Origin: an uncultured Nitrospiraceae bacterium
GTDB taxonomy: Bacteria; Nitrospirota; Thermodesulfovibrionia; Thermodesulfovibrionales; Dissulfurispiraceae
Direction of reading: 5' to 3'
Length of the DNA stretch: 64,000 nt
Assembly (NCBI GenBank): GCA_903822005.1
Contig: CAIJNL010000011.1
Coordinates: 1 to 64,000 of the forward strand
Shown here: positions 1-64,000 of the stretch, one piece after another
How positions within the stretch are numbered: position 1 is the first letter of the stretch
Layout of the letters: each line of letters opens with the position of its first letter
Position numbers and translations under genes: made by a program
Notes under the pieces: generated by a model
Databases searched by the model: none
Seen by the model: the letters and a program-made list of their open reading frames with translations, nothing else
What the model was told of the DNA's origin: nothing

Positions 1-129
1 CGTTGCATGCCCCTTGAATGACAGTACCTTTGTTATCGATGCCGTGAGCAATGTCTTCCCATGGTCCACATGGCCAATCGTTCCCACGTTTACATGCGGC
101 TTCGTCCTCTCAAATTTTGCCTTAGCCAT
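1..129 (-). CDS. tuf: Elongation factor Tu, N-terminal fragment
   Basis: Only the first 43 codons lie in the window; the gene continues past the left edge. EF-Tu is the GTPase that delivers aminoacyl-tRNA to the ribosome. The N terminus [19 protein letters not shown], followed by the G1 loop GHVDHGKT (residues 19-26), is unmistakable. The ATG at 129 follows a strong AAGGAGGAGAT ribosome binding site. Four tRNA genes lie just upstream on the same strand, matching the well-known tRNA-Thr/Tyr/Gly/Thr-tuf arrangement, so co-transcription with them is likely. Confidence 0.97.
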
Positions 130-245
130 ATCTCCTCCTTAATTCAGGAAATTTTATTTATGATCCAAAATTGCAGACTTATGAATAGTGCTTTCGTCTT
201 TACAATGAAACCATAATCATAAATCATCAATCGCCTGTATCTACA

Positions 246-318
246 AGCCCATGACCGGAATTGAACCGGTGACCTCATCCTTACCAAGGATGTGCTCTGC
301 CAACTGAGCTACATGGGC
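246..318 (-). tRNA. tRNA-Thr (anticodon GGT)
   Basis: A 73-nt cloverleaf on the minus strand. The acceptor stem GCCCATG/CATGGGC pairs perfectly, the D-arm is TAGCTCAGTTGGCAGAGC, the anticodon loop is TTGGTAA, and the T-arm contains GGTTCAATTCC. CCA is not encoded, unlike the three neighbouring tRNAs. It is the last tRNA before tuf in the cluster. Confidence 0.95.
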
Positions 319-370
319 AACTAACCGGTCCGAACCAGCCAGACTGTTCAAACCGCTCAAACTGTTTTAC

Positions 371-445
371 TGGAGCGGGAAACGGGATTCGAACCCGCGA
401 CCCTCAGCTTGGAAGGCTGACGCTCTACCACTGAGCTACTCCCGC
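371..445 (-). tRNA. tRNA-Gly (anticodon TCC)
   Basis: Minus-strand tRNA with acceptor GCGGGAG pairing to TTCCCGC (one G-T pair), anticodon loop CTTCCAA, and T-loop GGTTCGAATCC. The 3' CCA is encoded (371-373). It sits between tRNA-Tyr and tRNA-Thr(GGT). Confidence 0.95.
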
Positions 446-470
446 AATCTGTCACTCTTCTGCACATTTA

Positions 471-555
471 TGGTGGAGAGAGGAGGATTCGAACCTCCGA
501 AGGCAGAGCCAGCGGGTTTACAGCCCGTTCCCTTTGGCCACTTGGGTATCTCTCC
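471..555 (-). tRNA. tRNA-Tyr (anticodon GTA)
   Basis: An 85-nt class II tRNA with a long variable arm. The acceptor GGAGAGA/TCTCTCC pairs fully, the anticodon loop CTGTAAA gives GTA, and the 3' CCA is encoded (471-473). The long variable arm plus GTA anticodon identifies bacterial tRNA-Tyr. Confidence 0.95.
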
Positions 556-657
556 GCTATCAAAAACAAGAAGCAAAAAGCGGAAATAGAGATGTGAACC
601 ACATTCCCCTGCCTTTACTTCCCGCTTCTAAATCCCTGCTTTAAAACTGTCTTTATC

Positions 658-733
658 TGGAGCCACCGAAGGGATTCGAACCCCCGACCCACTGATTACA
701 AATCAGTAGCTCTGCCAGCTGAGCTACGGTGGC
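658..733 (-). tRNA. tRNA-Thr (anticodon TGT)
   Basis: First tRNA of the minus-strand tRNA-tuf cluster. Acceptor GCCACCG/CGGTGGC, D-arm TAGCTCAGCTGGCAGAGC, anticodon loop TTTGTAA, T-loop GGTTCGAATCC, encoded CCA (658-660). Confidence 0.95.
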
Positions 734-744
734 ATCAACTTATT

Positions 745-774
745 AATATAAAGGCGATATTATATAATTGTCAA
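745..774 (-). promoter_or_regulatory. Sigma-70 type promoter of the tRNA-tuf cluster
   Basis: On the minus strand a perfect -35 box TTGACA (774-769) is followed after 18 nt by TATATT (750-745). The predicted start lies a few bases upstream of tRNA-Thr(TGT). The near-consensus boxes fit a strongly expressed stable-RNA and tuf operon. Confidence 0.75.
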
Positions 775-799
775 CCACAAAATTGCAACGTCCCCGGCT

Positions 800-1684
800 T
801 TATGCCACCACCTTGTTTAACGGATACTCGACTATGCCCGATGCCCCGGCGGCCTTGAGCTTCGGAATAAGCTCGCGCACGAGTTTTTCTTCGGTTATTA
901 CCTCAAAGGCATACCATCCCTTGTCAGACAGTTGTGAAATAGTGGGGGAATGCATGGCAGCAAGCAGGCTGAGCACCTTTTTATAGGTTTTTTCTTCAAC
1001 ATTCATCTTCAGGCCGACCTTCTCCTCTGCTGCAAGAGCGCCCTTGAGAAGCATGGCGATATTTTCTATTTTAGTGCGTTTCCATTTGTCCTGCAACGCT
1101 TTTTTGTTTGCCACAAAACGCGTCGTGGACTCCAGAATCACTTCGACGATGCGCAGATTGTTTGCCCGGAGGGATGAGCCTGTCTCGGTAACGTCCACGA
1201 TGGCATCCGCCAGCTGGGGAGGCTTCACCTCAGTGGCGCCCCACGAAAAATCGACCTGGGCGGTTACTCCCCTGGATTTCAAAAATCTTTTCGTGTATCC
1301 CATCAGTTCGGTTGCGATCCGCTTGCCCTGAAGGTCTTTGACTGTTTTGATCTTCGAATCCATCGGCACCGCAATGACCCATCTGACCGGCCTGAAGCCT
1401 TCCTTGCCATACTGCAGTTCGGCCACTTCGACCACGTCCGCATTCTGCTCTTTGATCCAGTCCAGACCGGTTAGGCCGCAGTCGAGATATCCGTCTTCCA
1501 CATACCTCGCCATCTCCTGGGCGCGTATAAGCATCGCCGAAATATCAGGATCATCAACCACCGGATAGTAAGATCTGGAGGATATCGAAATATTGTATCC
1601 GGCCTTTTTGAACAGGCGCAGGGTAGATTCCTGGAGGCTGCCTTTCGGGAGTCCCAACTTAAGACTATTAGTTTTGTTTTTCAT
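800..1684 (-). CDS. hisG: ATP phosphoribosyltransferase, long form
   Basis: First step of histidine biosynthesis: condenses ATP with PRPP to N1-(5-phosphoribosyl)-ATP. The protein has 294 residues, the size of the long, self-regulated HisG form. It starts [18 protein letters not shown], carries [10 protein letters not shown] near residue 70, and has the PRPP-loop-like [14 protein letters not shown] near residue 165. The last ~75 residues should be the ACT-like regulatory domain that binds histidine (family knowledge), so no HisZ partner is expected. The ATG follows GAGGAGGGGTAACGCC. A promoter lies ~75 nt upstream. No other his gene is nearby. Confidence 0.93.
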
Positions 1685-1756
1685 GGCGTTACCCCTCCTC
1701 CCGGATATCGTAATTGACCATTATGCAATTTTTTAATACTAATGGACAGGACGTTT

Positions 1757-1786
1757 ATAATATACGGCAAACGGGGTTAAAGTCAA
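1757..1786 (-). promoter_or_regulatory. Putative hisG promoter
   Basis: Minus strand: -35 TTGACT (1786-1781), 18-nt spacer, -10 TATTAT (1762-1757). The predicted start is near 1750, leaving a ~65-nt leader before hisG. I saw no attenuator-type histidine-rich leader peptide in it. Confidence 0.55.
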
Positions 1787-1902
1787 TTGCGGTACCATAA
1801 TATTGACCTGTGTCAATGCATCATGCAAAGCTGCTGCATATTGTGGCATTCGGGCATAGTCTGGTATTATCATCCTGAAAATAATCGAGGAGGGCAGCCC
1901 TA

Positions 1903-3228
1903 ATGGTTAACCCAAAAGCATGCATTGTTGCACTCTCTTTTCTTGCAGCGATTTTAGCTGTCGCGCCTGCAGTTCAGGCGGCAGATCAGGCTTACAGCCT
2001 GAGTCCGAAAGTAAAAGACACATACAGCGCCATCACCGCGCAGCCTGCCGTAAAAAAAGGGCTTGATTTCATCAAGGCTGATCATAACGGCACTGTGGCG
2101 GAGCAGAAGCAGATCAATTCGATTCCGTCACCTCCGTTCAAGGAGCAGAAGCGGGCGGCAGATTACCTTAAGCGCCTCTCTGCGTCAGGATTGACCAATG
2201 TCGCTATGGACAAGGAAGGGAATGTATGCGGGACCATGCAGGGCACTGGAAAAAGACCGAAGCTGCTTGTTGCCGCGCATATGGACACTGTGTTCCCTGA
2301 AGGGACCAATCTCGCACTGACCGAAAAGAACGGTGTCCTTCATGCACCGGGCATAGCTGACAACGCGAGAGGGCTGGCATCACTGCTCGGAGTAGTCCGC
2401 GCTTTCAGGATCGCCGGCATCAAGCCCGTTGGTGATATCATGTTCTGCGGGAATGTAGGAGAAGAGGGACTCGGAGACCTGCGGGGTGTAAAAGCTCTTT
2501 TCAGGGATAATAAAGACATAGACGGTTTTATCGCTATCGACGGCACTGAGGCGGAAGGCATAGTATATCTCGCTACCGGCAGCCATCGTTATGAGGTAAC
2601 CTACAAAGGCCCGGGTGGACACAGCTTCCAGAGATTCGGCCTGCCGAGCGCTATTCATGCCATGGGCAGGGCAATCGCCAGGATAGCTGACCTGGAAACC
2701 CCGAAAAAACCGAAGACGACATTCACAGTCGGCACCGTTAAAGGCGGCACCTCGGTCAACTCCATAGCGGCAGAGGCAAGCATGCTGATGGACATGCGCT
2801 CAGACAGCGAAACAGAACTGCTGGCCTTCGAAGCAAAATTCCTCGATATCGTAAAAAAAGCCGCTGCAGAAGAAAATACTCGCTGGGGCAGCGACAAGAT
2901 AACGGTTGATATCAAACTCGTGGGCAACCGCCCGGCAGGCACACAGCCGTCAGACGCTGTTATCGTCCAGACCTCCTGGGCAGCAACCAATGCAGTGGGG
3001 TTATCACCGAAGCTCAAGGGCGCCAGCAGCACTGATACAAACCAGCCTCTCAGTCTCGGGATACCGGCTGTCACTCTCGCCAGCGGGGGAACCGAACAGG
3101 GAAATCATTCTGTGAGTGAATCGTGGGACCCGGCAAATGCCTGGCTCGGGCCCCAGAGGATATTCCTGGCGATAATAGGCCTGGCCGGCATGGATGGCGT
3201 AAGCGCCCCGCTGCTGCCCAAGCGCTAA
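1903..3228 (+). CDS. Secreted M20-family metallopeptidase
   Basis: A zinc amino- or carboxypeptidase of the M20/M28 clan, exported by Sec: residues 1-26 are a signal peptide ending APAVQA. Metal-site residues expected for M20 are present: H126 and D128 in AAHMDTVF, D153 in GIADNARG, E187/E188 in NVGEEGLGD, D213 in IAIDGTEAEG, and a C-terminal His in GNHSVSES near 413. The segment KGPGGHSF marks the start of the lid/dimerisation domain. Length (441) suits the family. Closest general type is a tripeptidase (PepT-like) or carboxypeptidase G2-like enzyme; the substrate cannot be read from sequence. Monocistronic, with a strong terminator 20 nt downstream. Confidence 0.85.
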   Translation: MVNPKACIVALSFLAAILAVAPAVQAADQAYSLSPKVKDTYSAITAQPAVKKGLDFIKADHNGTVAEQKQINSIPSPPFKEQKRAADYLKRLSASGLTNVAMDKEGNVCGTMQGTGKRPKLLVAAHMDTVFPEGTNLALTEKNGVLHAPGIADNARGLASLLGVVRAFRIAGIKPVGDIMFCGNVGEEGLGDLRGVKALFRDNKDIDGFIAIDGTEAEGIVYLATGSHRYEVTYKGPGGHSFQRFGLPSAIHAMGRAIARIADLETPKKPKTTFTVGTVKGGTSVNSIAAEASMLMDMRSDSETELLAFEAKFLDIVKKAAAEENTRWGSDKITVDIKLVGNRPAGTQPSDAVIVQTSWAATNAVGLSPKLKGASSTDTNQPLSLGIPAVTLASGGTEQGNHSVSESWDPANAWLGPQRIFLAIIGLAGMDGVSAPLLPKR

Positions 3229-3248
3229 CTTAGAAGGTCCGTATTATG

Positions 3249-3281
3249 AAGAAGGCAGGCCCATGGGCCTGCCTTCTTTTT
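3249..3281 (+). terminator. Rho-independent terminator after the M20 peptidase
   Basis: A 14-bp perfect stem (AAGAAGGCAGGCCC with its complement) with a two-base loop, followed by TTTTT-rich sequence on the plus strand. It lies between the convergent peptidase gene and acsB. Confidence 0.85.
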
Positions 3282-3305
3282 ATGGTTTCAGGTTTCTGTT
3301 TCCGA

Positions 3306-5507
3306 TCAGCCCAAAAGGGACGGCATCTCAGGAGCTGGATGAGCAACGCCAGCCATATATTCGACCAGCTTTTCGCCGTCTTCGCAAATGGTCTCGTCCG
3401 CTATCCTGTCGAGCAGGTCCGGCATACCCTCATCAGCCGCGCGTTTGTTGAACGCCTCCCTGATGCGCTCCTTGATCTCGGTCGTCATCCAGACAACCCG
3501 TTTTATGCCGCCGTCGCCAAGTATGAATTTAGGGCTCGCGATAAAGTTGATCCCGATGCCCATAAAGCCAGGGGTCTGCACGCCGCCGCCGACAGAGGCG
3601 GCAAGGGTCGAGAATTTCATGCCGACAGGAGTCATTCCCGTGAAGCCGCGGTGGACTATCATTACGCCGTTCGCCTCGGGCACTATGGCCACGATGCACT
3701 CGAAGCAGCCGCACGATGTCATTGGGTTCTCCATGATCGTATACATGTTGAGTGTTTCGATAGTGTCTCTCGATGCCTTTTTCAGATACCCGTCAATCCC
3801 GGCATATCTTCCGTATTTCTCATCGAGCAGAGTTCCCTTGAGTATCGGCTGGTTGCCTCCGGTAGGGTCTATCTCAAAGGCGGCCTTTGCGTCGAGCCAG
3901 TTAAACGCGCCGCAGAGCCCAAGCCTTTCAGGCGATATTACGCAGACATGGTTTGGCGCGAACGACTGGCATAGCAGGCACGAAAAAAAGGTGTCAACTG
4001 ATTCATCAGTAAGATCGCCGATCCTGCGGTCCCTTTCGAGATAAGCCTCGCGCGCCTCGCCGCGGATCCTTATTACATCTTCCTCATCTATATACAGGGT
4101 GACCTGCACCTTGTCCACTATAGCGCCGTACTTGTTGTGGATCATGGCTGTCTGTATAACTCCGAAGTGTTCGAGAGTAAATCCGGCCTGGTTGGCCTCG
4201 TTGCTGATGCGCATCCAGACAATATCGCGCTGGCCCATATGCCATACACCGTGGGCCTCGTTTATATTGGAATGTATCTTGCGCTCGATGACCCCTTCAA
4301 AGTCTGTCTGCATCTTCCGCCCGGCAACATCTATCACCATTGCCAGGGGCAGTATACCGGCCTGGTTTATGCGTTGCTGCCAGTCTTTGCCGACCACGAC
4401 AACCCGGTTGTCCTCTATCTCATCCATACCGCGTGTGCGAAGCCACTCTAAGGCCGGGCTTCTCTGCCCGCCGAATTCGAGGAATGTGTCTTCCTTGCGA
4501 ACTCGTTCGCCTTCAAAGGCCGGTCCATACGGCACAGGCACAGGAGGCTTCGAAACTATTATTTTGAGATTGCGCACCTCGATAGCGCGACGCACTATTT
4601 TTTCATAGTCCGGGACGCCGATCAGCGCCTCATTTGGGCAAACGCCTTCCGCGACAATTGTAGGCACATCCTGGTCGGATATGACAGGGAATCCAAATGC
4701 GATTGCCCCGGCTCCGACAGCAAGCAGCTCCGCATCGGGCGGCCCCATGGCGATGACAAAAGCAGGCACCCGCTCTCGCTGGAAAGTGAGATGCTCGATC
4801 ATAGAGCCCGCTTTTATACCGCCGTAAATAAGAGATGCCCTGACCGCCCAGCTGATCGCATAAAGCGCGTGAACAGCCTCCGGACCCAGCACTACTATGC
4901 GCGACTCCCATCCGAATTCCACTCTCGAGCGAAGCAGCTGGTCAGCAATGCTGTTACCCGCACCGCGCCCGGCGATAAGTGTCAGTATCCCTTTTTCCTG
5001 CAGTTCCCGCACTACCTTTACAGCGGTCTCATCATCAGGTGCTGCCCCTATGAGAACGGCTATACCGGGGATTGTGCCGTCAACCAGCTGCACCCCCAGC
5101 GTCCGCATTGTAGTATCGGGAATAAAACCCTGATAGACATACCCTTTGTCCTGGTTCGGGCGCTTCTCCTGTTCCTGCATGGTATCTATCGCAAGAATCA
5201 CTTCCGCGGCAAGAAGCGAGGCAAGTCCGGCCTCTGCAGCATCTCCGAGGGTCGGCGCGCCGGGATGACGGCCTTCAATTTCAGCAAGAAGTTCCTTTGC
5301 GCGGACAGACGCGGTCTCCATATCGCCAAGCGTCCTTACCGGCAGCCCGGTCAGCGCATAAATAATCGGCAGGAAATATGCCGTATCAGGAAACTCAAAG
5401 GACTGGTCACGGCCCCGCGATGCGATAGCATCAGCAACCATCTGACCCGTCTTCGCTAATATCGACCCCGCGCCCTGAAGGATTATCTTGTTAAGTTCTG
5501 CAGACAT
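3306..5507 (-). CDS. acsB: Acetyl-CoA synthase (CODH/ACS complex beta subunit)
   Basis: Builds acetyl-CoA from CO, a corrinoid-bound methyl group and CoA: the last step of the Wood-Ljungdahl pathway, or the first when run backwards. At 733 residues it is a bacterial full-length ACS. All six cysteine ligands of the Ni-Fe-S A-cluster are visible: C510, C513, C522, C532, and C599/C601 in TSCGCFECI. This is the Moorella pattern with a constant offset of four. The SD GCGGAGGTG precedes the ATG. It is the last gene of a cluster running cooC-acsE-acsD-acsC-acsB. The N-terminal domain normally docks the CODH subunit, but no acsA/cooS gene is in the window. Confidence 0.97.
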   Translation of the reverse strand: MSAELNKIILQGAGSILAKTGQMVADAIASRGRDQSFEFPDTAYFLPIIYALTGLPVRTLGDMETASVRAKELLAEIEGRHPGAPTLGDAAEAGLASLLAAEVILAIDTMQEQEKRPNQDKGYVYQGFIPDTTMRTLGVQLVDGTIPGIAVLIGAAPDDETAVKVVRELQEKGILTLIAGRGAGNSIADQLLRSRVEFGWESRIVVLGPEAVHALYAISWAVRASLIYGGIKAGSMIEHLTFQRERVPAFVIAMGPPDAELLAVGAGAIAFGFPVISDQDVPTIVAEGVCPNEALIGVPDYEKIVRRAIEVRNLKIIVSKPPVPVPYGPAFEGERVRKEDTFLEFGGQRSPALEWLRTRGMDEIEDNRVVVVGKDWQQRINQAGILPLAMVIDVAGRKMQTDFEGVIERKIHSNINEAHGVWHMGQRDIVWMRISNEANQAGFTLEHFGVIQTAMIHNKYGAIVDKVQVTLYIDEEDVIRIRGEAREAYLERDRRIGDLTDESVDTFFSCLLCQSFAPNHVCVISPERLGLCGAFNWLDAKAAFEIDPTGGNQPILKGTLLDEKYGRYAGIDGYLKKASRDTIETLNMYTIMENPMTSCGCFECIVAIVPEANGVMIVHRGFTGMTPVGMKFSTLAASVGGGVQTPGFMGIGINFIASPKFILGDGGIKRVVWMTTEIKERIREAFNKRAADEGMPDLLDRIADETICEDGEKLVEYMAGVAHPAPEMPSLLG

Positions 5508-5529
5508 AGCACCTCCGCTGATCGCCTTT

Positions 5530-6873
5530 TCATTTATTCCAGTTCTTCAGAAACGCGGGCAGCGCGTTTGCCTCACGCGGCCCGATGGTTATCTTCCAGC
5601 CCGGAAGCTTCTCTTCGAGCGCCCCGCTTATTATCGCGACATAGCCCGGGATTATCAGCTCTTTATTTTTCATCTGGTCCGCGATTCCGCTTTCGAGGAT
5701 GAACTGGGCTATCTTGGGCGCGGTAAATTTGCCTGCTGCCCAGGCGGTAAGGACCGACATGCCCTCGCAATCCATAATGGCGAGTCTTGAAGCCACCCTG
5801 CTGTTCTCTATCTCTCCGGACACTATGAAAAAGGTCAGCGAAAAATTGGTCGTAATGATAAGCGGCGACTCGGGCGCCGGTTCGCCGACACTGTATATCT
5901 TCTGCTCCACCTGCATAGGGACCTGCGGATCGGTATATAGGTTCTGCCTAAGGGCAAAGAGGGCGATGTTCTTCCATCTCTCCGCGCTGCTCAATACCAC
6001 GATGGACGAATACTTCGCTATGCCGAGAGAAGCGATCAATGTTTCGAGCATGCTGTCATCTCTTTGCGCAAAGGTGATGACCGGGTAGCCGAGGGGCTTG
6101 AAGTTCTTTTTGATCGCTGACCTGCGGAGCAGCACATTGCCTTCGAGTATTTCCGCGGCAGTTCTCCCGCCGTGATCAATGACCATGTCTTCGACCCCAA
6201 AACCCTTTATCTTCTCCGTGAGTACTGACAGCGCTTCCGGCCCTTTTGCCGCAACACCGAGAATGACCTTGTATGTTTTGGCAAGCTTTGCCATTGCTTC
6301 CGCGTTGGAGTCATCCGCACCATAAAGTATCGGCTTTTTGTCCGCCGCGATCTTCAATGCCGCTTCGGCAGCAGCAGGATTTGAGGTCGAGAGGACCAAA
6401 GGCAGGTCAGGAGCCTTTGCAACAACAGCCTTGACGAGGCCCTCGAAACTGGCCGGGTCGTTCGAGGCATTGCCCGCAAATATGGCATCTATCTTCAGCC
6501 TCTGACCGACGCGATCAATACCTGACGCGAGCACATCGTCCAGAATCCTGCTGATCTCATCGTCCTGCATGGTGTCCTTAACTTCGACAGCAAGAGCGCA
6601 GGGATTAACAAACTTCTTTTCATGCCTGAAAAGAACAGTCTCTTCACCCATCTTTACCGCGTTGTCTCCAGCTCCGAAAACAGTTGGTCTTACCGGCGGG
6701 GCAGCCGCATCTCCAAGGACCCTCTTCGAATCCTCAGACACGTCAGGGCATAAATCTATCGATGCCTGTCTCTGGGCAAGCTTCATCGCAAACGCGAGAC
6801 AGGTCGGATGCCCGCACTTCTTGCAATTGGTTTTGGGAAGTAATTTGAATATTTCAATGCCGCTCAAGGCCAT
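5530..6873 (-). CDS. acsC: Corrinoid iron-sulfur protein, large subunit
   Basis: Gamma subunit of the CFeSP that carries the methyl group on cobalt from methyl-THF to acetyl-CoA synthase. 447 residues, typical for the family. The N-terminal 4Fe-4S motif is complete: C17, C20, C25 and C42 (TNCKKCGHPTC ... LCPD). The middle is a TIM barrel and the C-terminal part should bind the corrinoid (family knowledge). Its ATG overlaps the acsD stop codon (TAATG), so the two CFeSP subunits are translationally coupled, as expected for a 1:1 heterodimer. acsB follows after 22 nt. Confidence 0.96.
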   Translation of the reverse strand: MALSGIEIFKLLPKTNCKKCGHPTCLAFAMKLAQRQASIDLCPDVSEDSKRVLGDAAAPPVRPTVFGAGDNAVKMGEETVLFRHEKKFVNPCALAVEVKDTMQDDEISRILDDVLASGIDRVGQRLKIDAIFAGNASNDPASFEGLVKAVVAKAPDLPLVLSTSNPAAAEAALKIAADKKPILYGADDSNAEAMAKLAKTYKVILGVAAKGPEALSVLTEKIKGFGVEDMVIDHGGRTAAEILEGNVLLRRSAIKKNFKPLGYPVITFAQRDDSMLETLIASLGIAKYSSIVVLSSAERWKNIALFALRQNLYTDPQVPMQVEQKIYSVGEPAPESPLIITTNFSLTFFIVSGEIENSRVASRLAIMDCEGMSVLTAWAAGKFTAPKIAQFILESGIADQMKNKELIIPGYVAIISGALEEKLPGWKITIGPREANALPAFLKNWNK

Positions 6874-7826
6874 TATCGTCCTCCATCCTGCATCAGCTCA
6901 TCAATGAATTTTTCGACCGAGCTGACTGCCTCAGGGTGCCTCATGATAAGAATATCGGCGCCTGCAAGCAATACAGCACCGGCTGTCACTGCCTCCCATG
7001 CGATCCCGCGTTCCTTCTCAGGGCCCCACGCGGGTATGTCCGACTCCGGCGCTGAAGATTCCTTCACCTTCCAGGCATGCATGCCGGCATCACCGAGCAT
7101 GGGCTGCTGCATCGCCGGGTCGCTCTGTGCAAGTGCGGCAAGACGTATGCGCTCAGAAACAGAATATGTGTATTCAATTCCGTAGCCGAGGGCCGAACAC
7201 ATGGGGTCGGTAATGATTCTCTCTTTGTCGAGGCCCATCTGCGAAATGAGGATATTCAGCTGCTTGGCCAGGTTCACATCCAGCTCAGACATGGCTATAA
7301 GCTTGTGATTGTTGGCCATGGCCGCCGCGGCGATTGTCTTGTAATTCGCTTCCTGGGCCTTTCCTATAATGCAGTTCCTGCCGCTTGCGGCTTCAGCCGC
7401 GGCTATCAGGACAGGGCCGTCTTTTTCTATGCTGTTGCTCCCTAGGATTATCAGCGGCACCTTGATCACCGCAAGCACATCTCTCACGGCCTTTGCGGCC
7501 TCTGCAGGCGTCCTGTCTTCCCTGTCAGGATGAGTGCCGATGAGCCTGAGGGCTATCGCCTTCGCTTTAAGCTCGTCCTGGCTGAACCTGGCCCAGGCCA
7601 CGGGGTCATGCGATACATCTTTATAAACCGAGCTCACTGCCTCGGGCCAGTCGTCGGGCGTTATGTCCTGTATCTCATAGGCGATAAGCGGCCTGTTAGG
7701 TATAGAGCCTTCAAATGCATAAAACGGCAACGCGTTCTGTCCGCCGAATACCGCCTTAGTGTCAGTGCCGAAGGTTACCTCAAACACCTTTCCCGGAAAA
7801 TTCTCTTTTTGCGCAACATACGCCAT
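6873..7826 (-). CDS. acsD: Corrinoid iron-sulfur protein, small subunit
   Basis: Delta subunit of the CFeSP; pairs with AcsC to hold the corrinoid cofactor. 317 residues with family-typical segments such as PLIILGSNSIEKDGPVL and the ITDPMCSALGYGIEYTYS stretch. The start ATG is preceded by GGAGGCTGTA. It follows acsE by 9 nt and overlaps acsC by one base. No oddities seen. Confidence 0.95.
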   Translation of the reverse strand: MAYVAQKENFPGKVFEVTFGTDTKAVFGGQNALPFYAFEGSIPNRPLIAYEIQDITPDDWPEAVSSVYKDVSHDPVAWARFSQDELKAKAIALRLIGTHPDREDRTPAEAAKAVRDVLAVIKVPLIILGSNSIEKDGPVLIAAAEAASGRNCIIGKAQEANYKTIAAAAMANNHKLIAMSELDVNLAKQLNILISQMGLDKERIITDPMCSALGYGIEYTYSVSERIRLAALAQSDPAMQQPMLGDAGMHAWKVKESSAPESDIPAWGPEKERGIAWEAVTAGAVLLAGADILIMRHPEAVSSVEKFIDELMQDGGR

Positions 7827-7835
7827 TACAGCCTC

Positions 7836-8618
7836 CTACATTTCGAGATATGAATGGGCATAGAGCGTCCTGCCCGTTATCACATCTATCGTCTTTATGG
7901 TCTTCATCACCTCTGCCGGGTCCGCAATAGCGGCCGTGAGGCCCTCGTACGCCAGCAGCATGAGAAAATTCTTGTTAATGACCGGCCTGACATTTCTCGG
8001 ACAGCCGTTCGATATATTGCTAAGCCCGACAATCGTCTTCATCGCCGGATCATTAAGTTCCTGGAACATCCTCACTGCCTTGATCACATGCAGGGCATGG
8101 TCCTGCATGCTCGCTATCTGAAGCACCAACGGATCGAGATACAGGTCTTCAAGCGGCAGCCCATACTCCATGGCGCGCCCCATGATCTCGGCTGCAAGCA
8201 CAGTTCTCTCTTCAGCGTCAGCCGGAAGCCCGCCCTTGCCTATCGTGAGCCCGATGACAGGCACCTTGTACTTTGCCGCAAGCTCAAGCATCGGAAAGCG
8301 TTCGGGGTCATTGGATGTCGAATTGATGAGGGGCCTGCCCCACTCGCCGTTGTGGACCTTGATGCCGGCCTCTATCGCCTTTGCATTCGTAGTGTCGAGA
8401 CATACAGGGAGGGGCACAACCTCTTGTATGGTTGATACCACCCACTGCATAAGGTCTTCGCCGTTCTCATCAGCGGGACCGATATTGGCATCGATCATGC
8501 CCGCGCCTGCCTTCCATTGGCTGACAGCAATCTCCTGAATAGGGGCCTTGTCCCTCTTCTGGACAGCCTCGCGGACCCTTTTGGATATTACACTCAGCTT
8601 TTCGCCGATAATTAACAC
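7836..8618 (-). CDS. acsE: 5-methyltetrahydrofolate:CFeSP methyltransferase
   Basis: Transfers the methyl group of methyl-THF to the corrinoid protein AcsCD, joining the folate branch to the ACS. A TIM-barrel pterin-binding protein of 260 residues, matching AcsE length. Recognisable: MLIIGEKLSVIS, the Asp/Asn-rich MIDANIGP, LINSTSNDPERF and TIVGLSNISNG, which line the pterin pocket. The start codon is GTG at 8618 behind GGGGGAAAA. Upstream is a 270-bp repeat-rich gap that separates it from cooC. Confidence 0.95.
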   Translation of the reverse strand: MLIIGEKLSVISKRVREAVQKRDKAPIQEIAVSQWKAGAGMIDANIGPADENGEDLMQWVVSTIQEVVPLPVCLDTTNAKAIEAGIKVHNGEWGRPLINSTSNDPERFPMLELAAKYKVPVIGLTIGKGGLPADAEERTVLAAEIMGRAMEYGLPLEDLYLDPLVLQIASMQDHALHVIKAVRMFQELNDPAMKTIVGLSNISNGCPRNVRPVINKNFLMLLAYEGLTAAIADPAEVMKTIKTIDVITGRTLYAHSYLEM

Positions 8619-8697
8619 TTTTCCCCCGTAAATCTGCCTGTTTATAATGAATGATTATTATAAAACATTTTCGCAGCGAAAATGTCCCATATTGTAT

Positions 8698-8890
8698 CTA
8701 ACTCCCCCCGGCTTCCTGGGATGAAGATCATAACGCCCCCTTAACCCCGTCGGATAAAGGTAGTAACTCCCCCTAGCCCCCTCTTAAATTAAGAGGGGGA
8801 AGAGCGGAGCGAGGGGGCGTTAATCAGAGGGGGAAAGGCGAAGCCTGGGGGAGTTACTATCTATCTTCAAGGGGGATGGGGGGAGTTGCC
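8698..8890. repeat. Nested GC-rich inverted repeats (AACTCCCCC type)
   Basis: The gap between acsE and cooC holds two nested inverted repeats. The inner one, 8763-8857, begins GTAACTCCCCCTAG and ends CTGGGGGAGTTAC. A further pair CCCCCTCTTAA/TTAAGAGGGGG lies inside it. The outer one begins at ~8698 with TAACTCCCCCCGG and closes at 8871-8890 with a GGGGGATGGGGGGAGTT-type arm. This looks like a small non-coding mobile repeat (MITE-like) and could fold in RNA between two co-oriented genes. No ORF of note is inside. Confidence 0.7.
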
Positions 8891-8892
8891 CG

Positions 8893-9660
8893 CTAAGGAA
8901 TACAACAGTCGTCAAGTATCTTGTAAAGCGCTTTGACGGATACGGCATCTTCGGGAAGCTCATAAACAGGCTTACCCTTGAGATCAAATTCATAGATCAT
9001 CCCGTCATTCGGCACCAAGCCGGCAACAAATAGCCCGGCTTTTTCAGCCTCTTTTTTCAGCTCTTCGCCCTCGCCTGAAACTACTCTATTAATGATCAAG
9101 GCACGTTTTTCGACGCTCAGTTTCAGCTCGTCCACCAGTTCATTGATCCTCTTTGCGGTCAGAATGCCTTTCATGGTAGGGTCGCTGACAGTAATTAGCA
9201 GATCGACCTTATGCGTCGTGCGCCTGCTGAGATGCTCCATACCCGCTTCGTTGTCGATCACGACGTATGAGTAAGTTTCAGAGAGCTTGTCGGTATATTT
9301 CCTGATTATGTTGTTGGCAGCGCAATAACAGCCCGTGCCCTCGGGCCTGCCCATTACAAGCAGATCAAAACCCTTGGCCTCAATCACGGACTGCTGGACC
9401 TCATAATCGAACAGCTGCTCCATGGACATGCCGCCGGGCCTGTCCGCCCCGCTCTTTATGGTGTTAAGCGATTCCTCACGCATCCTGCCGACTGTATTGC
9501 AGACAGCCACCCCAAGGGCTTCGTTCAGGCAGGAATTGCTGTCTGCATCAACGCCAAGCACGGGCTTGCGACGTTTACTGACTAGATACTTGATCGTAAG
9601 CCCGGCAAGGCTCGTCTTTCCTGTGCCGCCCTTGCCTGCAAATGCTATTGTGTATGCCAA
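8893..9660 (-). CDS. cooC: CODH nickel-insertion accessory ATPase
   Basis: A MinD/ParA-type P-loop ATPase that matures the nickel cluster of CO dehydrogenase or the ACS (the AcsF/CooC family). 255 residues. The deviant Walker A GKGGTGKT is at residues 9-16; the metal-binding CxC expected of CooC appears as GTGCYCAANN near residue 112; switch and NTP-site residues are seen in VVIDNEAGMEH. The start is TTG at 9660, right after GGAGGACTCA. It leads the ACS cluster but is separated from acsE by a repeat element. With no cooS here, it may serve the A-cluster of AcsB or a CODH encoded elsewhere. Confidence 0.92.
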   Translation of the reverse strand: MAYTIAFAGKGGTGKTSLAGLTIKYLVSKRRKPVLGVDADSNSCLNEALGVAVCNTVGRMREESLNTIKSGADRPGGMSMEQLFDYEVQQSVIEAKGFDLLVMGRPEGTGCYCAANNIIRKYTDKLSETYSYVVIDNEAGMEHLSRRTTHKVDLLITVSDPTMKGILTAKRINELVDELKLSVEKRALIINRVVSGEGEELKKEAEKAGLFVAGLVPNDGMIYEFDLKGKPVYELPEDAVSVKALYKILDDCCIP

Positions 9661-9723
9661 TGAGTCCTCCGTAAATACTGCCAGACTAAAACAACTGCAT
9701 CCGGCGCACTAGTTTTCTTTCCA

Positions 9724-9868
9724 GACGGCAAGGGTGCCGGATCGAAAGCGCGGTGTCCGCCTTTGGGTCTCCCAATCTGATCAATATATTCTGCGTTCTT
9801 TGATTACTGCGCTTACCATGGATACCAACAATGATTCAGCGCGCCGAGATACGGACACACTTGTCGTC
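9724..9868. repeat. Long-hairpin repeat, copy A
   Basis: A 145-nt imperfect palindrome between gph and cooC. The left arm starts GACGGCAAGGGTGCCGGATCG and the complement of the right arm starts GACGACAAGTGTGTCCGTATC; pairing continues through GCGCG. The middle contains GGTGTCCGCC, TTGGGTCTCC, ATATTCTGCG and GATACCAACAAT, nearly all shared with copy B. Four members are in this window. Confidence 0.8.
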
Positions 9869-9888
9869 AGAATACTCGCTTACACAAT

Positions 9889-10539
9889 TTATTCTGCAAG
9901 CCTCTTTATTATCGGCAGAATATCAGGAAATTTGTCGACCATAAAATGGGCATGTTTCAGCTCATGGATCGGCCTGTAACCATATGTCACAGCGATGGTC
10001 TTTATGCCTGCGGCCAACCCCGCATCGATATCATAATTGCTGTCGCCGACTATGACCGCCTCAGAAGGCTTGATGCCATATTTGGCAAGCACTAACTGGA
10101 TAGGCACCGGGGAAGGTTTCTTGTCAGGGGCCGTGTCGCTGCCCGAAACATAATCAAAATATTTAGCTATGCCCAGCGCCTGCAGCACGCGGACCGACAT
10201 CATCTCCCTCTTGTTCGAGACAATTACTTTCTTATACCCTTCAAGGGCCTTAAGCGTCTCTTCAACACCGGGATATAGAGGTGTATTGTCAACCAGATGG
10301 GCCTCGTAATATTCACTGAAGCGGCTGACGATCGGCGCCGGGTCAGCCTGCACATTCTCGGCGGCCATCAGCTTGTCAAAGAGCTTCGAAATGCCTTCAC
10401 CCACAAGGGTGATAGTGCGCTCAACACTGACAGGCTTGATGCCCGTGCCCTCTATCGCGTAATTGATCGCTTTGCAAATGTCCATGCTCGAATTTATAAG
10501 GGTGCCGTCAAGATCGAAGATTACCATTTTTATTTTCAT
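9889..10539 (-). CDS. gph: HAD-family phosphatase (phosphoglycolate phosphatase-like)
   Basis: A soluble haloacid dehalogenase-superfamily phosphatase of 216 residues. Motif I is FDLDGTLINS (nucleophile Asp near residue 9), motif II is VIVSNK, motif III is the Lys in KKPSPVP, and motif IV is VGDSNYDIDAG. The four-helix cap between motifs I and II is the type found in Gph, PpaX and related enzymes. Phosphoglycolate is the likeliest substrate, but pyrophosphate or other small phosphates are possible. It is flanked on both sides by the long-hairpin repeats, so operon membership with cooC is doubtful. Confidence 0.8.
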   Translation of the reverse strand: MKIKMVIFDLDGTLINSSMDICKAINYAIEGTGIKPVSVERTITLVGEGISKLFDKLMAAENVQADPAPIVSRFSEYYEAHLVDNTPLYPGVEETLKALEGYKKVIVSNKREMMSVRVLQALGIAKYFDYVSGSDTAPDKKPSPVPIQLVLAKYGIKPSEAVIVGDSNYDIDAGLAAGIKTIAVTYGYRPIHELKHAHFMVDKFPDILPIIKRLAE

Positions 10540-10600
10540 GGGATATATTAATTGATCTTAAGGCGAAACCTCAACGCCTCGCATTTTACCTGGATGTGCC

Positions 10601-10741
10601 GTCAATGGTGATCGGATCGACAGCGCGGTGTCCGCCGTTGGGTCTCCCGCATAGATACATATATTCTGCGTTATTTCAGAACCGGCATTGATTGTTGATA
10701 CCGACAATAATTCAGCGCGCCGAGATCCGGTTGCCATTGAC
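10601..10741. repeat. Long-hairpin repeat, copy B
   Basis: A 141-nt imperfect palindrome. The left arm is GTCAATGGTGATCGGATCG, then CAGCGCGGTG; the complement of the right arm is GTCAATGGCAACCGGATCTC, then GGCGCGCTG. The inner part closely matches copy A, while the outermost ten bases are unrelated to copy A yet still pair with each other. It lies between gph and the polA 5'-nuclease gene, next to copy D. Confidence 0.8.
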
Positions 10742-10774
10742 GACGCCAAGATGAATTCAAATTTTAATACTTGT

Positions 10775-10924
10775 AGACCGGCAAGGGCACCCGCCTCTTG
10801 TCTCGCTGAATAAGCTCATTTCACACTAATAACCGCATTACCTAAAAGGCGCACAATCCTGTTGAATGATCAGAATCGCAAGGAAGGTCACACCGAGACA
10901 TCGAGTCGGGTACCCTTACCGTCT
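10775..10924. repeat. Long-hairpin repeat, copy D
   Basis: A 150-nt imperfect palindrome. Left arm AGACCGGCAAGGGCACCCG then CTCTTGTCTCG; complement of right arm AGACGGTAAGGGTACCCG then ACTCGATGTCTCG. Judged by the inner segment, it is inverted relative to copy C. It ends about 15 nt before the likely -35 box of polA. Confidence 0.75.
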
Positions 10925-10939
10925 CAACATTGGTGCTTC

Positions 10940-10968
10940 TTCTGCCTCATGACCGCTTCTGTTATAAT
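10940..10968 (+). promoter_or_regulatory. polA promoter with perfect -10 box; possible leaderless start
   Basis: TATAAT at 10963-10968 is preceded by a weak -35 TTCTGC at 10940-10945 (17-nt spacer). The ATG of the 5'-nuclease gene is at 10975, exactly where transcription would start. No Shine-Dalgarno sequence lies in the six bases between. The mRNA may therefore be leaderless. Confidence 0.6.
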
Positions 10969-10974
10969 CAGACT

Positions 10975-11895
10975 ATGAACTTATACCTCATCGACGGCCA
11001 TTCGTACTTCTACCGGGCCTTCCATGCCATCAAAAACCTGAGCAATTCCAAAGGCTTCCCGACAAACGCGATCTTCGGATTCACCAATATGCTCTTTAAA
11101 ATGATCCGCGACAAGAAGCCTGATGCGGTTGCCATAGTGCTAGATTCGCCTGTTCCTACCGGCAGGCACAAGCTTTATGATCAGTACAAGGCGCAGAGAC
11201 CAGAGATGCCGTCGGATCTTGTGCTCCAGATGCCCGAGATAAAAAAAGTAATAGAAGCCTTCAACATTCCCTCAATCGAAATGCCTGGTTTTGAGGCCGA
11301 TGACATCATCTGCACAATGGCCAAAAAAGCCGCCGCCCAGGGTGTCAATGTCTTCATCCTCACCGGCGACAAGGACATGATGCAAGCGGTCGAAAACAAC
11401 GTAACGATCTACGACCCGATGAAAGAAGTCATTATCGACAGGGCCGCTGTTATCGAAAGATTCGGGGTGCCGCCCGAACGGGTCGCAGAGATTATGGCGC
11501 TCACCGGCGATGCTGTCGACAATATTCCGGGAGTAAAAGGGATCGGGGAAAAGACCGCCAAAGAACTGCTTTCCGATGTAAGCCTCGACGATCTGCTTGA
11601 ACATCCTGACAGGATAAAGAACGAACGCATAAGAAAAATGATAGCCGAAGACATGGATATCATCAGGCTGAGCAAGACACTCGCTACAATCAATTTCGAT
11701 CTGCCGGTCGATGCGGACATGAAGGCGCTTGCCTCGCGGGCCCCTGACTGGCCTGCCCTGCTGAATATATTTTCGGAATTCGAATTCACAAGCCTGATTA
11801 AAATGATGCCCTCGGATGCCCACAAGCAGCGCGCCGATTACTTTACAGTCAGCAGCAGGGAAAGCCTCGAAAAGTTTCTGGGGTTGAAGGCATGA
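10975..11895 (+). CDS. polA: DNA polymerase I, 5'-3' exonuclease part (split polA)
   Basis: Removes RNA primers and flaps in DNA replication and repair. About 306 residues from ATG 10975 (a TTG start at 10930 is possible but lacks support). Metal-binding motifs are intact: LIDGHSYFYRA, FEADDIICTMA, LTGDKDMMQ, and the helix-hairpin-helix GDAVDNIPGVKGIGEKTA. The last ~20 residues (DYFTVSSRESLEKFLGL) resemble the beginning of the polymerase I 3'-5' exonuclease domain, so the break is inside that domain rather than between domains. The stop codon overlaps the next gene (ATGA). A genuine gene fission or a single-base error could explain it. Confidence 0.9.
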   Translation: MNLYLIDGHSYFYRAFHAIKNLSNSKGFPTNAIFGFTNMLFKMIRDKKPDAVAIVLDSPVPTGRHKLYDQYKAQRPEMPSDLVLQMPEIKKVIEAFNIPSIEMPGFEADDIICTMAKKAAAQGVNVFILTGDKDMMQAVENNVTIYDPMKEVIIDRAAVIERFGVPPERVAEIMALTGDAVDNIPGVKGIGEKTAKELLSDVSLDDLLEHPDRIKNERIRKMIAEDMDIIRLSKTLATINFDLPVDADMKALASRAPDWPALLNIFSEFEFTSLIKMMPSDAHKQRADYFTVSSRESLEKFLGLKA

Positions 11896-13697
11896 AACAG
11901 AGATCGCTATTTGATGAAGTCGATACCGCGCCCTCTCCGTCGCCTGAAGGAAGACCGGCGGACAAAATCGAAAACGCCCGGCCTATACGGGAGCTCGCCT
12001 ATGACATAGAATCAACAGGCAAGAATCCGGTTTCGAATATAGCTGTCGGTATCTCGTTCTGCAAAGAAAAAGGTGCTGCCTGCTATGTGCCTGTACGCCA
12101 TACGGCAGGACCGAATATTCCCGACGCATTTACTGTTGTGAAGCCGGTGCTTGAAGACGGGGGCATCGCGAAGATTGGCCATAACCTGAAGTATGACATC
12201 CTGATCCTGCGCAAAGAAGGGATCCATGTGGCAGGAAAACTTTATGACACCATGCTCGCCTCATACCTGCTGAACCCCAACAGGACAGAGCACAGCCTCG
12301 AATCTGTCGGCCTGGAATACCTGCATCACAAAAAGAGGGCATTCACGGAAGTGCTCGGAAAGAGAGAGACCTTTGCGGATGTGCCGGTGGATGAGGCCAC
12401 GCCTTATGCCGCGGAAGATGCCGCACTCGCCTGGGAGTTAAGGGGTATGCTCTTTGACATGCTTGAGGCCGAGGGGCTCGCGACGCTCTATTCCGACATC
12501 GAGATGCCTCTCATCTATGTGCTGGCTGATATTGAGCAGAACGGCATCAAGGTGGATACAAAAAGGCTTGAAGAGCTTTCAAAAGAACTTGAGCTGGAAC
12601 TCGATGCGCTCCAGTCAAAAATCTACAGCCTTGCGGGAGAGGAATTCAACATCAACTCGCCGAAGCAGCTCGGCAGGATTCTGTTTGATGTGCTGAAGCT
12701 GAAACCGGGAAAGAAGACGAAAACAGGTTTTTCGACGAACGTGGATGTCCTGGAGGAACTTGCCAAGAGCCATGACCTGCCAGCCGAGATCCTGAACTAC
12801 AGGACCTATTACAAACTCAAAACTACCTACGTTGACGCCCTGCCCAAACTTATCAACGAGCAGACGGGCAGGATACATACATCCTTCAATCAGACAGTTA
12901 CCGCCACCGGCAGGCTCAGCAGCAGCGATCCGAACATGCAGAACATCCCTGTGCGCGGTGAATGGGGCACAAAGATACGTGAGGTATTTATTGCAGAGAA
13001 AGGCAACGTCCTTGTTTCAGCCGACTATTCCCAGATAGAGCTGCGGATACTCGCCCACCTCTGCGGGGATGAAGGCCTGATAGCGGCCTTCCGCAACAAC
13101 ATCGATATTCACACGAGGACCGCCTCGGAGATATTCGGAGTGCCTGTTGAGGAAGTGGACATAGAACAACGGCGGGTTGCCAAGACGGTAAATTTTGGCG
13201 TCATCTACGGCATGAGCGCCTTCGGTCTCTCAGAGGCGCTGGGCATACCTGCCAAAGAGGCCTCCGCTATAATAGACCACTATTTTGCGCGCCACAGGGG
13301 AGTGCAGGATTACATGGAGTCCACCCTTGAGACCGCCCGTGCTGACGGGTATGTAAAGACCCTTCTCGGCAGAAAACGGCCCATTCCCGAGATCCACAGC
13401 CCGAACAACAACATCAGGATGCAGGCAGAGCGGATGGCCATCAACTCACCAGTGCAGGGGTCAGCTGCTGACCTGATAAAGATCGCCATGATAAGAATAT
13501 GGAAACGGCTGAAGGATAGCACGCTGAAGACCAGGATGATACTGCAGATACATGACGAACTGCTCTTTGAAGTGCCTGAAGCGGAGCTTGATATAATTTC
13601 CAAAATGATACGGGAAGAGATGGAAGGCGCGCTTACCCTTTCAGTGCCGCTGCATGTAGAAGTGGGCCATGGACGCAACTGGTCCGAGGCCCACTGA
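11892..13697 (+). CDS. polA: DNA polymerase I, proofreading and polymerase part (Klenow-like)
   Basis: A family A DNA polymerase of 601 residues lacking the 5' nuclease, which is encoded by the overlapping upstream gene. Proofreading residues are present: YDIESTG (Exo I), GHNLKYDIL (Exo II), YAAEDAAL (Exo III). Polymerase motifs are present: A, SADYSQIELRIL; B, RRVAKTVNFGVIYG; C, QIHDELLFEV. The first residues MKQRSLFDEV contain QRSLF, resembling the QLSLF-type peptide that binds the beta sliding clamp; a Pro/Ser-rich linker follows to about residue 25. The two parts together (~907 residues) equal a normal Pol I. Translational coupling is likely. Confidence 0.95.
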   Translation: MKQRSLFDEVDTAPSPSPEGRPADKIENARPIRELAYDIESTGKNPVSNIAVGISFCKEKGAACYVPVRHTAGPNIPDAFTVVKPVLEDGGIAKIGHNLKYDILILRKEGIHVAGKLYDTMLASYLLNPNRTEHSLESVGLEYLHHKKRAFTEVLGKRETFADVPVDEATPYAAEDAALAWELRGMLFDMLEAEGLATLYSDIEMPLIYVLADIEQNGIKVDTKRLEELSKELELELDALQSKIYSLAGEEFNINSPKQLGRILFDVLKLKPGKKTKTGFSTNVDVLEELAKSHDLPAEILNYRTYYKLKTTYVDALPKLINEQTGRIHTSFNQTVTATGRLSSSDPNMQNIPVRGEWGTKIREVFIAEKGNVLVSADYSQIELRILAHLCGDEGLIAAFRNNIDIHTRTASEIFGVPVEEVDIEQRRVAKTVNFGVIYGMSAFGLSEALGIPAKEASAIIDHYFARHRGVQDYMESTLETARADGYVKTLLGRKRPIPEIHSPNNNIRMQAERMAINSPVQGSAADLIKIAMIRIWKRLKDSTLKTRMILQIHDELLFEVPEAELDIISKMIREEMEGALTLSVPLHVEVGHGRNWSEAH

Positions 13698-13713
13698 TCA
13701 AACAAAAAAGCAG

Positions 13714-14262
13714 TTAGTCGTTATCAGCCTGTAAATGTTTCAGCACCACATCGTCCAACCTTATACGCACTTCGATTTTGTTATCATCCCTGAGCAGATA
13801 AGTGACATGAAAAAGTTCTTCGGAGCCCAAAAAGCCCCGCCTGTAAAGTGTACTTATCTCATAACCTGCGATACTGCCGTCGGGCGCCAGAATGGCCCTT
13901 GATCCCGGCCTTAAGAATTCGGAGTGCCTGTTTACGAAATCAAAAGCCGTCTGCATGGCCGTTTTTGCAGGCACCCCTCTAAAAGTACGGTATTCGAAGT
14001 CAGGCCTGTATATGTCAAAGGCATACTTTCCGCGATCGGGAACGAGTATCGCAAATGTTGCATAGTCCTCTGAATTGTTCGCGCCATATTTTATTACGGT
14101 ATACGTCCCTTCAGGCAAAGTGCCGCCAAATGCCTGGTCCTTGAGGGTCGCTTTATATGTTGCACAGGCGCCGCACAAAATACTGGCCATAAGTATAACA
14201 GCAAGAACCGCAAATGGCCCTTTCACCGCTTTCAATTTTAAATGCGTTAAGTACTTGCCCAT
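13714..14262 (-). CDS. Putative lipoprotein, function unknown
   Basis: About 182 residues from the ATG at 14262, chosen because GAGGAGGCAGTTCAAG sits just before it. A positively charged N terminus and a hydrophobic segment end in SILCGACAT, a plausible lipobox. The mature part is mixed alpha/beta and rich in charged residues (for example TYTVIKYGANNSEDYATFAIL and IEVRIRLDDVVLKHL). I do not recognise the family. It lies convergent with polA and alone, divergent from the MTHFR-like gene. Confidence 0.65.
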   Translation of the reverse strand: MGKYLTHLKLKAVKGPFAVLAVILMASILCGACATYKATLKDQAFGGTLPEGTYTVIKYGANNSEDYATFAILVPDRGKYAFDIYRPDFEYRTFRGVPAKTAMQTAFDFVNRHSEFLRPGSRAILAPDGSIAGYEISTLYRRGFLGSEELFHVTYLLRDDNKIEVRIRLDDVVLKHLQADND

Positions 14263-14489
14263 CTTGAACTGCCTCCTCTTCTTTTGTATGCTCCATGTCA
14301 TGTCCGGGTGTCCGTAACCCTCTTCCTGTCTGAATTATACTCCTTTTGCCTGAGCCGACAAAATCGTTTTCAGGTCTCAAGCCGCACTCGCGGCGCCTCC
14401 ACGCTAAATCACAGGAAGCTTTATGGTATAATTCAAATCTTGACTGTTAAAAGATTGCGGTCCCGGAAACGGGATTTAAAAATGATATC

Positions 14490-15419
14490 ATGACACTAAA
14501 AGAAAAAATACTGAATAAAATCCCGGGTATAATCACCTACGGGCTTACCCCGCCCAAACAGGGGCATCCTGCGGAAAAGGTCCATGAGATTGCCGGCAGA
14601 CAGACCGACCGTGTAAACGGCCTGCCCCTTGACGGACTCGCCCTTTACGACATACAGGATGAGGCTGACCGGATATCCGACGAGAGACCTTTCCCGTTTA
14701 TCCATACAATCGACCCGCAAGTCTACAGTGAAGAATATCTCAGCGGGATCGAAGTCCCCAAGATCATATACCGGGTCGTCGGAAAGTATACCAGGGAGCA
14801 GATGACCGGATGGTTCAACTCGACCGGTAAAGGTGATAACTTTGCCGTGTTTGTCGGGATTTCAGCGGACAACCAGAATGTAAAACTCACCCTGCCTGAA
14901 TGCTATGAACTGCGCAGGCAGATCAGGCCTGACATGCTTTTGGGGGGAGTAATCATACCTGAACGCCACCAGCTGCTCAAGGATGAGCACCTGCGCGTAA
15001 GAGGGAAGATGGACAGCGGTTGTTCTTTCTTCATTTCCCAGATCGTATATAATGCCGAGGCATCAAAGGACTTTTTATCGGACTACTATTACTACTTCGC
15101 AGAAAACGGCCTGGAGCCGACGCCGCTTATCTTCACCATCGCGCCCTGCGGCTCGCTCAAGACGCTCGAGTTCATGAAATGGCTTGGTGTGAGCGTTCCA
15201 AAATGGCTCGAGAATGATCTGAAGAAATCGCACAGCATACTCGACAAATCAGTGCATTTAAGCCTCAACATCTTCAGGGAACTGCTGGATTATTGTTCAG
15301 AAAAGGATATCCCTGTCGGCTGCAATATCGAAAGCCTTGCCATAAGGAAGGACGAGATAGACGCTTCCGTCTATCTTGCGAATGAAGTAAAAAAGATATT
15401 TGCCGAAAAGGGTTTCTGA
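14490..15419 (+). CDS. Methylenetetrahydrofolate reductase-like protein
   Basis: A 309-residue TIM-barrel protein resembling the MTHFR family, which reduces methylene-THF to methyl-THF, the step that feeds AcsE. Supporting stretches are DGLALYDIQDEADR, FAVFVGIS, LLGGVIIPERH, GCSFFISQIVYNAE and FTIAPCGSLKTLEFMKWLG. Where E. coli MetF has FEFFPPK, this protein has YGLTPPK, so the catalytic Glu is replaced by Gly. It may be a divergent reductase that needs a partner, or a relative with another task. A possible -10 TATAAT lies at 14427-14432. No MetV or other folate gene is adjacent. Confidence 0.7.
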   Translation: MTLKEKILNKIPGIITYGLTPPKQGHPAEKVHEIAGRQTDRVNGLPLDGLALYDIQDEADRISDERPFPFIHTIDPQVYSEEYLSGIEVPKIIYRVVGKYTREQMTGWFNSTGKGDNFAVFVGISADNQNVKLTLPECYELRRQIRPDMLLGGVIIPERHQLLKDEHLRVRGKMDSGCSFFISQIVYNAEASKDFLSDYYYYFAENGLEPTPLIFTIAPCGSLKTLEFMKWLGVSVPKWLENDLKKSHSILDKSVHLSLNIFRELLDYCSEKDIPVGCNIESLAIRKDEIDASVYLANEVKKIFAEKGF

Positions 15420-15426
15420 CGCAGCC

Positions 15427-16377
15427 TCAGGCCTTCAGGCGCTTCTCTTCCGCGGGAAGCCCTATCCACAAACACTTCCTGTAGAGGTCCCCGGCTGCCA
15501 GCAGGCGTACAACCAGAACAGCAATGATCATGCGCGTCACGAATATCCAGGTCAAGCTGCCTCCCACTACGGCGAACAGCACAGTGTCTTCTATCATCGC
15601 GTGCGCCAGGCATATAAATACCGTGATAAGACAGGCATCTTTGTGGCTCAATCCCTGCTTTTCCTTGAACTGATAAAAAAGTGCGGCGCCATAGGTTATA
15701 CCAACCAGAAATCCTACAATCCAGGGGGCCGTTGCCTTTCCGCTGATGCCAAGGCTTGAAGGAATAAAGCTCACACGCTCCCTGAATTTGTCAGCGCCTT
15801 TCCACAAAGAGATCAGTTCATAGCCAAAAGTGATCGAGAAGATGATGCCGACTATCTGCACCGAGGTTATGCCGATCTGCACCAAAACTCCGGTCCATGT
15901 AAACGGCTCGCCCTGGTGGGCCGCGGCAAGCGCGACGGTTCCGCCTATCTCGGGCATGATCAGATTAAGGACAATCCCGGCGGTAAAGGCCACAACTATG
16001 CGGAAGAGGGCTATACCTATAGTGGCCATCCGCAGGTTGGTCAGAATACCGGTTTCCACAAAGAGGCTGTGGGCAATGCCGAGCACAACACCGAGGATAG
16101 TTATCTGGCGGCCCGTGAGTTCGATAGCGGACACAGTAGCGAGCGATGCGTAAATGGTGTTGGTGAAGCCGACCAGAAGGGTGATCGCGGCTTCTCCGGG
16201 CAGGCCTATAATGGACATCAGCGGCGCGAAGACGGGGGCAAGGAGATCGAGTACCCCGAACTGTTTAAGCAGCACAGTAAGAATGGAAAGCGGTATAAAG
16301 ACCTTGAGCATCAGCATCGAAACCGTGAAGGTCGGTTTCAGCGAGCCAAGGAATGCATTTTTAATATTGTTAATCAT
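15427..16377 (-). CDS. Nucleoside-recognition (Gate) domain membrane protein
   Basis: A polytopic inner-membrane protein of 316 residues with about eight hydrophobic segments. Conserved-looking polar turns within membrane segments (LVGFTNTIYASLA, GIAHSLFVETG, LAHAMIEDTVLFAVVGGS) are typical of the nucleoside recognition/Gate domain found in NupC-type carriers and in SpmA/SpmB. The substrate is unknown. It is the last gene of a six-gene minus-strand set (CBS, tsaE, nadK, UDG, HIT, this), 30 nt after the HIT gene. Confidence 0.7.
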   Translation of the reverse strand: MINNIKNAFLGSLKPTFTVSMLMLKVFIPLSILTVLLKQFGVLDLLAPVFAPLMSIIGLPGEAAITLLVGFTNTIYASLATVSAIELTGRQITILGVVLGIAHSLFVETGILTNLRMATIGIALFRIVVAFTAGIVLNLIMPEIGGTVALAAAHQGEPFTWTGVLVQIGITSVQIVGIIFSITFGYELISLWKGADKFRERVSFIPSSLGISGKATAPWIVGFLVGITYGAALFYQFKEKQGLSHKDACLITVFICLAHAMIEDTVLFAVVGGSLTWIFVTRMIIAVLVVRLLAAGDLYRKCLWIGLPAEEKRLKA

Positions 16378-16407
16378 TGGCAGATGGATGGTATACGGAT
16401 TATATCT

Positions 16408-16887
16408 TCAACTCTGATTGAAAACCGGACACAGCTTGTCGTAGGTATCGAGTATATGCTCTGGTATTACGCGTGTCTCGCCCGAAACGGTCATGAAGTT
16501 CGTATCTCCAACCCAGCGCGGAACTATATGAATGTGCACATGTTCCTCTATACCCGCGCCGCCTGCCTTGCCGAGATTCAGGCCGATATTGAAACCCTCG
16601 GGATGAAAAATACCGAGACATTCGACCGCTCTGCTGACAGTATTGATAAGCTCCAGCCGCGTCTCGTCATCGAGCCCTGTCAAAGATGACTCGTGGGCAT
16701 AAGGAACAACCATCAGATGCCCGTTGTTGTAAGGATATTTATTCATCATGACAAAGACTTTCCTGCCCCTGTAAAGGACCAGATTGTCCCTGTCGTTCTG
16801 CATGGCCGGACCGACACATAATATGCAGTCTTTTCCCTTGCGCGAAACAATATATTCCATTCGCCACGGGGCCCATAGTGCCTTCAT
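16408..16887 (-). CDS. HIT-family nucleotide hydrolase/phosphorylase
   Basis: 159 residues from the ATG at 16887 (MKALWAPWRMEYI), the usual start of the bacterial Ap4A-phosphorylase-like HIT proteins; longer upstream readings run into the previous gene. A zinc-site cysteine pair is at CILC near the N terminus, and the histidine triad is EHVHIHIVPRW. Likely splits diadenosine polyphosphates or AMP conjugates in the cytoplasm. Its start overlaps the stop of the uracil-DNA glycosylase gene by four bases. Confidence 0.88.
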   Translation of the reverse strand: MKALWAPWRMEYIVSRKGKDCILCVGPAMQNDRDNLVLYRGRKVFVMMNKYPYNNGHLMVVPYAHESSLTGLDDETRLELINTVSRAVECLGIFHPEGFNIGLNLGKAGGAGIEEHVHIHIVPRWVGDTNFMTVSGETRVIPEHILDTYDKLCPVFNQS

Positions 16888-17639
16888 TTTCGGTCCTCCT
16901 CCAGCCTCTTCAGCGCGGCCTGCGCATCTTCCCATACCTGATGTTTGTCTTCCCTGTTCCTCAGCCAATACGCTGGATGTGTAGTCGGCATGACAGGCAG
17001 CCCCTTATACTGAAACCAGGCGCCGCGTGTCTTCAGGATAGAGAATTTCGCCATCGGATAATCGGGCTGCATAAGACAATAAGTAGCGATCTTCCCAAGC
17101 GAAATAATTACTTCGGGCGCTATAATCCGAATCTGCGCATTCAGGAAAGGGAAGCAGGCGGCCGTTTCGCCTGCCTCGGGGTCCCGGTTTCCGGGCGGTC
17201 TGCATTTGCAGATATTGGCAATATATACATCACCGCGCTGAAAGCCGAGCTTCTCAATAAGCCGGGTCAGTTGCTGCCCCGCCTCTCCGACAAAAGGCCT
17301 GGCCTGAAGGTCTTCTTCCCTGCCGGGGGCCTCTCCTATAAACATTATCCGGGCATCCGGATTGCCCTCGCCGAATACGATGTTCGTCCTGCCGCTGCAA
17401 AGCCCGCACAATTCGCAATCTCCCATCTCTTCGCGCAGCGCCGTGAGCGCCTCTGCCTTGCCGCCCTCATGCTGCCTCGCAACCGGTGTATGACTTGCTG
17501 CAGGGGCCTTTGCAGGCGATGTTTTCAGGGGCCTGCCGGCAGCCTTCACAGCTTCAGGCGGCACCGGAACGTAATCGAGCCCCATGGCCTTTAAGTACTC
17601 AAGGACATCGCTGACATTATTTTTCAATTCAGCGCTCAT
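16884..17639 (-). CDS. Uracil-DNA glycosylase, family 4/5 type (Fe-S)
   Basis: Removes uracil from DNA in base-excision repair. 251 residues. Iron-sulfur ligands begin with CELCGLC near residue 95. The catalytic motif is FIGEAPGREEDLQARPFVGEAG, the TCKCRPP-like stretch is NICKCRPPGNRDP, and the second active-site motif is TTHPAYWLR. The first ~85 residues are a low-complexity Ala/Pro linker often seen in this family. It overlaps the HIT gene and follows nadK by 43 nt. Confidence 0.92.
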   Translation of the reverse strand: MSAELKNNVSDVLEYLKAMGLDYVPVPPEAVKAAGRPLKTSPAKAPAASHTPVARQHEGGKAEALTALREEMGDCELCGLCSGRTNIVFGEGNPDARIMFIGEAPGREEDLQARPFVGEAGQQLTRLIEKLGFQRGDVYIANICKCRPPGNRDPEAGETAACFPFLNAQIRIIAPEVIISLGKIATYCLMQPDYPMAKFSILKTRGAWFQYKGLPVMPTTHPAYWLRNREDKHQVWEDAQAALKRLEEDRK

Positions 17640-17682
17640 CTATCCGGCCCCCCCCATTCTCTGTCTTCAGCTGCTTCATTAC

Positions 17683-18534
17683 CTACCGCTCTCCCCATTT
17701 GAGCTTTGCCCTCAAAAGCTCAAAATGATCATAGCAGCCGGGAGTGAATATCCTTGTTATATGCACCGACTTTCTGATCTCTAAAACATCTCCCTTCTTC
17801 AGGGGACAGCCTATCTGGCCGTCCACGGTCAGATATACCCGCTCTCTCTCAATCTTGAGCACCACCCTGATGCACATGTCATCAGGCAGCACAAGGGGCC
17901 TGTTAGTAAGCATATGCGGACAGATCGGGGTCACGATAATGCTGCCCAGCGTTGGATAGAGTATCGGACCTCCCGCCGCAAGCGAATAAGCGGTCGAGCC
18001 GGTCGGGGTAGAAATGATAAGGCCGTCTGCCCTGTAAGTCGTCAGATAAGTATCCTGCACAAAGGCCTCAAGAGCGATCATCCGCGCGAGCGCTGCCTTA
18101 TTGATGACTATGTCATTGAGGGCGGTAAAGAGTTTCCGTTCCCCGGACTCTCTGATTACAACCGCGTCAAGCATGATGCGCTCTTCAACAGGACAATCGC
18201 CTTCGAGCACCTGCGCGAGCGCACTTAAAATGTCGCACTTGCCTGTCTGCGTTATAAAACCGAGTCCGCCCAGATTCACGCCAATAATGGGTACATTACG
18301 CCCCGCGACATATCTTGCCGCGCTTATCATGGTCCCATCGCCGCCAAGCACTACAATAAGATCGACTTGCCCCGGAATCTCTTCCCGCTCGAAACCCTGC
18401 AGGCCGAGTATCGATGCAATATCTGCTTCAAGAAATACCCGGCATTTGCGCTCGTAGAGCCAGGGCAATATCTCGCGTATAAGATCAACCGGTTCCTGCC
18501 TGTCAGGCTTGCATATAAAACCTATCTTTTTCAT
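17683..18534 (-). CDS. nadK: NAD kinase
   Basis: Phosphorylates NAD to NADP using ATP or polyphosphate. 283 residues. Diagnostic motifs: LGGDGTMISAAR (the GGDG signature), NLGGLGFIT, and the glycine-rich GLIISTPTGSTAYSLAAGGPI. Its ATG overlaps the stop codon of tsaE, so the two are coupled. Confidence 0.96.
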   Translation of the reverse strand: MKKIGFICKPDRQEPVDLIREILPWLYERKCRVFLEADIASILGLQGFEREEIPGQVDLIVVLGGDGTMISAARYVAGRNVPIIGVNLGGLGFITQTGKCDILSALAQVLEGDCPVEERIMLDAVVIRESGERKLFTALNDIVINKAALARMIALEAFVQDTYLTTYRADGLIISTPTGSTAYSLAAGGPILYPTLGSIIVTPICPHMLTNRPLVLPDDMCIRVVLKIERERVYLTVDGQIGCPLKKGDVLEIRKSVHITRIFTPGCYDHFELLRAKLKWGER

Positions 18535-19025
18535 CTGTTCCCCATGCCCGGAATAAGCACCCCGGTTTCTTCAGGTCTAAGGCCGTCAACCATAAGTTCC
18601 CTCCGGTCAGTGTCAAGGATCTTTATCCTGACCGATACAGCTCCTTCAGGCATCTCCCCAAGCCTTTCGGCCCACTCTATTATGACCACCGCGTCTGACT
18701 CTATGTATTCCCACAAGCCCATATCATCAGAACATGGTTCTCCGCCCAGGCGGTACAAATCCATGTGATAAAAGGGCGGAGAGGTCTCATACTCGGCCAC
18801 GATTACATAACTGGCGCTGCCGATGTCACGTTCCGGGATGCCGAAGGCCGACGCAAACCCCTTGATGAAAGTAGTCTTGCCGGCGCCGAGATCTCCATAA
18901 AGGCATACCGTTACCGGGCCACCCCTGCCTTTCAGAAGACCGCCAAGCCTTGCTCCGAATTTCGTTGTCTCTTCAGCCGAAACCGCCGCAAACTCCACGT
19001 CAGGCCGGATGCTTTCAGTCTGCAT
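18531..19025 (-). CDS. tsaE: tRNA threonylcarbamoyladenosine ATPase TsaE
   Basis: ATPase that works with TsaB, TsaC and TsaD to make t6A37 on ANN-decoding tRNAs. About 164 residues from the ATG at 19025 (a TTG six bases upstream is an alternative). Walker A GDLGAGKTTFIKG is near residue 45; the conserved SASYVIVAEYE, FYHMDLYRLG and IIEWAERLGE segments are all present. Located between the CBS gene and nadK. Confidence 0.93.
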   Translation of the reverse strand: MQTESIRPDVEFAAVSAEETTKFGARLGGLLKGRGGPVTVCLYGDLGAGKTTFIKGFASAFGIPERDIGSASYVIVAEYETSPPFYHMDLYRLGGEPCSDDMGLWEYIESDAVVIIEWAERLGEMPEGAVSVRIKILDTDRRELMVDGLRPEETGVLIPGMGNR

Positions 19026-19033
19026 ATGCAAGG

Positions 19034-19492
19034 TCAGCGGCTGCCAAGGCTCAGGGCCCTTATAATATCTATTTTGCCGATAATACCCTTTATAGTCTTG
19101 CCCTCGACAACCGGGACAAGATGGACCCGCTGTTCCGACATTATGGTGGCTATTTGATCCACAGCTGTCTCTTCGGACACGGTTATAACATCTTTCCTGT
19201 AGATATCTCCTACCGTTACGGCTGCCATTGCCTTGATCTCTTCCTCTATCATGCTCTGGCTCTGGAGCATGATATACGCGTCAAAGAGCCTTAAGATGGT
19301 AGGGATATGAAACCTTTTGTTTTTTCGTATCAGGTCGTTCTCGGTGACAATGCCCAGCAGTTCACCTTTTGCATTAACAACCGGGGTGCCGCTGATCTTT
19401 TTATCGACCAGAATGCGCGCAAGCTCCTCTATGGTGCTGGACAGTCCTGTCGTAATAACATCTTTTGTCATTATGTCCCTTGCCTTAAGCAT
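19034..19492 (-). CDS. Tandem CBS-domain protein
   Basis: A 152-residue cytoplasmic protein made of two CBS motifs (DIMTKDVITT ... GIVTENDLIRKN; DIYRKDVITV ... GIIGKIDIIRAL). Such pairs form one Bateman module that usually binds adenine nucleotides. The start at 19492 is chosen because AAAGGAGCGTCA lies directly upstream. It heads the operon with tsaE, nadK and three more genes. What it regulates is not visible from sequence. Confidence 0.85.
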   Translation of the reverse strand: MLKARDIMTKDVITTGLSSTIEELARILVDKKISGTPVVNAKGELLGIVTENDLIRKNKRFHIPTILRLFDAYIMLQSQSMIEEEIKAMAAVTVGDIYRKDVITVSEETAVDQIATIMSEQRVHLVPVVEGKTIKGIIGKIDIIRALSLGSR

Positions 19493-19769
19493 TGACGCTC
19501 CTTTCATTTGACGGCATATTTATCCCGACAAATCAGCTCACGATCGCCTGACGCTACACTATAATACATGATAAGGCCCCGGCAGACCAAAATCAATTGC
19601 CCGATGGAATTAATCACTCCCACCGGATACAGACTAAAACCATGCGGTACGGTTTGCCGGTTATCCTTTCACCCGGGAAAAGGCAATAAAAGTCGCCAAT
19701 ATTTGATATAATGTTTATTGGCATGACGCCCGATATCGCCCTGAAGCTTATTTAAATGGTTAGGATCAA
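19493..19769. other. Divergent intergenic region with small hairpin
   Basis: This gap between the divergent CBS operon and the PAS kinase gene contains TATAAT at 19707-19712 (plus strand) and a small inverted repeat at 19639-19680 (ACCGGATA with TTATCC outside, AAACC/GGTTT inside). No -35 box of quality was seen for the TATAAT. Confidence 0.35.
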
Positions 19770-21371
19770 ATGGACGAAGAAAAGACTGCTAATGGCGAGA
19801 CGCCATATGAAATAGCATACCTCAGAGTGCTGGTGGCAGACCTCGAAAACAGGAACCGCCAGACCGAAGAGCTGATGCGCATCGTGACCGAGCAGTACCG
19901 CAGGATAACCGAAGTCGTTTCCGACTACATCTTCAGTGTTCATATCATTGACGGCAACCCGGTAGAGACCATTCACGGGCGCGGCTGCCTGGCTGTAACC
20001 GGCTATGCTCCCGAAGAATTCGTTGCAAGCAGTATGCTCTGGATCAACATGGTGTTTGAGCAGGACAGGGCACTTGTTCTCAAGCATGTTTCGGACATAC
20101 TCTCGGGAAAGGACCCCGCGCCGTTTGAACACAGGATAGTGAGAAAAGACGGGGCCGTGCGCTGGGTGCGCAACACGCCCGCCTGCCAGTTTGACAGCTC
20201 AGGAAAACTGCTCGCTTACGACGGTCTTATACAGGATGTCACCGAACGAAGGCGGGCTGAAGAGGCCCTGCATAAAAGCGAACAGAAGTACCGCATCATA
20301 GCGGATTTCACCTATGACTGGGAAGAGTGGCTCGGTCCGGACAGGCACTATATCGCAGTGTCTCCGTCCTGCAAGAGAGTGACGGGATACACACCGGATG
20401 ATTTCATAGCCGACCCAGGCCTTGTTACTGCCATAGCCCATCCCTCCGATCGTGCCGTGGTGGCAGAACATTACAGGAAAATCGAAAACAGCGTCGCAGA
20501 ACCCCAGCAGCTGGATTTCCGCATCATCACTAAAACCGGGGATGAGCGCTGGATCAGCCACAGATGTCAGCCAGTTTTCAGCGACGACGGCGAGTGGCTC
20601 GGGCGGCGGGCCAGCAACCATGACATAACCAGACGCAGAAAGCTGACTGAAGAATTGCTCAAAGCAAGGGAAATGGAGGCGGTCGGCATACTTGCCGGTG
20701 GCATAGCGCATGACTTCAACAATCTTATAACTGCCATACTGGGCAATATATCGTCCGCAAAAACCAGGATAAAACCGGGAGATGCCGCTTTCCCCCTGCT
20801 CACTAAAGCTGAAGAGGCCGGGTTGCGCACGCGCGACCTTACGCAGCAGCTTATTGTTTTCTCCAGGCGCGGCACGCCCGTAAAAACAGAGCTTTCAGCG
20901 GGCGGAATGCTCAAAAAGATTTCGGTTACCGAACGGACCGGAAACGGCATACGGCTAAAGTATGTTATCCCGGAAGCCCCTCTGCTCATCGAGGCTGATG
21001 AAGGCCTTCTCTCCCTTGCCATCAGAAACCTTATAATCAACGCCAGGGAGGCGATCGGGGAAAAAGGGCTTGTCACGATAAGTGCGGATAAAGTCACAGT
21101 GATCGACAAGGATGAGATAGAAATAAGCCGTGGAGATTACGTCCGGATATCTGTCAGGGACACCGGCATCGGCATTCCGGCCGAGAACATCGACAGGATA
21201 TTCGATCCTTATTTCACGACAAAAGCCGCCGGCCCGCAAAAAGGAATAGGCCTTGGCCTCGCCATAGCCTATTCTATCGTCGCTAACCATGACGGGATAA
21301 TCACTGCGGAGTCCGAAACCGGCAAAGGGACTGCAGTATATGTGTACCTGCCGGCGCTGAAAAAGAAGTAG
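19770..21371 (+). CDS. PAS-PAS sensor histidine kinase, cytoplasmic
   Basis: 533 residues without membrane segments. An N-terminal coiled coil (15-45) leads to PAS 1 (45-165) and PAS 2 (170-290). The HisKA helix has phospho-acceptor H314 in GGIAHDFNNL, the NtrB-like H-box variant. The ATPase domain has N424 in LIINAREA and the G-boxes DTGIGIP and KGIGLGLAIA. There is no receiver and no regulator gene beside it. PAS 1 is strikingly similar to the second PAS of the hybrid kinase at 32713-35040. SD: AGGATCAA before the ATG. Confidence 0.9.
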   Translation: MDEEKTANGETPYEIAYLRVLVADLENRNRQTEELMRIVTEQYRRITEVVSDYIFSVHIIDGNPVETIHGRGCLAVTGYAPEEFVASSMLWINMVFEQDRALVLKHVSDILSGKDPAPFEHRIVRKDGAVRWVRNTPACQFDSSGKLLAYDGLIQDVTERRRAEEALHKSEQKYRIIADFTYDWEEWLGPDRHYIAVSPSCKRVTGYTPDDFIADPGLVTAIAHPSDRAVVAEHYRKIENSVAEPQQLDFRIITKTGDERWISHRCQPVFSDDGEWLGRRASNHDITRRRKLTEELLKAREMEAVGILAGGIAHDFNNLITAILGNISSAKTRIKPGDAAFPLLTKAEEAGLRTRDLTQQLIVFSRRGTPVKTELSAGGMLKKISVTERTGNGIRLKYVIPEAPLLIEADEGLLSLAIRNLIINAREAIGEKGLVTISADKVTVIDKDEIEISRGDYVRISVRDTGIGIPAENIDRIFDPYFTTKAAGPQKGIGLGLAIAYSIVANHDGIITAESETGKGTAVYVYLPALKKK

Positions 21372-21394
21372 ACTGACCAGTCAACGACCAGCAG

Positions 21395-21420
21395 TTTTTC
21401 CGCAAGTGCGGCAAAAAACC
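21395..21420. terminator. Bidirectional terminator
   Basis: GTTTTTCCGC and GCGGCAAAAAAC flank a four-base loop between the convergent kinase and ppnP genes. The T and A runs on both sides make it usable in both directions. Confidence 0.7.
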
Positions 21421-21430
21421 GTTTGCCCGG

Positions 21431-21748
21431 CTATCCCTTAACAAAAGAGCAGCAATAGTCCGAGACTGTCTTTACCTTCATCCTGAAGGACGAGTTTGCA
21501 GGCACGTTAAAGGATTCTCCTGCCTTTACGCCAAACCATTCGCTTTTGCCCGGCAGCAGCACATCCAGCTCACCAGCCATTATCTCCATGATCTCGGCAT
21601 CGCCGGTCGAAAATTCATATTCTCCGGGCTGCATTATGCCGAGGGTCTTTTTTGTGCCGTCCGCAAACTGCACTGTCCTGCTGGTTACCCCGCCGTCAAA
21701 ATAGATATTTGCCTTTTTTACAACAGTCACGCCCCTGAATTCAGACAT
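21431..21748 (-). CDS. ppnP: Pyrimidine/purine nucleoside phosphorylase (PpnP, DUF1255)
   Basis: A small cupin-fold protein of 105 residues that phosphorolyses nucleosides to base and ribose-1-phosphate in the E. coli homologue. Family-typical strings are [33 protein letters not shown] and [19 protein letters not shown]. The start at 21748 follows GGAGGTTGTTAT; the open frame extends far upstream but without a ribosome site. Confidence 0.9.
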
Positions 21749-21908
21749 ATAACAACCTCCGATCATAGAAATGATGAATGAAGACTTTATCAGATACTGC
21801 GAATTCTTTTCAAGATGCCGATATACAGAAAATGTTGTTTTTGGTCTGTCGAGAGTAACCATCCCTCGGCGGCCGGTTAGCCACCCGTGATGCATCGATT
21901 GGAGAGGA

Positions 21909-22052
21909 CCGACAAGGGGAGCCGGATCGCTGTCTCGCCGCGTCCTTTCTTCAGATCATCGGCAGCACAAACATTATGCGCTATATTTATAATGCGGCAG
22001 TTCAGTCAAACTTCCCTAATTTGGCGAGACAAGATACGGTTACACTTGTCGG
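21909..22052. repeat. Long-hairpin repeat, copy C
   Basis: A 144-nt imperfect palindrome in the ppnP/ATP-cone gene gap. Left arm CCGACAAGGGGAGCCGGATCG then CTGTCTCGCC; complement of right arm CCGACAAGTGTAACCGTATC then TTGTCTCGCC. It shares the outer CGACAAGGG and CCGGATCG with copy A, but its inner stem (TGTCTCG) is that of copy D. It fills most of this otherwise gene-free 378-bp stretch. Confidence 0.8.
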
Positions 22053-22091
22053 GCACACAGAAAATATTAATTTTCTCGCCGCCAGCCCTGC

Positions 22092-22120
22092 TGACTTCCC
22101 TCTCTTGCGTAGTGTAAAAT
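22092..22120 (+). promoter_or_regulatory. Promoter of the ATP-cone gene; possible leaderless start
   Basis: A -10 like TAAAAT at 22115-22120 with a weak -35 (TGACTT, 22092-22097, 17-nt spacer). The start codon at 22127 lies seven bases after the -10, and no Shine-Dalgarno fits between, as at polA. Confidence 0.45.
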
Positions 22121-22126
22121 CCACTT

Positions 22127-22999
22127 ATGGCTCTTTCGGTCACTAAATCTTCAGGCAGAGTTGAGGATTTCGATATCCGGAAACTGATCAACTCCCTTGT
22201 CCGCTCCGGCGCACCGGAAGATGTCGCCTCTGAAATTGCGGGCAAGGTCCTGACCAATGTCACGGCTCCCGTGCATACCAAACACATTTATCGGGTAGCA
22301 AGACGGCTGCTCAGGCAATACAGCCGTGTCTCAGGCATGCGCTACTCCATCAAGCAGGCCATAGTAGCGCTTGGGCCTACCGGCTTTCCCTTCGAGAAAT
22401 ATATAGGCCGGGTGTTAAGCGCCTATGGTTATACGGTCGAGGTCAACAGGATGACCAAGGGCTATTGCGTCACCCACGAGGTTGACATCCTTGCGGCCAA
22501 AGACAACCGCATATGCATAATCGAATGCAAACATCACGCTAACGGAGACAAGCCTGAAGACATCAAGATAGCCTTATATGTCAACTCCAGGATCAATGAC
22601 ATAAAAAAAGCCATGGAACTGTCACCAGAATACAATTCGTTTCTGCATGAAGGATGGCTTGTAACCAATACCCGGTGCAGCACTGATGCCTTAAAATATG
22701 CGGAATGCGTCGGGCTGAAGATATTGAGCTGGAAATATCCTGAGCATGAGGGCCTCGAGACGATGATCGAACGCAAGAGGCTCTATCCTGTGACCATACT
22801 CCCCGCGGCCACAAAGAGCGCCATGACGACCCTCACACAGAACAACATCATAATGATGGAAGAGATAGTCGGCATGGATGAAAATACTTTCATTAACAAA
22901 AGCGGTCTTGACCGCAACTCGGCAGTCCTGATAAAAAGGGAAGCTGACGATATCTGGGTCCGCCTCTCAAACGGCACGAATCACAACTCTAAAGGCTGA
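22127..22999 (+). CDS. ATP-cone domain fused to a PD-(D/E)XK nuclease domain
   Basis: 290 residues in three parts. Residues 1-88 look like an ATP-cone, the nucleotide-sensing domain known from ribonucleotide reductase and NrdR (SSGRVEDFDIRKLINSLVRSG ... YRVARRLL). Residues 88-215 look like an Mrr/endonuclease fold with the catalytic pattern E118-x-D120 ... E133-x-K135 (HEVDIL, IIECKHH). Residues 235-285 resemble a helix-hairpin-helix DNA-binding tail (IVGMDENTFINKSGLDRNSA). A nucleotide-gated nuclease is a fair inference; its target is unknown. It stands alone, between the copy C repeat and a terminator. Confidence 0.75.
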   Translation: MALSVTKSSGRVEDFDIRKLINSLVRSGAPEDVASEIAGKVLTNVTAPVHTKHIYRVARRLLRQYSRVSGMRYSIKQAIVALGPTGFPFEKYIGRVLSAYGYTVEVNRMTKGYCVTHEVDILAAKDNRICIIECKHHANGDKPEDIKIALYVNSRINDIKKAMELSPEYNSFLHEGWLVTNTRCSTDALKYAECVGLKILSWKYPEHEGLETMIERKRLYPVTILPAATKSAMTTLTQNNIIMMEEIVGMDENTFINKSGLDRNSAVLIKREADDIWVRLSNGTNHNSKG

Positions 23000-23018
23000 G
23001 TTCAAAACTTAAGGCGCT

Positions 23019-23058
23019 AAAAAAAGGCCCTGCCCGGTTTTCGGGTCAGGACCTTTTG
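23019..23058. terminator. Terminator between convergent genes
   Basis: AAAAAGGCCCTGCCCGG and the near-complement CGGGTCAGGACCTTTT form a long stem with a short TTTT loop between the ATP-cone gene and the AsmA-family gene. Confidence 0.75.
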
Positions 23059-23072
23059 ATGCATTAATAGTC

Positions 23073-24518
23073 TTACTTCGCGGCAGCCCCCCCAGGAGCC
23101 GGCACCGAGCCGCTGTAGAAGTTATCGCATTGGGCCGCTTGCTTGGGCTGCGGCACCTTGATCCCGAACAATCCTCCTACGGCCGTGGCGGCGTTTAGCA
23201 GCGCCTCCTTCGTATCTATCTTCGGTTTCGTGAGAGGACCGTTCAGTGTCTGCTTTAAGGTTGAGCAGCCTTTTCCATCAATGACCCCAATCATCAGATT
23301 TTCGTAACGCTCACTCACAAGGTTAATCTTGCCCTTCATAGCCACCCTGTGCTTCACCGTCGAGACAGCCACATCAGTGGTTTCGGCCGTGCCGTTCGTC
23401 AGCTTCCAGTCCGATACCAGCTTCTTTATCGCGCCTCTCTCGCCGGATGGCTGGGCGGCCCCGAATATGGTGTCGAGCCCAAACACCGTGCCGAGATCGA
23501 GCACATCCAAGCCGCCCTGCTTGCTCTCGATCTTATCGAGTTTCCTGTCGAGGTCCATTGTGTAGAGGATCAGATTGTCACCCGTGATAGAGAATTTGCC
23601 GTTAAGACTGCTCATGCTCTGCTTCTGGTCCTTGCCGTGAGCGGTTATCGCCAGATCCATATTGGCATCTCCGCCGATGTTCCTCTTCTGGCCCAGGGCG
23701 TCCTCCAGCGTTTCGAGATTGAACTTTGCAAGCTTGAAGTCAAGCTTGATACCCAGTGTGCTGCCGGACATGTCGGCCTTTGCGTCTCCGTCGCCCTTGC
23801 CCTTGAATAATTCGAACGAAAACGGCTTCAGCTCGAATACGCCATTTGCAGCCTTTATGGAAGCTTTTATGTTGCTGACGATTATCTTCTTCTGCTGCAG
23901 CTCCTTAGCGCTGAAACTGCCTGTAAAGGCAAGCTGTTTGATCATCGCGCCTCCGGACTGCCCCATATCGAAATTCTTTATGTTCAGGTTGTAATCCCTG
24001 AGTTCGATCTTGTCCCCGGCCTTCTTGTCAAGATACACGAGCGAACCGTCAATGATATTGAAAGACTCTACTATGAATGCTGTTGCGGCCGCGCCCTTCG
24101 CGTCCTTTTTCTCTTCTTTCTTTGCAGTCTCTTTGTCAGTTTCTTCGAAATTGAATTTTCCGTTTGTGTCTTTTACGATATTGATCACCGGATTATCAAG
24201 GTCACAGCGGCTCACCTTGATCTCTTTATGGAGCAGGGGCATCAACTCTACCCCTATGGTCAGCTTTTTGAGCCCCACGATCTGGCCCTGCTTGTTCGAA
24301 ATGTGGATGTCGCTCACAGAAACACCAATAGGCATTAGAGATATGCTTATCTTGCCGTTTATCTTCAGTTCCAATCCAGTGGCATCATGTGCCGCTGTCT
24401 CGATCTTCGGCTTGTAAGAATTCACATCGATCAGCGATACAGCCGCCACCACACCAATAATTATCAGTGCCACAAGAATGCCTAATGCAATAAGAATTTT
24501 TTTCATCGTCCCTCCCAT
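23073..24518 (-). CDS. AsmA-family envelope protein
   Basis: 481 residues with one N-terminal transmembrane helix (KKILIALGILVALIIIGVV) followed by a long periplasmic region of beta-rich repeats. The start DVNSYKPKIETAAHDATGLEL and the later LTGTFSAKEL/VKLDFKLAKFNLE-like strands are typical of AsmA/DUF748 proteins, now seen as lipid-transfer bridges between inner and outer membrane (family knowledge). AGGAGGCATAT precedes the ATG at 24518; the ATG at 24506 is another option. Monocistronic. Confidence 0.85.
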   Translation of the reverse strand: MGGTMKKILIALGILVALIIIGVVAAVSLIDVNSYKPKIETAAHDATGLELKINGKISISLMPIGVSVSDIHISNKQGQIVGLKKLTIGVELMPLLHKEIKVSRCDLDNPVINIVKDTNGKFNFEETDKETAKKEEKKDAKGAAATAFIVESFNIIDGSLVYLDKKAGDKIELRDYNLNIKNFDMGQSGGAMIKQLAFTGSFSAKELQQKKIIVSNIKASIKAANGVFELKPFSFELFKGKGDGDAKADMSGSTLGIKLDFKLAKFNLETLEDALGQKRNIGGDANMDLAITAHGKDQKQSMSSLNGKFSITGDNLILYTMDLDRKLDKIESKQGGLDVLDLGTVFGLDTIFGAAQPSGERGAIKKLVSDWKLTNGTAETTDVAVSTVKHRVAMKGKINLVSERYENLMIGVIDGKGCSTLKQTLNGPLTKPKIDTKEALLNAATAVGGLFGIKVPQPKQAAQCDNFYSGSVPAPGGAAAK

Positions 24519-24562
24519 ATATGCCTCCTAATCACTCTGGATTATTAATGCCTTAATTATAA

Positions 24563-25270
24563 TCATAACAAGCTTCGGTCGATACTCAAAAAAGCGTACT
24601 GCCTGCCTGCAGCGCCCTTTGAATACCTGTATGAATAATATTTGTCCGGCAGGCAATGAGTGCATTCTTCCGACATCCAGATATTCCCAGGAAGAACACC
24701 ATCGGCCATCGCCTGCAGTCTGTTGGCAGAGGGCAGATCAATATAATGTTTATCTCCTCGCGATTGGGCATAATCCCCCTTGCCGGTTGCCTTTGAGACA
24801 GCATCCACCACCTCATCGCCCACCTGATAGCAGCTGCCCCTGACGGCCGGTCCAACGGCCATTACAATGTCTTCCGGAGACGACCCAAAACGGTCGCGAA
24901 AAACAGCAATGGTTTTTCTGACTATACCTTCAGCTGTGCCGCGCCAGCCCGCATGCACTGCCCCAGCAACCTGTTTTTTCATGTCATACATGAGTATCGG
25001 CACGCAATCCGCAACCTGGACCCCGATAGCAAGGCCTTCCCGGTTTGTTACCACAGAATCGGCTATCCGCGGTTCGAGTTCATAATCCAGGACAATGATA
25101 TTGGCGGTATGCTTCTGCACCGGGAGGTAAATAGCCTCGGCCTGCAGTTGCCCTTTGAGCGTGTCGGGATCGGCATTAAAGGTCCGTGTGGTAAAAAAAG
25201 CGTTGACCGGAAGCCCTTTGAAAATATCGGGAATGATCTTCTCAGGAATCATCCTTCTGGTCCCATGCAT
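24563..25270 (-). CDS. pgeF: Laccase-domain protein (YfiH/PgeF, purine nucleoside phosphorylase type)
   Basis: 235 residues of the YfiH/YlmD family, whose members have purine-nucleoside phosphorylase/adenosine deaminase activity and, in E. coli, edit peptidoglycan precursors. Metal-site motifs are VADCVPILMYD, GAVHAGWRGTAEGIV and the C-terminal ECTHCLPDKYYSYR. It starts two bases after the stop of the nnr gene, so it is likely co-transcribed with it. Confidence 0.9.
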   Translation of the reverse strand: MHGTRRMIPEKIIPDIFKGLPVNAFFTTRTFNADPDTLKGQLQAEAIYLPVQKHTANIIVLDYELEPRIADSVVTNREGLAIGVQVADCVPILMYDMKKQVAGAVHAGWRGTAEGIVRKTIAVFRDRFGSSPEDIVMAVGPAVRGSCYQVGDEVVDAVSKATGKGDYAQSRGDKHYIDLPSANRLQAMADGVLPGNIWMSEECTHCLPDKYYSYRYSKGAAGRQYAFLSIDRSLL

Positions 25271-25271
25271 G

Positions 25272-26825
25272 TCATTTCAGAGACAGGAATGCTGCGGGCA
25301 GGGCCTCAATAATGTCCGAGGCTATGAGCGATTGCTCACCCTTCTCTTTTGCCGCACTATCACCCGCAAGCCCATGCAGGCAGACGCCGCAGACCGAGGC
25401 GTCAATCGCGGGCATTCCCTGCCCGGCCAGGGATGCAATAATGCCAGTAAGCACATCACCAGAGCCCGCCGTGGCCATACCGGGATTGCCTGTGGTATTG
25501 ATATAAGCCTTGCCTTCAGGCGCTGCAACAACAGTAGGCACTCCCTTCAGGACCACATAGACGCCGGTTTCAGCCGAAAAAGAGAGTGCCATGTTTATCC
25601 TGTCTCGCTCTATATCTGATATTTTAATTTCTGACTTTCTTTTCCCGGAAACCGACTGGTTCAGCAGTCTCGCCATCTCCCCGGGATGCGGGGTTATGAT
25701 TACAGGAGATTTCGCCCTGCTTAAGACATCACGGCTCCCTTCAATGGAGTTAAGCCCGTCAGCGTCTATAACGATCGGAACTGTGGATGAAAGAACAAGA
25801 CCGTTCACTATTTTATTGGTCGCTGCAGACACACCGATGCCGGGTCCGAACGCAATAACATCAGCATGCCGCCACGCAAAATCCAGAATGACTTTCAGGG
25901 ACTTTTTATCAAGAGTCCCGTCGCCTTTGTCAGGCAGCGGCAGGGTCATCTCCTCTGTCACCCTGCCCTGCACAGCATCCATAAGTGATTCGGGCATGCC
26001 GATAGTCACCAGCCCCGATCCGGACCTCAGGCATGCCCTTGCGGTCATCAGTGCCGCTCCGGTCTTTCCCCTTGAACCTGCGATAACAAGAACATGCCCG
26101 TAATCACCCTTGTAAGAGTTGCGAGCCCTTTCCGGTATCAGAGCCGCTACCGATTGCCAGTGAATTAATCCAGCCCCTATATTTTCAGACTCGATAAGTT
26201 CCTCCGGAAACCCGATGTCCTCAACATAGAGAGAGCCGGTACAACCGGCCCCCGGATAGAGGAAATGGCCCCTCTTTGGCAGGCCGAAGGTAACCGTATA
26301 ATCAGCATTTACTGCCTCGCCAAGAATCTCTCCGGTGTCGGATGAAATGCCTGAGGCTATGTCTACAGATACGACGGGCGATGCCGATTCATTAATAAAC
26401 CTGATGGCATTTGCCAGATCTCCCGCTACCGGTTTGCTCAGGCCTGTCCCGAAGATTGCATCTATCACAAAGGCATCCTGAAGATCGGAATTATCAAGAA
26501 TCTTGCGGAATTCAACAGGCACGCCGGCCTTTTCAGCTTTTTCAAGCTGGAGGCTGCAGTCATGACTAAGTTTATCCGCCTCCGCAAGCATAATTACATT
26601 CACGGTATGACCTTCGTTGCGGAGGTTAATGGCCGCTACCAGACCGTCACCGCCATTGTTGCCGCCCCCGCAAAGGACAAGCGCCCTCTTGCCGGGAAAG
26701 AGTTCCATTGACTTTGCCGCAACAGCCGCCCCGGCCCGTTCCATAAGCAGACTTCCAGCCACGCCATACTCTTCAATGGTTCGCCTGTCAATATCTCTCA
26801 TCTCGGCAGCGGTAGCTACCTTCAT
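25272..26825 (-). CDS. nnr: Bifunctional NAD(P)HX epimerase/dehydratase
   Basis: Repairs hydrated NAD(P)H. 517 residues: an N-terminal YjeF epimerase domain (1-215; MRDIDRRTIEEYGVAG, CGGGNNGGDGLVAA, GTGLSKPV) and a C-terminal ribokinase-like ADP-dependent dehydratase (225-510; VIAGSRGKTGAALM, FGPGIG, ITPHPGEMARLL, NTTGNPGMATAGSGDVLTG). The ATG is in frame with MKVATAAEMRDID, the canonical start. Overlapping context with pgeF suggests a two-gene operon. Confidence 0.94.
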   Translation of the reverse strand: MKVATAAEMRDIDRRTIEEYGVAGSLLMERAGAAVAAKSMELFPGKRALVLCGGGNNGGDGLVAAINLRNEGHTVNVIMLAEADKLSHDCSLQLEKAEKAGVPVEFRKILDNSDLQDAFVIDAIFGTGLSKPVAGDLANAIRFINESASPVVSVDIASGISSDTGEILGEAVNADYTVTFGLPKRGHFLYPGAGCTGSLYVEDIGFPEELIESENIGAGLIHWQSVAALIPERARNSYKGDYGHVLVIAGSRGKTGAALMTARACLRSGSGLVTIGMPESLMDAVQGRVTEEMTLPLPDKGDGTLDKKSLKVILDFAWRHADVIAFGPGIGVSAATNKIVNGLVLSSTVPIVIDADGLNSIEGSRDVLSRAKSPVIITPHPGEMARLLNQSVSGKRKSEIKISDIERDRINMALSFSAETGVYVVLKGVPTVVAAPEGKAYINTTGNPGMATAGSGDVLTGIIASLAGQGMPAIDASVCGVCLHGLAGDSAAKEKGEQSLIASDIIEALPAAFLSLK

Positions 26826-26891
26826 GAAACACCTCGACTTGTGTGTAATGGCTCCTGCATAAGCGTAAGTTTACCAGAAAATTGTGAAGGG

Positions 26892-26940
26892 GGCAAAGAC
26901 TTAGCATTCAGCCGTAATTATGATACTATTAGTATATGGC
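26892..26940 (+). repeat. Upstream module copy 1 (before the first binding protein)
   Basis: A ~50-nt segment GGCAAAGACTTAGCATTC ... GATACTATTAG ... ATATGGC, found again almost unchanged at 29179-29229 before the third paralogue. It probably carries the promoter (TATGAT/TACTAT-like -10 region). It marks what was duplicated together with the gene. Confidence 0.6.
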
Positions 26941-27002
26941 TTTCATTATGACGATCATGCACGCTTCAGCCAAATGCTTATCGGTCCAGGAGGCATTCTC
27001 GA

Positions 27003-28046
27003 GTGACTAGTTCCGGTATGAAAACATACAACCATAATAACTCATGCCTGCTTTCAGGACATCATCTTATATTAATACTGTTGATCAGCCTCACCTTTGG
27101 TCTTGCAGCCTGCAATAAAACGGAAACAGCGACCGGGCCGCGCGAGAAGATGACCATTGCGTACTGGACCGGTCCGAGTGCAGCGCTTGTCCAGATCGCC
27201 TTCGCGAAAAACTACTTTACGGAGGAGGGCCTGGAAGCAACTCCCCAGCCGCATCCCTTCGGTAAAATTGCCCTCGGTGCTGTCCTCGACGGGAATGCTG
27301 ATATAGCAACAGTTGCCGATACGCCAATAGTTCTTGCCGTCACGGGCGGCAAGCCGATATATGTCCTCGCCGTTATCCAGACTGCGAACAGGAATGAAGC
27401 GATAATTGCAAGCCGGGATCGCGGCATTGCCAGGCCCTCGGATCTTAAAGGAAAACGTATTGGCGTTACATCAGGCACCAACAGTGATTTTTTTGCCTAT
27501 TCTTTTCTTACGGCGAATGGTATAGATCTATCACAGGTCAAAGTCATTGACTTGAGGCCTGATGAGATGCTCTATGCCCTTAGCAAGGGAAAGGTCGACG
27601 CTGTCTCAACCTGGAATCCGAACCTGCAGCTTATCCGGAAGACTTTAGGAAGCAGGGTGACAATCTTTTACAATGAAGCTGTCTATACAGAAACTTTCTG
27701 CCTTGCTGCTAAGCAGGATTTCGTCAAGGCCCATCCTGAGGCCATTAAAAAAGTCCTCAGGGCGCTTGTCAGGGCCGAGTCATTCGTGAATAAGGAGCAG
27801 GACGAGTCGCGGCGTATTGTCTCTGAATCCAGCAAAATTGACAAAGCGTTGCTTGACGAGACCTGGAGCGCATATAGTTTTAAGGTCGCACTCAATCAGT
27901 CGTTGCTGGTAACGCTTGAAGACACTACCAGATGGGCCTTGATGCGAAAACTGGCCATCGGCAAAGGCGTGCCCAACTATCTCGATTTCATCTATTTAAC
28001 CGGGTTGCAGGCAGTCAGGCCAGAGGCGGTCAGCATAATCAGGTAA
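27003..28046 (+). CDS. NMT1/THI5-type substrate-binding lipoprotein, paralogue 1
   Basis: 347 residues. A lipoprotein signal ends in GLAAC; the mature protein resembles SsuA/ThiY-type periplasmic binding proteins (AKNYFTEEGLEATPQPHPFGK, GNADIATVADTPIV, LKGKRIGVTSGTNSDFFAYSFL, GKVDAVSTWNPNLQLI). GTG 27003 lies nine bases after AGGAGG; an ATG at 27018 is the alternative. First of three tandem paralogues that precede a sensor kinase; no permease or ATPase follows. The ligand is unknown; relatives bind small aromatic or sulfonated compounds and pyrimidines. Confidence 0.85.
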   Translation: MTSSGMKTYNHNNSCLLSGHHLILILLISLTFGLAACNKTETATGPREKMTIAYWTGPSAALVQIAFAKNYFTEEGLEATPQPHPFGKIALGAVLDGNADIATVADTPIVLAVTGGKPIYVLAVIQTANRNEAIIASRDRGIARPSDLKGKRIGVTSGTNSDFFAYSFLTANGIDLSQVKVIDLRPDEMLYALSKGKVDAVSTWNPNLQLIRKTLGSRVTIFYNEAVYTETFCLAAKQDFVKAHPEAIKKVLRALVRAESFVNKEQDESRRIVSESSKIDKALLDETWSAYSFKVALNQSLLVTLEDTTRWALMRKLAIGKGVPNYLDFIYLTGLQAVRPEAVSIIR

Positions 28047-29083
28047 TGGAGAAGATGAAAACGGAAAGCACTAAAACATTATGTTTTCTTACCGGAATAA
28101 TACTGCCGGCAGTCCTGCTGATCGCCATGCTGCTTTGTCTTGCATCATGCAATAAGACTGATACAGTTACCGGATCCCGAGAAAAAGTCACTATCGTCTA
28201 CACCGAGTCGGCGGGCTCAGCCCTCGTCCATATCGCTGTTGCGAAAGGTTATTTGACTGAAGAGGGACTGGATGTAACACCTCAGTCCCATGCCTTCGGT
28301 AAAACGGCGATCGAAGCTGTCATCGGTGGAAAGGCGGATCTGGCTGTCGCCTCGGATACGGCCATCATGTTTGCCGTAATGGGAGGCCAGCGGATAACCA
28401 CTCTTGCCGTCATCGCAACATCAAACAAAAATATGGCCATTCTGGCAAGGAAAGACGACGGGCTTTCCCGTCCCGCCGATCTGAGAGGAAAAACCATCGG
28501 AGTAGTCCGCGGCACCGTCAGCGATTTTTTTGCGGATGTCTTCCTGACCTCTCATGGCATCGACAGAAAACGGGTAGAGATCATAGACTTACAGCCAGAC
28601 GAGATGGCTGCCGCCCTTGGCACAGGCAAGGTGGATGCCGTTTCGATCTGGCAGCCTAATCTGATACAGCTTCAGAAGGACATTGGAAACGGGGGACAGA
28701 CCTTCTTTGGTGAGGCGTTCTATACCTTTGCCCTCGGTGTGACCGCTTCGCAGGATTTCGTCATGCAGCATCCCGAAGCCGTCAGAAAAATACTGCGGGC
28801 GCTGATCCGGGCTGAAAATTTTGCAAAAGAATATCCTGAAGAGTCGCAGCGCCTGGTGGCCAAATTCCTCAAAACAGACAAAGCCTTTATGGGCGAAATA
28901 TGGGGTGTTTACGATTACCGGATAAGCCTGAACCAGGGCTTCCTCTTTGATCTTGAAGACCAGTCGCGCTGGGCCATGAAACAGAGGTTGACAGCTCAGA
29001 GGCATATGCCCAATTATCTTGATTTCATTTATGTAAACGGGTTGCAGGCAGTCAAGCCCGAGGCCGTCAGCATAATCCGGTAG
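28046..29083 (+). CDS. NMT1/THI5-type substrate-binding lipoprotein, paralogue 2
   Basis: 345 residues, starting at the ATG that overlaps the previous stop (TAATG); ATG 28055 is a possible alternative. The lipobox is LLCLASC. Same fold and motifs as its neighbours (AKGYLTEEGLDVTPQSHAFGK, LRGKTIGVVRGTVSDFFADVFL, GKVDAVSIWQPNL), with the shared C terminus GLQAVKPEAVSIIR. The ligand-pocket region differs (FYTFALGVTASQDF instead of VYTETFCLAAKQDF), which suggests a different ligand than paralogues 1 and 3. Confidence 0.85.
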   Translation: MEKMKTESTKTLCFLTGIILPAVLLIAMLLCLASCNKTDTVTGSREKVTIVYTESAGSALVHIAVAKGYLTEEGLDVTPQSHAFGKTAIEAVIGGKADLAVASDTAIMFAVMGGQRITTLAVIATSNKNMAILARKDDGLSRPADLRGKTIGVVRGTVSDFFADVFLTSHGIDRKRVEIIDLQPDEMAAALGTGKVDAVSIWQPNLIQLQKDIGNGGQTFFGEAFYTFALGVTASQDFVMQHPEAVRKILRALIRAENFAKEYPEESQRLVAKFLKTDKAFMGEIWGVYDYRISLNQGFLFDLEDQSRWAMKQRLTAQRHMPNYLDFIYVNGLQAVKPEAVSIIR

Positions 29084-29178
29084 TGAAGCGCGAAGCAGGA
29101 AGGGCGGGCTTGTTAATCAGCCCATATTGCGACAGCGGCCCCTTCCAGGGCATCTGTTTATCCAGGAGGCCTGCAGGC

Positions 29179-29229
29179 GGCAAAGACTTAGCATTCCGCC
29201 TTAACTGTGATACTATTAGCATATATGGC
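29179..29229 (+). repeat. Upstream module copy 2 (before the third binding protein)
   Basis: Second copy of the segment at 26892-26940: GGCAAAGACTTAGCATTC and GATACTATTAGCATATATGGC are shared. A second internal promoter for paralogue 3 and the kinase genes is likely. Confidence 0.6.
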
Positions 29230-29289
29230 GTATTTGAAAACTATGCAGCATGTTTTGCTTATTCCGATCTGATTTTGAAGGATTGTTTT

Positions 29290-30330
29290 ATGATTGGGGC
29301 CAACATGAAAACGGAAAAACATAAGACATCATGTATCCTTTCAGGACGAAATCTTTCTGCAATTTTGCTAATCAGCCTGTTTCTTTGTCTTTCCGCGTGC
29401 AATAAAACGGACACAGTCAACGCGCCGCGCGAAAAAACAACGATTGCTTATTCGACCGCAAATTTCGTTCTCGTGTATATTGCTTTTGCCCGTGGTTACT
29501 TTACTGAAGAGGGACTTGATGCAACGCCGCAGCCTCATGCCTTTGGTAAACTCGCGCTCAATGCCGTTATTGAGAACAAAGCGGATTTGGCCACCGCAGC
29601 TGACACGCCGATAATGTTTGCTGTCATGAACGGCAGCAAAATCACTACCGTTGCAACAATCCAGACGACAAACCGTAATAGTGCCATCTTAGCAAGACGG
29701 GACCACGGCATTGCAAAACCGGCTGACTTCAAAGGAAAGAAAGTAGGTGTTACACTGGGAACAAGCGCAGATTTCTTTGCATATTCGTTTCTTACTGCCC
29801 ATGGGATCGACATCGGCAAAGTGACACTCGTTGACATGCGGCCCACTGAGATGGCAGAGGCCCTGGCCAATGGACGGGTTGATGCGGTAGCAATATTTAA
29901 TCCCGCACTGAAATTGCTGGAGAAAGAACTCGGGAAGAACGGCATAAGCTTTTTTGATGAATCCTTATACACCGAGACATTCTGCCTTGTCGCAGAACAG
30001 GGATATGTGAAGGCCCACCCGGAAACCATAAAGAAAGCACTTCGTGCACTCATCAGGGCAGAATTATTTATACAGCAGCATCCTGCGGAGGCGAAGCGCA
30101 TAGTGGCTGACTTCATAAAAATAGACAGTGCCCTGCTTGAAGAAATATGGGGTATTTTCAACTTCAGGGTAGCACTGGACCAGGCATTGCTCGTGAACCT
30201 TGAGGACCAGACACGCTGGGCCATAAAAAAGAGATTGACTGCACGCACTGACATGCCAAACTATCTTGATTATATATATATCAGCGGGTTACAGGCAGTC
30301 AAGCCAGAGGCTGTCAGGATAATCCGGTAG
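29290..30330 (+). CDS. NMT1/THI5-type substrate-binding lipoprotein, paralogue 3
   Basis: 346 residues from ATG 29290, preceded by GAAGGATTGTTTT; the open frame extends 200 bases upstream without a signal peptide. The lipobox is LCLSAC. Motifs match the two preceding paralogues (ARGYFTEEGLDATPQPHAFGK, FKGKKVGVTLGTSADFFAYSFL, LYTETFCLVAEQGY), and it is closer to paralogue 1 than to 2. It ends 12 nt before the sensor kinase gene, suggesting it supplies the kinase with ligand information rather than a transporter. Confidence 0.85.
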   Translation: MIGANMKTEKHKTSCILSGRNLSAILLISLFLCLSACNKTDTVNAPREKTTIAYSTANFVLVYIAFARGYFTEEGLDATPQPHAFGKLALNAVIENKADLATAADTPIMFAVMNGSKITTVATIQTTNRNSAILARRDHGIAKPADFKGKKVGVTLGTSADFFAYSFLTAHGIDIGKVTLVDMRPTEMAEALANGRVDAVAIFNPALKLLEKELGKNGISFFDESLYTETFCLVAEQGYVKAHPETIKKALRALIRAELFIQQHPAEAKRIVADFIKIDSALLEEIWGIFNFRVALDQALLVNLEDQTRWAIKKRLTARTDMPNYLDYIYISGLQAVKPEAVRIIR

Positions 30331-30342
30331 GGAAAGAGCATT

Positions 30343-32241
30343 ATGAAGATAAAAAACCGGCTCCGTCTCAACACGCTCATCTCCCTTGGAACGGTCATCC
30401 TCATCCTGTTTTCCCTTATCTGGTCTTTTCGGGAAATCGTCATCGCGGAGCGGAATATGGCGATCGTCGATGATATGCAGAAGGTCGCCTTTGAGAGGAC
30501 GATGCTGCGGGATGAATATATTCTGTATAAGGGAAACCGATCGAAAACCCAGTGGCATGCAAAGTCCGAAACGCTCCGTGACCTGATTGTCCAGGCTGAC
30601 TCACGCTTTGACAAGGAAGAGGACAGAGCACTGCTGCGGAATGTCCGAAAGGATTTTGACCTGACTTTCGCCACCATGTCCGGTGTCATGGAGGGCAATG
30701 CAGGACTGGACCGCGGCATAAATAAAAAGCCGGGATTCAGCGATGCGGAACAACGCATGATCAGCCAGGTTTTTTTAAAAGCATATTCCCTGATTGACAA
30801 CATCACCCGGCTTCATGAATCAATCCAAAAAAAAGAGATAAACACGCGTAACAGCGGGCTGCTCATTATAATGTTTACCCTTTTATGCGGTGTCATTGCG
30901 ATAATCGCAAATTCTACCCTTATCGACTGGTCTGTTACCAAACGCATTGCATCACTCGGCAAAGGTGTCGCGCTAATCGGAGCCGGTGACCTCGATCATC
31001 GCATTGCAGTCGAGGGCGATGACGAGCTTACCGCGCTGGCGCTCGCGAGCAATGAAATGGCTTCCAAATTGCAACAATCGTATACGTCTATGACCAATCT
31101 GGAGAAAGAGATTGAACTTCGAAAGCGGGTGGAAGAAGACTTGCAGGCGAGCGAAACCAGACTGAGCGAAGCCCAGAAAATGGCCCAATTGGGTTACTGG
31201 ATCTGGGATGTGAGGACCGGCAATGTCGAATGGTCGGATGAAGTATATACTATCTTCCATCTCGACCCTGACAAATTTACTCCCCACATCGACTTAATCC
31301 TGGCATTGTCACCGTGGCCCGAAAATCAGGCCCGCGACAAGGAGTTGATGCGGAAGACGATGGAGTCGCGCGAAAAGGGCGAGTACGAACAAAAATTTCT
31401 CCGTCCGGACGGGAGCATCGGATACTACTACTCGACCTTCCAGGGCAAGTATGATGAAGATGGCAGTCTCACTTCCATTGTCGGGACGGTGCTGGATATC
31501 ACTGAGCGCAAAAAAGCAGAGGCAATACTGGCGGCCACAATGGCGGACCTTAAACGCTCAAACGAAGAACTGCAGCAGTTCGCATACGTCGCCTCGCATG
31601 ATCTGCAGGAACCGCTGCGCATGGTTTCGAGTTATACCCAGCTTTTGGCCGATCGCTATAAAGGCCGGCTGGATGAACGGGCCGACAAATATATAGAATA
31701 TGCAGTTGACGGAGCGGTGCGCATGCAGAGACTCATAAACGATCTGCTCGATTTCTCGCGAGTCGGAACGCGCGCCATGCCAATTGAGACAACAGATTGC
31801 AATGCAGTGCTGAAAGAGGCGCTTGGCAACCTTGCCGCAATGATTGATGAGCACCGGGCAATAATCACACATGAAGCACTTCCATCTGTACATGCGGATG
31901 CATCACAACTCGTGCTGGTTTTTCAAAATCTCATCTCTAATGCCGTCAAATTCCATGGAGTTGACTTGCCAAATGTCCATGTGTCAGCTCAGGACCAGGG
32001 GCCAGAATGGGTATTCTCGATAAAGGACAATGGATTAGGAATCGACCAGAAATACGCGGACAAAATATTCCTGCTTTTTCAGCGCCTTCATACCCGGCAG
32101 GAGTATCCCGGCACCGGTATGGGCCTGGCCATATGCAAAAGGATAATACAACGCCACGGCGGAAGGCTTTGGTTTGAGTCTGTGCCCGGCGGTGGCTCTA
32201 CATTTTTTTTCACAATTCCCAAATACCCAAATATAATATAA
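30343..32241 (+). CDS. Membrane sensor histidine kinase (HAMP-PAS-HisKA-HATPase)
   Basis: 632 residues. TM1 at ~9-29, an all-helical periplasmic domain at 30-170, TM2 at ~172-192, HAMP at 193-245, a coiled coil, PAS at 275-390, HisKA at 408-475 with H419 in [15 protein letters not shown] (phytochrome-like H-box), and the ATPase domain at 515-627 ([30 protein letters not shown]). It directly follows three lipid-anchored binding proteins and precedes a receiver protein by 16 nt. A role as their signalling partner is inference. Starts with ATG 30343. Confidence 0.92.
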
Positions 32242-32257
32242 CCAGGAGGAAAAAACC

Positions 32258-32716
32258 ATGCTTGGAGTCCGCGCCTTTAAACCCATTGATATTCTGCTTG
32301 TAGAGGACAGTGCGGGTGATATTGATCTTGCCAAAGCGGCCTTTGAAGACTGCAAGATAAATAACGTGCTGCACGTAGTCACTGATGGAGAAGCTGCCCT
32401 CGAATTCCTTAGGCGCGCAGGGAAATACAAAACAGTTCCGCGTCCCGATCTTATACTGCTTGACCTCAACCTGCCCAAAAAAGACGGCAGGGAAGTGCTT
32501 GCCGAGGTCAAAACAGATGAGGACCTGAAGCGGATTCCTGTAGTTGTATTGACAAGCTCAAGCTCCGAAGCGGACATCCTGAAGTCCTACAATTTGCATG
32601 CGAACTGCTTTATCACAAAGCCGATTGACCTGCTGCAGTTTATAAATGTGATCAAGTCCATAGAGGACTTCTGGCTGACCATCGTCAAACTCCCTAACGG
32701 AGAAGGCAGGAAATGA
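32258..32716 (+). CDS. Single-domain response regulator (Rcp1-like)
   Basis: 152 residues, only a receiver domain. [13 protein letters not shown] supplies the acidic pocket, the phospho-acceptor is D69 in LILLDLNLP, and [10 protein letters not shown] and FITKPID give the Ser/Thr and Lys. The Rcp1 subfamily typically pairs with phytochrome-like kinases, which fits the H-box type of the preceding gene. AGGAGG precedes the ATG. It overlaps the next gene by four bases (ATGA), so it may shuttle phosphate to that kinase. Confidence 0.92.
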
Positions 32717-35040
32717 AAACAACGCTGCATATCCTGCTTATTGAAGATAATCCCGGTGATGCGAACCTGATCAGGGAGATGCTAACGGAGGCGGGAGATG
32801 TCAGTTTCCGGATCGAACAGGTGCCGCGCCTTTCGGACGGTCTTGTGCGCCTGAAACAGGATGGGGTCGATCTGGTATTGCTCGACCTCGGGCTGCCGGA
32901 CAGCCAGGGGCTTGATACTTTCCGAAAACTGATTGAAGCTGAGCCGGATATGCCGGTTATTGTGCTGACAGGTAACAATGACCAGAAATGCGCGGTCGCC
33001 GCAGTAAGGGAGGGAGCACAGGATTTTCTTATCAAGGGACAAATCAGCGAAGGCGTCCTTGAGAGGGCAATAATATATGCACTCGGCCGCAAACAGGCAG
33101 AGGAGGATTTGCGCCTGTCAGAGAGCAAATACCGGTCTCTATATGACAGCATGATGGATGCCTATGTGATGGTCTCTCTTGAAGGACGGATTATTGAGTT
33201 CAACAACGCATACCGGAAAATGCTAGGTTATACTTCCGAAGAGCTGCTTGCGCTCACTTATCAGGAGCTGACCCCCGAAATTTGGCATGCTATGGAGACA
33301 GTCATCGTTGAAGAAGAGATCATGAAGCGCGGGTACTCCGATGTTTATGAAAAAGAATACCGCAGGAAGGACGGTACGGTCTTCCCGGTCGAACTCAGGG
33401 CATACCTTTTTCGCGATCGTCACGACAAGCCGGTAAGCATCTGGGGCATCGCAAGAGATATCACACCCCGCAAAGCCATGGAGACATCTCTTCGTGAGAG
33501 CGAAGACAGGTACAGGAGGCTTGTTAATGCGGTCACTAACCATATATATACCGTGCGGATAGAACATGGAGAACAGGTCGAAACGGAGCATGGAGCGGGC
33601 TGCCTGTCTGTGACCGGCTATGCATCCGGGGAGTATAAAAACGATCCTGGCCTGTGGTATGAGATGATACACCCTGAAGACAGGGCTATGGTGACAAGGC
33701 TTACCGGCGAATCATTTTCAGACAACGTTCCTGTTCCGATCGAACACAGGATTATCCACAAAACCGGCTCGATCCGCTGGGTCAGGAATACTGCGGTCCC
33801 GCGTCTCGATAGTGACGGGCGTCTTGTCGCCTTTGACGGACTGATTGAGGACATCACCGAACGCAAAATGGTCGAAGAGCAGCTGCGGCAGGTCCAGAGG
33901 CTCGAGTCTCTTGGGCAGATCGCAGGAGGGGTCGCGCATGATTACAACAATGCAATAGGCGCAATAATGGGGTTTTGCACCCTTGCCCAAATGCATATAG
34001 GGCCTGACTCCAAGGCCGGCCGGTATCTTGACGACATACTTGCGCTGTCCGAACGGGCGACCAATATAACCAAAAGCCTTCTTGCCTTCAGCAGAAAACA
34101 GGTCATCGACATGAAGCCCCTGGAGCTGAATAACACTGTAAACATAATGGGAAAACTGCTCCTGAACTTTATAGGCGAAGACATCAAGCTGAGGTTCAGC
34201 CTGGCTGAAGAAGACCTCGTAATTATGGGCGACAGCGGCCAGCTGGACCAGGTTCTTATGAACCTGGCTACAAATGCCCGCGACGCAATGCCAAAAGGCG
34301 GCGATCTGACCATAAGCACCAGCCAGGCCGGGCTGGATATCGAGTTTATCAGGACCCACGGATACGGGACCTGCGGAAAATATGCTCTGCTTTCCGTTGC
34401 AGACAGCGGCAGTGGTATCGATGCAAATGCAAAAGAACGGATATTTGAACCTTTTTTTACCACCAAGGAAATCGGAAAGGGGACCGGTCTCGGGCTTTCA
34501 ATATCCTATGGGATAGTAAAACAGCATAACGGCTTTATCGATGTATACAGCGAACCCGGCATGGGGACAGTCTTTAAAATATACCTGCCGCTGATTGAAG
34601 AAAAAGCCCCGCATATAAGCGCAATGGAGCATATTCCTCCGGTTGGAGGCACTGAAACCATATTGCTGGTCGAGGATGAAGCTTCAGTGAGAAAGGCCTT
34701 AAGGCTTACGCTTGAAACTTACGGCTATAGCGTGATAGAAGCTGCCGACGGCAATGAGGCCCTGGACAAATTAATTTCGAACAGGGACATAATCAAACTC
34801 GCAATTATTGATGTTATCATGCCGAGCAAAAACGGCAAAGAGACTTATGATGCCATGCGAAAAATAGCTCCGGACAGTAAGGCCATATTCACCAGCGGAT
34901 ATGCCAGGGATGTGCTGAGCGACAAGCAGATACTCGATGAGGGACTGGAGTTTGTATCAAAGCCGGTTTCGCCGCGTGTAATGCTCAAGAAAATAAGAGA
35001 GTTGCTCGATAGCAATCCCAAACCGGACAATTTACCATGA
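32713..35040 (+). CDS. Hybrid kinase REC-PAS-PAS-HisKA-HATPase-REC
   Basis: 775 residues, cytoplasmic. N-terminal receiver with D58 (LVLLDLGLP), PAS 1 at ~135-255, PAS 2 at ~262-385, HisKA with H409 in [12 protein letters not shown], an ATPase domain with N521 ([10 protein letters not shown]) and [11 protein letters not shown], and a C-terminal receiver (648-770; acceptor D700 in LAIIDVIMP). A receiver at each end suggests it sits within a phosphorelay with the kinase and Rcp1-type protein encoded just upstream. No DNA-binding output gene is present in the cluster. Confidence 0.92.
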
Positions 35041-35289
35041 CATACCGTTATGGGTCCCGCAGGTCGAATATAGTCCGCTGCGGGCCGAGATAATCTGCAT
35101 TAGTTTGTTCATATTTGCTCCAAAGCGCTTCCTGTGATGTAATCTATCGAAAATATGTGGCGCCACAAAACTGTGCCGCAATGCCACATAGCCACATAAT
35201 AATGCGTTCAACCCGTTACCGGCACTGATTTAGTTGTGACAACCCCATGAAATATATTGCTTTTTTAACACTTTCCAGGGAATAATCAC
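35041..35289. other. Regulatory gap upstream of fumarase with palindromes
   Basis: A hairpin CCCGCAG/CTGCGGG (35056-35084) may mark the end of the kinase transcript. At 35155-35206 there is a cluster of related motifs: the palindrome TGTGGCGCCACA, then TGTGCCGCA, then TGCCACATAGCCACATA; TATGTGG/CCACATA can pair across it. At 85-135 bp upstream of the sigma-54 promoter, these are well placed as activator (enhancer-binding protein) sites. Confidence 0.5.
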
Positions 35290-35305
35290 TGGCACATTTA
35301 TTGCT
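35290..35305 (+). promoter_or_regulatory. Sigma-54 (-24/-12) promoter of fumarase
   Basis: TGGCAC, five bases, TTGCT: a perfect match to the RpoN consensus, ~110 nt before the fumarase ATG. Expected transcription start near 35316. Such promoters need an AAA+ activator, which is not encoded in the window. Confidence 0.75.
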
Positions 35306-35417
35306 CGAAATATAATGTTTAAGAACTATGGCTGATCTGTGAGAAATGACGGGCTCTTTTCAATAACCGGCATAACGGCCTTAAATAATTCTCACTAAAA
35401 AACTCTGGGAGGGTAAA

Positions 35418-37043
35418 ATGGCAGAGATGAAAAAAGCGGAATTCAAGTATCAGGACCCTTATCCGCTCGGTCCTGACCAGACCAAGTATCGTCTTCTCAC
35501 CAAAGACTATGTTTCAGTGGCGTCCTTTGAGGGGAAAGAAGTGTTGAAGGTAGATCCCGAAGGACTCACCTTTCTCGCGAATCAGGCCATGCGTGAAACA
35601 TCTTTTCTCCTGCGTCCGGCGCATCTTGAGCAAGTGGCTGCCATAATAGCCGACAAGGAATCCTCTGACAACGACCGTGGTGTGGCTATAGCCATGCTTC
35701 GCAATGCCGAAGTTTCCGCCAAATTCGAGCTCCCATTCTGCCAGGATACCGGCACCGCGACACTGATAGCAAAAAAGGGACAGCGGGTCTGGACCGGTGT
35801 GAATGACGAAGAATACATCACCAAGGGAATCTGGAAGACCTATACAGAGGAAAACCTGCGCTATTCACAGACAGTTCCTCTGAACATGTACGACGAGGCC
35901 AATTCGGGAAACAATATGCCGCCGCAGATCGACATCAGTGCCACCGACGGAATGGATTATAAATTCCTGTTTATAGCAAAAGGCGGAGGTTCTGCCAACA
36001 AGACCATGCTTTACCAGGAAACCAAGGCGCTCCTCAATCCGGCCAGCCTCGAAAAATGGCTGATCGAAAAGATCAAGTCTCTTGGTACAGCGGCCTGCCC
36101 GCCGTACCACATAGCCTTTGCTATCGGCGGGACCTCTGCCGATGCATGCCTTAAGACCGTAAAGCTCGCTACCGCCAAATATCTTGACGAACTGCCGACT
36201 GAAGGGAACAAGGGCGGACAGGCATTCCGCGACATTGAACTCGAAAATAAGATGAAAGAAGCCGCTAACAAGCTTGGCTTTGGCGCCCAGTTCGGCGGCA
36301 AACACTTTGCTCTTGATGTGCGCATCATACGCCTGCCGCGCCACGGCGCTTCATGTCCGGTAGGCATGGCTGTTTCATGCTCTGCAGACCGCAATATAAA
36401 GGCAAAGATAAATAAAGACGGCATATGGCTTGAAGAGATGGAGCCGAATCCCGGCCGTTTTATCCCCGAAAAATATCGCGGCAAAATTGACATGGGAGTG
36501 AAGATCAACCTTAACCGCCCGATAAAAGAGGTTCTGGCGGAACTCTCAAAATATCCGGTCACTACGCAGCTTTCGCTTACAGGCACCGTAATCGTGGGGC
36601 GCGATATAGCCCATGCAAAATTCAAAGAGCGTATTGACAAAGGCGAGGGCATACCCGAATACCTGAAAAATCATCCGATCTATTATGCCGGGCCGGCCAA
36701 GACCCCTCCGGGCAAGGCCTCAGGCTCTTTTGGCCCAACGACTGCGGGACGCATGGATTCATACGTCGATCTGCTCCAGTCTCTTGGCGGCGCCCTGATC
36801 ATGATCGCAAAGGGCAACAGGAGCCAGCAGGTTACTGACGCCTGCAAAAAATATGGCGGTTTCTACCTTGGTTCTATCGGCGGCCCTGCAGCGCTTCTCG
36901 CTGAAGAAAACATAAAGAAGGTCGAATGCATCGACTATCCTGAACTCGGCATGGAGGCGGTCTGGAAGATTGAGGTGGTGGACTTCCCGGCATTTATCCT
37001 GGTTGATGATAAAGGCAACGACTTTTACAGACAGATCTGTTAA
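35418..37043 (+). CDS. fumA: Fumarate hydratase class I
   Basis: Oxygen-sensitive 4Fe-4S fumarase that interconverts fumarate and malate. 541 residues, the single-chain class I size, combining alpha ([16 protein letters not shown], with the first cluster Cys) and beta ([32 protein letters not shown]) regions. Other cluster Cys candidates are in [13 protein letters not shown] and [23 protein letters not shown] precedes the ATG. It is controlled by the sigma-54 type promoter upstream. In an anaerobe with DcuC it may serve fumarate or malate turnover. Confidence 0.95.
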
Positions 37044-37093
37044 CAAAAATTATTCTGATACCGAATAACAGCCATTAACAAAGCCGTGCGAAA

Positions 37094-37123
37094 AAAGCCC
37101 CGGGACATGCGTTCCGGGGCTTT
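37094..37123. terminator. Terminator between fumarase and a small minus-strand gene
   Basis: AAAGCCCCGG and CCGGGGCTTT around a 10-base loop. The run of six A at its left side becomes a U-tract for minus-strand transcripts, so it works best for the minus-strand gene that ends at 37145; it can also stop fumarase transcription. Confidence 0.85.
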
Positions 37124-37144
37124 CCATTCAGGGGGAATATATTA

Positions 37145-37282
37145 TTAAGCGCCATGTTTCTTCAGGTATTCGACCAGCTTGGACTTGGCCCTCTTCAGTT
37201 CTTCAGGCGGGATTTTGATCTTTCTGATCGCTGTTTCGATCAGAGCAATGGCCTCTTTTATCTCTTTATTTGCCAGGTTCAT
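37145..37282 (-). CDS. Small 45-residue helical protein
   Basis: Starts MNLANKEIKEAIALIETAIR behind GGAGGGTAAAAT and ends LKKHGA. It is all charged amphipathic helix (a KIPPEEL turn splits two helices). A strong ribosome site and a proper terminator speak for a real gene although it is short. I do not recognise the family. Confidence 0.7.
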   Translation of the reverse strand: MNLANKEIKEAIALIETAIRKIKIPPEELKRAKSKLVEYLKKHGA

Positions 37283-37355
37283 ATTTTACCCTCCGTTTTC
37301 AGCTGCGGAACAAGGGTGTATAAACTGTCCTTCCCGTAAATAACAGCTCCTGCCG

Positions 37356-38258
37356 TCAATCCCCGATCTTCTTCCGCCCGGCCCTGACATTCAGTCTGCC
37401 TTCAAGGTCATCTATAAACTGACGCGCCGTCCTGCCCGAAAAGCTGCCATGCTCAAGGGACCAGATCATCGCCTCATGCTCAAGCTCGCTCGCCGTAATC
37501 GTGATCTTCCTGAGCGCGATATAACTGCGGACAATATCGAGATATATATCGCTGTTGAAATTAAAGAAGCCCAGCCTGAGGCCAAAGCGGTCGCTCAGCG
37601 ACATCTTCTCTTCGAGCGCGTCAGCCACATGCAGTTCGTTTTCCTTGTACACCGGCATGTTGTCCTCTACTCTTTCAGGCATGAGATGGCGCCTGTTGGA
37701 GGTAGCGCATATCATCAGATTGTTGGGCCTCACTTCGAGCCCGCCTTCAAGCACCGCTTTCAGCCTGCGGTATGAGCTTTCGTCTTCCTCAAAGGCGAGG
37801 TCGTCACAGAAAATAACATATTTCTCCGGCCTGTCCCTTATGAGTTCGGCAATATCATAGATATGGGCAAGAGCGTCACGCTCCATCTCGATCATTCGCA
37901 GCCCCTTGTCTCCATACCTGTTCAGAAGTGCCTTTACCGCGGATGACTTTCCGGTGCCCCGCGGGCCGTACAGCAGCACATTGTTGCAGGACATGCCGGC
38001 AAGGAATTGCTCAGTATTGTCCTTCAGCCTGGCAAGAATGTCATCGATGCCTTTAAGCTCATCAAGGTTAACCTGGTCATGCCAGGCAATGCCCCTTACC
38101 CGCAGCCTGCCTGCAACAGAGTATGCCTTGAAGGCCCTGAATCCCGAAAAAATTTTTCTGTCTGTTTCAGGCGCCACTGCATCAGCAATCCTCCTCATAT
38201 TTTCATTGAGGGCTTCAATATTCGACGCCAGAAATTCGAGTCCGTCTTCACTTAACAA
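37356..38258 (-). CDS. DUF815-family AAA-type ATPase
   Basis: 300 residues. Walker A LLYGPRGTGKSSAVKAL (G98-S105), Walker B YVIFCDDLAF, and the arginine-rich CATSNRRHLMPER sensor region are all typical of DUF815 proteins. These are related to AAA+ ATPases and have no firmly known role. The start is TTG at 38258 after GGAGGAGGCAGA. It follows murB by 37 nt in a dedA-murB-DUF815 minus-strand run. Confidence 0.88.
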   Translation of the reverse strand: MLSEDGLEFLASNIEALNENMRRIADAVAPETDRKIFSGFRAFKAYSVAGRLRVRGIAWHDQVNLDELKGIDDILARLKDNTEQFLAGMSCNNVLLYGPRGTGKSSAVKALLNRYGDKGLRMIEMERDALAHIYDIAELIRDRPEKYVIFCDDLAFEEDESSYRRLKAVLEGGLEVRPNNLMICATSNRRHLMPERVEDNMPVYKENELHVADALEEKMSLSDRFGLRLGFFNFNSDIYLDIVRSYIALRKITITASELEHEAMIWSLEHGSFSGRTARQFIDDLEGRLNVRAGRKKIGD

Positions 38259-38295
38259 AATCTGCCTCCTCCTGTTGATTTGTCTCTGCCGGGCA

Positions 38296-39402
38296 TTAAA
38301 CTTTTCCGAGCATATTGTCCGGAAAACCTACAAGCCTGACTTCCGGCGCAAGAAATACGCCGAATTCTTCCAGTACTTTATCCTGCACCCGGGCCGCAAA
38401 TTTCGCAATCTCCAGGGCAGCTGCGCCGCCGTAATTGATTATGATGAGTGAATGTCTGGGCGATATGCCTGCGCTGCCTGACCTGTATCCCCTGACAAAT
38501 CCGGCCCGCTCTATCAGACACGCGGCAGATATCTTGACCCTGCCGTCATCCGTCGGCCAGGCCCATTCGGAGCATCCGCCTGCCCTGTTAACACGTTCCT
38601 CTACGTCCCTGAACGCTTTCGCCTCAACGACCGGGTTTCTGAAAAATGATCCTCCGCTCCTGAATGATTCTGTCCCTGCAACCGATAGCAGGCCTTTGGC
38701 CTCCCTGATTATCATGACCATGTCGCGCACTTTTGAGAGGGTAATATCCTTGCCATCCCCAAGTCGCTGTTCAAGCTCCCTGTACCGCAAATCAGGTCTT
38801 CCGTTTTGTTTCAGCCTGAAATCCACGCCGGTGATTATATATTTTCCATATGCGCCGGAATTGAAAATGCTCCTGCGATACCCGAATCCGCACTGGATGC
38901 TGTCCAGCAAGACCGTATTGCCGGACCCTGTTTCAACGGCACTGACTCTTATTATAGTGTCTGAAACATCCTGCCCGTAAGCGCCTATATTCTGCACCGG
39001 GCTTGCGCCGACGCTCCCCGGTATCCCGGCCAGGCATTCAACCCCCTGCCAGCCCGCTGCCACGCACCTGTCGACAAACACCTGCCACTCTTCACCGGCG
39101 CCCGCGGAAACCACCACATACTCGCCGTCCGGACTGCCTTCAAATCCTCCCATACGGTTATGAATTACCAGCCCCGGGAATCCGTCATCGCTGACCAGCA
39201 GATTGCTGCCTCCCCCGAGAACGAAGACCGGCAGCCCTTTGATGTTCGCAAACTCAAGGGCCGCTCTGACATTCGCGGCTGAAGATACTGCAGTATAATA
39301 TCTGGCCAGGCCCCCGGCATCGAATGTGGTCAGTCCCGAAAGGGGATGGTTCTCTATGATCCGGAACTTGTCTCTTCCCATATCAGCTGCCGGATTCCAC
39401 AT
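38296..39402 (-). CDS. murB: UDP-N-acetylenolpyruvoylglucosamine reductase
   Basis: FAD enzyme that makes UDP-MurNAc, the second committed step of peptidoglycan synthesis. 368 residues. FAD-binding motifs: VFVLGGGSNLLVSDDGF, GGGG-like AGIPGSVGASPVQNIGAYGQDVSD, FGYRRSIF. The catalytic Ser is in RSGGSFFRNPVV, and ACLIERAGFVRGY follows. ATG 39402 lies within dedA; ATG 39381, directly after the dedA stop, is an equally good start. The long C-terminal part indicates the E. coli-like type I. Confidence 0.93.
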   Translation of the reverse strand: MWNPAADMGRDKFRIIENHPLSGLTTFDAGGLARYYTAVSSAANVRAALEFANIKGLPVFVLGGGSNLLVSDDGFPGLVIHNRMGGFEGSPDGEYVVVSAGAGEEWQVFVDRCVAAGWQGVECLAGIPGSVGASPVQNIGAYGQDVSDTIIRVSAVETGSGNTVLLDSIQCGFGYRRSIFNSGAYGKYIITGVDFRLKQNGRPDLRYRELEQRLGDGKDITLSKVRDMVMIIREAKGLLSVAGTESFRSGGSFFRNPVVEAKAFRDVEERVNRAGGCSEWAWPTDDGRVKISAACLIERAGFVRGYRSGSAGISPRHSLIIINYGGAAALEIAKFAARVQDKVLEEFGVFLAPEVRLVGFPDNMLGKV

Positions 39403-39991
39403 CCTGCCCTATCTTTCGAACTGCAAGACGCCAGATCAGCAATGCAACAACAGCAATAAGGATCAGGATGATCAGGGCATATCCAGCATCTTCCACACCG
39501 TTTTTTATCCGTTCGAGCGTGCTGCCGCCCCAGTATCCGGCCCCGGCCATAATTGCCAGTGTCCCCATGGACGAGACCGTGTCCGCAAGTATGAATTTCC
39601 ACCTCGGCATCTTTAGCACCCCGGCCACAAGAAATATCTGCGAGCGCAGTCCGACCAGATGCCTGCCGAGAAAAATTACCAGCACTCCCCACCTGTCAAA
39701 TGTCTTTTTAATGCGTGCCAGCCTGCGGGTGGTGATAATCTTACGGAACCTCTTGTGAGCGACTACCTTGCGGCCGTATTTCCTTCCCACAAGATAGAGA
39801 AAAAAATCGGTAGCTATCATGCCGAGAGTGACTACAATCAGCGCAGGCAGGGGCTCTACTGCGTTGGTATGTATCATAAAACCGCAAAGTATAAGTATCG
39901 CGTCCTCAGGAAAAGGAAACCCCACCGCTCCAAGCACCAGCAGCAGGAACAGACCAAAATAAGGAAACTGCTGAACAATGAAAGTGTCCAT
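39383..39991 (-). CDS. DedA-family membrane protein
   Basis: 202 residues with about five hydrophobic segments; DedA proteins are membrane transporters/scramblases for lipid carriers such as undecaprenyl phosphate (family knowledge). Signature stretches: PFPEDAILILCGF, FFLYLVGRKYGRKVV, FDRWGVLVIFLGRHLVGLRSQIFLVAGVLKMP. Overlap with murB hints at a shared role in envelope building. Confidence 0.9.
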   Translation of the reverse strand: MDTFIVQQFPYFGLFLLLVLGAVGFPFPEDAILILCGFMIHTNAVEPLPALIVVTLGMIATDFFLYLVGRKYGRKVVAHKRFRKIITTRRLARIKKTFDRWGVLVIFLGRHLVGLRSQIFLVAGVLKMPRWKFILADTVSSMGTLAIMAGAGYWGGSTLERIKNGVEDAGYALIILILIAVVALLIWRLAVRKIGQDVESGS

Positions 39992-40099
39992 AATCAGTTC
40001 GTGGCTACCTTTCTGAGATCAGTATTCCGCCGGGCGCCAAATCCGGCCCGGTCTGAAAAGAGAGACTTTTTTTCAGAGTGCTAAACACATATGCCTGTA

Positions 40100-40155
40100 T
40101 TTTTGCCGACTTGAACGCCGCGAGTCAACGTTCATGACTATACCCCCGGCAAAAA
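40100..40155. other. Hairpin in the leader of the PocR-GGDEF gene
   Basis: TTTTTGCCG pairs with CGGCAAAAA, and inside it GAACG pairs with CGTTC. Between divergent dedA and the GGDEF gene. Could be a bidirectional terminator-like element or an operator; no known riboswitch core was seen. Confidence 0.4.
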
Positions 40156-40275
40156 AAGCGCTGTGACTGCCGTCACCAATATTGAAAATTGTAATTTTAC
40201 ACCTATTTTATTCCTGTTTTATTTGTAATAATAAGAGAGTGTGATAGTAAAGACTCCAGCCTTCCGGGACTCTAA

Positions 40276-41820
40276 ATGACCGAATCAAGGCTTTCAGACC
40301 TTCTGGACATGTCTCTTATTCAGACGCTGGCTGACTCTAATTTCAGGGCCAGCGGTCTGCCTATGATCATTGTCGATTCCTTCGATTCTTCCGTTCTGGT
40401 CAAGGCCGGGTGGCCCGATACGTGCCGGGACCTTCATGGACACAATCCGCTTCAGCCCGATGCCTGCTTGGCGGGCAGCAAGTATTCCCCTGACCGCTTC
40501 GGGAAAGCCGATGCCTTCCAGTGCAAATGCAAATCCGGCCTGCATCACATTGCCATTCCAATTATGGTTGCCGGCCGGCATATGGGCACAATGTTTCTGA
40601 CCCGGTTCGTCCTCGAAAACCAGCTGCCCGAACTGAAACCGCTGGCGGGACAGGCCGCTGAGGCCGGGCTCGATGCGCGGGACTATCTTTCTGCGTTTGA
40701 CTCTATTCCTGTTTTCAGCTCCGAAAAGATTGATTATATCCTCGCATACGGCCGTGCCCTTGTGCAGTTTATAGCGGACCTCGCCGAACGTTCCCTGAGG
40801 ATGATAGAGACAAAGGAGTCTCTCGGCGAAAGCGAGAAGAAATACCGCACACTGGCTGACAATCTGAATCTGGGCATTTACAGAAAAAACCCCGATCTGG
40901 GCAAATTCATGCAGATAAACAGCGCCATGCCGAAGATCTTTGGATATGCTTCAGCTGAAGAGTTCCTGAATGTACCGGCTGCAAGCCTCTACCGCAACCC
41001 GGATGACAGGACCAGCCTTTTTGAAGTAATCAGAAAAAAAGGCTTTGTGAAAAACATGGAACTGCAGATGAATAGAAAAGATGGTACTCCAATATGGTGT
41101 TCCGTGACCTCGTCTGCACAATACAGCAAGAAGCAGGAACTCAAATGGATTGACAGTGTAGTTGAGGACATTACAGAGCGCAAAAAAGCCGAGGATGAAC
41201 TGATAAAAGCGCATCGCGAGCTCGAACAGAGAGTCATGGAAAGGACTGCTGACCTGGCCCATGCCAATGAGCTGCTAATGGCCGAGATAGCGGAACGAAA
41301 AAAGGTCGAGGAACAACTGCGCGACCTGTCCGAAAAGGACCATCTGACAATGATCTATAACAGGAGAAAACTTTTCGAAATACTGGCCCTTGAGGTCGAC
41401 AAGGCAAAGCGCTACCAGCGCCCTCTTTCAATGATACTGCTCGACCTGGACTATTTCAAGGCCATAAACGACAGATACGGGCATAGCGTGGGCGACGCGG
41501 TGCTTAAGGAAACCGCTGTTGTTGTGGAAGCGGTCATAAGAAAGACCGATATTTTTGCGAGATATGGCGGCGAAGAGTTCATCATTCTTTCTACCGAGAC
41601 CGCCATAGACGGCGCCCTTGCGCTGGCCGAAAAGGTCCGCTCCTCCATCGAAAAACATGATTACCCTTACGACAGGAAAATCACGGTCAGCGCCGGTGTA
41701 TATGAATTGTCTTTTGGGGATTCAGTCGACTCATTTATTGACAAAGCAGACAGGGCCCTGTATACAGCCAAAAAATACGGGCGCAACAGGGTTGAAAAGG
41801 ACATCGGACCAGCCGGATAG
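40276..41820 (+). CDS. PocR-PAS-GGDEF diguanylate cyclase
   Basis: 514 residues, soluble. PocR ligand-binding domain at 5-175, with cysteines C50, C64, C83 and C85 in the arrangement of this family; PAS at ~190-305; coiled coil 305-350; GGDEF domain 352-505. The active site is RYGGEEF (431-435), and an RxxD inhibitory site (RKTD, 422-425) lies five residues before it, so c-di-GMP feedback is likely. PocR domains are thought to bind small hydrocarbon compounds. Single gene, start ATG 40276. Confidence 0.93.
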   Translation: MTESRLSDLLDMSLIQTLADSNFRASGLPMIIVDSFDSSVLVKAGWPDTCRDLHGHNPLQPDACLAGSKYSPDRFGKADAFQCKCKSGLHHIAIPIMVAGRHMGTMFLTRFVLENQLPELKPLAGQAAEAGLDARDYLSAFDSIPVFSSEKIDYILAYGRALVQFIADLAERSLRMIETKESLGESEKKYRTLADNLNLGIYRKNPDLGKFMQINSAMPKIFGYASAEEFLNVPAASLYRNPDDRTSLFEVIRKKGFVKNMELQMNRKDGTPIWCSVTSSAQYSKKQELKWIDSVVEDITERKKAEDELIKAHRELEQRVMERTADLAHANELLMAEIAERKKVEEQLRDLSEKDHLTMIYNRRKLFEILALEVDKAKRYQRPLSMILLDLDYFKAINDRYGHSVGDAVLKETAVVVEAVIRKTDIFARYGGEEFIILSTETAIDGALALAEKVRSSIEKHDYPYDRKITVSAGVYELSFGDSVDSFIDKADRALYTAKKYGRNRVEKDIGPAG

Positions 41821-41869
41821 TGTTAAAATATAACCGCGTTATATGACACTATTGATGGAGGATTTGCCG

Positions 41870-42436
41870 ATGATCGACCTTTTGCGCAAACGACGCAGCA
41901 TACGCCGTTACAGGCCTGACCGCATCGAAAAGAAGAGCATTGCATTGCTCATCGAGGCCCTGCTGCGTGCGCCTACTTCCCGGGACATCCAGCCTTGTGA
42001 GTTTATATTGATAGACAGCCCGGAACTCCTGGATAAACTCTCCACAGCCAAAGAACATGGGTCAGAGTTCCTTGCCGGCGCAGCGCTCGGAATAGTCATC
42101 TGCGCGGACGGCACAAAGTCCGATGTCTGGGTTGAAGACTGTTCGATAGCCTCGATTCTTGTGCAGATGGTCTCCCAGTCGCTCGGTCTCGGCAGCTGCT
42201 GGATACAGATAAGAAACAGGGACCACATTTCCGGACTGACCTCAGAGGAATATATTCAAAAGGCCCTCGGGATTCCGGCCCACATAAAGGTAGAGGCGAT
42301 AGTGAGCATAGGCCATCCGGCAGAAAAAAGAAAACCCGTGCTCAAGGCCACACTAAAACCTGAGAAGATATGGCATAACGGCTATACTGAACCCTATATT
42401 GCGTCCTCGCCTGCCAAAAAGGGACGCGGCCTGTAG
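41870..42436 (+). CDS. Nitroreductase-family FMN protein
   Basis: 188 residues from ATG 41870, preceded by GGAGGATTTGCC (an upstream ATG at 41843 lacks a ribosome site). LLRKRRSIRRYRPD and LRAPTSRDIQPCEFIL are the FMN phosphate/ribityl contacts; SIASILVQMVSQSLGLGSCWIQIR is the typical core helix. Substrate unknown. The shikimate kinase gene starts five bases after its stop. Confidence 0.88.
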   Translation: MIDLLRKRRSIRRYRPDRIEKKSIALLIEALLRAPTSRDIQPCEFILIDSPELLDKLSTAKEHGSEFLAGAALGIVICADGTKSDVWVEDCSIASILVQMVSQSLGLGSCWIQIRNRDHISGLTSEEYIQKALGIPAHIKVEAIVSIGHPAEKRKPVLKATLKPEKIWHNGYTEPYIASSPAKKGRGL

Positions 42437-42440
42437 CCCG

Positions 42441-42962
42441 ATGGCTGATATCACTTCATCCCCGAAATCCAATATCGTCCTCATAGGAATGCCGGGTGCC
42501 GGCAAAAGCACAGTCGGCATTATACTCGCCAAAATGATGTCGCTCGACTTCATTGACACGGATGTGTTGATCCAGATCCTCGAGGGACGCTCCCTGCAGG
42601 ATATTGTGGATAACGAGGGCCATATGGCGCTGCGCGCTATCGAGGAAAAAGTCCTCCTCGACCTGGACTGCACCAAACATGTAATTGCAACAGGCGGCTC
42701 GGCCGTATACAGCGAAGAAGCAATGAAACATCTTGCATCGGATGGCATACTCATCTTTCTCGATGCCGACCTGGCTGCACTTGAAGAGAGGGTGCTCAAT
42801 TTTAATACGCGGGGCCTCGCCAAAAAACCGGGCCAGACTTTCGCGGACCTTTTCATGGAGCGTGTACCGCTTTATAAAAAGTATGCCGTTATTACCGTGG
42901 AGTGTTCGGGCCTTACACAGGAAGAGGTCTGTGCCATCATTGCCGAAAAAATGGGGCAATAG
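42441..42962 (+). CDS. aroK: Shikimate kinase
   Basis: Phosphorylates shikimate in aromatic amino acid and quinone synthesis; chorismate is also the substrate of mqnA in this window. 173 residues. P-loop GMPGAGKSTVG, the DTD motif in FIDTDVLIQ, and ATGGSAVYSEEAM in place of the usual TGGG loop. The shikimate-contact Arg in LRAIEEKVLLD is present. ATG 42441 is right behind the nitroreductase stop; no clear SD, so coupling is likely. Confidence 0.85.
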   Translation: MADITSSPKSNIVLIGMPGAGKSTVGIILAKMMSLDFIDTDVLIQILEGRSLQDIVDNEGHMALRAIEEKVLLDLDCTKHVIATGGSAVYSEEAMKHLASDGILIFLDADLAALEERVLNFNTRGLAKKPGQTFADLFMERVPLYKKYAVITVECSGLTQEEVCAIIAEKMGQ

Positions 42963-43030
42963 GTTAGAATAAAAAGCATTTCTTTATGAAACGCAAAAAT
43001 CACGCTACGTACAGATAAAGGAGAAACAAC

Positions 43031-43525
43031 ATGGCTGACACACGCGCAGTTATCGAGACCAAATGTGGAAACATAGAACTGATATTTTTCTCTGACATAG
43101 CTCCCAAGCATGTCAATAACTTCATCGACCTCGCTAAAAAATCTTTTTATAACGGCACCATATTTCATCGCGTAATCCCGGGCTTTATGATCCAGGGCGG
43201 CGACCCCAATACGATCGACCCGGACCGCTCAAGGCATGGTATGGGAGGCCCCGGCCATTCCGTGAAGGCCGAATTCAGCAAAAAGCCCCACAGGCGCGGC
43301 ACCCTCTCAATGGCAAGGTCCGCGAACCCCGACAGCGCCGGATCGCAATTCTTCATCTGCGTGGCTGACGCCTCTTTCCTCGACGGCCAGTACACTGTTT
43401 TTGGCGAGGTAGTCTCGGGAATGGAAGCAGTTGATGCCATAGTCAGCCAGCCTACCGACGGCAATGACAACCCTCTGGAACGCATCGAGATGAAGGTCTC
43501 GATAAGCGAAGAACAGCCTTCATAA
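43031..43525 (+). CDS. ppiB: Cyclophilin-type peptidyl-prolyl isomerase
   Basis: 164 residues, cytoplasmic (no signal). Cyclophilin motifs: FHRVIPGFMIQGGDP (catalytic Arg), GTLSMARSANPDSAGSQFFI, and YTVFGEVVSGMEAVDAI. Preceded by AAAGGAGAAACAAC. Monocistronic. Confidence 0.95.
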   Translation: MADTRAVIETKCGNIELIFFSDIAPKHVNNFIDLAKKSFYNGTIFHRVIPGFMIQGGDPNTIDPDRSRHGMGGPGHSVKAEFSKKPHRRGTLSMARSANPDSAGSQFFICVADASFLDGQYTVFGEVVSGMEAVDAIVSQPTDGNDNPLERIEMKVSISEEQPS

Positions 43526-43722
43526 CGAGTGCAGAGAGCATTCAGGCCTGTTTCAGCACAGCAATCTTCGATTGCTTGCCGTTTAAAGCATTGTTATGCT
43601 ATAAATAATCAATAGGGGCGGACTTGCGGTATTCAGGACATAATAATCCGCAGGTTACGCTCAAACAGGCAATAAGAATGCGGATTTTATCTGCAAAAAA
43701 ATAACAGGAGGACTATAAAAGC

Positions 43723-44043
43723 ATGAACAAAAAGTTTATTGCCTTAATTGTATGTTTAGCCTTTATTCTGACAGCAGCCATTGCATTCGCAGGACCCTAT
43801 GACAGAGAGATTGCGGACCAGCAGCGGGCGATAGATCGCGGCAAAGCGTCCGGAAAGCTGACCCATAATGAAGCAGCCACAGTTCAGGACAACCTGAACC
43901 ATATCAAGGGCAGACTCGACCAGTTCAGGGGCAACGACGGAAGGCTTGACCGTCGTGAGCGGGCGAGTATCGAAAAAATGCTCCAGCGCAATGACCGCAT
44001 GATCAGACGGCTGAAAAACAATTCCATACAGCGCGTATATTAA
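43723..44043 (+). CDS. Small secreted protein, paralogue 1
   Basis: 106 residues with a clean signal peptide ending AIAFAG. The mature 84 residues are highly charged and helical, with REIADQQRAIDRGKASGKLTHNEA and an EF-hand-like turn NDGRLDRRE. Shares the layout RxIADQQxxIDxGxxxGxL with the next gene. Function unknown; likely periplasmic. Preceded by AGGAGGACTATAAAAGC. Confidence 0.8.
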   Translation: MNKKFIALIVCLAFILTAAIAFAGPYDREIADQQRAIDRGKASGKLTHNEAATVQDNLNHIKGRLDQFRGNDGRLDRRERASIEKMLQRNDRMIRRLKNNSIQRVY

Positions 44044-44085
44044 CACTGATTATCCCGGCATCTACCGGAAAGAGAGGACGGCTAA

Positions 44086-44382
44086 ATGACAAAGAGAACT
44101 ATAGCAGTACTACTCGGAATTATGCTCATACTGGCAGCATCCATGGCCTGGGCAGACCATGTAGACAACGAGATCGCAAGACAGCAGGCGCTTATTGACC
44201 AGGGCAACGCCACCGGACAGCTCAATTCCTATGACGCGGCCAGGGCACAGCACACCCTGGACAGGATCAAGCATGACGTAAACAGGTACAGGGAAAGAGG
44301 AAGATACAATGAGCGTGTTGCCGAAAAATTCATGGTGAAGCTGCATAAGAACAAGGCGAGGCTTCAGCACATAAAGAAATAG
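44086..44382 (+). CDS. Small secreted protein, paralogue 2
   Basis: 98 residues with a signal peptide ending SMAWAD. The mature part NEIARQQALIDQGNATGQL parallels paralogue 1, then runs helical and very basic (VKLHKNKARLQHIKK). It lacks the DG-turn seen in paralogue 1. 42 nt after paralogue 1, so likely one transcript, ending at the strong terminator at 44403. Confidence 0.78.
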   Translation: MTKRTIAVLLGIMLILAASMAWADHVDNEIARQQALIDQGNATGQLNSYDAARAQHTLDRIKHDVNRYRERGRYNERVAEKFMVKLHKNKARLQHIKK

Positions 44383-44402
44383 GCGCAGCTGAAATAAAAA
44401 CT

Positions 44403-44441
44403 GAAAAGAAAAGCCCTCCATGGCGGAGGGCTTTTCTTTTC
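44403..44441. terminator. Strong bidirectional terminator
   Basis: A 17-bp perfect stem (GAAAAGAAAAGCCCTCC and its complement) around ATGGC, between the convergent small-protein genes and panB. Its right arm overlaps the last bases of panB. Confidence 0.9.
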
Positions 44442-45234
44442 AGAATGAATGCTCCTTGCCCGGAAAGGTTCCTTTCTCAACTTCATCTCTGTATTGCCTT
44501 ACTGCCTTTGATGTTTCTTCCTTCAGGTTTGCGTATTTTTTAACAAACTTCGGCACAAACCTGTCAAACAGGCCCAGCAGATCATGAAGTACAAGCACCT
44601 GTCCGTCGCAATGCGGCCCCGCGCCTATGCCGATGGTAGGTATCGAAAGGCCTGAAGTTATGCGCTGGGCAACCTCAGCAGGAATGGCCTCGAGTATAAG
44701 CGAAAAAGCCCCGGCATCTTCGAGTATCTTCGCGTCTTCTATCAACCTCTGTGCGGCATCTTCGGTCTTTCCCTGGACTTTGTAACCGCCCATCTTGTGC
44801 AGGGACTGCGGCGTAAGTCCTATATGGGCCATTACCGGTATCTCGGCGCAGGTCATGGCCTTGACTATCCCTTCGACTTCCCGGCCGCCCTCTATCTTCA
44901 CTGCCTGCGCTCCGGCTTCTTTCACGAACCTGCCGGCGTTTCTCACTGCCTCTTCAATACTGATCTGATAAGAAAGATAAGGCATGTCCGCTATTACCAT
45001 CGAGTTCTTCGCGGCCCGCGAAACCATTTTGGTATGGTAGACCATTTCATCCATCGTGACCGGCAGCGTATTTTCGATGCCCTGAACAACCATGGCGAGC
45101 GAATCTCCGACGAGAATGGCATCCATGCCTGCTTCATCAACAATCTGCGCGAAAGGGAAATCATAAGCCGTAAGCACTGCAATCTTTTTGCCTTCCCTCT
45201 TTTTCTTCAGAAAATCCAGTATGGTTGTCCTCAT
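44440..45234 (-). CDS. panB: 3-methyl-2-oxobutanoate hydroxymethyltransferase
   Basis: First step of pantothenate/CoA synthesis; uses methylene-THF. 264 residues from ATG 45234, preceded by GAGGTGCTGGTC (upstream reading would need a TTG). TIM-barrel motifs: [76 protein letters not shown]. No other pan gene nearby. Confidence 0.95.
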
Positions 45235-45273
45235 GACCAGCACCTCACTCTTCAATGACTTGCAATGCTTACA

Positions 45274-47004
45274 TTATATACCATTTGCCGATGGGCGTAC
45301 CGCCCTGAGATTCAATTGCATTTTCCTGCCGCCTTCCCATTCATTCATGACCGGCAGAAACGCGGCATCAATAATATCGCCGTTTCCGAAATGGTCCAGC
45401 ATGCCGCCCATGTCAAAGCCTATACTGTCCATACCGCGGCCCTGCTGCCTGAGGTGCATTTTAAGATGATTACTGCCGACTATCCTGGCCTGACTCACCT
45501 CAAGGCCCCTGGCCCCGAACAAAGGCTCCTCATTTTCGCATCCGAAAGGCTCGAGTCTTGCTATCTCGTCTATAAGCCCGCTGTTTATTTCAGAGATACG
45601 CAGCGCGGCGTCTATCCTGATTGACGGCACCAGGTCATCTGCCGGTATGGTGTCAAGCACAATGCGCGATATCATTTCCCTGAACGCGTCCAGCCCTGAT
45701 GCAGGCAGACTCAATCCCGCAGCCTGTTTGTGACCGCCGTAACTTCCGAGTATCCTGCTGCAGCTGTTAAGGCCTGCGTGCACATCGAATGAAGGGATGC
45801 TGCGGGCAGAGCCCTTTGCCACTCCATCCTTTATCGAAAATACAAAGGCAGGCCTGTAAAAGGCATCGGCTATCCTGGCCGCAACAATCCCGAGTACGCC
45901 AGGATGCCAGCCCTCCGCACCTACTACCAGGGCGCCGGAAGCGGCAGCATCCGGCCCGTAAGCCCGTATCATCTCCATGGCCTGATCATAAACTGATTCG
46001 CCAATGTCCTGTCTCTGCTTATTCAGACCGTTCAGCCATTCCGCAAGCCCCGCTGCCTCATCGCCGGAGTCGGTCAGCAGGAGCTTTACTACATCGGAAG
46101 CGTCGGCTATCCTGCCTGCCGCATTGATCCTGGGTATGAGCATAAACTGAAGAGTGGAGGCCGTTATCCCGTTCGCCTTGATACCCGCAGCCTGTCTGAG
46201 CGCGCGGATGCCGGGACGCGCTCCGGAACAGATGAGGTTGCAGCCCTCCTTTACTAGTACCCTGTTGTCACACACAAGCGGCACCACATCAGCAGCTGTG
46301 CCCAGGGCAGCAAGGTCAAGAAGCCCGCGCGCGTTTTCGATTTTATTGCCAAGCAATGCCTGTGAAAGTTTGAATGCGACCCCTGCGCCTGAGAGTATGG
46401 AGAGCGGAGAGTCTTTCTGCCCGACCTTCGGATTTATTATTGCAGACGCTTCAGGCAAAGATTCAGGCTTGCCATCCAGTACAGCCGGTTCATGATGATC
46501 GGTAATGACCACATCTATTCCCATGGTCCGGGCTGCGGATGCCGCCTCGAAAGCGGTAATGCCGCAATCGACCGTGATTATCAGGGAAACTCCTGACTCT
46601 TTTGCCCTTCTGACGCCTTCGAGTCCCATCCCGTAGCCCAGCGCCCTGTCGGGGATATAATAGAGAGCATCAGCCCCCAGCTTTCTGAGAGTATCAATAA
46701 CTATGGCTGTTGCCGTCACGCCGTCGGCATCATAATCGCCGTGAACCAATATGCGTTCTTTTTTGTTTATTGCCGCGGATATCCTTTTAACGGCCTCAGG
46801 CATACCGCTAAGCCCGTACGGGTCCGAGAGTCCTGAAATATCGGGATTAAGGAAAGAAGTAATCTGCCCGGGTGTCTTTATCCCCCGGTTTATAAGCGTC
46901 TGCGAAACCGGCGATGAGAGACCGGTAAGCCGCGAGATATATTCCACATACTCAGGGTTTGTCCTGCTTACGGTCCAGCGGAAATTCATTGCTGCAGCGG
47001 GCAT
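45274..47004 (-). CDS. recJ: Single-strand-specific 5'-3' exonuclease
   Basis: 576 residues. DHH motifs I-IV: VHGDYDADGVTATAI, ITVDCGIT, VITDHHEP, and the distal DHHA1 motif GGHKQAAGLSLP. The C-terminal OB fold follows (QARIVGSNHLKMHL). Works in recombination and mismatch or base-excision repair. ATG 47004 follows GAGGAGACAGGG. Downstream of secDF with a terminator between, as in several bacterial lineages. Confidence 0.95.
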   Translation of the reverse strand: MPAAAMNFRWTVSRTNPEYVEYISRLTGLSSPVSQTLINRGIKTPGQITSFLNPDISGLSDPYGLSGMPEAVKRISAAINKKERILVHGDYDADGVTATAIVIDTLRKLGADALYYIPDRALGYGMGLEGVRRAKESGVSLIITVDCGITAFEAASAARTMGIDVVITDHHEPAVLDGKPESLPEASAIINPKVGQKDSPLSILSGAGVAFKLSQALLGNKIENARGLLDLAALGTAADVVPLVCDNRVLVKEGCNLICSGARPGIRALRQAAGIKANGITASTLQFMLIPRINAAGRIADASDVVKLLLTDSGDEAAGLAEWLNGLNKQRQDIGESVYDQAMEMIRAYGPDAAASGALVVGAEGWHPGVLGIVAARIADAFYRPAFVFSIKDGVAKGSARSIPSFDVHAGLNSCSRILGSYGGHKQAAGLSLPASGLDAFREMISRIVLDTIPADDLVPSIRIDAALRISEINSGLIDEIARLEPFGCENEEPLFGARGLEVSQARIVGSNHLKMHLRQQGRGMDSIGFDMGGMLDHFGNGDIIDAAFLPVMNEWEGGRKMQLNLRAVRPSANGI

Positions 47005-47062
47005 CCCTGTCTCCTCATATTAAACTCGATGTTTTCGAACACAGAGCCTGATATTTAATAAA

Positions 47063-47108
47063 AAGGCAGGGAGCAAAATAACACTTCCGGTATTTCGCTC
47101 CCTGCCTT
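47063..47108 (-). terminator. Terminator after secF
   Basis: An 18-bp stem with one mismatch (AAGGCAGGGAGC core) around a 10-base loop, followed on the minus strand by TTTTT. It ends the yajC-secD-secF transcript before recJ. Confidence 0.9.
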
Positions 47109-47148
47109 ATGTCTTCTGTTATGTCCAGCTGCCGGCTCTGGACCTCTG

Positions 47149-48069
47149 TCAGCCCTTTCTGGTTGTGAGCGGCCTCTTGCTGCTGCCGAGAATAATGACC
47201 ACCGGGCTCGCAACAAAGACTGAAGAATATGTGCCTATCACTACACCCAAAAGCATCGCGAGCGCAAAATCATGCAGCACCTCGCCGCCGAACAGAAAAA
47301 GCGCAAGCGCACTGAAAAATACGGTCAGGGACGTTACTATCGTCCTTGAAAGGACCTCATTGATACTCCTGTTGACCACATCATTAACAGGGTCTTTCAG
47401 ATATTTCTTTATGTTCTCTCTTACCCTGTCAAAAACTACTACGGTGTCGGTAAGAGAATAACCGGCTATTGTCAGGAGTGCCGTCACAAGTATCAGATTT
47501 ATCTCCCTGTTGAAGAGGTAGAATATAGCCAGAACAGCAAGTACGTCATGGAATGTCGCGATTGTAGCTCCAATACCAAAACGTATCTGGAACCTCCAGG
47601 CGACATAAACGAGTATGCCGAAAGTCGCCATCAAAACGGCCCACAGGGCGTCCTGGCGCAGGCGGGAACCCACCTTGGGGCCTATCTCTATCGTCTGGTC
47701 TATAAGCGGCTTTTTGTCGGCGAATTTCTGGTTCAGGATGGCCGTAATAGTTTCGGTGAATCCTCCCAGCTTCTCTTCCTGCTTCTTTACCCTGACTAGT
47801 ATCTTGTTCTCGGTAGGCAGGTCCTGAAGATCAAAATCCTTTAGCCCTGCGTCCTCGAGGGCAAGCCTTACGTCATGCAGATTAACGGACTGGCTGAATT
47901 TGACCTGTACCGCGGTCCCTCCCGCGAAATCAACGCCAAGATTGGCATGCCCCATCCAGATCTGCACCAGCGCAAAAATGCCGAGCAGCGAGAGTATACC
48001 CGAAAAAATAAAGGCATACTTCTTCTTGCCCATAAAATCTATCTTTGTGTTTTTTACAAGTTCTATCAT
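47149..48069 (-). CDS. secF: Protein translocase subunit SecF
   Basis: 306 residues, six transmembrane segments with a large periplasmic loop after TM1. [32 protein letters not shown] and [25 protein letters not shown] are family signatures. Partners SecD to use the proton gradient in late protein export. Overlaps the secD stop by four bases. Confidence 0.96.
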
Positions 48070-49691
48070 ATGCTTAACCTCTTGGCTTCGCCCCTCATTT
48101 GAATGATGTCGTATACCGTCTTGGTGCCTATAAGCGCTGTAAACAGGTTGATCGAAACACCAAGGCTCAGGGCAACGGCAAAACCCTTGATGGGCCCCGT
48201 GCCGAACTGAAACAGCACCGCCGCGGTTATAAGCGTGGTAACGTGAGAGTCGAATATGGTCCAGAAGGCCTTATGGTATCCCCCCTCTACAGCTGCCCTC
48301 GGGGTCTTGCCCGCGCGCACCTCTTCCCTCATCCTCTCGAACATAAGCACGTTGGAATCGACTGCCATACCTATGGCAAGAATGATGCCTGCGATGCCCG
48401 GCAGGGTAAGGGTCGCATTAAGCGAGGCCATTGCGCCCATCAGGAGGACTATATTCAGAACTAGCGCCAGGTCAGCTATAACCCCCGAAAGCCTGTAGTA
48501 AAAAATCATGAACACAACTACGAGTATGGTCGCAATGAAACCAGCCATCTTGCCGGCTTCGATGGAATCTCTTCCGAGTGACGGCCCGACAGTGAGGTTC
48601 TGAAGGGTCTTTAGAGGCGCGGGAAGCGAACCGGCCCTAAGCACAATAGCCAGGTCCTTGGCCTCATCCATGGAGAAGCTGCCGCTTATCATCGCGTCTC
48701 CGCCGCCGATCTTGTCCTTGATCGTGGGGGCTGAATAAACATTGCCGTCAAGTATTATTGCAAGCCTCTTGCCTATATTCCGGCCGGTGATGTCCTCGAA
48801 TATTTTTGAGCCGGTGGTGTCGAACCTGATCGAGACATAAGGATCGCCGAGGCGCTGATCTATATTGACCTTGGCCTCAGTCAGGGTATCACCTGTAAGC
48901 AGCGCATCCTTCTTCAGCAGATAGGGCGTCTTCTCGATGACCTGATGCGTGTCCTTGTCCAGGACACTATGAAAACGGATCTCGCTCGAGGCCGGCACCC
49001 TGTTCTTGTAGCTTTCTAATATCTTTTCTTCCTCGCCCGGCATTATCCTTGTCGGCAGTTCAGCCGCAACCGGCGAATCGGTATCTACGATCTTGAATTC
49101 GAGCAGTGCGGTTTTTCCGATAATATCGACTGCGCGCTTCGGGTCCTTGACGCCAGGAAGCTGCACCACTATCTCGTTTTCACCCTGCCGGTGTATCGTG
49201 GGCTCTGCAACTCCGAACTGGTCAATGCGGTTTCTGATGATTTCGAGCACCTGATCGGTTGCATTGTCCTTCATCTTCTGCGCTTCGGAATCCGAGAACC
49301 TGTATTTCAGAGACCCCGCGCTGTCGGCAAGCGACAGCAGCGGATAGAGTTCGGAAACTGCCTTTCTGGCGTCGGCATCAGCAGGCGTAATAACGATGAA
49401 ATTTCCTTCCCTCTTCACGGAACCCTTGATGTTTTTTTTCTGGAAGGCCGCAGCTATAACACCTGCAGCCCGGTCCGTCGCTATTTCGACCGCCTTGTCT
49501 CCTTCGACTTCGAAAACGAGATGCAGGCCCCCCTGCAGGTCCAGCCCCAGCACTATGCCTTTGGCGGGCATATTATTCTTCCACGCCGCCGGCATATAAT
49601 TGAAAAGCGGCGTGTTAGGCAAAAAGAATATAACGGCCGCCAGCACGGTGGCGCCTATAAGTACGACTCTCCATAATATGCCCTTCTTCAT
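48066..49691 (-). CDS. secD: Protein translocase subunit SecD
   Basis: 541 residues. [16 protein letters not shown] near the N terminus, the conserved [17 protein letters not shown] and [15 protein letters not shown], then six membrane segments with [23 protein letters not shown]. Works with SecF and YajC. Preceded by yajC with a 73-nt gap. Confidence 0.96.
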
Positions 49692-49764
49692 CTATATCCA
49701 GTCCTCCGGGTTTATAGTCTTTATACTTATACTGGCCGGGGAAACGGCCTGCCGCCGGTCCCTG

Positions 49765-50103
49765 CTATTCGTCAGTGGTGCGTATCGTTACTATGGCACT
49801 CCTGCCGACCTTGATCTTCACGTTTTCGGCAATCTTGACAGTAACAGTGGCGGTCTCTGTACTCTCTACAACGCCATAAATGCCGCCGGCGGTTATGACC
49901 TTGTCGCCTTTTTTCAGGGCGTCAAGCATCGCCTTGACCTCTTTCGCCTTTTTCTGCTGCGGCCTTATCAGCAGGAAATAAAAGATGGCGAATATGATAA
50001 TAAGGGGTGCGAATGTCATCAGCATTCCCTGTGCGCCTCCTGCTCCGTCTGCTGCCTGCTGCGGTCCCATTGCGTAAGCGTCGGAAATCAGATTAAAAAA
50101 CAT
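49765..50103 (-). CDS. yajC: Preprotein translocase subunit YajC
   Basis: 112 residues from ATG 50103, chosen for the upstream CAGGAGGGTTT. One transmembrane segment (FAPLIIIFAIFYFLLIRPQQKK) and then the cytoplasmic KGDKVITAGGIYGVVES motif of YajC. First gene of the yajC-secD-secF operon. Confidence 0.94.
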   Translation of the reverse strand: MFFNLISDAYAMGPQQAADGAGGAQGMLMTFAPLIIIFAIFYFLLIRPQQKKAKEVKAMLDALKKGDKVITAGGIYGVVESTETATVTVKIAENVKIKVGRSAIVTIRTTDE

Positions 50104-50206
50104 AAACCCTCCTGTATAAACCCTGTTTTTTTTGCTTAAATTCGACTTATATAGTAACAATCTTGCCCTAAAAATCGCAAGGGAGAGAGGTTTTTAATTC
50201 TGAAAC

Positions 50207-51148
50207 CTATCCCCTCTTGCCGCAGAACCGGAACAGCCTTGCCGGGGTATCGACCAGCACGGTCTTCCGCTCTTCTTTGTCAGGCAGCCACATGTCAAGA
50301 TGGGCACGCGCCTTTGAATACTCCATCACCTTTTCAAATGCGGTATGGGGCCAGTCACTGCCCCACACAAGCCTGTCAACACCGAAAGACTGCCGCAGCA
50401 GAGGAATTGCCCCCATAGTATTCTTTTCTCCAACACCCGCCGCCCCATTCCGGTAGAGACCCGAGAGTTTAAGCCATACCCTGCGGGAAGATTCAGCCGA
50501 AGCGAGAAGAGAGCGGAATCCGGGATCATTTACTCCAAGTTTCTGGTCCGGCAGGCCAAAGTGGTCCAGGACAATATTGACACCTGACTTGAGCAGGACA
50601 TCCACTATTTTGGCCAGGTCTGCGGCATGCCTGTGGAGTTCAACATGCCAGCCCAGGTCGACTACTGTACGCAGCAATGACGGCCAGGGATCGCTCCTGA
50701 AATCGGGGACCGGCAGGCCCATCAGATTCAGCCTGATTCCGACTATCCCTTCCCTGTCCATATCGACCAGGGCCGTTTTGGCGATATTCGGCTGAACAAC
50801 AGCGACCCCTCTCAGCCGTACCGGATATTTTCTGAGGGCTTCCAGGACATAGCTGTTGTCGGTGCCGAGAAAACTCGGCTGGATAAGAACCCCATGCGAT
50901 ATTCCGTTAAGATCGAGCTGGCGCAGATAATCTTCCGGCGTCGCATCATAATCAGGCGCGTAACGCCTCACATCCGCGAGCTTGAGCCCGCGCCTGAATA
51001 CATGTGCGTGAGTATCTATTGCTGTTATCCTTCCGCCTGATCCTGTGCCGCCTGCCCGGCCCTCTACAGCTCCGGCCTTGCCCGGCAGGACCGATGCCAT
51101 TATCAAACCGGCCGCTCCACCTATAAAGCCTCTTCGCGTAAGTCTCAT
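50207..51148 (-). CDS. Tat-exported amidohydrolase 2 family enzyme
   Basis: 313 residues with a twin-arginine signal LTRRGFIGGAAGLIMASVLPG. TIM-barrel hydrolase: IDTHAHVFRR (metal HxH), ELHRHAADL, VLDHFGLPD and WGSDWPHTAF (metal Asp). Resembles 2-pyrone-4,6-dicarboxylate lactonase-like and related aromatic-acid lactonases/decarboxylases, but the substrate is open. Strong SD AAGGAGGCGAGGC. Probably not co-transcribed with dcuC by function, though only 55 nt separate them. Confidence 0.85.
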   Translation of the reverse strand: MRLTRRGFIGGAAGLIMASVLPGKAGAVEGRAGGTGSGGRITAIDTHAHVFRRGLKLADVRRYAPDYDATPEDYLRQLDLNGISHGVLIQPSFLGTDNSYVLEALRKYPVRLRGVAVVQPNIAKTALVDMDREGIVGIRLNLMGLPVPDFRSDPWPSLLRTVVDLGWHVELHRHAADLAKIVDVLLKSGVNIVLDHFGLPDQKLGVNDPGFRSLLASAESSRRVWLKLSGLYRNGAAGVGEKNTMGAIPLLRQSFGVDRLVWGSDWPHTAFEKVMEYSKARAHLDMWLPDKEERKTVLVDTPARLFRFCGKRG

Positions 51149-51203
51149 GCCTCGCCTCCTTTTTTTCTCAATGCATGTAAAACCCGTTTATAAGAATAAA
51201 TAA

Positions 51204-52484
51204 TTATCTGTATACCAGAAGAAGCATTGTGACTATTGCCGCAATGACCATTCCCGGCGCATTACGCTTGGCCAACTCCATGGGATTGACCTTTGCGAAA
51301 GCACAGCAGATGATGGCGCCGCCCGCTATCGGAGACATTGTGCGGCCAAGCGCGCCCGCTATAACAGCCAGACTGCCCATGTCGGTCGGCAGCATGCCGA
51401 ACGAAGAAGCATGGATGGTGACGGCCTTATTGAAGGCAACGGAGGCCGCATCACCCGAACCGCACACCACCGCCAGCAGGAAAGGTCCGAACGTGGCGCT
51501 GATTTTCGCTATATCGGGATTCGATGTCATGGTGTCGACAAGTGCCTTGATAAGGCCGACAGCCTTCATACCCGAGACAAAGACCAGGGCACAGATAATG
51601 ATGCCAAAGATATGACCGAAAGAATCTCCGGCGCCATGCCAGAACTCTTTGGAAATCTTTGCCGGATTCACGCGTGTAACAGCAAAGGCAATGAAAACAC
51701 CGATAATCATAGCGTGTGAAATCGAAAGCTGTTTAAAGACCGGAACAATATTATTTGAACCCAGGATCAGGAGGGCGAGCGGCACGATCGGCACAACGGC
51801 CCAGAGATAGTTGACCTTGAAATCCGGCGGAGTGGCATTCTCTTCCGGAACATAGCCTTTGTGCTCTTTCCTTATCCAGGCCACACCGAGCAGACTGAAG
51901 GCGCCAATGAATCCGCATGCGAGCAGAGGATAAAAATGATTCGCCACAACATCAATGGGGTTGGCGTTAGCAACATCCGCCACAACAGCAACCTGGGCAT
52001 AGCCCGGATTGAAATTTGCGCCGTATGTCCCGGCAAAGACTGCTGCAGCGGCAATGGCGGGGTGTACACCCGCTGCCATTAGAAAGGGAATGATGATGGC
52101 GCCGACCGCGGCCGAACACCCTGCCGCGCTTGTAATAGAGGTGTTGATAAAAAATGTGACCAGGGTTGCCGCGGGAATCAGAAAAGGGCCGGCCCTCTTC
52201 AGGGCCTTTACGAGCAGATAAATCAGGTGCTTGTCACATTCGGTCAACTTTAGTACCATGGCGAATCCCATAACCGCAATTATGGCCTCGAAGACCCTTG
52301 ATTCGGTCATTGCCTGCGAAAAACCCTTGAATGCAGCAAAGGGATCTCCGGCAATGATCGCCATCAGGAGCCCGGCGCAGAAGAGTACCATTCTCGTTTC
52401 GTACTGCTTGACCATTAGATATACAGTTCCCGCTACAATGATACCTCCCAGCATCAACAACACAATACCCCAATCAAATGCCAT
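51204..52484 (-). CDS. dcuC: DcuC-type anaerobic C4-dicarboxylate transporter
   Basis: 426 residues and about 11-12 hydrophobic segments. Features: FINTSITSAAGCSAAVGAIIIP, GTYGANFNPGYAQVAVVAD, CGSGDAASVAFNKAVTIHA and GRTMSPIAGGAIICC. DcuC carriers move succinate, fumarate or malate under anaerobic conditions. Together with class I fumarase it suggests C4-acid exchange; they are 14 kb apart. Confidence 0.85.
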   Translation of the reverse strand: MAFDWGIVLLMLGGIIVAGTVYLMVKQYETRMVLFCAGLLMAIIAGDPFAAFKGFSQAMTESRVFEAIIAVMGFAMVLKLTECDKHLIYLLVKALKRAGPFLIPAATLVTFFINTSITSAAGCSAAVGAIIIPFLMAAGVHPAIAAAAVFAGTYGANFNPGYAQVAVVADVANANPIDVVANHFYPLLACGFIGAFSLLGVAWIRKEHKGYVPEENATPPDFKVNYLWAVVPIVPLALLILGSNNIVPVFKQLSISHAMIIGVFIAFAVTRVNPAKISKEFWHGAGDSFGHIFGIIICALVFVSGMKAVGLIKALVDTMTSNPDIAKISATFGPFLLAVVCGSGDAASVAFNKAVTIHASSFGMLPTDMGSLAVIAGALGRTMSPIAGGAIICCAFAKVNPMELAKRNAPGMVIAAIVTMLLLVYR

Positions 52485-52567
52485 AACAGGCCCCCTTTAG
52501 CTGTTCTATTTCCACAAGCGCTTTACCGCCAGGTAAATGTGATGATATGCCGGTGACTACAGGCACA

Positions 52568-52984
52568 TTATGCCGTGCCGAATTCAGAGTGATCGTCCTT
52601 GCCATATGGCACGCCGATCAGCCAGAAGGTATTAGGGGCTGTCTTGATAAAAAGGCGTCCCGACCTGATATACGGTCCAAGAGACCCGACAACCGACGAC
52701 CTGGTTTTGTTGTTGAAAGGAATCTGGAGCTTGTTCATGATCTGCCTGATATGGAGCGGGCTGTTCTCCCGTTTAAGAAGTTCATATATCTTTTGCGCGT
52801 AACTTCCTTCCTGAAGGTGGATATCTGACGCTGTTTCCTGGCTTGCTTCGGCGCGCGAAAGAAGGTTCAGGGTGTCCTGAAATGCCTTTATGTATATTTC
52901 TGCCTCTCTGATTTTATCCCTGTAAATCTCTACCTCTATCCTCTTTTCCTCAATCATTCTCTCGATCTTTTTTCTTGCTGTCAT
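52568..52984 (-). CDS. Coiled-coil winged-helix protein, possible transcription regulator
   Basis: 138 residues from ATG 52984, eight bases after AAGGAGGTGG. Residues 5-45 are a coiled coil (ARKKIERMIEEKRIEVEIY). Residues 65-130 look like a winged helix of HARE-HTH type (SYAQKIYELLKRENSPLHIRQIMNKL ... SVVGSLGPYIRSGRLFIKTAPNTFWL). The gene is alone, and its upstream region carries several AT-rich repeats that could be its own operators. Confidence 0.7.
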   Translation of the reverse strand: MTARKKIERMIEEKRIEVEIYRDKIREAEIYIKAFQDTLNLLSRAEASQETASDIHLQEGSYAQKIYELLKRENSPLHIRQIMNKLQIPFNNKTRSSVVGSLGPYIRSGRLFIKTAPNTFWLIGVPYGKDDHSEFGTA

Positions 52985-53026
52985 TCTAACCACCTCCTTG
53001 CAGATACTCTTAAGCTATAGCCACAA

Positions 53027-53166
53027 TATACCATAAAATACCATAAAACACAATTATGTTATTTTATGGTTATAAATAAAGGAGGTCAATTTATCAATTA
53101 AAGCTCTTAAAACAACTAATTTTATATGTTATGGCATAATATGGCAGCAACATACCATTAACATAT
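53027..53166. promoter_or_regulatory. AT-rich repeated operator-like region
   Basis: Upstream of the winged-helix gene: ACCATAAAA occurs twice in tandem (53029-53050), then in inverted form as TTTTATGGT (53062-53070). Farther on, ATATGTTATGG (53124-53134) is mirrored by CCATTAACATAT (53155-53166). The common core is ACCATAA/TTATGGT. The AT content is far above the surrounding sequence. Confidence 0.5.
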
Positions 53167-53210
53167 GAGCATTATCTTTATATTGGCCCTGTGTCGATGA
53201 CCGAGCAGCG

Positions 53211-53251
53211 GTTCAAAAAAAAAGGGCAGGGACCGTTCGTCCCTGCCCTTT
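53211..53251 (-). terminator. Terminator after mqnA
   Basis: A 13-bp perfect stem (AAAGGGCAGGGAC) with a five-base loop; on the minus strand it ends in nine T. Ends the mqnA transcript. Confidence 0.92.
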
Positions 53252-53262
53252 CTGCAAAATTC

Positions 53263-54108
53263 TCAGCCCAGGTATTCCTTGAAAAGGCTGAGGCTTTTTT
53301 TATGATCATCAGTCAGTTCGTAGTCGAGCTTCTTCCAGTAGGCAATGACCTCGGCCTCGTTCAGATACGGTATCAAAGGAGAGTTTTTGGCTATTTCGGG
53401 AAGGTTCTTCATTGCCATCTCTTTTGCCGCATTGAGGTCTGCACTATATTTCTTGAATAATTCGTGGCGGGGGTCCGCCGGATCATAAAGCTCTTTCCTG
53501 ACTATCCAGAGGGCAAAGACAAACGGAAGCCCTGTTTTTTGAAACCAGATCTCTCCGAGATCATGCACCAGAGTGGCGGGCTCCATACACTGGACCGGCT
53601 CCGCATCAGCGGCATCCGCCTCAGTAACAGTCGTATGCAGCCTGGATACCCTGGCGTAATGCTTTAACGCATCATCCCCTATCATGAGAAAATTGTTCTT
53701 GCACTCTCTCTCTGGGGCTTCGGATGCCTCGGGGGTGTAATCGATGCCATAAAACCGCCTCAGTATAATATCCAGGAGTGCTACAGCCGTATCGGACTGG
53801 TCGGTAAGCATCACCATATTGCCCGATATCGCTTCGATCGGCCTCCGCGTGAAGAGAAGAACGCTTCCGACCGGGCCTCTTGAACTGATCGACACTCCAT
53901 CAAGAATATTGTAAAGCTCAGGGTTCCTCAGATATTCAACGGATGAGGATGGGCTCAGGTCTATCGCCCCTGCCCTGAGCATCGCGTTGAGCTTCGATGG
54001 AACACCATCCACAAATTCATATGATGAACAGTCAAACTCCTTCTCGAGTGTGTGATAAATCGGATAAAGATTTGCGTAATTGATCCTGCCTACTTTGAGC
54101 TTGCCCAT
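53263..54108 (-). CDS. mqnA: Chorismate dehydratase (futalosine pathway)
   Basis: 281 residues, periplasmic-binding-protein fold but cytoplasmic. LKVGRINYANLYPIYHTLE is the MqnA start; DLSPSSSVEYLRNPELYNIL, SISSRGPVGSVLLFTR and GDDALKHYA follow, and the C-terminal part has LPFVFALWIVRKE. Makes 3-enolpyruvylbenzoate from chorismate for menaquinone. Other mqn genes are elsewhere. Confidence 0.93.
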   Translation of the reverse strand: MGKLKVGRINYANLYPIYHTLEKEFDCSSYEFVDGVPSKLNAMLRAGAIDLSPSSSVEYLRNPELYNILDGVSISSRGPVGSVLLFTRRPIEAISGNMVMLTDQSDTAVALLDIILRRFYGIDYTPEASEAPERECKNNFLMIGDDALKHYARVSRLHTTVTEADAADAEPVQCMEPATLVHDLGEIWFQKTGLPFVFALWIVRKELYDPADPRHELFKKYSADLNAAKEMAMKNLPEIAKNSPLIPYLNEAEVIAYWKKLDYELTDDHKKSLSLFKEYLG

Positions 54109-54185
54109 AAAATATACTCTGCACCTTCCTTGTTCTGTTTTCTATGTATATCGTAATCGATATTTGTATTTTTTTTGCGGATCCA

Positions 54186-55631
54186 TCAGCCCTTTACGAC
54201 TCCCAAGGGCCGCATTCTGGCCACCTTTTTCGCTATGCCGGCGTTCTGGATGACATTAACCACCTCGGCCACATCCTTGTATGCCTCGGGCATCTCTTCG
54301 GCGAGCGTCTCCCTGCCGCTGGCACGAACTATGACTCCGTGGTCTTCAAGCTCTCTCCAGATAGCGCGGCCCTTGGCCTTTTTGATGGCCTGGCCGCGGG
54401 ACATCACCCTTCCGGCCCCGTGTCCGGCTGACCCAAAAGTCTCGCTCATTGATCCTGGAGCGCCTACAAACAGATAGGACGCCCTGCCCATGTCGCCCGG
54501 TATTATAACAGGCTGGCCCAAGTTCCTGTAAACTCCGGGCAATTCGGGATGCCCTGCCGGAAAGGCCCTTGTGGCGCCTTTTCGGTGAACAAGCAGTTTT
54601 CTCGTTTTTCCTTCAAATACATGGTCCTCGACTTTCGCTATGTTATGCGCCACATCATAAATAAGTCCCATGCCAAGCTGGGCGGGTGACATCCTGAAAA
54701 ATGACATGAATGCCTCGCGGGTCCAGTGCATGATGCACTGCCTGTTTGCCCAGGCATAATTGGCGGCCGCCCTCATGGCTGCAAGGTAATCGCGCGCCTC
54801 GCTGCTCTTTATAGGAGCGCATGCGAGTTCCCTGTCATTGAGCCTGATATCATACTTCCTGGCCGCTTTCTCCATAATCCCGAGGAAATCGGTGCAGACC
54901 TGATGGCCGAAGCCGCGTGAGCCGGTATGTATCATGACCGTCACCTGGTCGATGAAAAGTCCGAGCGCATTAGCTGCCGCCTCATCATAGATCTCATCGA
55001 TGTACTGCACTTCTACGAAATGATTGCCAGAGCCGAGTGTGCCCTGCTGTGCCCTGCCCCGCTCATAGGCCTTTGGACTTATCAACCCCGGTTCAGCCCC
55101 CTCAAGACAGCCTCCGGACTCTGTCAACTCAAGGTCGGTGACAGTGCCATATCCCTGCTCGACTGCCCATCGCGCGCCCTTGAGTAATATCTTCTTTTCA
55201 TCGTCAGGCCCCAGCCTTATCCTGCCCTTTGACCCCACCCCTGCCGGGACCACGTTATATAGGGTATCGACGAGTTCTTTCATTCGCGCCGATACGCTCT
55301 CCCGCCTGAGACTGCTCCTAAGAAGCCTGACGCCGCAATTTATATCATATCCGACTCCGCCCGGCGAGATAATGCCCGCTTCCATGTCAAATGCCGCAAC
55401 TCCGCCTATAGGGAAACCATAGCCGGTATGGATGTCGGGCATGGCTAGGGCGGGTCCGACAATCCCCGGCAGGGAAGCGACATTTGCGACCTGGTCTATT
55501 GCCTCAGGCTCCAGAGACTTTTCGAGGACTGCATCAACATAGATAATGCCGTTGGTCCGCATGCCTGGCTTGAAATCGCATGGCACCTCAAGCCTGTAAT
55601 CATCAATGCGCCTAAGTTTTTCGTGGAACAC
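54186..55631 (-). CDS. rtcB: RNA-splicing ligase RtcB
   Basis: Joins RNA 2',3'-cyclic phosphate and 5'-OH ends with GTP and Mn2+. About 481 residues from GTG 55631, which follows AAGAGGTGAAA; an upstream TTG at 55673 would add 14. Active-site motifs: GGVGYDINCGVRLLRS (Cys ligand), GTLGSGNHFVEVQ, IHTGSRGFGHQVC, VYDVAHNIAKVE-like, RKGATRAFPAGHPE and the guanylylated His in SAGHGAGRVMSR. No archease gene is adjacent. Alone between mqnA and a divergent gene. Confidence 0.92.
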   Translation of the reverse strand: MFHEKLRRIDDYRLEVPCDFKPGMRTNGIIYVDAVLEKSLEPEAIDQVANVASLPGIVGPALAMPDIHTGYGFPIGGVAAFDMEAGIISPGGVGYDINCGVRLLRSSLRRESVSARMKELVDTLYNVVPAGVGSKGRIRLGPDDEKKILLKGARWAVEQGYGTVTDLELTESGGCLEGAEPGLISPKAYERGRAQQGTLGSGNHFVEVQYIDEIYDEAAANALGLFIDQVTVMIHTGSRGFGHQVCTDFLGIMEKAARKYDIRLNDRELACAPIKSSEARDYLAAMRAAANYAWANRQCIMHWTREAFMSFFRMSPAQLGMGLIYDVAHNIAKVEDHVFEGKTRKLLVHRKGATRAFPAGHPELPGVYRNLGQPVIIPGDMGRASYLFVGAPGSMSETFGSAGHGAGRVMSRGQAIKKAKGRAIWRELEDHGVIVRASGRETLAEEMPEAYKDVAEVVNVIQNAGIAKKVARMRPLGVVKG

Positions 55632-55727
55632 TTTCACCTCTTGCCCTGCAACAGAACCAGGATGCAGACTCAACCGGGCTTATGCCCTCTGTTTATTATA
55701 AATTCATACGGGTTATAATAAAAGGAT

Positions 55728-56864
55728 ATGCGGCTATTTCTGGTAGTCTATTTATCTTTATACAGCCTTCTGCACCTGTATGCCTTTATCAAGGTTAAGG
55801 CCGCGTGCCAATTCGGCTGGCGCACAGGACTCCTGGTCGGAATGTTTTTCATTCTGATGATATTTGCGCCGGTCATCGTGCGCCTTACAGAAAATGCCGG
55901 CCATGAAATTTTCGCAAGAGGCATGGCATATATAGGCTATACCTGGATGGCCATACTCTTCCTCTTCTTTTCCGTGTCTATCCTGATTGACCTGTACCGC
56001 TTATTGATATGGCTCACGGGACTGATAATGAATAAAGATATGTCCGGTTTCGCTATCACACCCCTGGTCGCTTTTCTAGTCCCGCTCGCAGTCTCCCTCT
56101 GTGTTGCAGTATACGGCTATTTTGAAGCGCTGAATATTAAAACGGATCATATTACTATTGAAACGACCAAACTTCCCCCGAATGTGGAGAGATTCAGGAT
56201 TGCCCAGATATCAGACGTACATATAGGGCTGATAGTCCGCGAGGACAGGCTTGAACGCATGATCAAAAAGATCAGGGAGGCGGACCCCGATATCCTGGTT
56301 TCTACCGGCGATCTACTGGACGGCCAGATTAACGGCATCTCCGAACTCGCCACTAATTTCAGTGCGTATAAGCCGCGCCTGGGAAAATATGCTGTCACCG
56401 GCAACCATGAATATATCGCGGGCATTAAACCTGCCATTGAGTTTACAGAAAATGCGGGCTTTAAAGTGCTGCGCTCTGAAAGCATAAATATCGGCAATAT
56501 TGTGACCCTTGCCGGAGTTGATGATCAGGGCTCGTCGACCACGGGAATCGTGAACAACCCTGATGAAAAGGCCCTGCTCGGCCCTCTCCCCAAGGACCGC
56601 TTTACAGTCTTTCTCAAGCACCGTCCTCTTATTAAACCGGGGTCTGCCGGTCTCTTCGATCTGCAGCTGTCCGGCCATGCACATAAGGGCCAGATATTCC
56701 CTTTCAGCATCATCACTCACTACTATTACACGCACCAGGCAGGGCTGCTGAAGTTTGATGGAGGCATGTTGTATATAAGCCGCGGTACAGGCACCTGGGG
56801 GCCGCCCATAAGGTTCCTCGCCCCGCCGGAAGTGACCGTGATAGATCTCGTCCGCAAGAAATAA
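55728..56864 (+). CDS. Membrane-anchored metallophosphoesterase
   Basis: 378 residues: four N-terminal transmembrane segments (1-130) and a calcineurin-type phosphoesterase domain (155-376). Metal motifs: ISDVHIG, STGDLLDG, VTGNHEY, FLKHRP, LSGHAHKGQ. This is the YkuE/YaeI-like type that can act on UDP-diacylglucosamine-like lipids or phosphodiesters; the substrate is uncertain. A TATAAT at 55714-55719 and the AAGGAT site precede the ATG. Confidence 0.88.
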   Translation: MRLFLVVYLSLYSLLHLYAFIKVKAACQFGWRTGLLVGMFFILMIFAPVIVRLTENAGHEIFARGMAYIGYTWMAILFLFFSVSILIDLYRLLIWLTGLIMNKDMSGFAITPLVAFLVPLAVSLCVAVYGYFEALNIKTDHITIETTKLPPNVERFRIAQISDVHIGLIVREDRLERMIKKIREADPDILVSTGDLLDGQINGISELATNFSAYKPRLGKYAVTGNHEYIAGIKPAIEFTENAGFKVLRSESINIGNIVTLAGVDDQGSSTTGIVNNPDEKALLGPLPKDRFTVFLKHRPLIKPGSAGLFDLQLSGHAHKGQIFPFSIITHYYYTHQAGLLKFDGGMLYISRGTGTWGPPIRFLAPPEVTVIDLVRKK

Positions 56865-56978
56865 AATCCACCTGCGCTTCAGGATGTGTTTGCCGAAACA
56901 AATAATAATAACTTCACGTTTGCCTGCCACCCTGACGCCATTATAAATGCTGTTCTTTTATTAACATTAACGTTATAT

Positions 56979-57007
56979 TTGGTGCTATTAAAACAACTTG
57001 TTAATAT
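56979..57007 (+). promoter_or_regulatory. Possible promoter upstream of the small membrane protein
   Basis: TTGGTG, 17 bases, TAATAT in an AT-rich stretch that begins ~50 bp after the phosphoesterase gene. A TAACGTTA palindrome lies just before the -35. Confidence 0.4.
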
Positions 57008-57121
57008 ATGTCAAAAGGGTATAGCAGCTTATTAAGTTCCGGCATATCTGCTGTCGCAGCAGAAAAAGAGGGTACAGGACGCAGCTTTATGCCGGTTTAA
57101 TGATGGTGGAAGTATAATCTA

Positions 57122-57373
57122 ATGGCAGAAACGTTGCGAGTTTTTTGTGTGATATTGTTTCTCTTATGCCTTGGAATATCTGCGATATTGTGGACAAAGA
57201 AAGTTCAGCAAACCCACCTGAAATTACTATCGCGGAAAAAACCTTACCAGGGGTGGGTAGAAGGTGAAATTTATATTAGTGTGGTGCGCTTTATTGGCCT
57301 CTTTTTTTTAGTTGTGTCTATCTCCATGATTATCTTCCGGCTGTCATTTCCCTGGATACCACCTGTATATTGA
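57122..57373 (+). CDS. Small two-TM membrane protein, unknown
   Basis: 83 residues with hydrophobic helices at ~6-25 and ~52-73 and a basic, Lys/Arg-rich loop between. Codon use is more AT-rich than neighbouring genes (many TTT, ATT, TTA, AAA codons), hinting at recent acquisition or weak expression. The SD GGTGG is rather far from ATG. No family recognised. Confidence 0.55.
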   Translation: MAETLRVFCVILFLLCLGISAILWTKKVQQTHLKLLSRKKPYQGWVEGEIYISVVRFIGLFFLVVSISMIIFRLSFPWIPPVY

Positions 57374-57422
57374 GCAGGCCCGACCGGTCCCGCAAAAAAT
57401 TGGCGTCAGGCGATATAAGGTA

Positions 57423-57450
57423 TTGACTTCCTGTTATTTTTCCTTACAAT
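57423..57450 (+). promoter_or_regulatory. Promoter of the GNAT/synthase locus
   Basis: TTGACT, 16-nt spacer, TACAAT. The predicted start near 57456 would give a ~130-nt leader to the GNAT-like gene and could serve the whole run of genes up to the right edge. Confidence 0.55.
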
Positions 57451-57585
57451 GTATAGAAGATGAATTTTAGTCAAGTAAATCATATATACTAATCCAGAGG
57501 AGAAGCATATTAATTTATCTCCTTCAGCGTACGGCGACATACTGACATGTCATTTTTCGGTGATAACCCCTTTAAGGGAACAAAT

Positions 57586-58707
57586 ATGGCCGGAATAGAG
57601 ATCATTGCCGTGGAAGAAGGAGCGGGATTAACGGACTTTATTGACTTGCCCTGGAGGATCTATGCTGATTACCCCAAATGGGTCCCGCCGCTCAAGAAAG
57701 AGGTCCGCCGTGTGCTGGACACTCACATACACCCTTTCTGGGAGTTTTCAGAGCGCATACTCTTTCTTGCACGTCGAGGTTCAGAGACGCGGGGAAGGAT
57801 CGCGGGCATAATAGACCACCATTATAACGAGTTCCACAACGAGAAGATGGGCACATGGGGGTTCTTCGAATGTGCTGACGATCCGGAGGCCGCTTCGGCC
57901 CTGTTCACTTCTGCCGAGACATGGGCGAGACAGAAGGGTATGACCAGTATGAGAGGTCCGCTCAATCCCTCCGCCAATTATGAGGCGGGCCTGCTCATTG
58001 AGGGATTCGATTATCTTCCTGCCCTGATGATGGCCTACAACCCGCCTTACTACCCCGGACTTGTCGAAGCGTGCGGCTTCACCAAAGAAAAAGACCTGCT
58101 CGCTTTTCTGATAGACGGCGAATACCGGCTTCCTGAGTGGATGGACCGTCTTGCTGAAAAAATAGAAAGAAAAAAGGGGATCCATGTCAGGCTCTTTCGT
58201 ACAAAAGAAGAAGACGCAGAGTTTGCCCTGATCCGGGAGATATATAATGACGCATGGTCCGGCAACTGGGGTTTCGTCCCGCTGACCGGTCGTGAGATGA
58301 GTGACATTCAAAAGAACGTGATGGAATTCGCGGACCCGGACATGGCTTTTTTCATATATTATGAGGACGAACCGGCAGCCTTCTGCCTGATCTTCCCTGA
58401 TATGAACCCATTGCTAAAGCGTCTCAACGGCAAGATCGGCCTCCTGGGTGTGCTGAAGTTCCTCATGTATCAGCGTGAGATCAACGGATTGCGTTTGTTG
58501 ATGCTGGGGATTAAGGAAAAGTTCCGGCAGCTTGGACTCCCGATGCTCGCCTTCCACCATATCTGCAAGGTCATGAAGAATAAAAAGAAGTATGATCATC
58601 TGGAGATGGGCTGGACCCTGGAAGACAACGAGTCGATCAATTCCCTGATAGAGGAAGCGGGCGGAAAAAAATACAAGAAATATCGCATTTTCAGGAAACC
58701 CCTATGA
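57586..58707 (+). CDS. GNAT-like protein of the YghO type
   Basis: About 373 residues from ATG 57586, which follows AAGGGAACAAAT (an ATG at 57547 has no ribosome site). The protein has the look of a two-domain GNAT fold: LPWRIYADYPKWVPPL, GRIAGIIDHHYNEFH, WGFFECADDPEAASALF, MRGPLNPSANYEAGLLIEGF, and a C-terminal half with IYNDAWSGNWGFVPLTGREM. Exact reaction unknown. The next gene overlaps by four bases, and the synthase follows, so a joint biosynthetic role is inferred. Confidence 0.7.
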   Translation: MAGIEIIAVEEGAGLTDFIDLPWRIYADYPKWVPPLKKEVRRVLDTHIHPFWEFSERILFLARRGSETRGRIAGIIDHHYNEFHNEKMGTWGFFECADDPEAASALFTSAETWARQKGMTSMRGPLNPSANYEAGLLIEGFDYLPALMMAYNPPYYPGLVEACGFTKEKDLLAFLIDGEYRLPEWMDRLAEKIERKKGIHVRLFRTKEEDAEFALIREIYNDAWSGNWGFVPLTGREMSDIQKNVMEFADPDMAFFIYYEDEPAAFCLIFPDMNPLLKRLNGKIGLLGVLKFLMYQREINGLRLLMLGIKEKFRQLGLPMLAFHHICKVMKNKKKYDHLEMGWTLEDNESINSLIEEAGGKKYKKYRIFRKPL

Positions 58708-59549
58708 GCAGGGAAGACGCCGAAAAGGGGTATCAGGCGTATCTCCTGGCGGCGATACGATGGCTCGCAGGGGTTGCGATCGCGTGCACCCGCCGGAAGC
58801 CCAGGATCTATACTCATATGCAGCCCGATGGCTGGAAAGCCGAGCCCGTCGTAATCACAAATCGTTTTGCCCCGGATGCCGACCTCGATCCTGCTACCAG
58901 AGCGCCGGTGGGGGACGAGGGATATAACCTCTACATCCTCAACGAATCCGCTAACTGGGACCACACCACTGCGAAAGCGATTCTCTTTTCAATCTGGCAG
59001 CGGCCCTGGGCGCATAGCTGGATCATCCTCGAAAGTCCGGAGCACCGCCTGGAATGCGGTCACACCGGTGACTTCGGGCTGAATGAACAGCGCTATCATG
59101 AAGGTGTTTTTCAGAGAGTTCGGGATGGGCATCCGGATCCTATCGCGTACTTGTGGCAGACGAGGTTTGACGGACAATTCCAGCTCGGCAAGCCTAACCG
59201 TCCCCCAACATTCGTTTGGCGGATGCCGATTACCCGGCGGAGGTATCAGTTGATTCATGATTACGTGATGAATCGGAAGTACGACCAGTTCGGCGCGAGG
59301 TCCAACAACTGCACCGATATGGTGATAGAAACCGCGGCACTGGCAGGCATCAATCTTATACACCGCATGCGCCTGACCTTGCCGTCGAAATCGAAGGTTT
59401 GGGGCCGGACGCAGAACGTCTGGACGGACCCCCAGTACCGCGTTCTGGAATACAGCACGCCTGAAGTCCTGGAAGTAGATCTGCGCCAGCTTGTGAGTTT
59501 AGGCATCGGGAGCGATGCCACGAAGTGGTACTTGTCTTTGAAGCATTGA
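58704..59549 (+). CDS. Putative papain-fold (LRAT/NlpC-like) protein
   Basis: 281 residues, soluble. Not a family I can name with certainty. H104 in WAHSWIILE and C203 in SNNCTDMV are spaced and placed like the His-before-Cys order of circularly permuted papain-fold enzymes (LRAT, NlpC/P60-like), many of which are acyltransferases or thioesterases. Conserved-looking Trp/Arg-rich stretches surround both. ATGA overlap with the GNAT-like gene; 72 nt before the giant synthase. Confidence 0.5.
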   Translation: MSREDAEKGYQAYLLAAIRWLAGVAIACTRRKPRIYTHMQPDGWKAEPVVITNRFAPDADLDPATRAPVGDEGYNLYILNESANWDHTTAKAILFSIWQRPWAHSWIILESPEHRLECGHTGDFGLNEQRYHEGVFQRVRDGHPDPIAYLWQTRFDGQFQLGKPNRPPTFVWRMPITRRRYQLIHDYVMNRKYDQFGARSNNCTDMVIETAALAGINLIHRMRLTLPSKSKVWGRTQNVWTDPQYRVLEYSTPEVLEVDLRQLVSLGIGSDATKWYLSLKH

Positions 59550-59621
59550 AGATCGCTCTTATACTTGAGAGTAGAGGGTGTGATTGATTCAACTGTCAAA
59601 ATGTAATTTAAAGGCGAAGGT

Positions 59622-62600
59622 ATGACATCTAAAAAAAAGTCTGACATAGCAGCGGGGCATCGGGCGGCTGTCATCGGTTTCGTCTGGCGGCCTGAGGAGA
59701 TCAACCCGTCAGTGATTCAAATGGCACAGCGAACAGGCAGCAGGGCCGTCTTCGATTTTTCCATGACGGGAGTGGAAGGGTTAAATACTTTTCTGCGAAA
59801 TACTGACAATGCCTGCCATGTTACGGATATAAAGATTTCTGTCCCTGCCTTCCTGGACCCATCCCTGGGTCAGTTATTGAGGGAAACAGGTGTCCATGAT
59901 ATCTGGATAGAGTGCCACCCGCTGTTCTTTCAAAGAGATACTTCCATCTTTCTGCAGAGATTGAGAGAATTGTCGCAAGACCACCGCTGCTATCCGGTCA
60001 TCGGCGACATGGATATCCTCGCGTCGATTTTGAAGGACAGCCCGGATATCGGGCGCCTCGTCCTGAAAGGATGCGAGGCGTCCGGATTTGTAAGCGGTGA
60101 GACGACCATGGCTTTCTATTCGATGGTAAAAGAAAAACTGCGCGCGGCCTCAAAACCTCCGGAAATCCTTATCTGGGGCGGCATCGCCACACCGGAGGCG
60201 GCAGCGGCATTCCTGTCGACCGGGGCAGCCGGAATCATTTTCGAGAGCATCCACTGGCTTACCGATATGGTTGCCATTGATGATGTTCAGCGCCAGCGGC
60301 TCTCGAGGCTCCGGCTCGATTCTACTGATCTGGTCGGCCTGGACCTGCAGGTTCCCTGCCGCCTTTTCAATAAGGGAAACTCGCTCGCATTCAAGGAGAT
60401 CAGAACTTTCGAAGACTCGCTCTATGGGGCAAAGATCAAGGAGGAAAGCCGCCGTTCCTTCGTGAGCCTGGTGCATGCCAGGGCACTCCACCCTCTGGAG
60501 AGCCATTTCGGTCAGGACGAAGTTATTCCTCTGGGCCTGGAAGCCGCTTTTGCCATGTCTTTTGCTGAACGCTTTGGGACCGGGACCGAGCAGGCAGTGA
60601 AAACCTTTATCAATGAAATTCGTAACGCATGCCGCATGGCCGAGTCAAAAAAGGACTGCTTTCTGGACAGCCCCGCAGCCAGGGAGATGGGAACCCGATA
60701 CCCCTTTATCCAGGGCGCCATGTCCTGGATAACTGATGTCCCGGAGTTTGCCTTAAGAGTTGCAGATGCCGGCGGATTGCCCACCATCGCCCTTGGCCTG
60801 ATGGATGCTGAAACCCTTGAAAGGAGACTGGGACGCCTGCCAGAGATTATGGGGGACCGCCCTTATGCGGTGAATGTCGTATCTTTGGTAGAAAACCCTT
60901 TCAGGGAGACTCATCTGGCCTGGATAAAGAAAAACAGGCCCCGTTTTGTAGTGATAGCTGGCGGGGATCTCTCTCCTTTAAGACAGCTGATAGAATGCGG
61001 CATAAGTGTAATTTATATCGCGCCTGATGAAGCGCTGTTGAGGATCGCCATGGAATCCGGCGTCCGGTTTGTGGTCTGCGAGGGGTATGAGGCCGGCGGT
61101 CACGTCGGGGCGCATAGCACTCTCACCCTTGCTCAAATGGTGCTGGACCTGAAACGGCGCGCCCCAGCCCTGTTCCACAACTGCCGCGTGGTCCTCGCCG
61201 GAGGAATATATAACCGGGAGACGGCAGTAATGGCCGCCATGCTCGGCGCGGACGCAATACAGATGGGCACCGCATATCTCGCCATGCAGGAGATTGTTGA
61301 AACAGGCGCCCTGTCGGCGCTCTATCAGCGGATGATTTTGAAACCGCCCCAGGGCGGAACAGTAGTTTCGGGCCAGGACACCGGACTTCGGGTACGGTCC
61401 CTGAAGACTCCGAGAGTGGAAGCCATTCTATCCCTGGAAAGGGAGTTTGCGGCAGGCCACCAGGACGAGGCCTCTTTCCGAAGAAGAATGGAGAAAATGG
61501 CAGCAGGAAGCCTCTTTGCTGCAGCCAGGGGCATGGACAAGCCGGGCGGGGCGCCCCTTGATGAGCAGTCCTGCCTGGAACGCGGACAATTTATGAGCGG
61601 AGCCTGCGCAGGCCTTATCAGCAAGGTCCAAAAACTTAAGTCTTTTCATCGCGAGCTGGCCGAAGGGCCGCTCTTGCTGCGCCAGCCCTTTGAACATGAG
61701 AGCGGTCGTATCGCCGAACCTTCTCTCGGTGAACCGCCGCACATAGAAACCCATGCACCCGCGAGCAGCCATAGGGTCAATCAGACTGCTTGCCGGACGA
61801 ACGGTAACGAGAGGGTTGCCATCACAGGTATGAGCATCCTCAATGCCCTTGGAAAGAGTCCGGAAGAGATATGGGACGCGAGTCTTGCCATGAAGAGCGG
61901 GATTACGCCGGTTCCGTTGTCACGCTGGGACCACAACCGTTTTTATGATCCCAGCCCGCGTGTTTCTGACAAGACATACTGCAAGGTAGGAGCGTTCCTG
62001 GACTTCCATATCTCCCGCAATGACCTCGGGATTCCTCCCCAGGATTTCCGCACCATGACTGCAGCCACAAAGATCACCTTGTGGCTGGCGGACAAGGCCA
62101 TCAGGGCTTCCGGCATACTTGAGTCGGGCATACCGCGCGAGCGAATCGGTGTCCTGATCTCCCAAAACTCGGGAGAGGCTGCCGGAACACTGAACAATAC
62201 CATAATCAGGGCATACGTTCATGACATACTCGCCGCTGTCGAAAGGGCCGTTCATCTCACGCCGGACCAGGCGAGCGCGATCGAACGAGAGGTGAAGTCA
62301 GGGCGTCTTGCCCCGGATGACACCACCCTCCTTGGCAGACTAAACTGCGCAGCGCCCGGCTTTATCTGCAACAGGTATGGTTTCATGGGGCCCAGTTATG
62401 CAGTTTCGGCGGCCTGCGCGTCTTCACTCGTCGCGGTGTACAGCGCAATCCAGATGATAAAGAATGGCATCCTCGATGCCGCCATCGTCGGCGGGGGCGA
62501 GGACAATCTGACGCACCTGCATTTCCTGGAATTCGCGGCTGTTGGCGCACTCTTCGGGCTATCAGGAAAGGACAGACCGGCGCATGAGGCCTCACGCCCT

Positions 62601-64000
62601 TTTGATGCTGAACGAGATGGAATGGTCCTCGGCGAAGGCGGGGGAATGATAGTCATCGAGCGTGAGAGCCTGGCCCGCGCAAGAGGGGCGCGCGTCCACT
62701 CCATAATCACCGGCATGGGCGCGAGCAACAACCATCTCGGCATGGTAGAGTCCAACTGTATCACCCAGGAAATCGCCATACGCTCCTCGTTTGCCGGCTT
62801 GCCATATGGGCCTGATGCAGTGGGCCTGGTGGAATGCCATGCTACGAGCACACGGCAGGGTGATGTGGAAGAGGTCCGTGCCCTGAAGACATTCTTCAGT
62901 CCTTCAAAACGTACAGTGCTCACTTCATTTAAATCGCAGATCGGACATACGCTGGGCGCCTCGGGCATTAACAATCTTATTCGGGGAACCATGGCAATGA
63001 AGACGGGGGTTTTCCCTGCCACCCTCAATTATGAACATCCGGACCCGGAAATGGGACTGGAGGGATCAGGTCTTCATATCGCCCCTGAGCCGTTTGACTG
63101 GAACAGCAGACCAGGCGAGCCAAGAAGACTGCAGGTCAATGCCTTTGGGTTCGGAGGCTCAAACTATGTTTTGCAGATGGAGCAGGCCCTGGATGAATTG
63201 GATACTGTCATGGTCTGCCCCGAGAGGGCAGCCGGCGTTTCTGCAGTTAAAGGCGGCAGCACCGCTGCAATCCAGGGGACCTCGTTCTTCCGGACGGAGA
63301 TGGACGGCCGTAAATGCCGGATGGCTGTTGTGGCGCAATCCGATGAAGAGGCGCTCACGATCATCAAGAGATCACCCGTTCTTGCCAAAGCCGGAAGCGT
63401 CTCGCCAAAGGCCCTGAAATCCCTGGCTCAGAAGGGGATCTTCGCGGGCCCCGAGGATTTACCGGTCCCGCCGCTCGCTTTTGTATTTCCGGGACAGGGG
63501 ACACACTATGGAGGCATGGGGCGGAATCTCTACGAAAACTTTCCCGTAATCAAAGAGTGGATGGACCGGGCCGCGGCTGCCGCGGATTTCGACCTCCTTC
63601 ATTTATTATTTCATGATCGCGACGAGAACCTTCAGAAGACACGGTGGCAGCAACCTGCCCTGTTTGCCCTGGAAAATGCAATGGCCCAGTATCTCACGAC
63701 CCTTGGAATACGACCCGCAGCCATGGCCGGTCACAGTCTGGGAGAACTGACCGCCTTGTGTATGGCGGGCGTCTATTCTGTGGAGGACGGGTTTAGAATC
63801 GTGAACATGAGGGCCCGCTGCATGGACAAGGTTGCCTCCGGAAACATGGACCCCGGCGTTATGGCGGCAGTGGATGCTCCGATGGACCTGCTGAAAGAGA
63901 TGATCCATGGACAGGAAGGTGTTTACATCGGCAATATTAATTCACCGAATCAGACCGTCCTGAGTGGCAGCACCAAAGCGGTCGCGAATATTGGTTGCCG
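59622..64000 (+). CDS. Giant iterative synthase: NPD-NPD-KS-AT (right-truncated)
   Basis: The first 1,459 codons of an open frame that continues beyond the window. ATG 59622 follows AAGGCGAAGG. Residues 1-340 are a degenerate 2-nitropropane-dioxygenase-like barrel (KGCEASGFVSGET, IWGGIATPEAAAAFLSTGAAG). Residues 355-670 are a full one, like PfaD/FabK enoyl reductases (EGYEAGGHVGAHST, VLAGGIYNRETA). The ketosynthase spans ~730-1175 with Cys in SAACASSL, His in ECHATSTRQGD and KSQIGHT. The acyltransferase begins ~1285 (FVFPGQGTHYGGMG) with Ser ~1371 in GHSLGE. ACP, KR or DH parts would lie beyond the edge. Related to PUFA-synthase-like secondary lipid synthases; the product is unknown. Confidence 0.9.
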   Translation, partial: MTSKKKSDIAAGHRAAVIGFVWRPEEINPSVIQMAQRTGSRAVFDFSMTGVEGLNTFLRNTDNACHVTDIKISVPAFLDPSLGQLLRETGVHDIWIECHPLFFQRDTSIFLQRLRELSQDHRCYPVIGDMDILASILKDSPDIGRLVLKGCEASGFVSGETTMAFYSMVKEKLRAASKPPEILIWGGIATPEAAAAFLSTGAAGIIFESIHWLTDMVAIDDVQRQRLSRLRLDSTDLVGLDLQVPCRLFNKGNSLAFKEIRTFEDSLYGAKIKEESRRSFVSLVHARALHPLESHFGQDEVIPLGLEAAFAMSFAERFGTGTEQAVKTFINEIRNACRMAESKKDCFLDSPAAREMGTRYPFIQGAMSWITDVPEFALRVADAGGLPTIALGLMDAETLERRLGRLPEIMGDRPYAVNVVSLVENPFRETHLAWIKKNRPRFVVIAGGDLSPLRQLIECGISVIYIAPDEALLRIAMESGVRFVVCEGYEAGGHVGAHSTLTLAQMVLDLKRRAPALFHNCRVVLAGGIYNRETAVMAAMLGADAIQMGTAYLAMQEIVETGALSALYQRMILKPPQGGTVVSGQDTGLRVRSLKTPRVEAILSLEREFAAGHQDEASFRRRMEKMAAGSLFAAARGMDKPGGAPLDEQSCLERGQFMSGACAGLISKVQKLKSFHRELAEGPLLLRQPFEHESGRIAEPSLGEPPHIETHAPASSHRVNQTACRTNGNERVAITGMSILNALGKSPEEIWDASLAMKSGITPVPLSRWDHNRFYDPSPRVSDKTYCKVGAFLDFHISRNDLGIPPQDFRTMTAATKITLWLADKAIRASGILESGIPRERIGVLISQNSGEAAGTLNNTIIRAYVHDILAAVERAVHLTPDQASAIEREVKSGRLAPDDTTLLGRLNCAAPGFICNRYGFMGPSYAVSAACASSLVAVYSAIQMIKNGILDAAIVGGGEDNLTHLHFLEFAAVGALFGLSGKDRPAHEASRPFDAERDGMVLGEGGGMIVIERESLARARGARVHSIITGMGASNNHLGMVESNCITQEIAIRSSFAGLPYGPDAVGLVECHATSTRQGDVEEVRALKTFFSPSKRTVLTSFKSQIGHTLGASGINNLIRGTMAMKTGVFPATLNYEHPDPEMGLEGSGLHIAPEPFDWNSRPGEPRRLQVNAFGFGGSNYVLQMEQALDELDTVMVCPERAAGVSAVKGGSTAAIQGTSFFRTEMDGRKCRMAVVAQSDEEALTIIKRSPVLAKAGSVSPKALKSLAQKGIFAGPEDLPVPPLAFVFPGQGTHYGGMGRNLYENFPVIKEWMDRAAAAADFDLLHLLFHDRDENLQKTRWQQPALFALENAMAQYLTTLGIRPAAMAGHSLGELTALCMAGVYSVEDGFRIVNMRARCMDKVASGNMDPGVMAAVDAPMDLLKEMIHGQEGVYIGNINSPNQTVLSGSTKAVANIGC

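What the first reader, a model, noticed from the sequence alone, without database searches (positions are those of the whole stretch)
9724..10924. A family of ~145-nt long-hairpin elements whose arms keep pairing while their sequence differs
Three copies (A 9724-9868, B 10601-10741, D 10775-10924) surround gph, and a fourth (C 21909-22052) is 11 kb away. All are 141-150 nt. Each forms one long imperfect hairpin with ~30-bp arms. A and B share the inner stem GCGCG and the middle (GTGTCCGCC, TTGGGTCTCC, ATATTCTGCG, GATACC-ACAAT) but have different outer stems, both paired. C and D share a TGTCTCG inner stem instead, with C sharing the outer CGACAAGGG with A. This is the pattern of compensatory change. 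It suggests selection for a folded RNA or a hairpin DNA substrate, or a set of MITE subfamilies driven by an unseen transposase.
Basis: seen in the sequence. Interest (0 to 1): 0.75.

Follow-up and report, generated by a model that had tools for sequence, protein, structure and literature searches.

The report
Long paired-hairpin repeats, REP-doublet-like
The four hairpins belong to a family of about 77 roughly 145-letter palindromic repeats scattered between the genes of this one bacterial species; their two arms change together to stay paired and one particular DNA strand is the one kept foldable, so they behave like unusually large versions of the small mobile REP repeats of other bacteria, not like a conserved RNA gene.

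Summary
The four hairpins are where stated, and the own genome (3.23 Mb) holds about 77 units in three related subfamilies: D (48, including window D and C), A (16, including window A and B) and E (13, none in the window). Arms covary far beyond shuffled and slid controls in D, and beyond shuffles in A and E. The non-Watson-Crick pairs left are G-U rather than A-C on one fixed strand (62 versus 16 inferred events, p about 1.5e-7). So a single-stranded hairpin of defined polarity (RNA or ssDNA) has probably been selected. Copies are intergenic with no fixed gene orientation, lack target-site duplications, bracket no longer element, and are absent from the other 175 genomes of the order searched. 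Units occur as inverted heterotypic doublets: D next to A or E in 26 of 26 cases, spacer mostly 20-40 nt, sometimes D-X-D triplets. That is REPIN/BIME architecture, but with units about four times longer, no GTAG or CGTC tag and no adjacent RAYT gene. Best reading: a lineage-specific, non-autonomous palindromic repeat spread as a folded single strand by an unidentified enzyme; template switching may contribute to the compensatory changes. A new variant of a known kind; mechanism inferred.

The parts
9723..9869 (+). Subfamily A hairpin (copy 'A'), 19 nt beyond the stop of gph
   Evidence: CM R1 hit 60 bits; homologous to B and about 14 other genomic copies; fold
10600..10742 (+). Subfamily A hairpin (copy 'B'), partner of D in an inverted heterotypic doublet
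   Evidence: 78% identical to A; fold z -4.4
10743..10775 (.). 33-nt spacer of the B-D doublet
   Evidence: sequence; spacers mostly 20-40 nt genome-wide
10776..10924 (-). Subfamily D hairpin (copy 'D'); folded polarity on the minus strand, about 53 nt upstream of the likely start (10978) of the 5'-3' exonuclease ORF of split polA
   Evidence: CM R1 156 bits; fold z -5.6 on the minus strand
21907..22054 (+). D-like hairpin (copy 'C'), divergent member, between a Ppnp-family gene and a gene with a weak Mrr_cat match
   Evidence: CM R1 104 bits; neighbours

Best explanation
A lineage-specific, non-autonomous palindromic interspersed repeat that works like REP doublets (REPINs)/BIMEs but with units of about 145 nt. 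Shown: about 77 units, three subfamilies, intergenic, outer stems that vary yet stay paired, a fixed strand polarity of the allowed wobble pairs, inverted heterotypic D-A or D-E doublets with a short spacer, and no target-site duplication. Inferred: the doublet (about 325 nt) is or was the unit that spread; one strand folded into the hairpins was the substrate of an enzyme supplied in trans (not identified); copies that lose pairing or the near-invariant core stop spreading, which keeps structure and core conserved while loops and outer stems drift. Singlets and chimeras are then decayed or recombined doublets. Some block-wise compensatory change was probably helped by template switching between arms.
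For: About 77 units on 20 contigs. Strong covariation. Wobble asymmetry, tree-based events WC->GU against WC->AC: D 44:10, A 12:4, E 6:2, pooled p about 1.5e-7; raw D cells 61:12 without the outer three pairs. All 26 adjacent pairs join D to A or E, never two alike; 22 have the 5' outer ends facing, 4 the 3' ends, with triplets D-X-D. Repeat similarity stops at the units. Intergenic, no gene-orientation rule. No TSD: mean longest flank repeat 3.5 against 3.55 shuffled (mostly singlets), 3.62 against 3.47 (doublets). Absent from 175 other genomes of the order, the one same-genus genome included. At an orthologous intergenic region the same-genus genome has no hairpins. REPINs are described with inverted doublets, ssDNA or mRNA hairpins and common compensatory changes (PMC3116915); REP dimers with 20-100 bp spacers and heterodimers (PMC3733652).
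Against: No enzyme found: three Y1_Tnp matches in the genome lie on contigs C21, C26 and C42, none next to a unit. No REP tag and far longer units. No near-identical copies among those compared, so no sign of recent movement. No clean empty site: the nearest genome is only about 70% identical. The wobble test cannot separate RNA from ssDNA, and parsimony events on a tree of short paralogues are approximate. Heterotypic doublets could also be inherited from one ancestral doublet by segmental duplication without the doublet being a moving unit.
Confidence: 0.6

Rival explanations
1. A multi-copy structured RNA (regulatory or processing element) selected in the host for its RNA fold.
For: Covariation, G-U over A-C on one strand, near-invariant core in the 35 D copies.
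Against: No match in the order, no consistent orientation to genes, folded strands of doublet partners are opposite, no conserved promoter or U-tract seen by eye at unit edges, no Rfam match.
Confidence: 0.17
2. Ordinary MITE subfamilies of a DDE insertion sequence: short inverted-repeat elements moved by a transposase that recognises the double-stranded ends.
For: Size, terminal inverted repeats, intergenic location, multiple copies.
Against: No target-site duplication; no longer element bracketed by these ends in a nearly complete genome; outermost base pairs are the most variable instead of conserved; strand-specific wobble is not expected of double-stranded recognition.
Confidence: 0.12
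3. The compensatory changes are purely mutational: arms of any long quasipalindrome are homogenised by template switching during replication, with no selection on structure.
For: Neighbouring double changes within single copies, e.g. the outer stem of L070; the mechanism is documented (PMC8794818).
Against: With copies in both orientations it predicts no strand asymmetry of residual mismatches, yet GU exceeds AC 62:16 in events; it does not explain multiplication or the conserved core.
Confidence: 0.08
4. attC-like recombination sites of an integron relative.
For: Imperfect hairpins with variable outer sequence, strand polarity and similar size (from general knowledge of attC sites).
Against: Copies are scattered singly or in doublets among ordinary genes, not in cassette arrays; no attC-type end boxes seen in the alignment.
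Confidence: 0.02

Closest known systems
REPINs / REP doublets / BIMEs (RAYT-associated REPs)
   Same: Intergenic, lineage-specific, inverted doublets with short spacer, mosaic arrays, hairpins with compensatory changes between arms
   Different: Units about 145 nt instead of 20-40; no GTAG or CGTC tag; no RAYT beside any copy; all doublets seen are heterotypic
ERIC (about 127 bp), YPAL (about 168 bp) and Rickettsia palindromic elements (about 150 bp)
   Same: Long palindromic unit of similar size, tens to hundreds of copies, foldable
   Different: Not known to me to occur as regular heterotypic inverted doublets; RPEs often sit in genes, these do not; no direct sequence comparison was made with them
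IS-derived MITEs
   Same: Short, inverted-repeat ends, intergenic, multi-copy
   Different: No target-site duplication, no parental insertion sequence found, variable outer ends

Membership tests
REP/REPIN | High-copy intergenic palindrome, mostly in inverted doublets or mosaic arrays | tested here: met
   77 units, 26 adjacent inverted pairs, triplets
REP/REPIN | 20-40 bp unit with GTAG or CGTC end tag | tested here: not met
   145-nt units; outermost bases variable; definition from PMC3733652
REP/REPIN | Linked RAYT (Y1_Tnp) gene | tested here: not met
   Three Y1_Tnp matches on C21, C26, C42; none adjacent to a unit. CGTC-type REPs lack this link too (PMC3733652)
REP/REPIN | Moves as an ssDNA hairpin intermediate | not testable with these tools
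   Only the strand polarity of wobble pairs agrees
MITE of a DDE insertion sequence | Target-site duplication | tested here: not met
   Flank repeats equal shuffled flanks
MITE of a DDE insertion sequence | Autonomous element with the same ends | tested here: not met
   No element longer than the units repeats around 36 fetched regions; arm searches genome-wide find D arms only at hairpin spacing or as solitary relics. Tested for the D ends only
Conserved structured RNA | Conservation across species or an Rfam family | tested here: not met
   0 of 175 other genomes of the order with the D model; no Rfam match
Conserved structured RNA | Covariation of paired positions | tested here: met
attC site | Arrays of gene cassettes | tested here: not met
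   Scattered sites between ordinary genes
attC site | Integron integrase in the genome | not tested
   no search was made

The most novel reading that the evidence does not exclude
A selfish repeat of a kind not yet described, whose heterotypic pair of large hairpins is recognised as a folded strand of fixed polarity (RNA or ssDNA) by an enzyme unrelated to RAYTs, with pairing of the outer stem required but its sequence free.
Probability: 0.2. Interest if true: 0.7.

Novelty: new variant of a known kind. Interest (0 to 1): 0.42.

Why it matters
How palindromic repeats spread in bacteria without a linked transposase is an open question. Here about 77 diverged copies in one genome give unusually clear covariation and a strand-polarity signal, plus a strict pairing rule between different subfamilies. 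That makes testable whether the moving unit is the doublet, which strand folds, and how compensatory change in repeats divides between selection and template switching.

Tried and rejected
Rfam at gathering and relaxed thresholds: nothing relevant. Search for a linked Y1 transposase: none adjacent. Target-site duplications: none. A larger repeated element around copies: none. D arms bracketing a longer element: none. Exact-pattern scan of GTDB r220 genomes: one hit in a haloarchaeon, taken as chance; viral contigs: none. Plasmids and phages by blastn: none. Similar multi-copy hairpin families in relatives G001 and G002: only unrelated hairpins in the stretches taken. A single RNA holding both hairpins of a doublet: rejected, since wobble polarity puts their folded strands on opposite strands. 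The first wobble count for E used a wrong register in its outer stem and was redone with the 4x3 internal loop.

Full report
Observation. The four hairpins are present at the stated places. Their folds are better than dinucleotide shuffles, most clearly D on the minus strand (z -5.6) and B (z -4.4), least for A (z -2.1). A and B are 84% identical over a 64-nt middle stretch, with different paired outer stems.

Family size. BLAST in the own genome (3,231,892 bases, 48 contigs, 100% complete) with A, C and D found many more copies, and the flanks of D revealed a third type, E. A covariance model of 35 D copies searched against the genome, merged with the BLAST hits, gives about 77 distinct units on 20 contigs: 48 D-like, 16 A-like, 13 E-like, partial ones included (the subtype of weak hits is approximate). 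All three share a layout: an outer stem of variable sequence, an asymmetric internal loop (GGATCGA opposite CGAGATNCGG in A and E; ACTCGATG opposite CAAGAGGCGG in D), an inner stem, and a loop of about 85 nt with conserved blocks. In the 35 D copies the segment TTCAGCGAGACAAG is invariant or nearly so.

Covariation and polarity. For D, 57 cells have both sides changed against 22.5 in shuffles, and slid partners drop pairing from 90% to 32-51%. A gives 26 such cells against 8.7 and E 14 against 3.9 (own shuffle script). Residual non-Watson-Crick pairs are biased: on the strand starting with the GGATCGA or ACTCGATG arm they are G-U rather than A-C. On a FastTree with parsimony the events are 44:10 (D), 12:4 (A, p 0.08 alone) and 6:2 (E, p 0.29 alone); pooled p about 1.5e-7. 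Both C-to-T and A-to-G steps contribute, so a one-type mutation bias does not explain it. The fold of one strand has therefore probably been selected, as RNA or ssDNA. Relatedness of the copies and the structure being derived from them are the caveats.

Arrangement. Merging places shows 20 close pairs; six more appear once the partial A hits are completed from sequence. All 26 join D to A or E. In 22 the 5' outer ends face each other across a spacer of mostly 20-40 nt; in 4, including the window's B-D pair, the 3' ends do. D-X-D triplets occur at C1:35.2k and C16:95.7k, and a D-E pair with a further D remnant at C2:160k. A chimera of a D arm and an A arm lies at C15:21.4k. Similarity between regions ends at the units. 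Copies are intergenic; the only overlaps are with short ORFs that lie largely inside the elements. D sits in tandem (19), divergent (9) and convergent (7) contexts by a simple longest-ORF rule. Flanks show no target-site duplication.

Distribution. None of 39 relatives and none of 175 other genomes of the order (stricter filters) matches the D model, including the only same-genus genome. An exact pattern found one probably chance hit in GTDB r220 and none in viral contigs. At an orthologous intergenic region on C14 the same-genus genome has a small ORF and no hairpin, but at about 70% identity no clean empty site can be drawn.

Interpretation. Architecture, copy behaviour and compensatory change match what is described for REPINs and REP dimers (PMC3116915, PMC3733652), while unit length, missing tag and missing linked RAYT do not. 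I therefore say it works like a REPIN/BIME system and do not file it as one. The enzyme and the moving unit are inferred. Template switching (PMC8794818) can produce block compensatory changes, as in the outer stem of L070, and probably contributes, but does not predict the strand asymmetry. An RNA function in the host is not excluded.

Limits.

Noticed in passing
window 10978-13697: DNA polymerase I is encoded as two overlapping ORFs: a separate 5'-3' exonuclease and a 3'-5' exonuclease/polymerase ORF that starts 4 bases before the other's end. A relative (G002) looks split too, another (G005) has one long frame of 919 aa.
   Followed up: partly
window 8700-8887: C-rich/G-rich inverted and direct repeats (AACTCCCCC...GGGGGAGTT), a different palindromic repeat next to the CODH/ACS genes.
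   Followed up: no
L137 (G002), upstream of polA: A large near-perfect GC-rich hairpin (arms about 30 bp) between genes just upstream of polA in a different genus, unrelated in sequence to the family.
   Followed up: no
G000:C45, about 85530-85600: A short E-like hairpin whose stem extends into perfectly complementary AT-rich flanks (ATATTAAATTGTCTGCG...CGCAGACAATTTAATAT), suggesting arm copying or insertion into a palindrome.
   Followed up: no
G000:C15:21406-21494: Chimeric short hairpin joining a D arm to an A arm, a likely recombination or deletion product of a doublet.
   Followed up: partly
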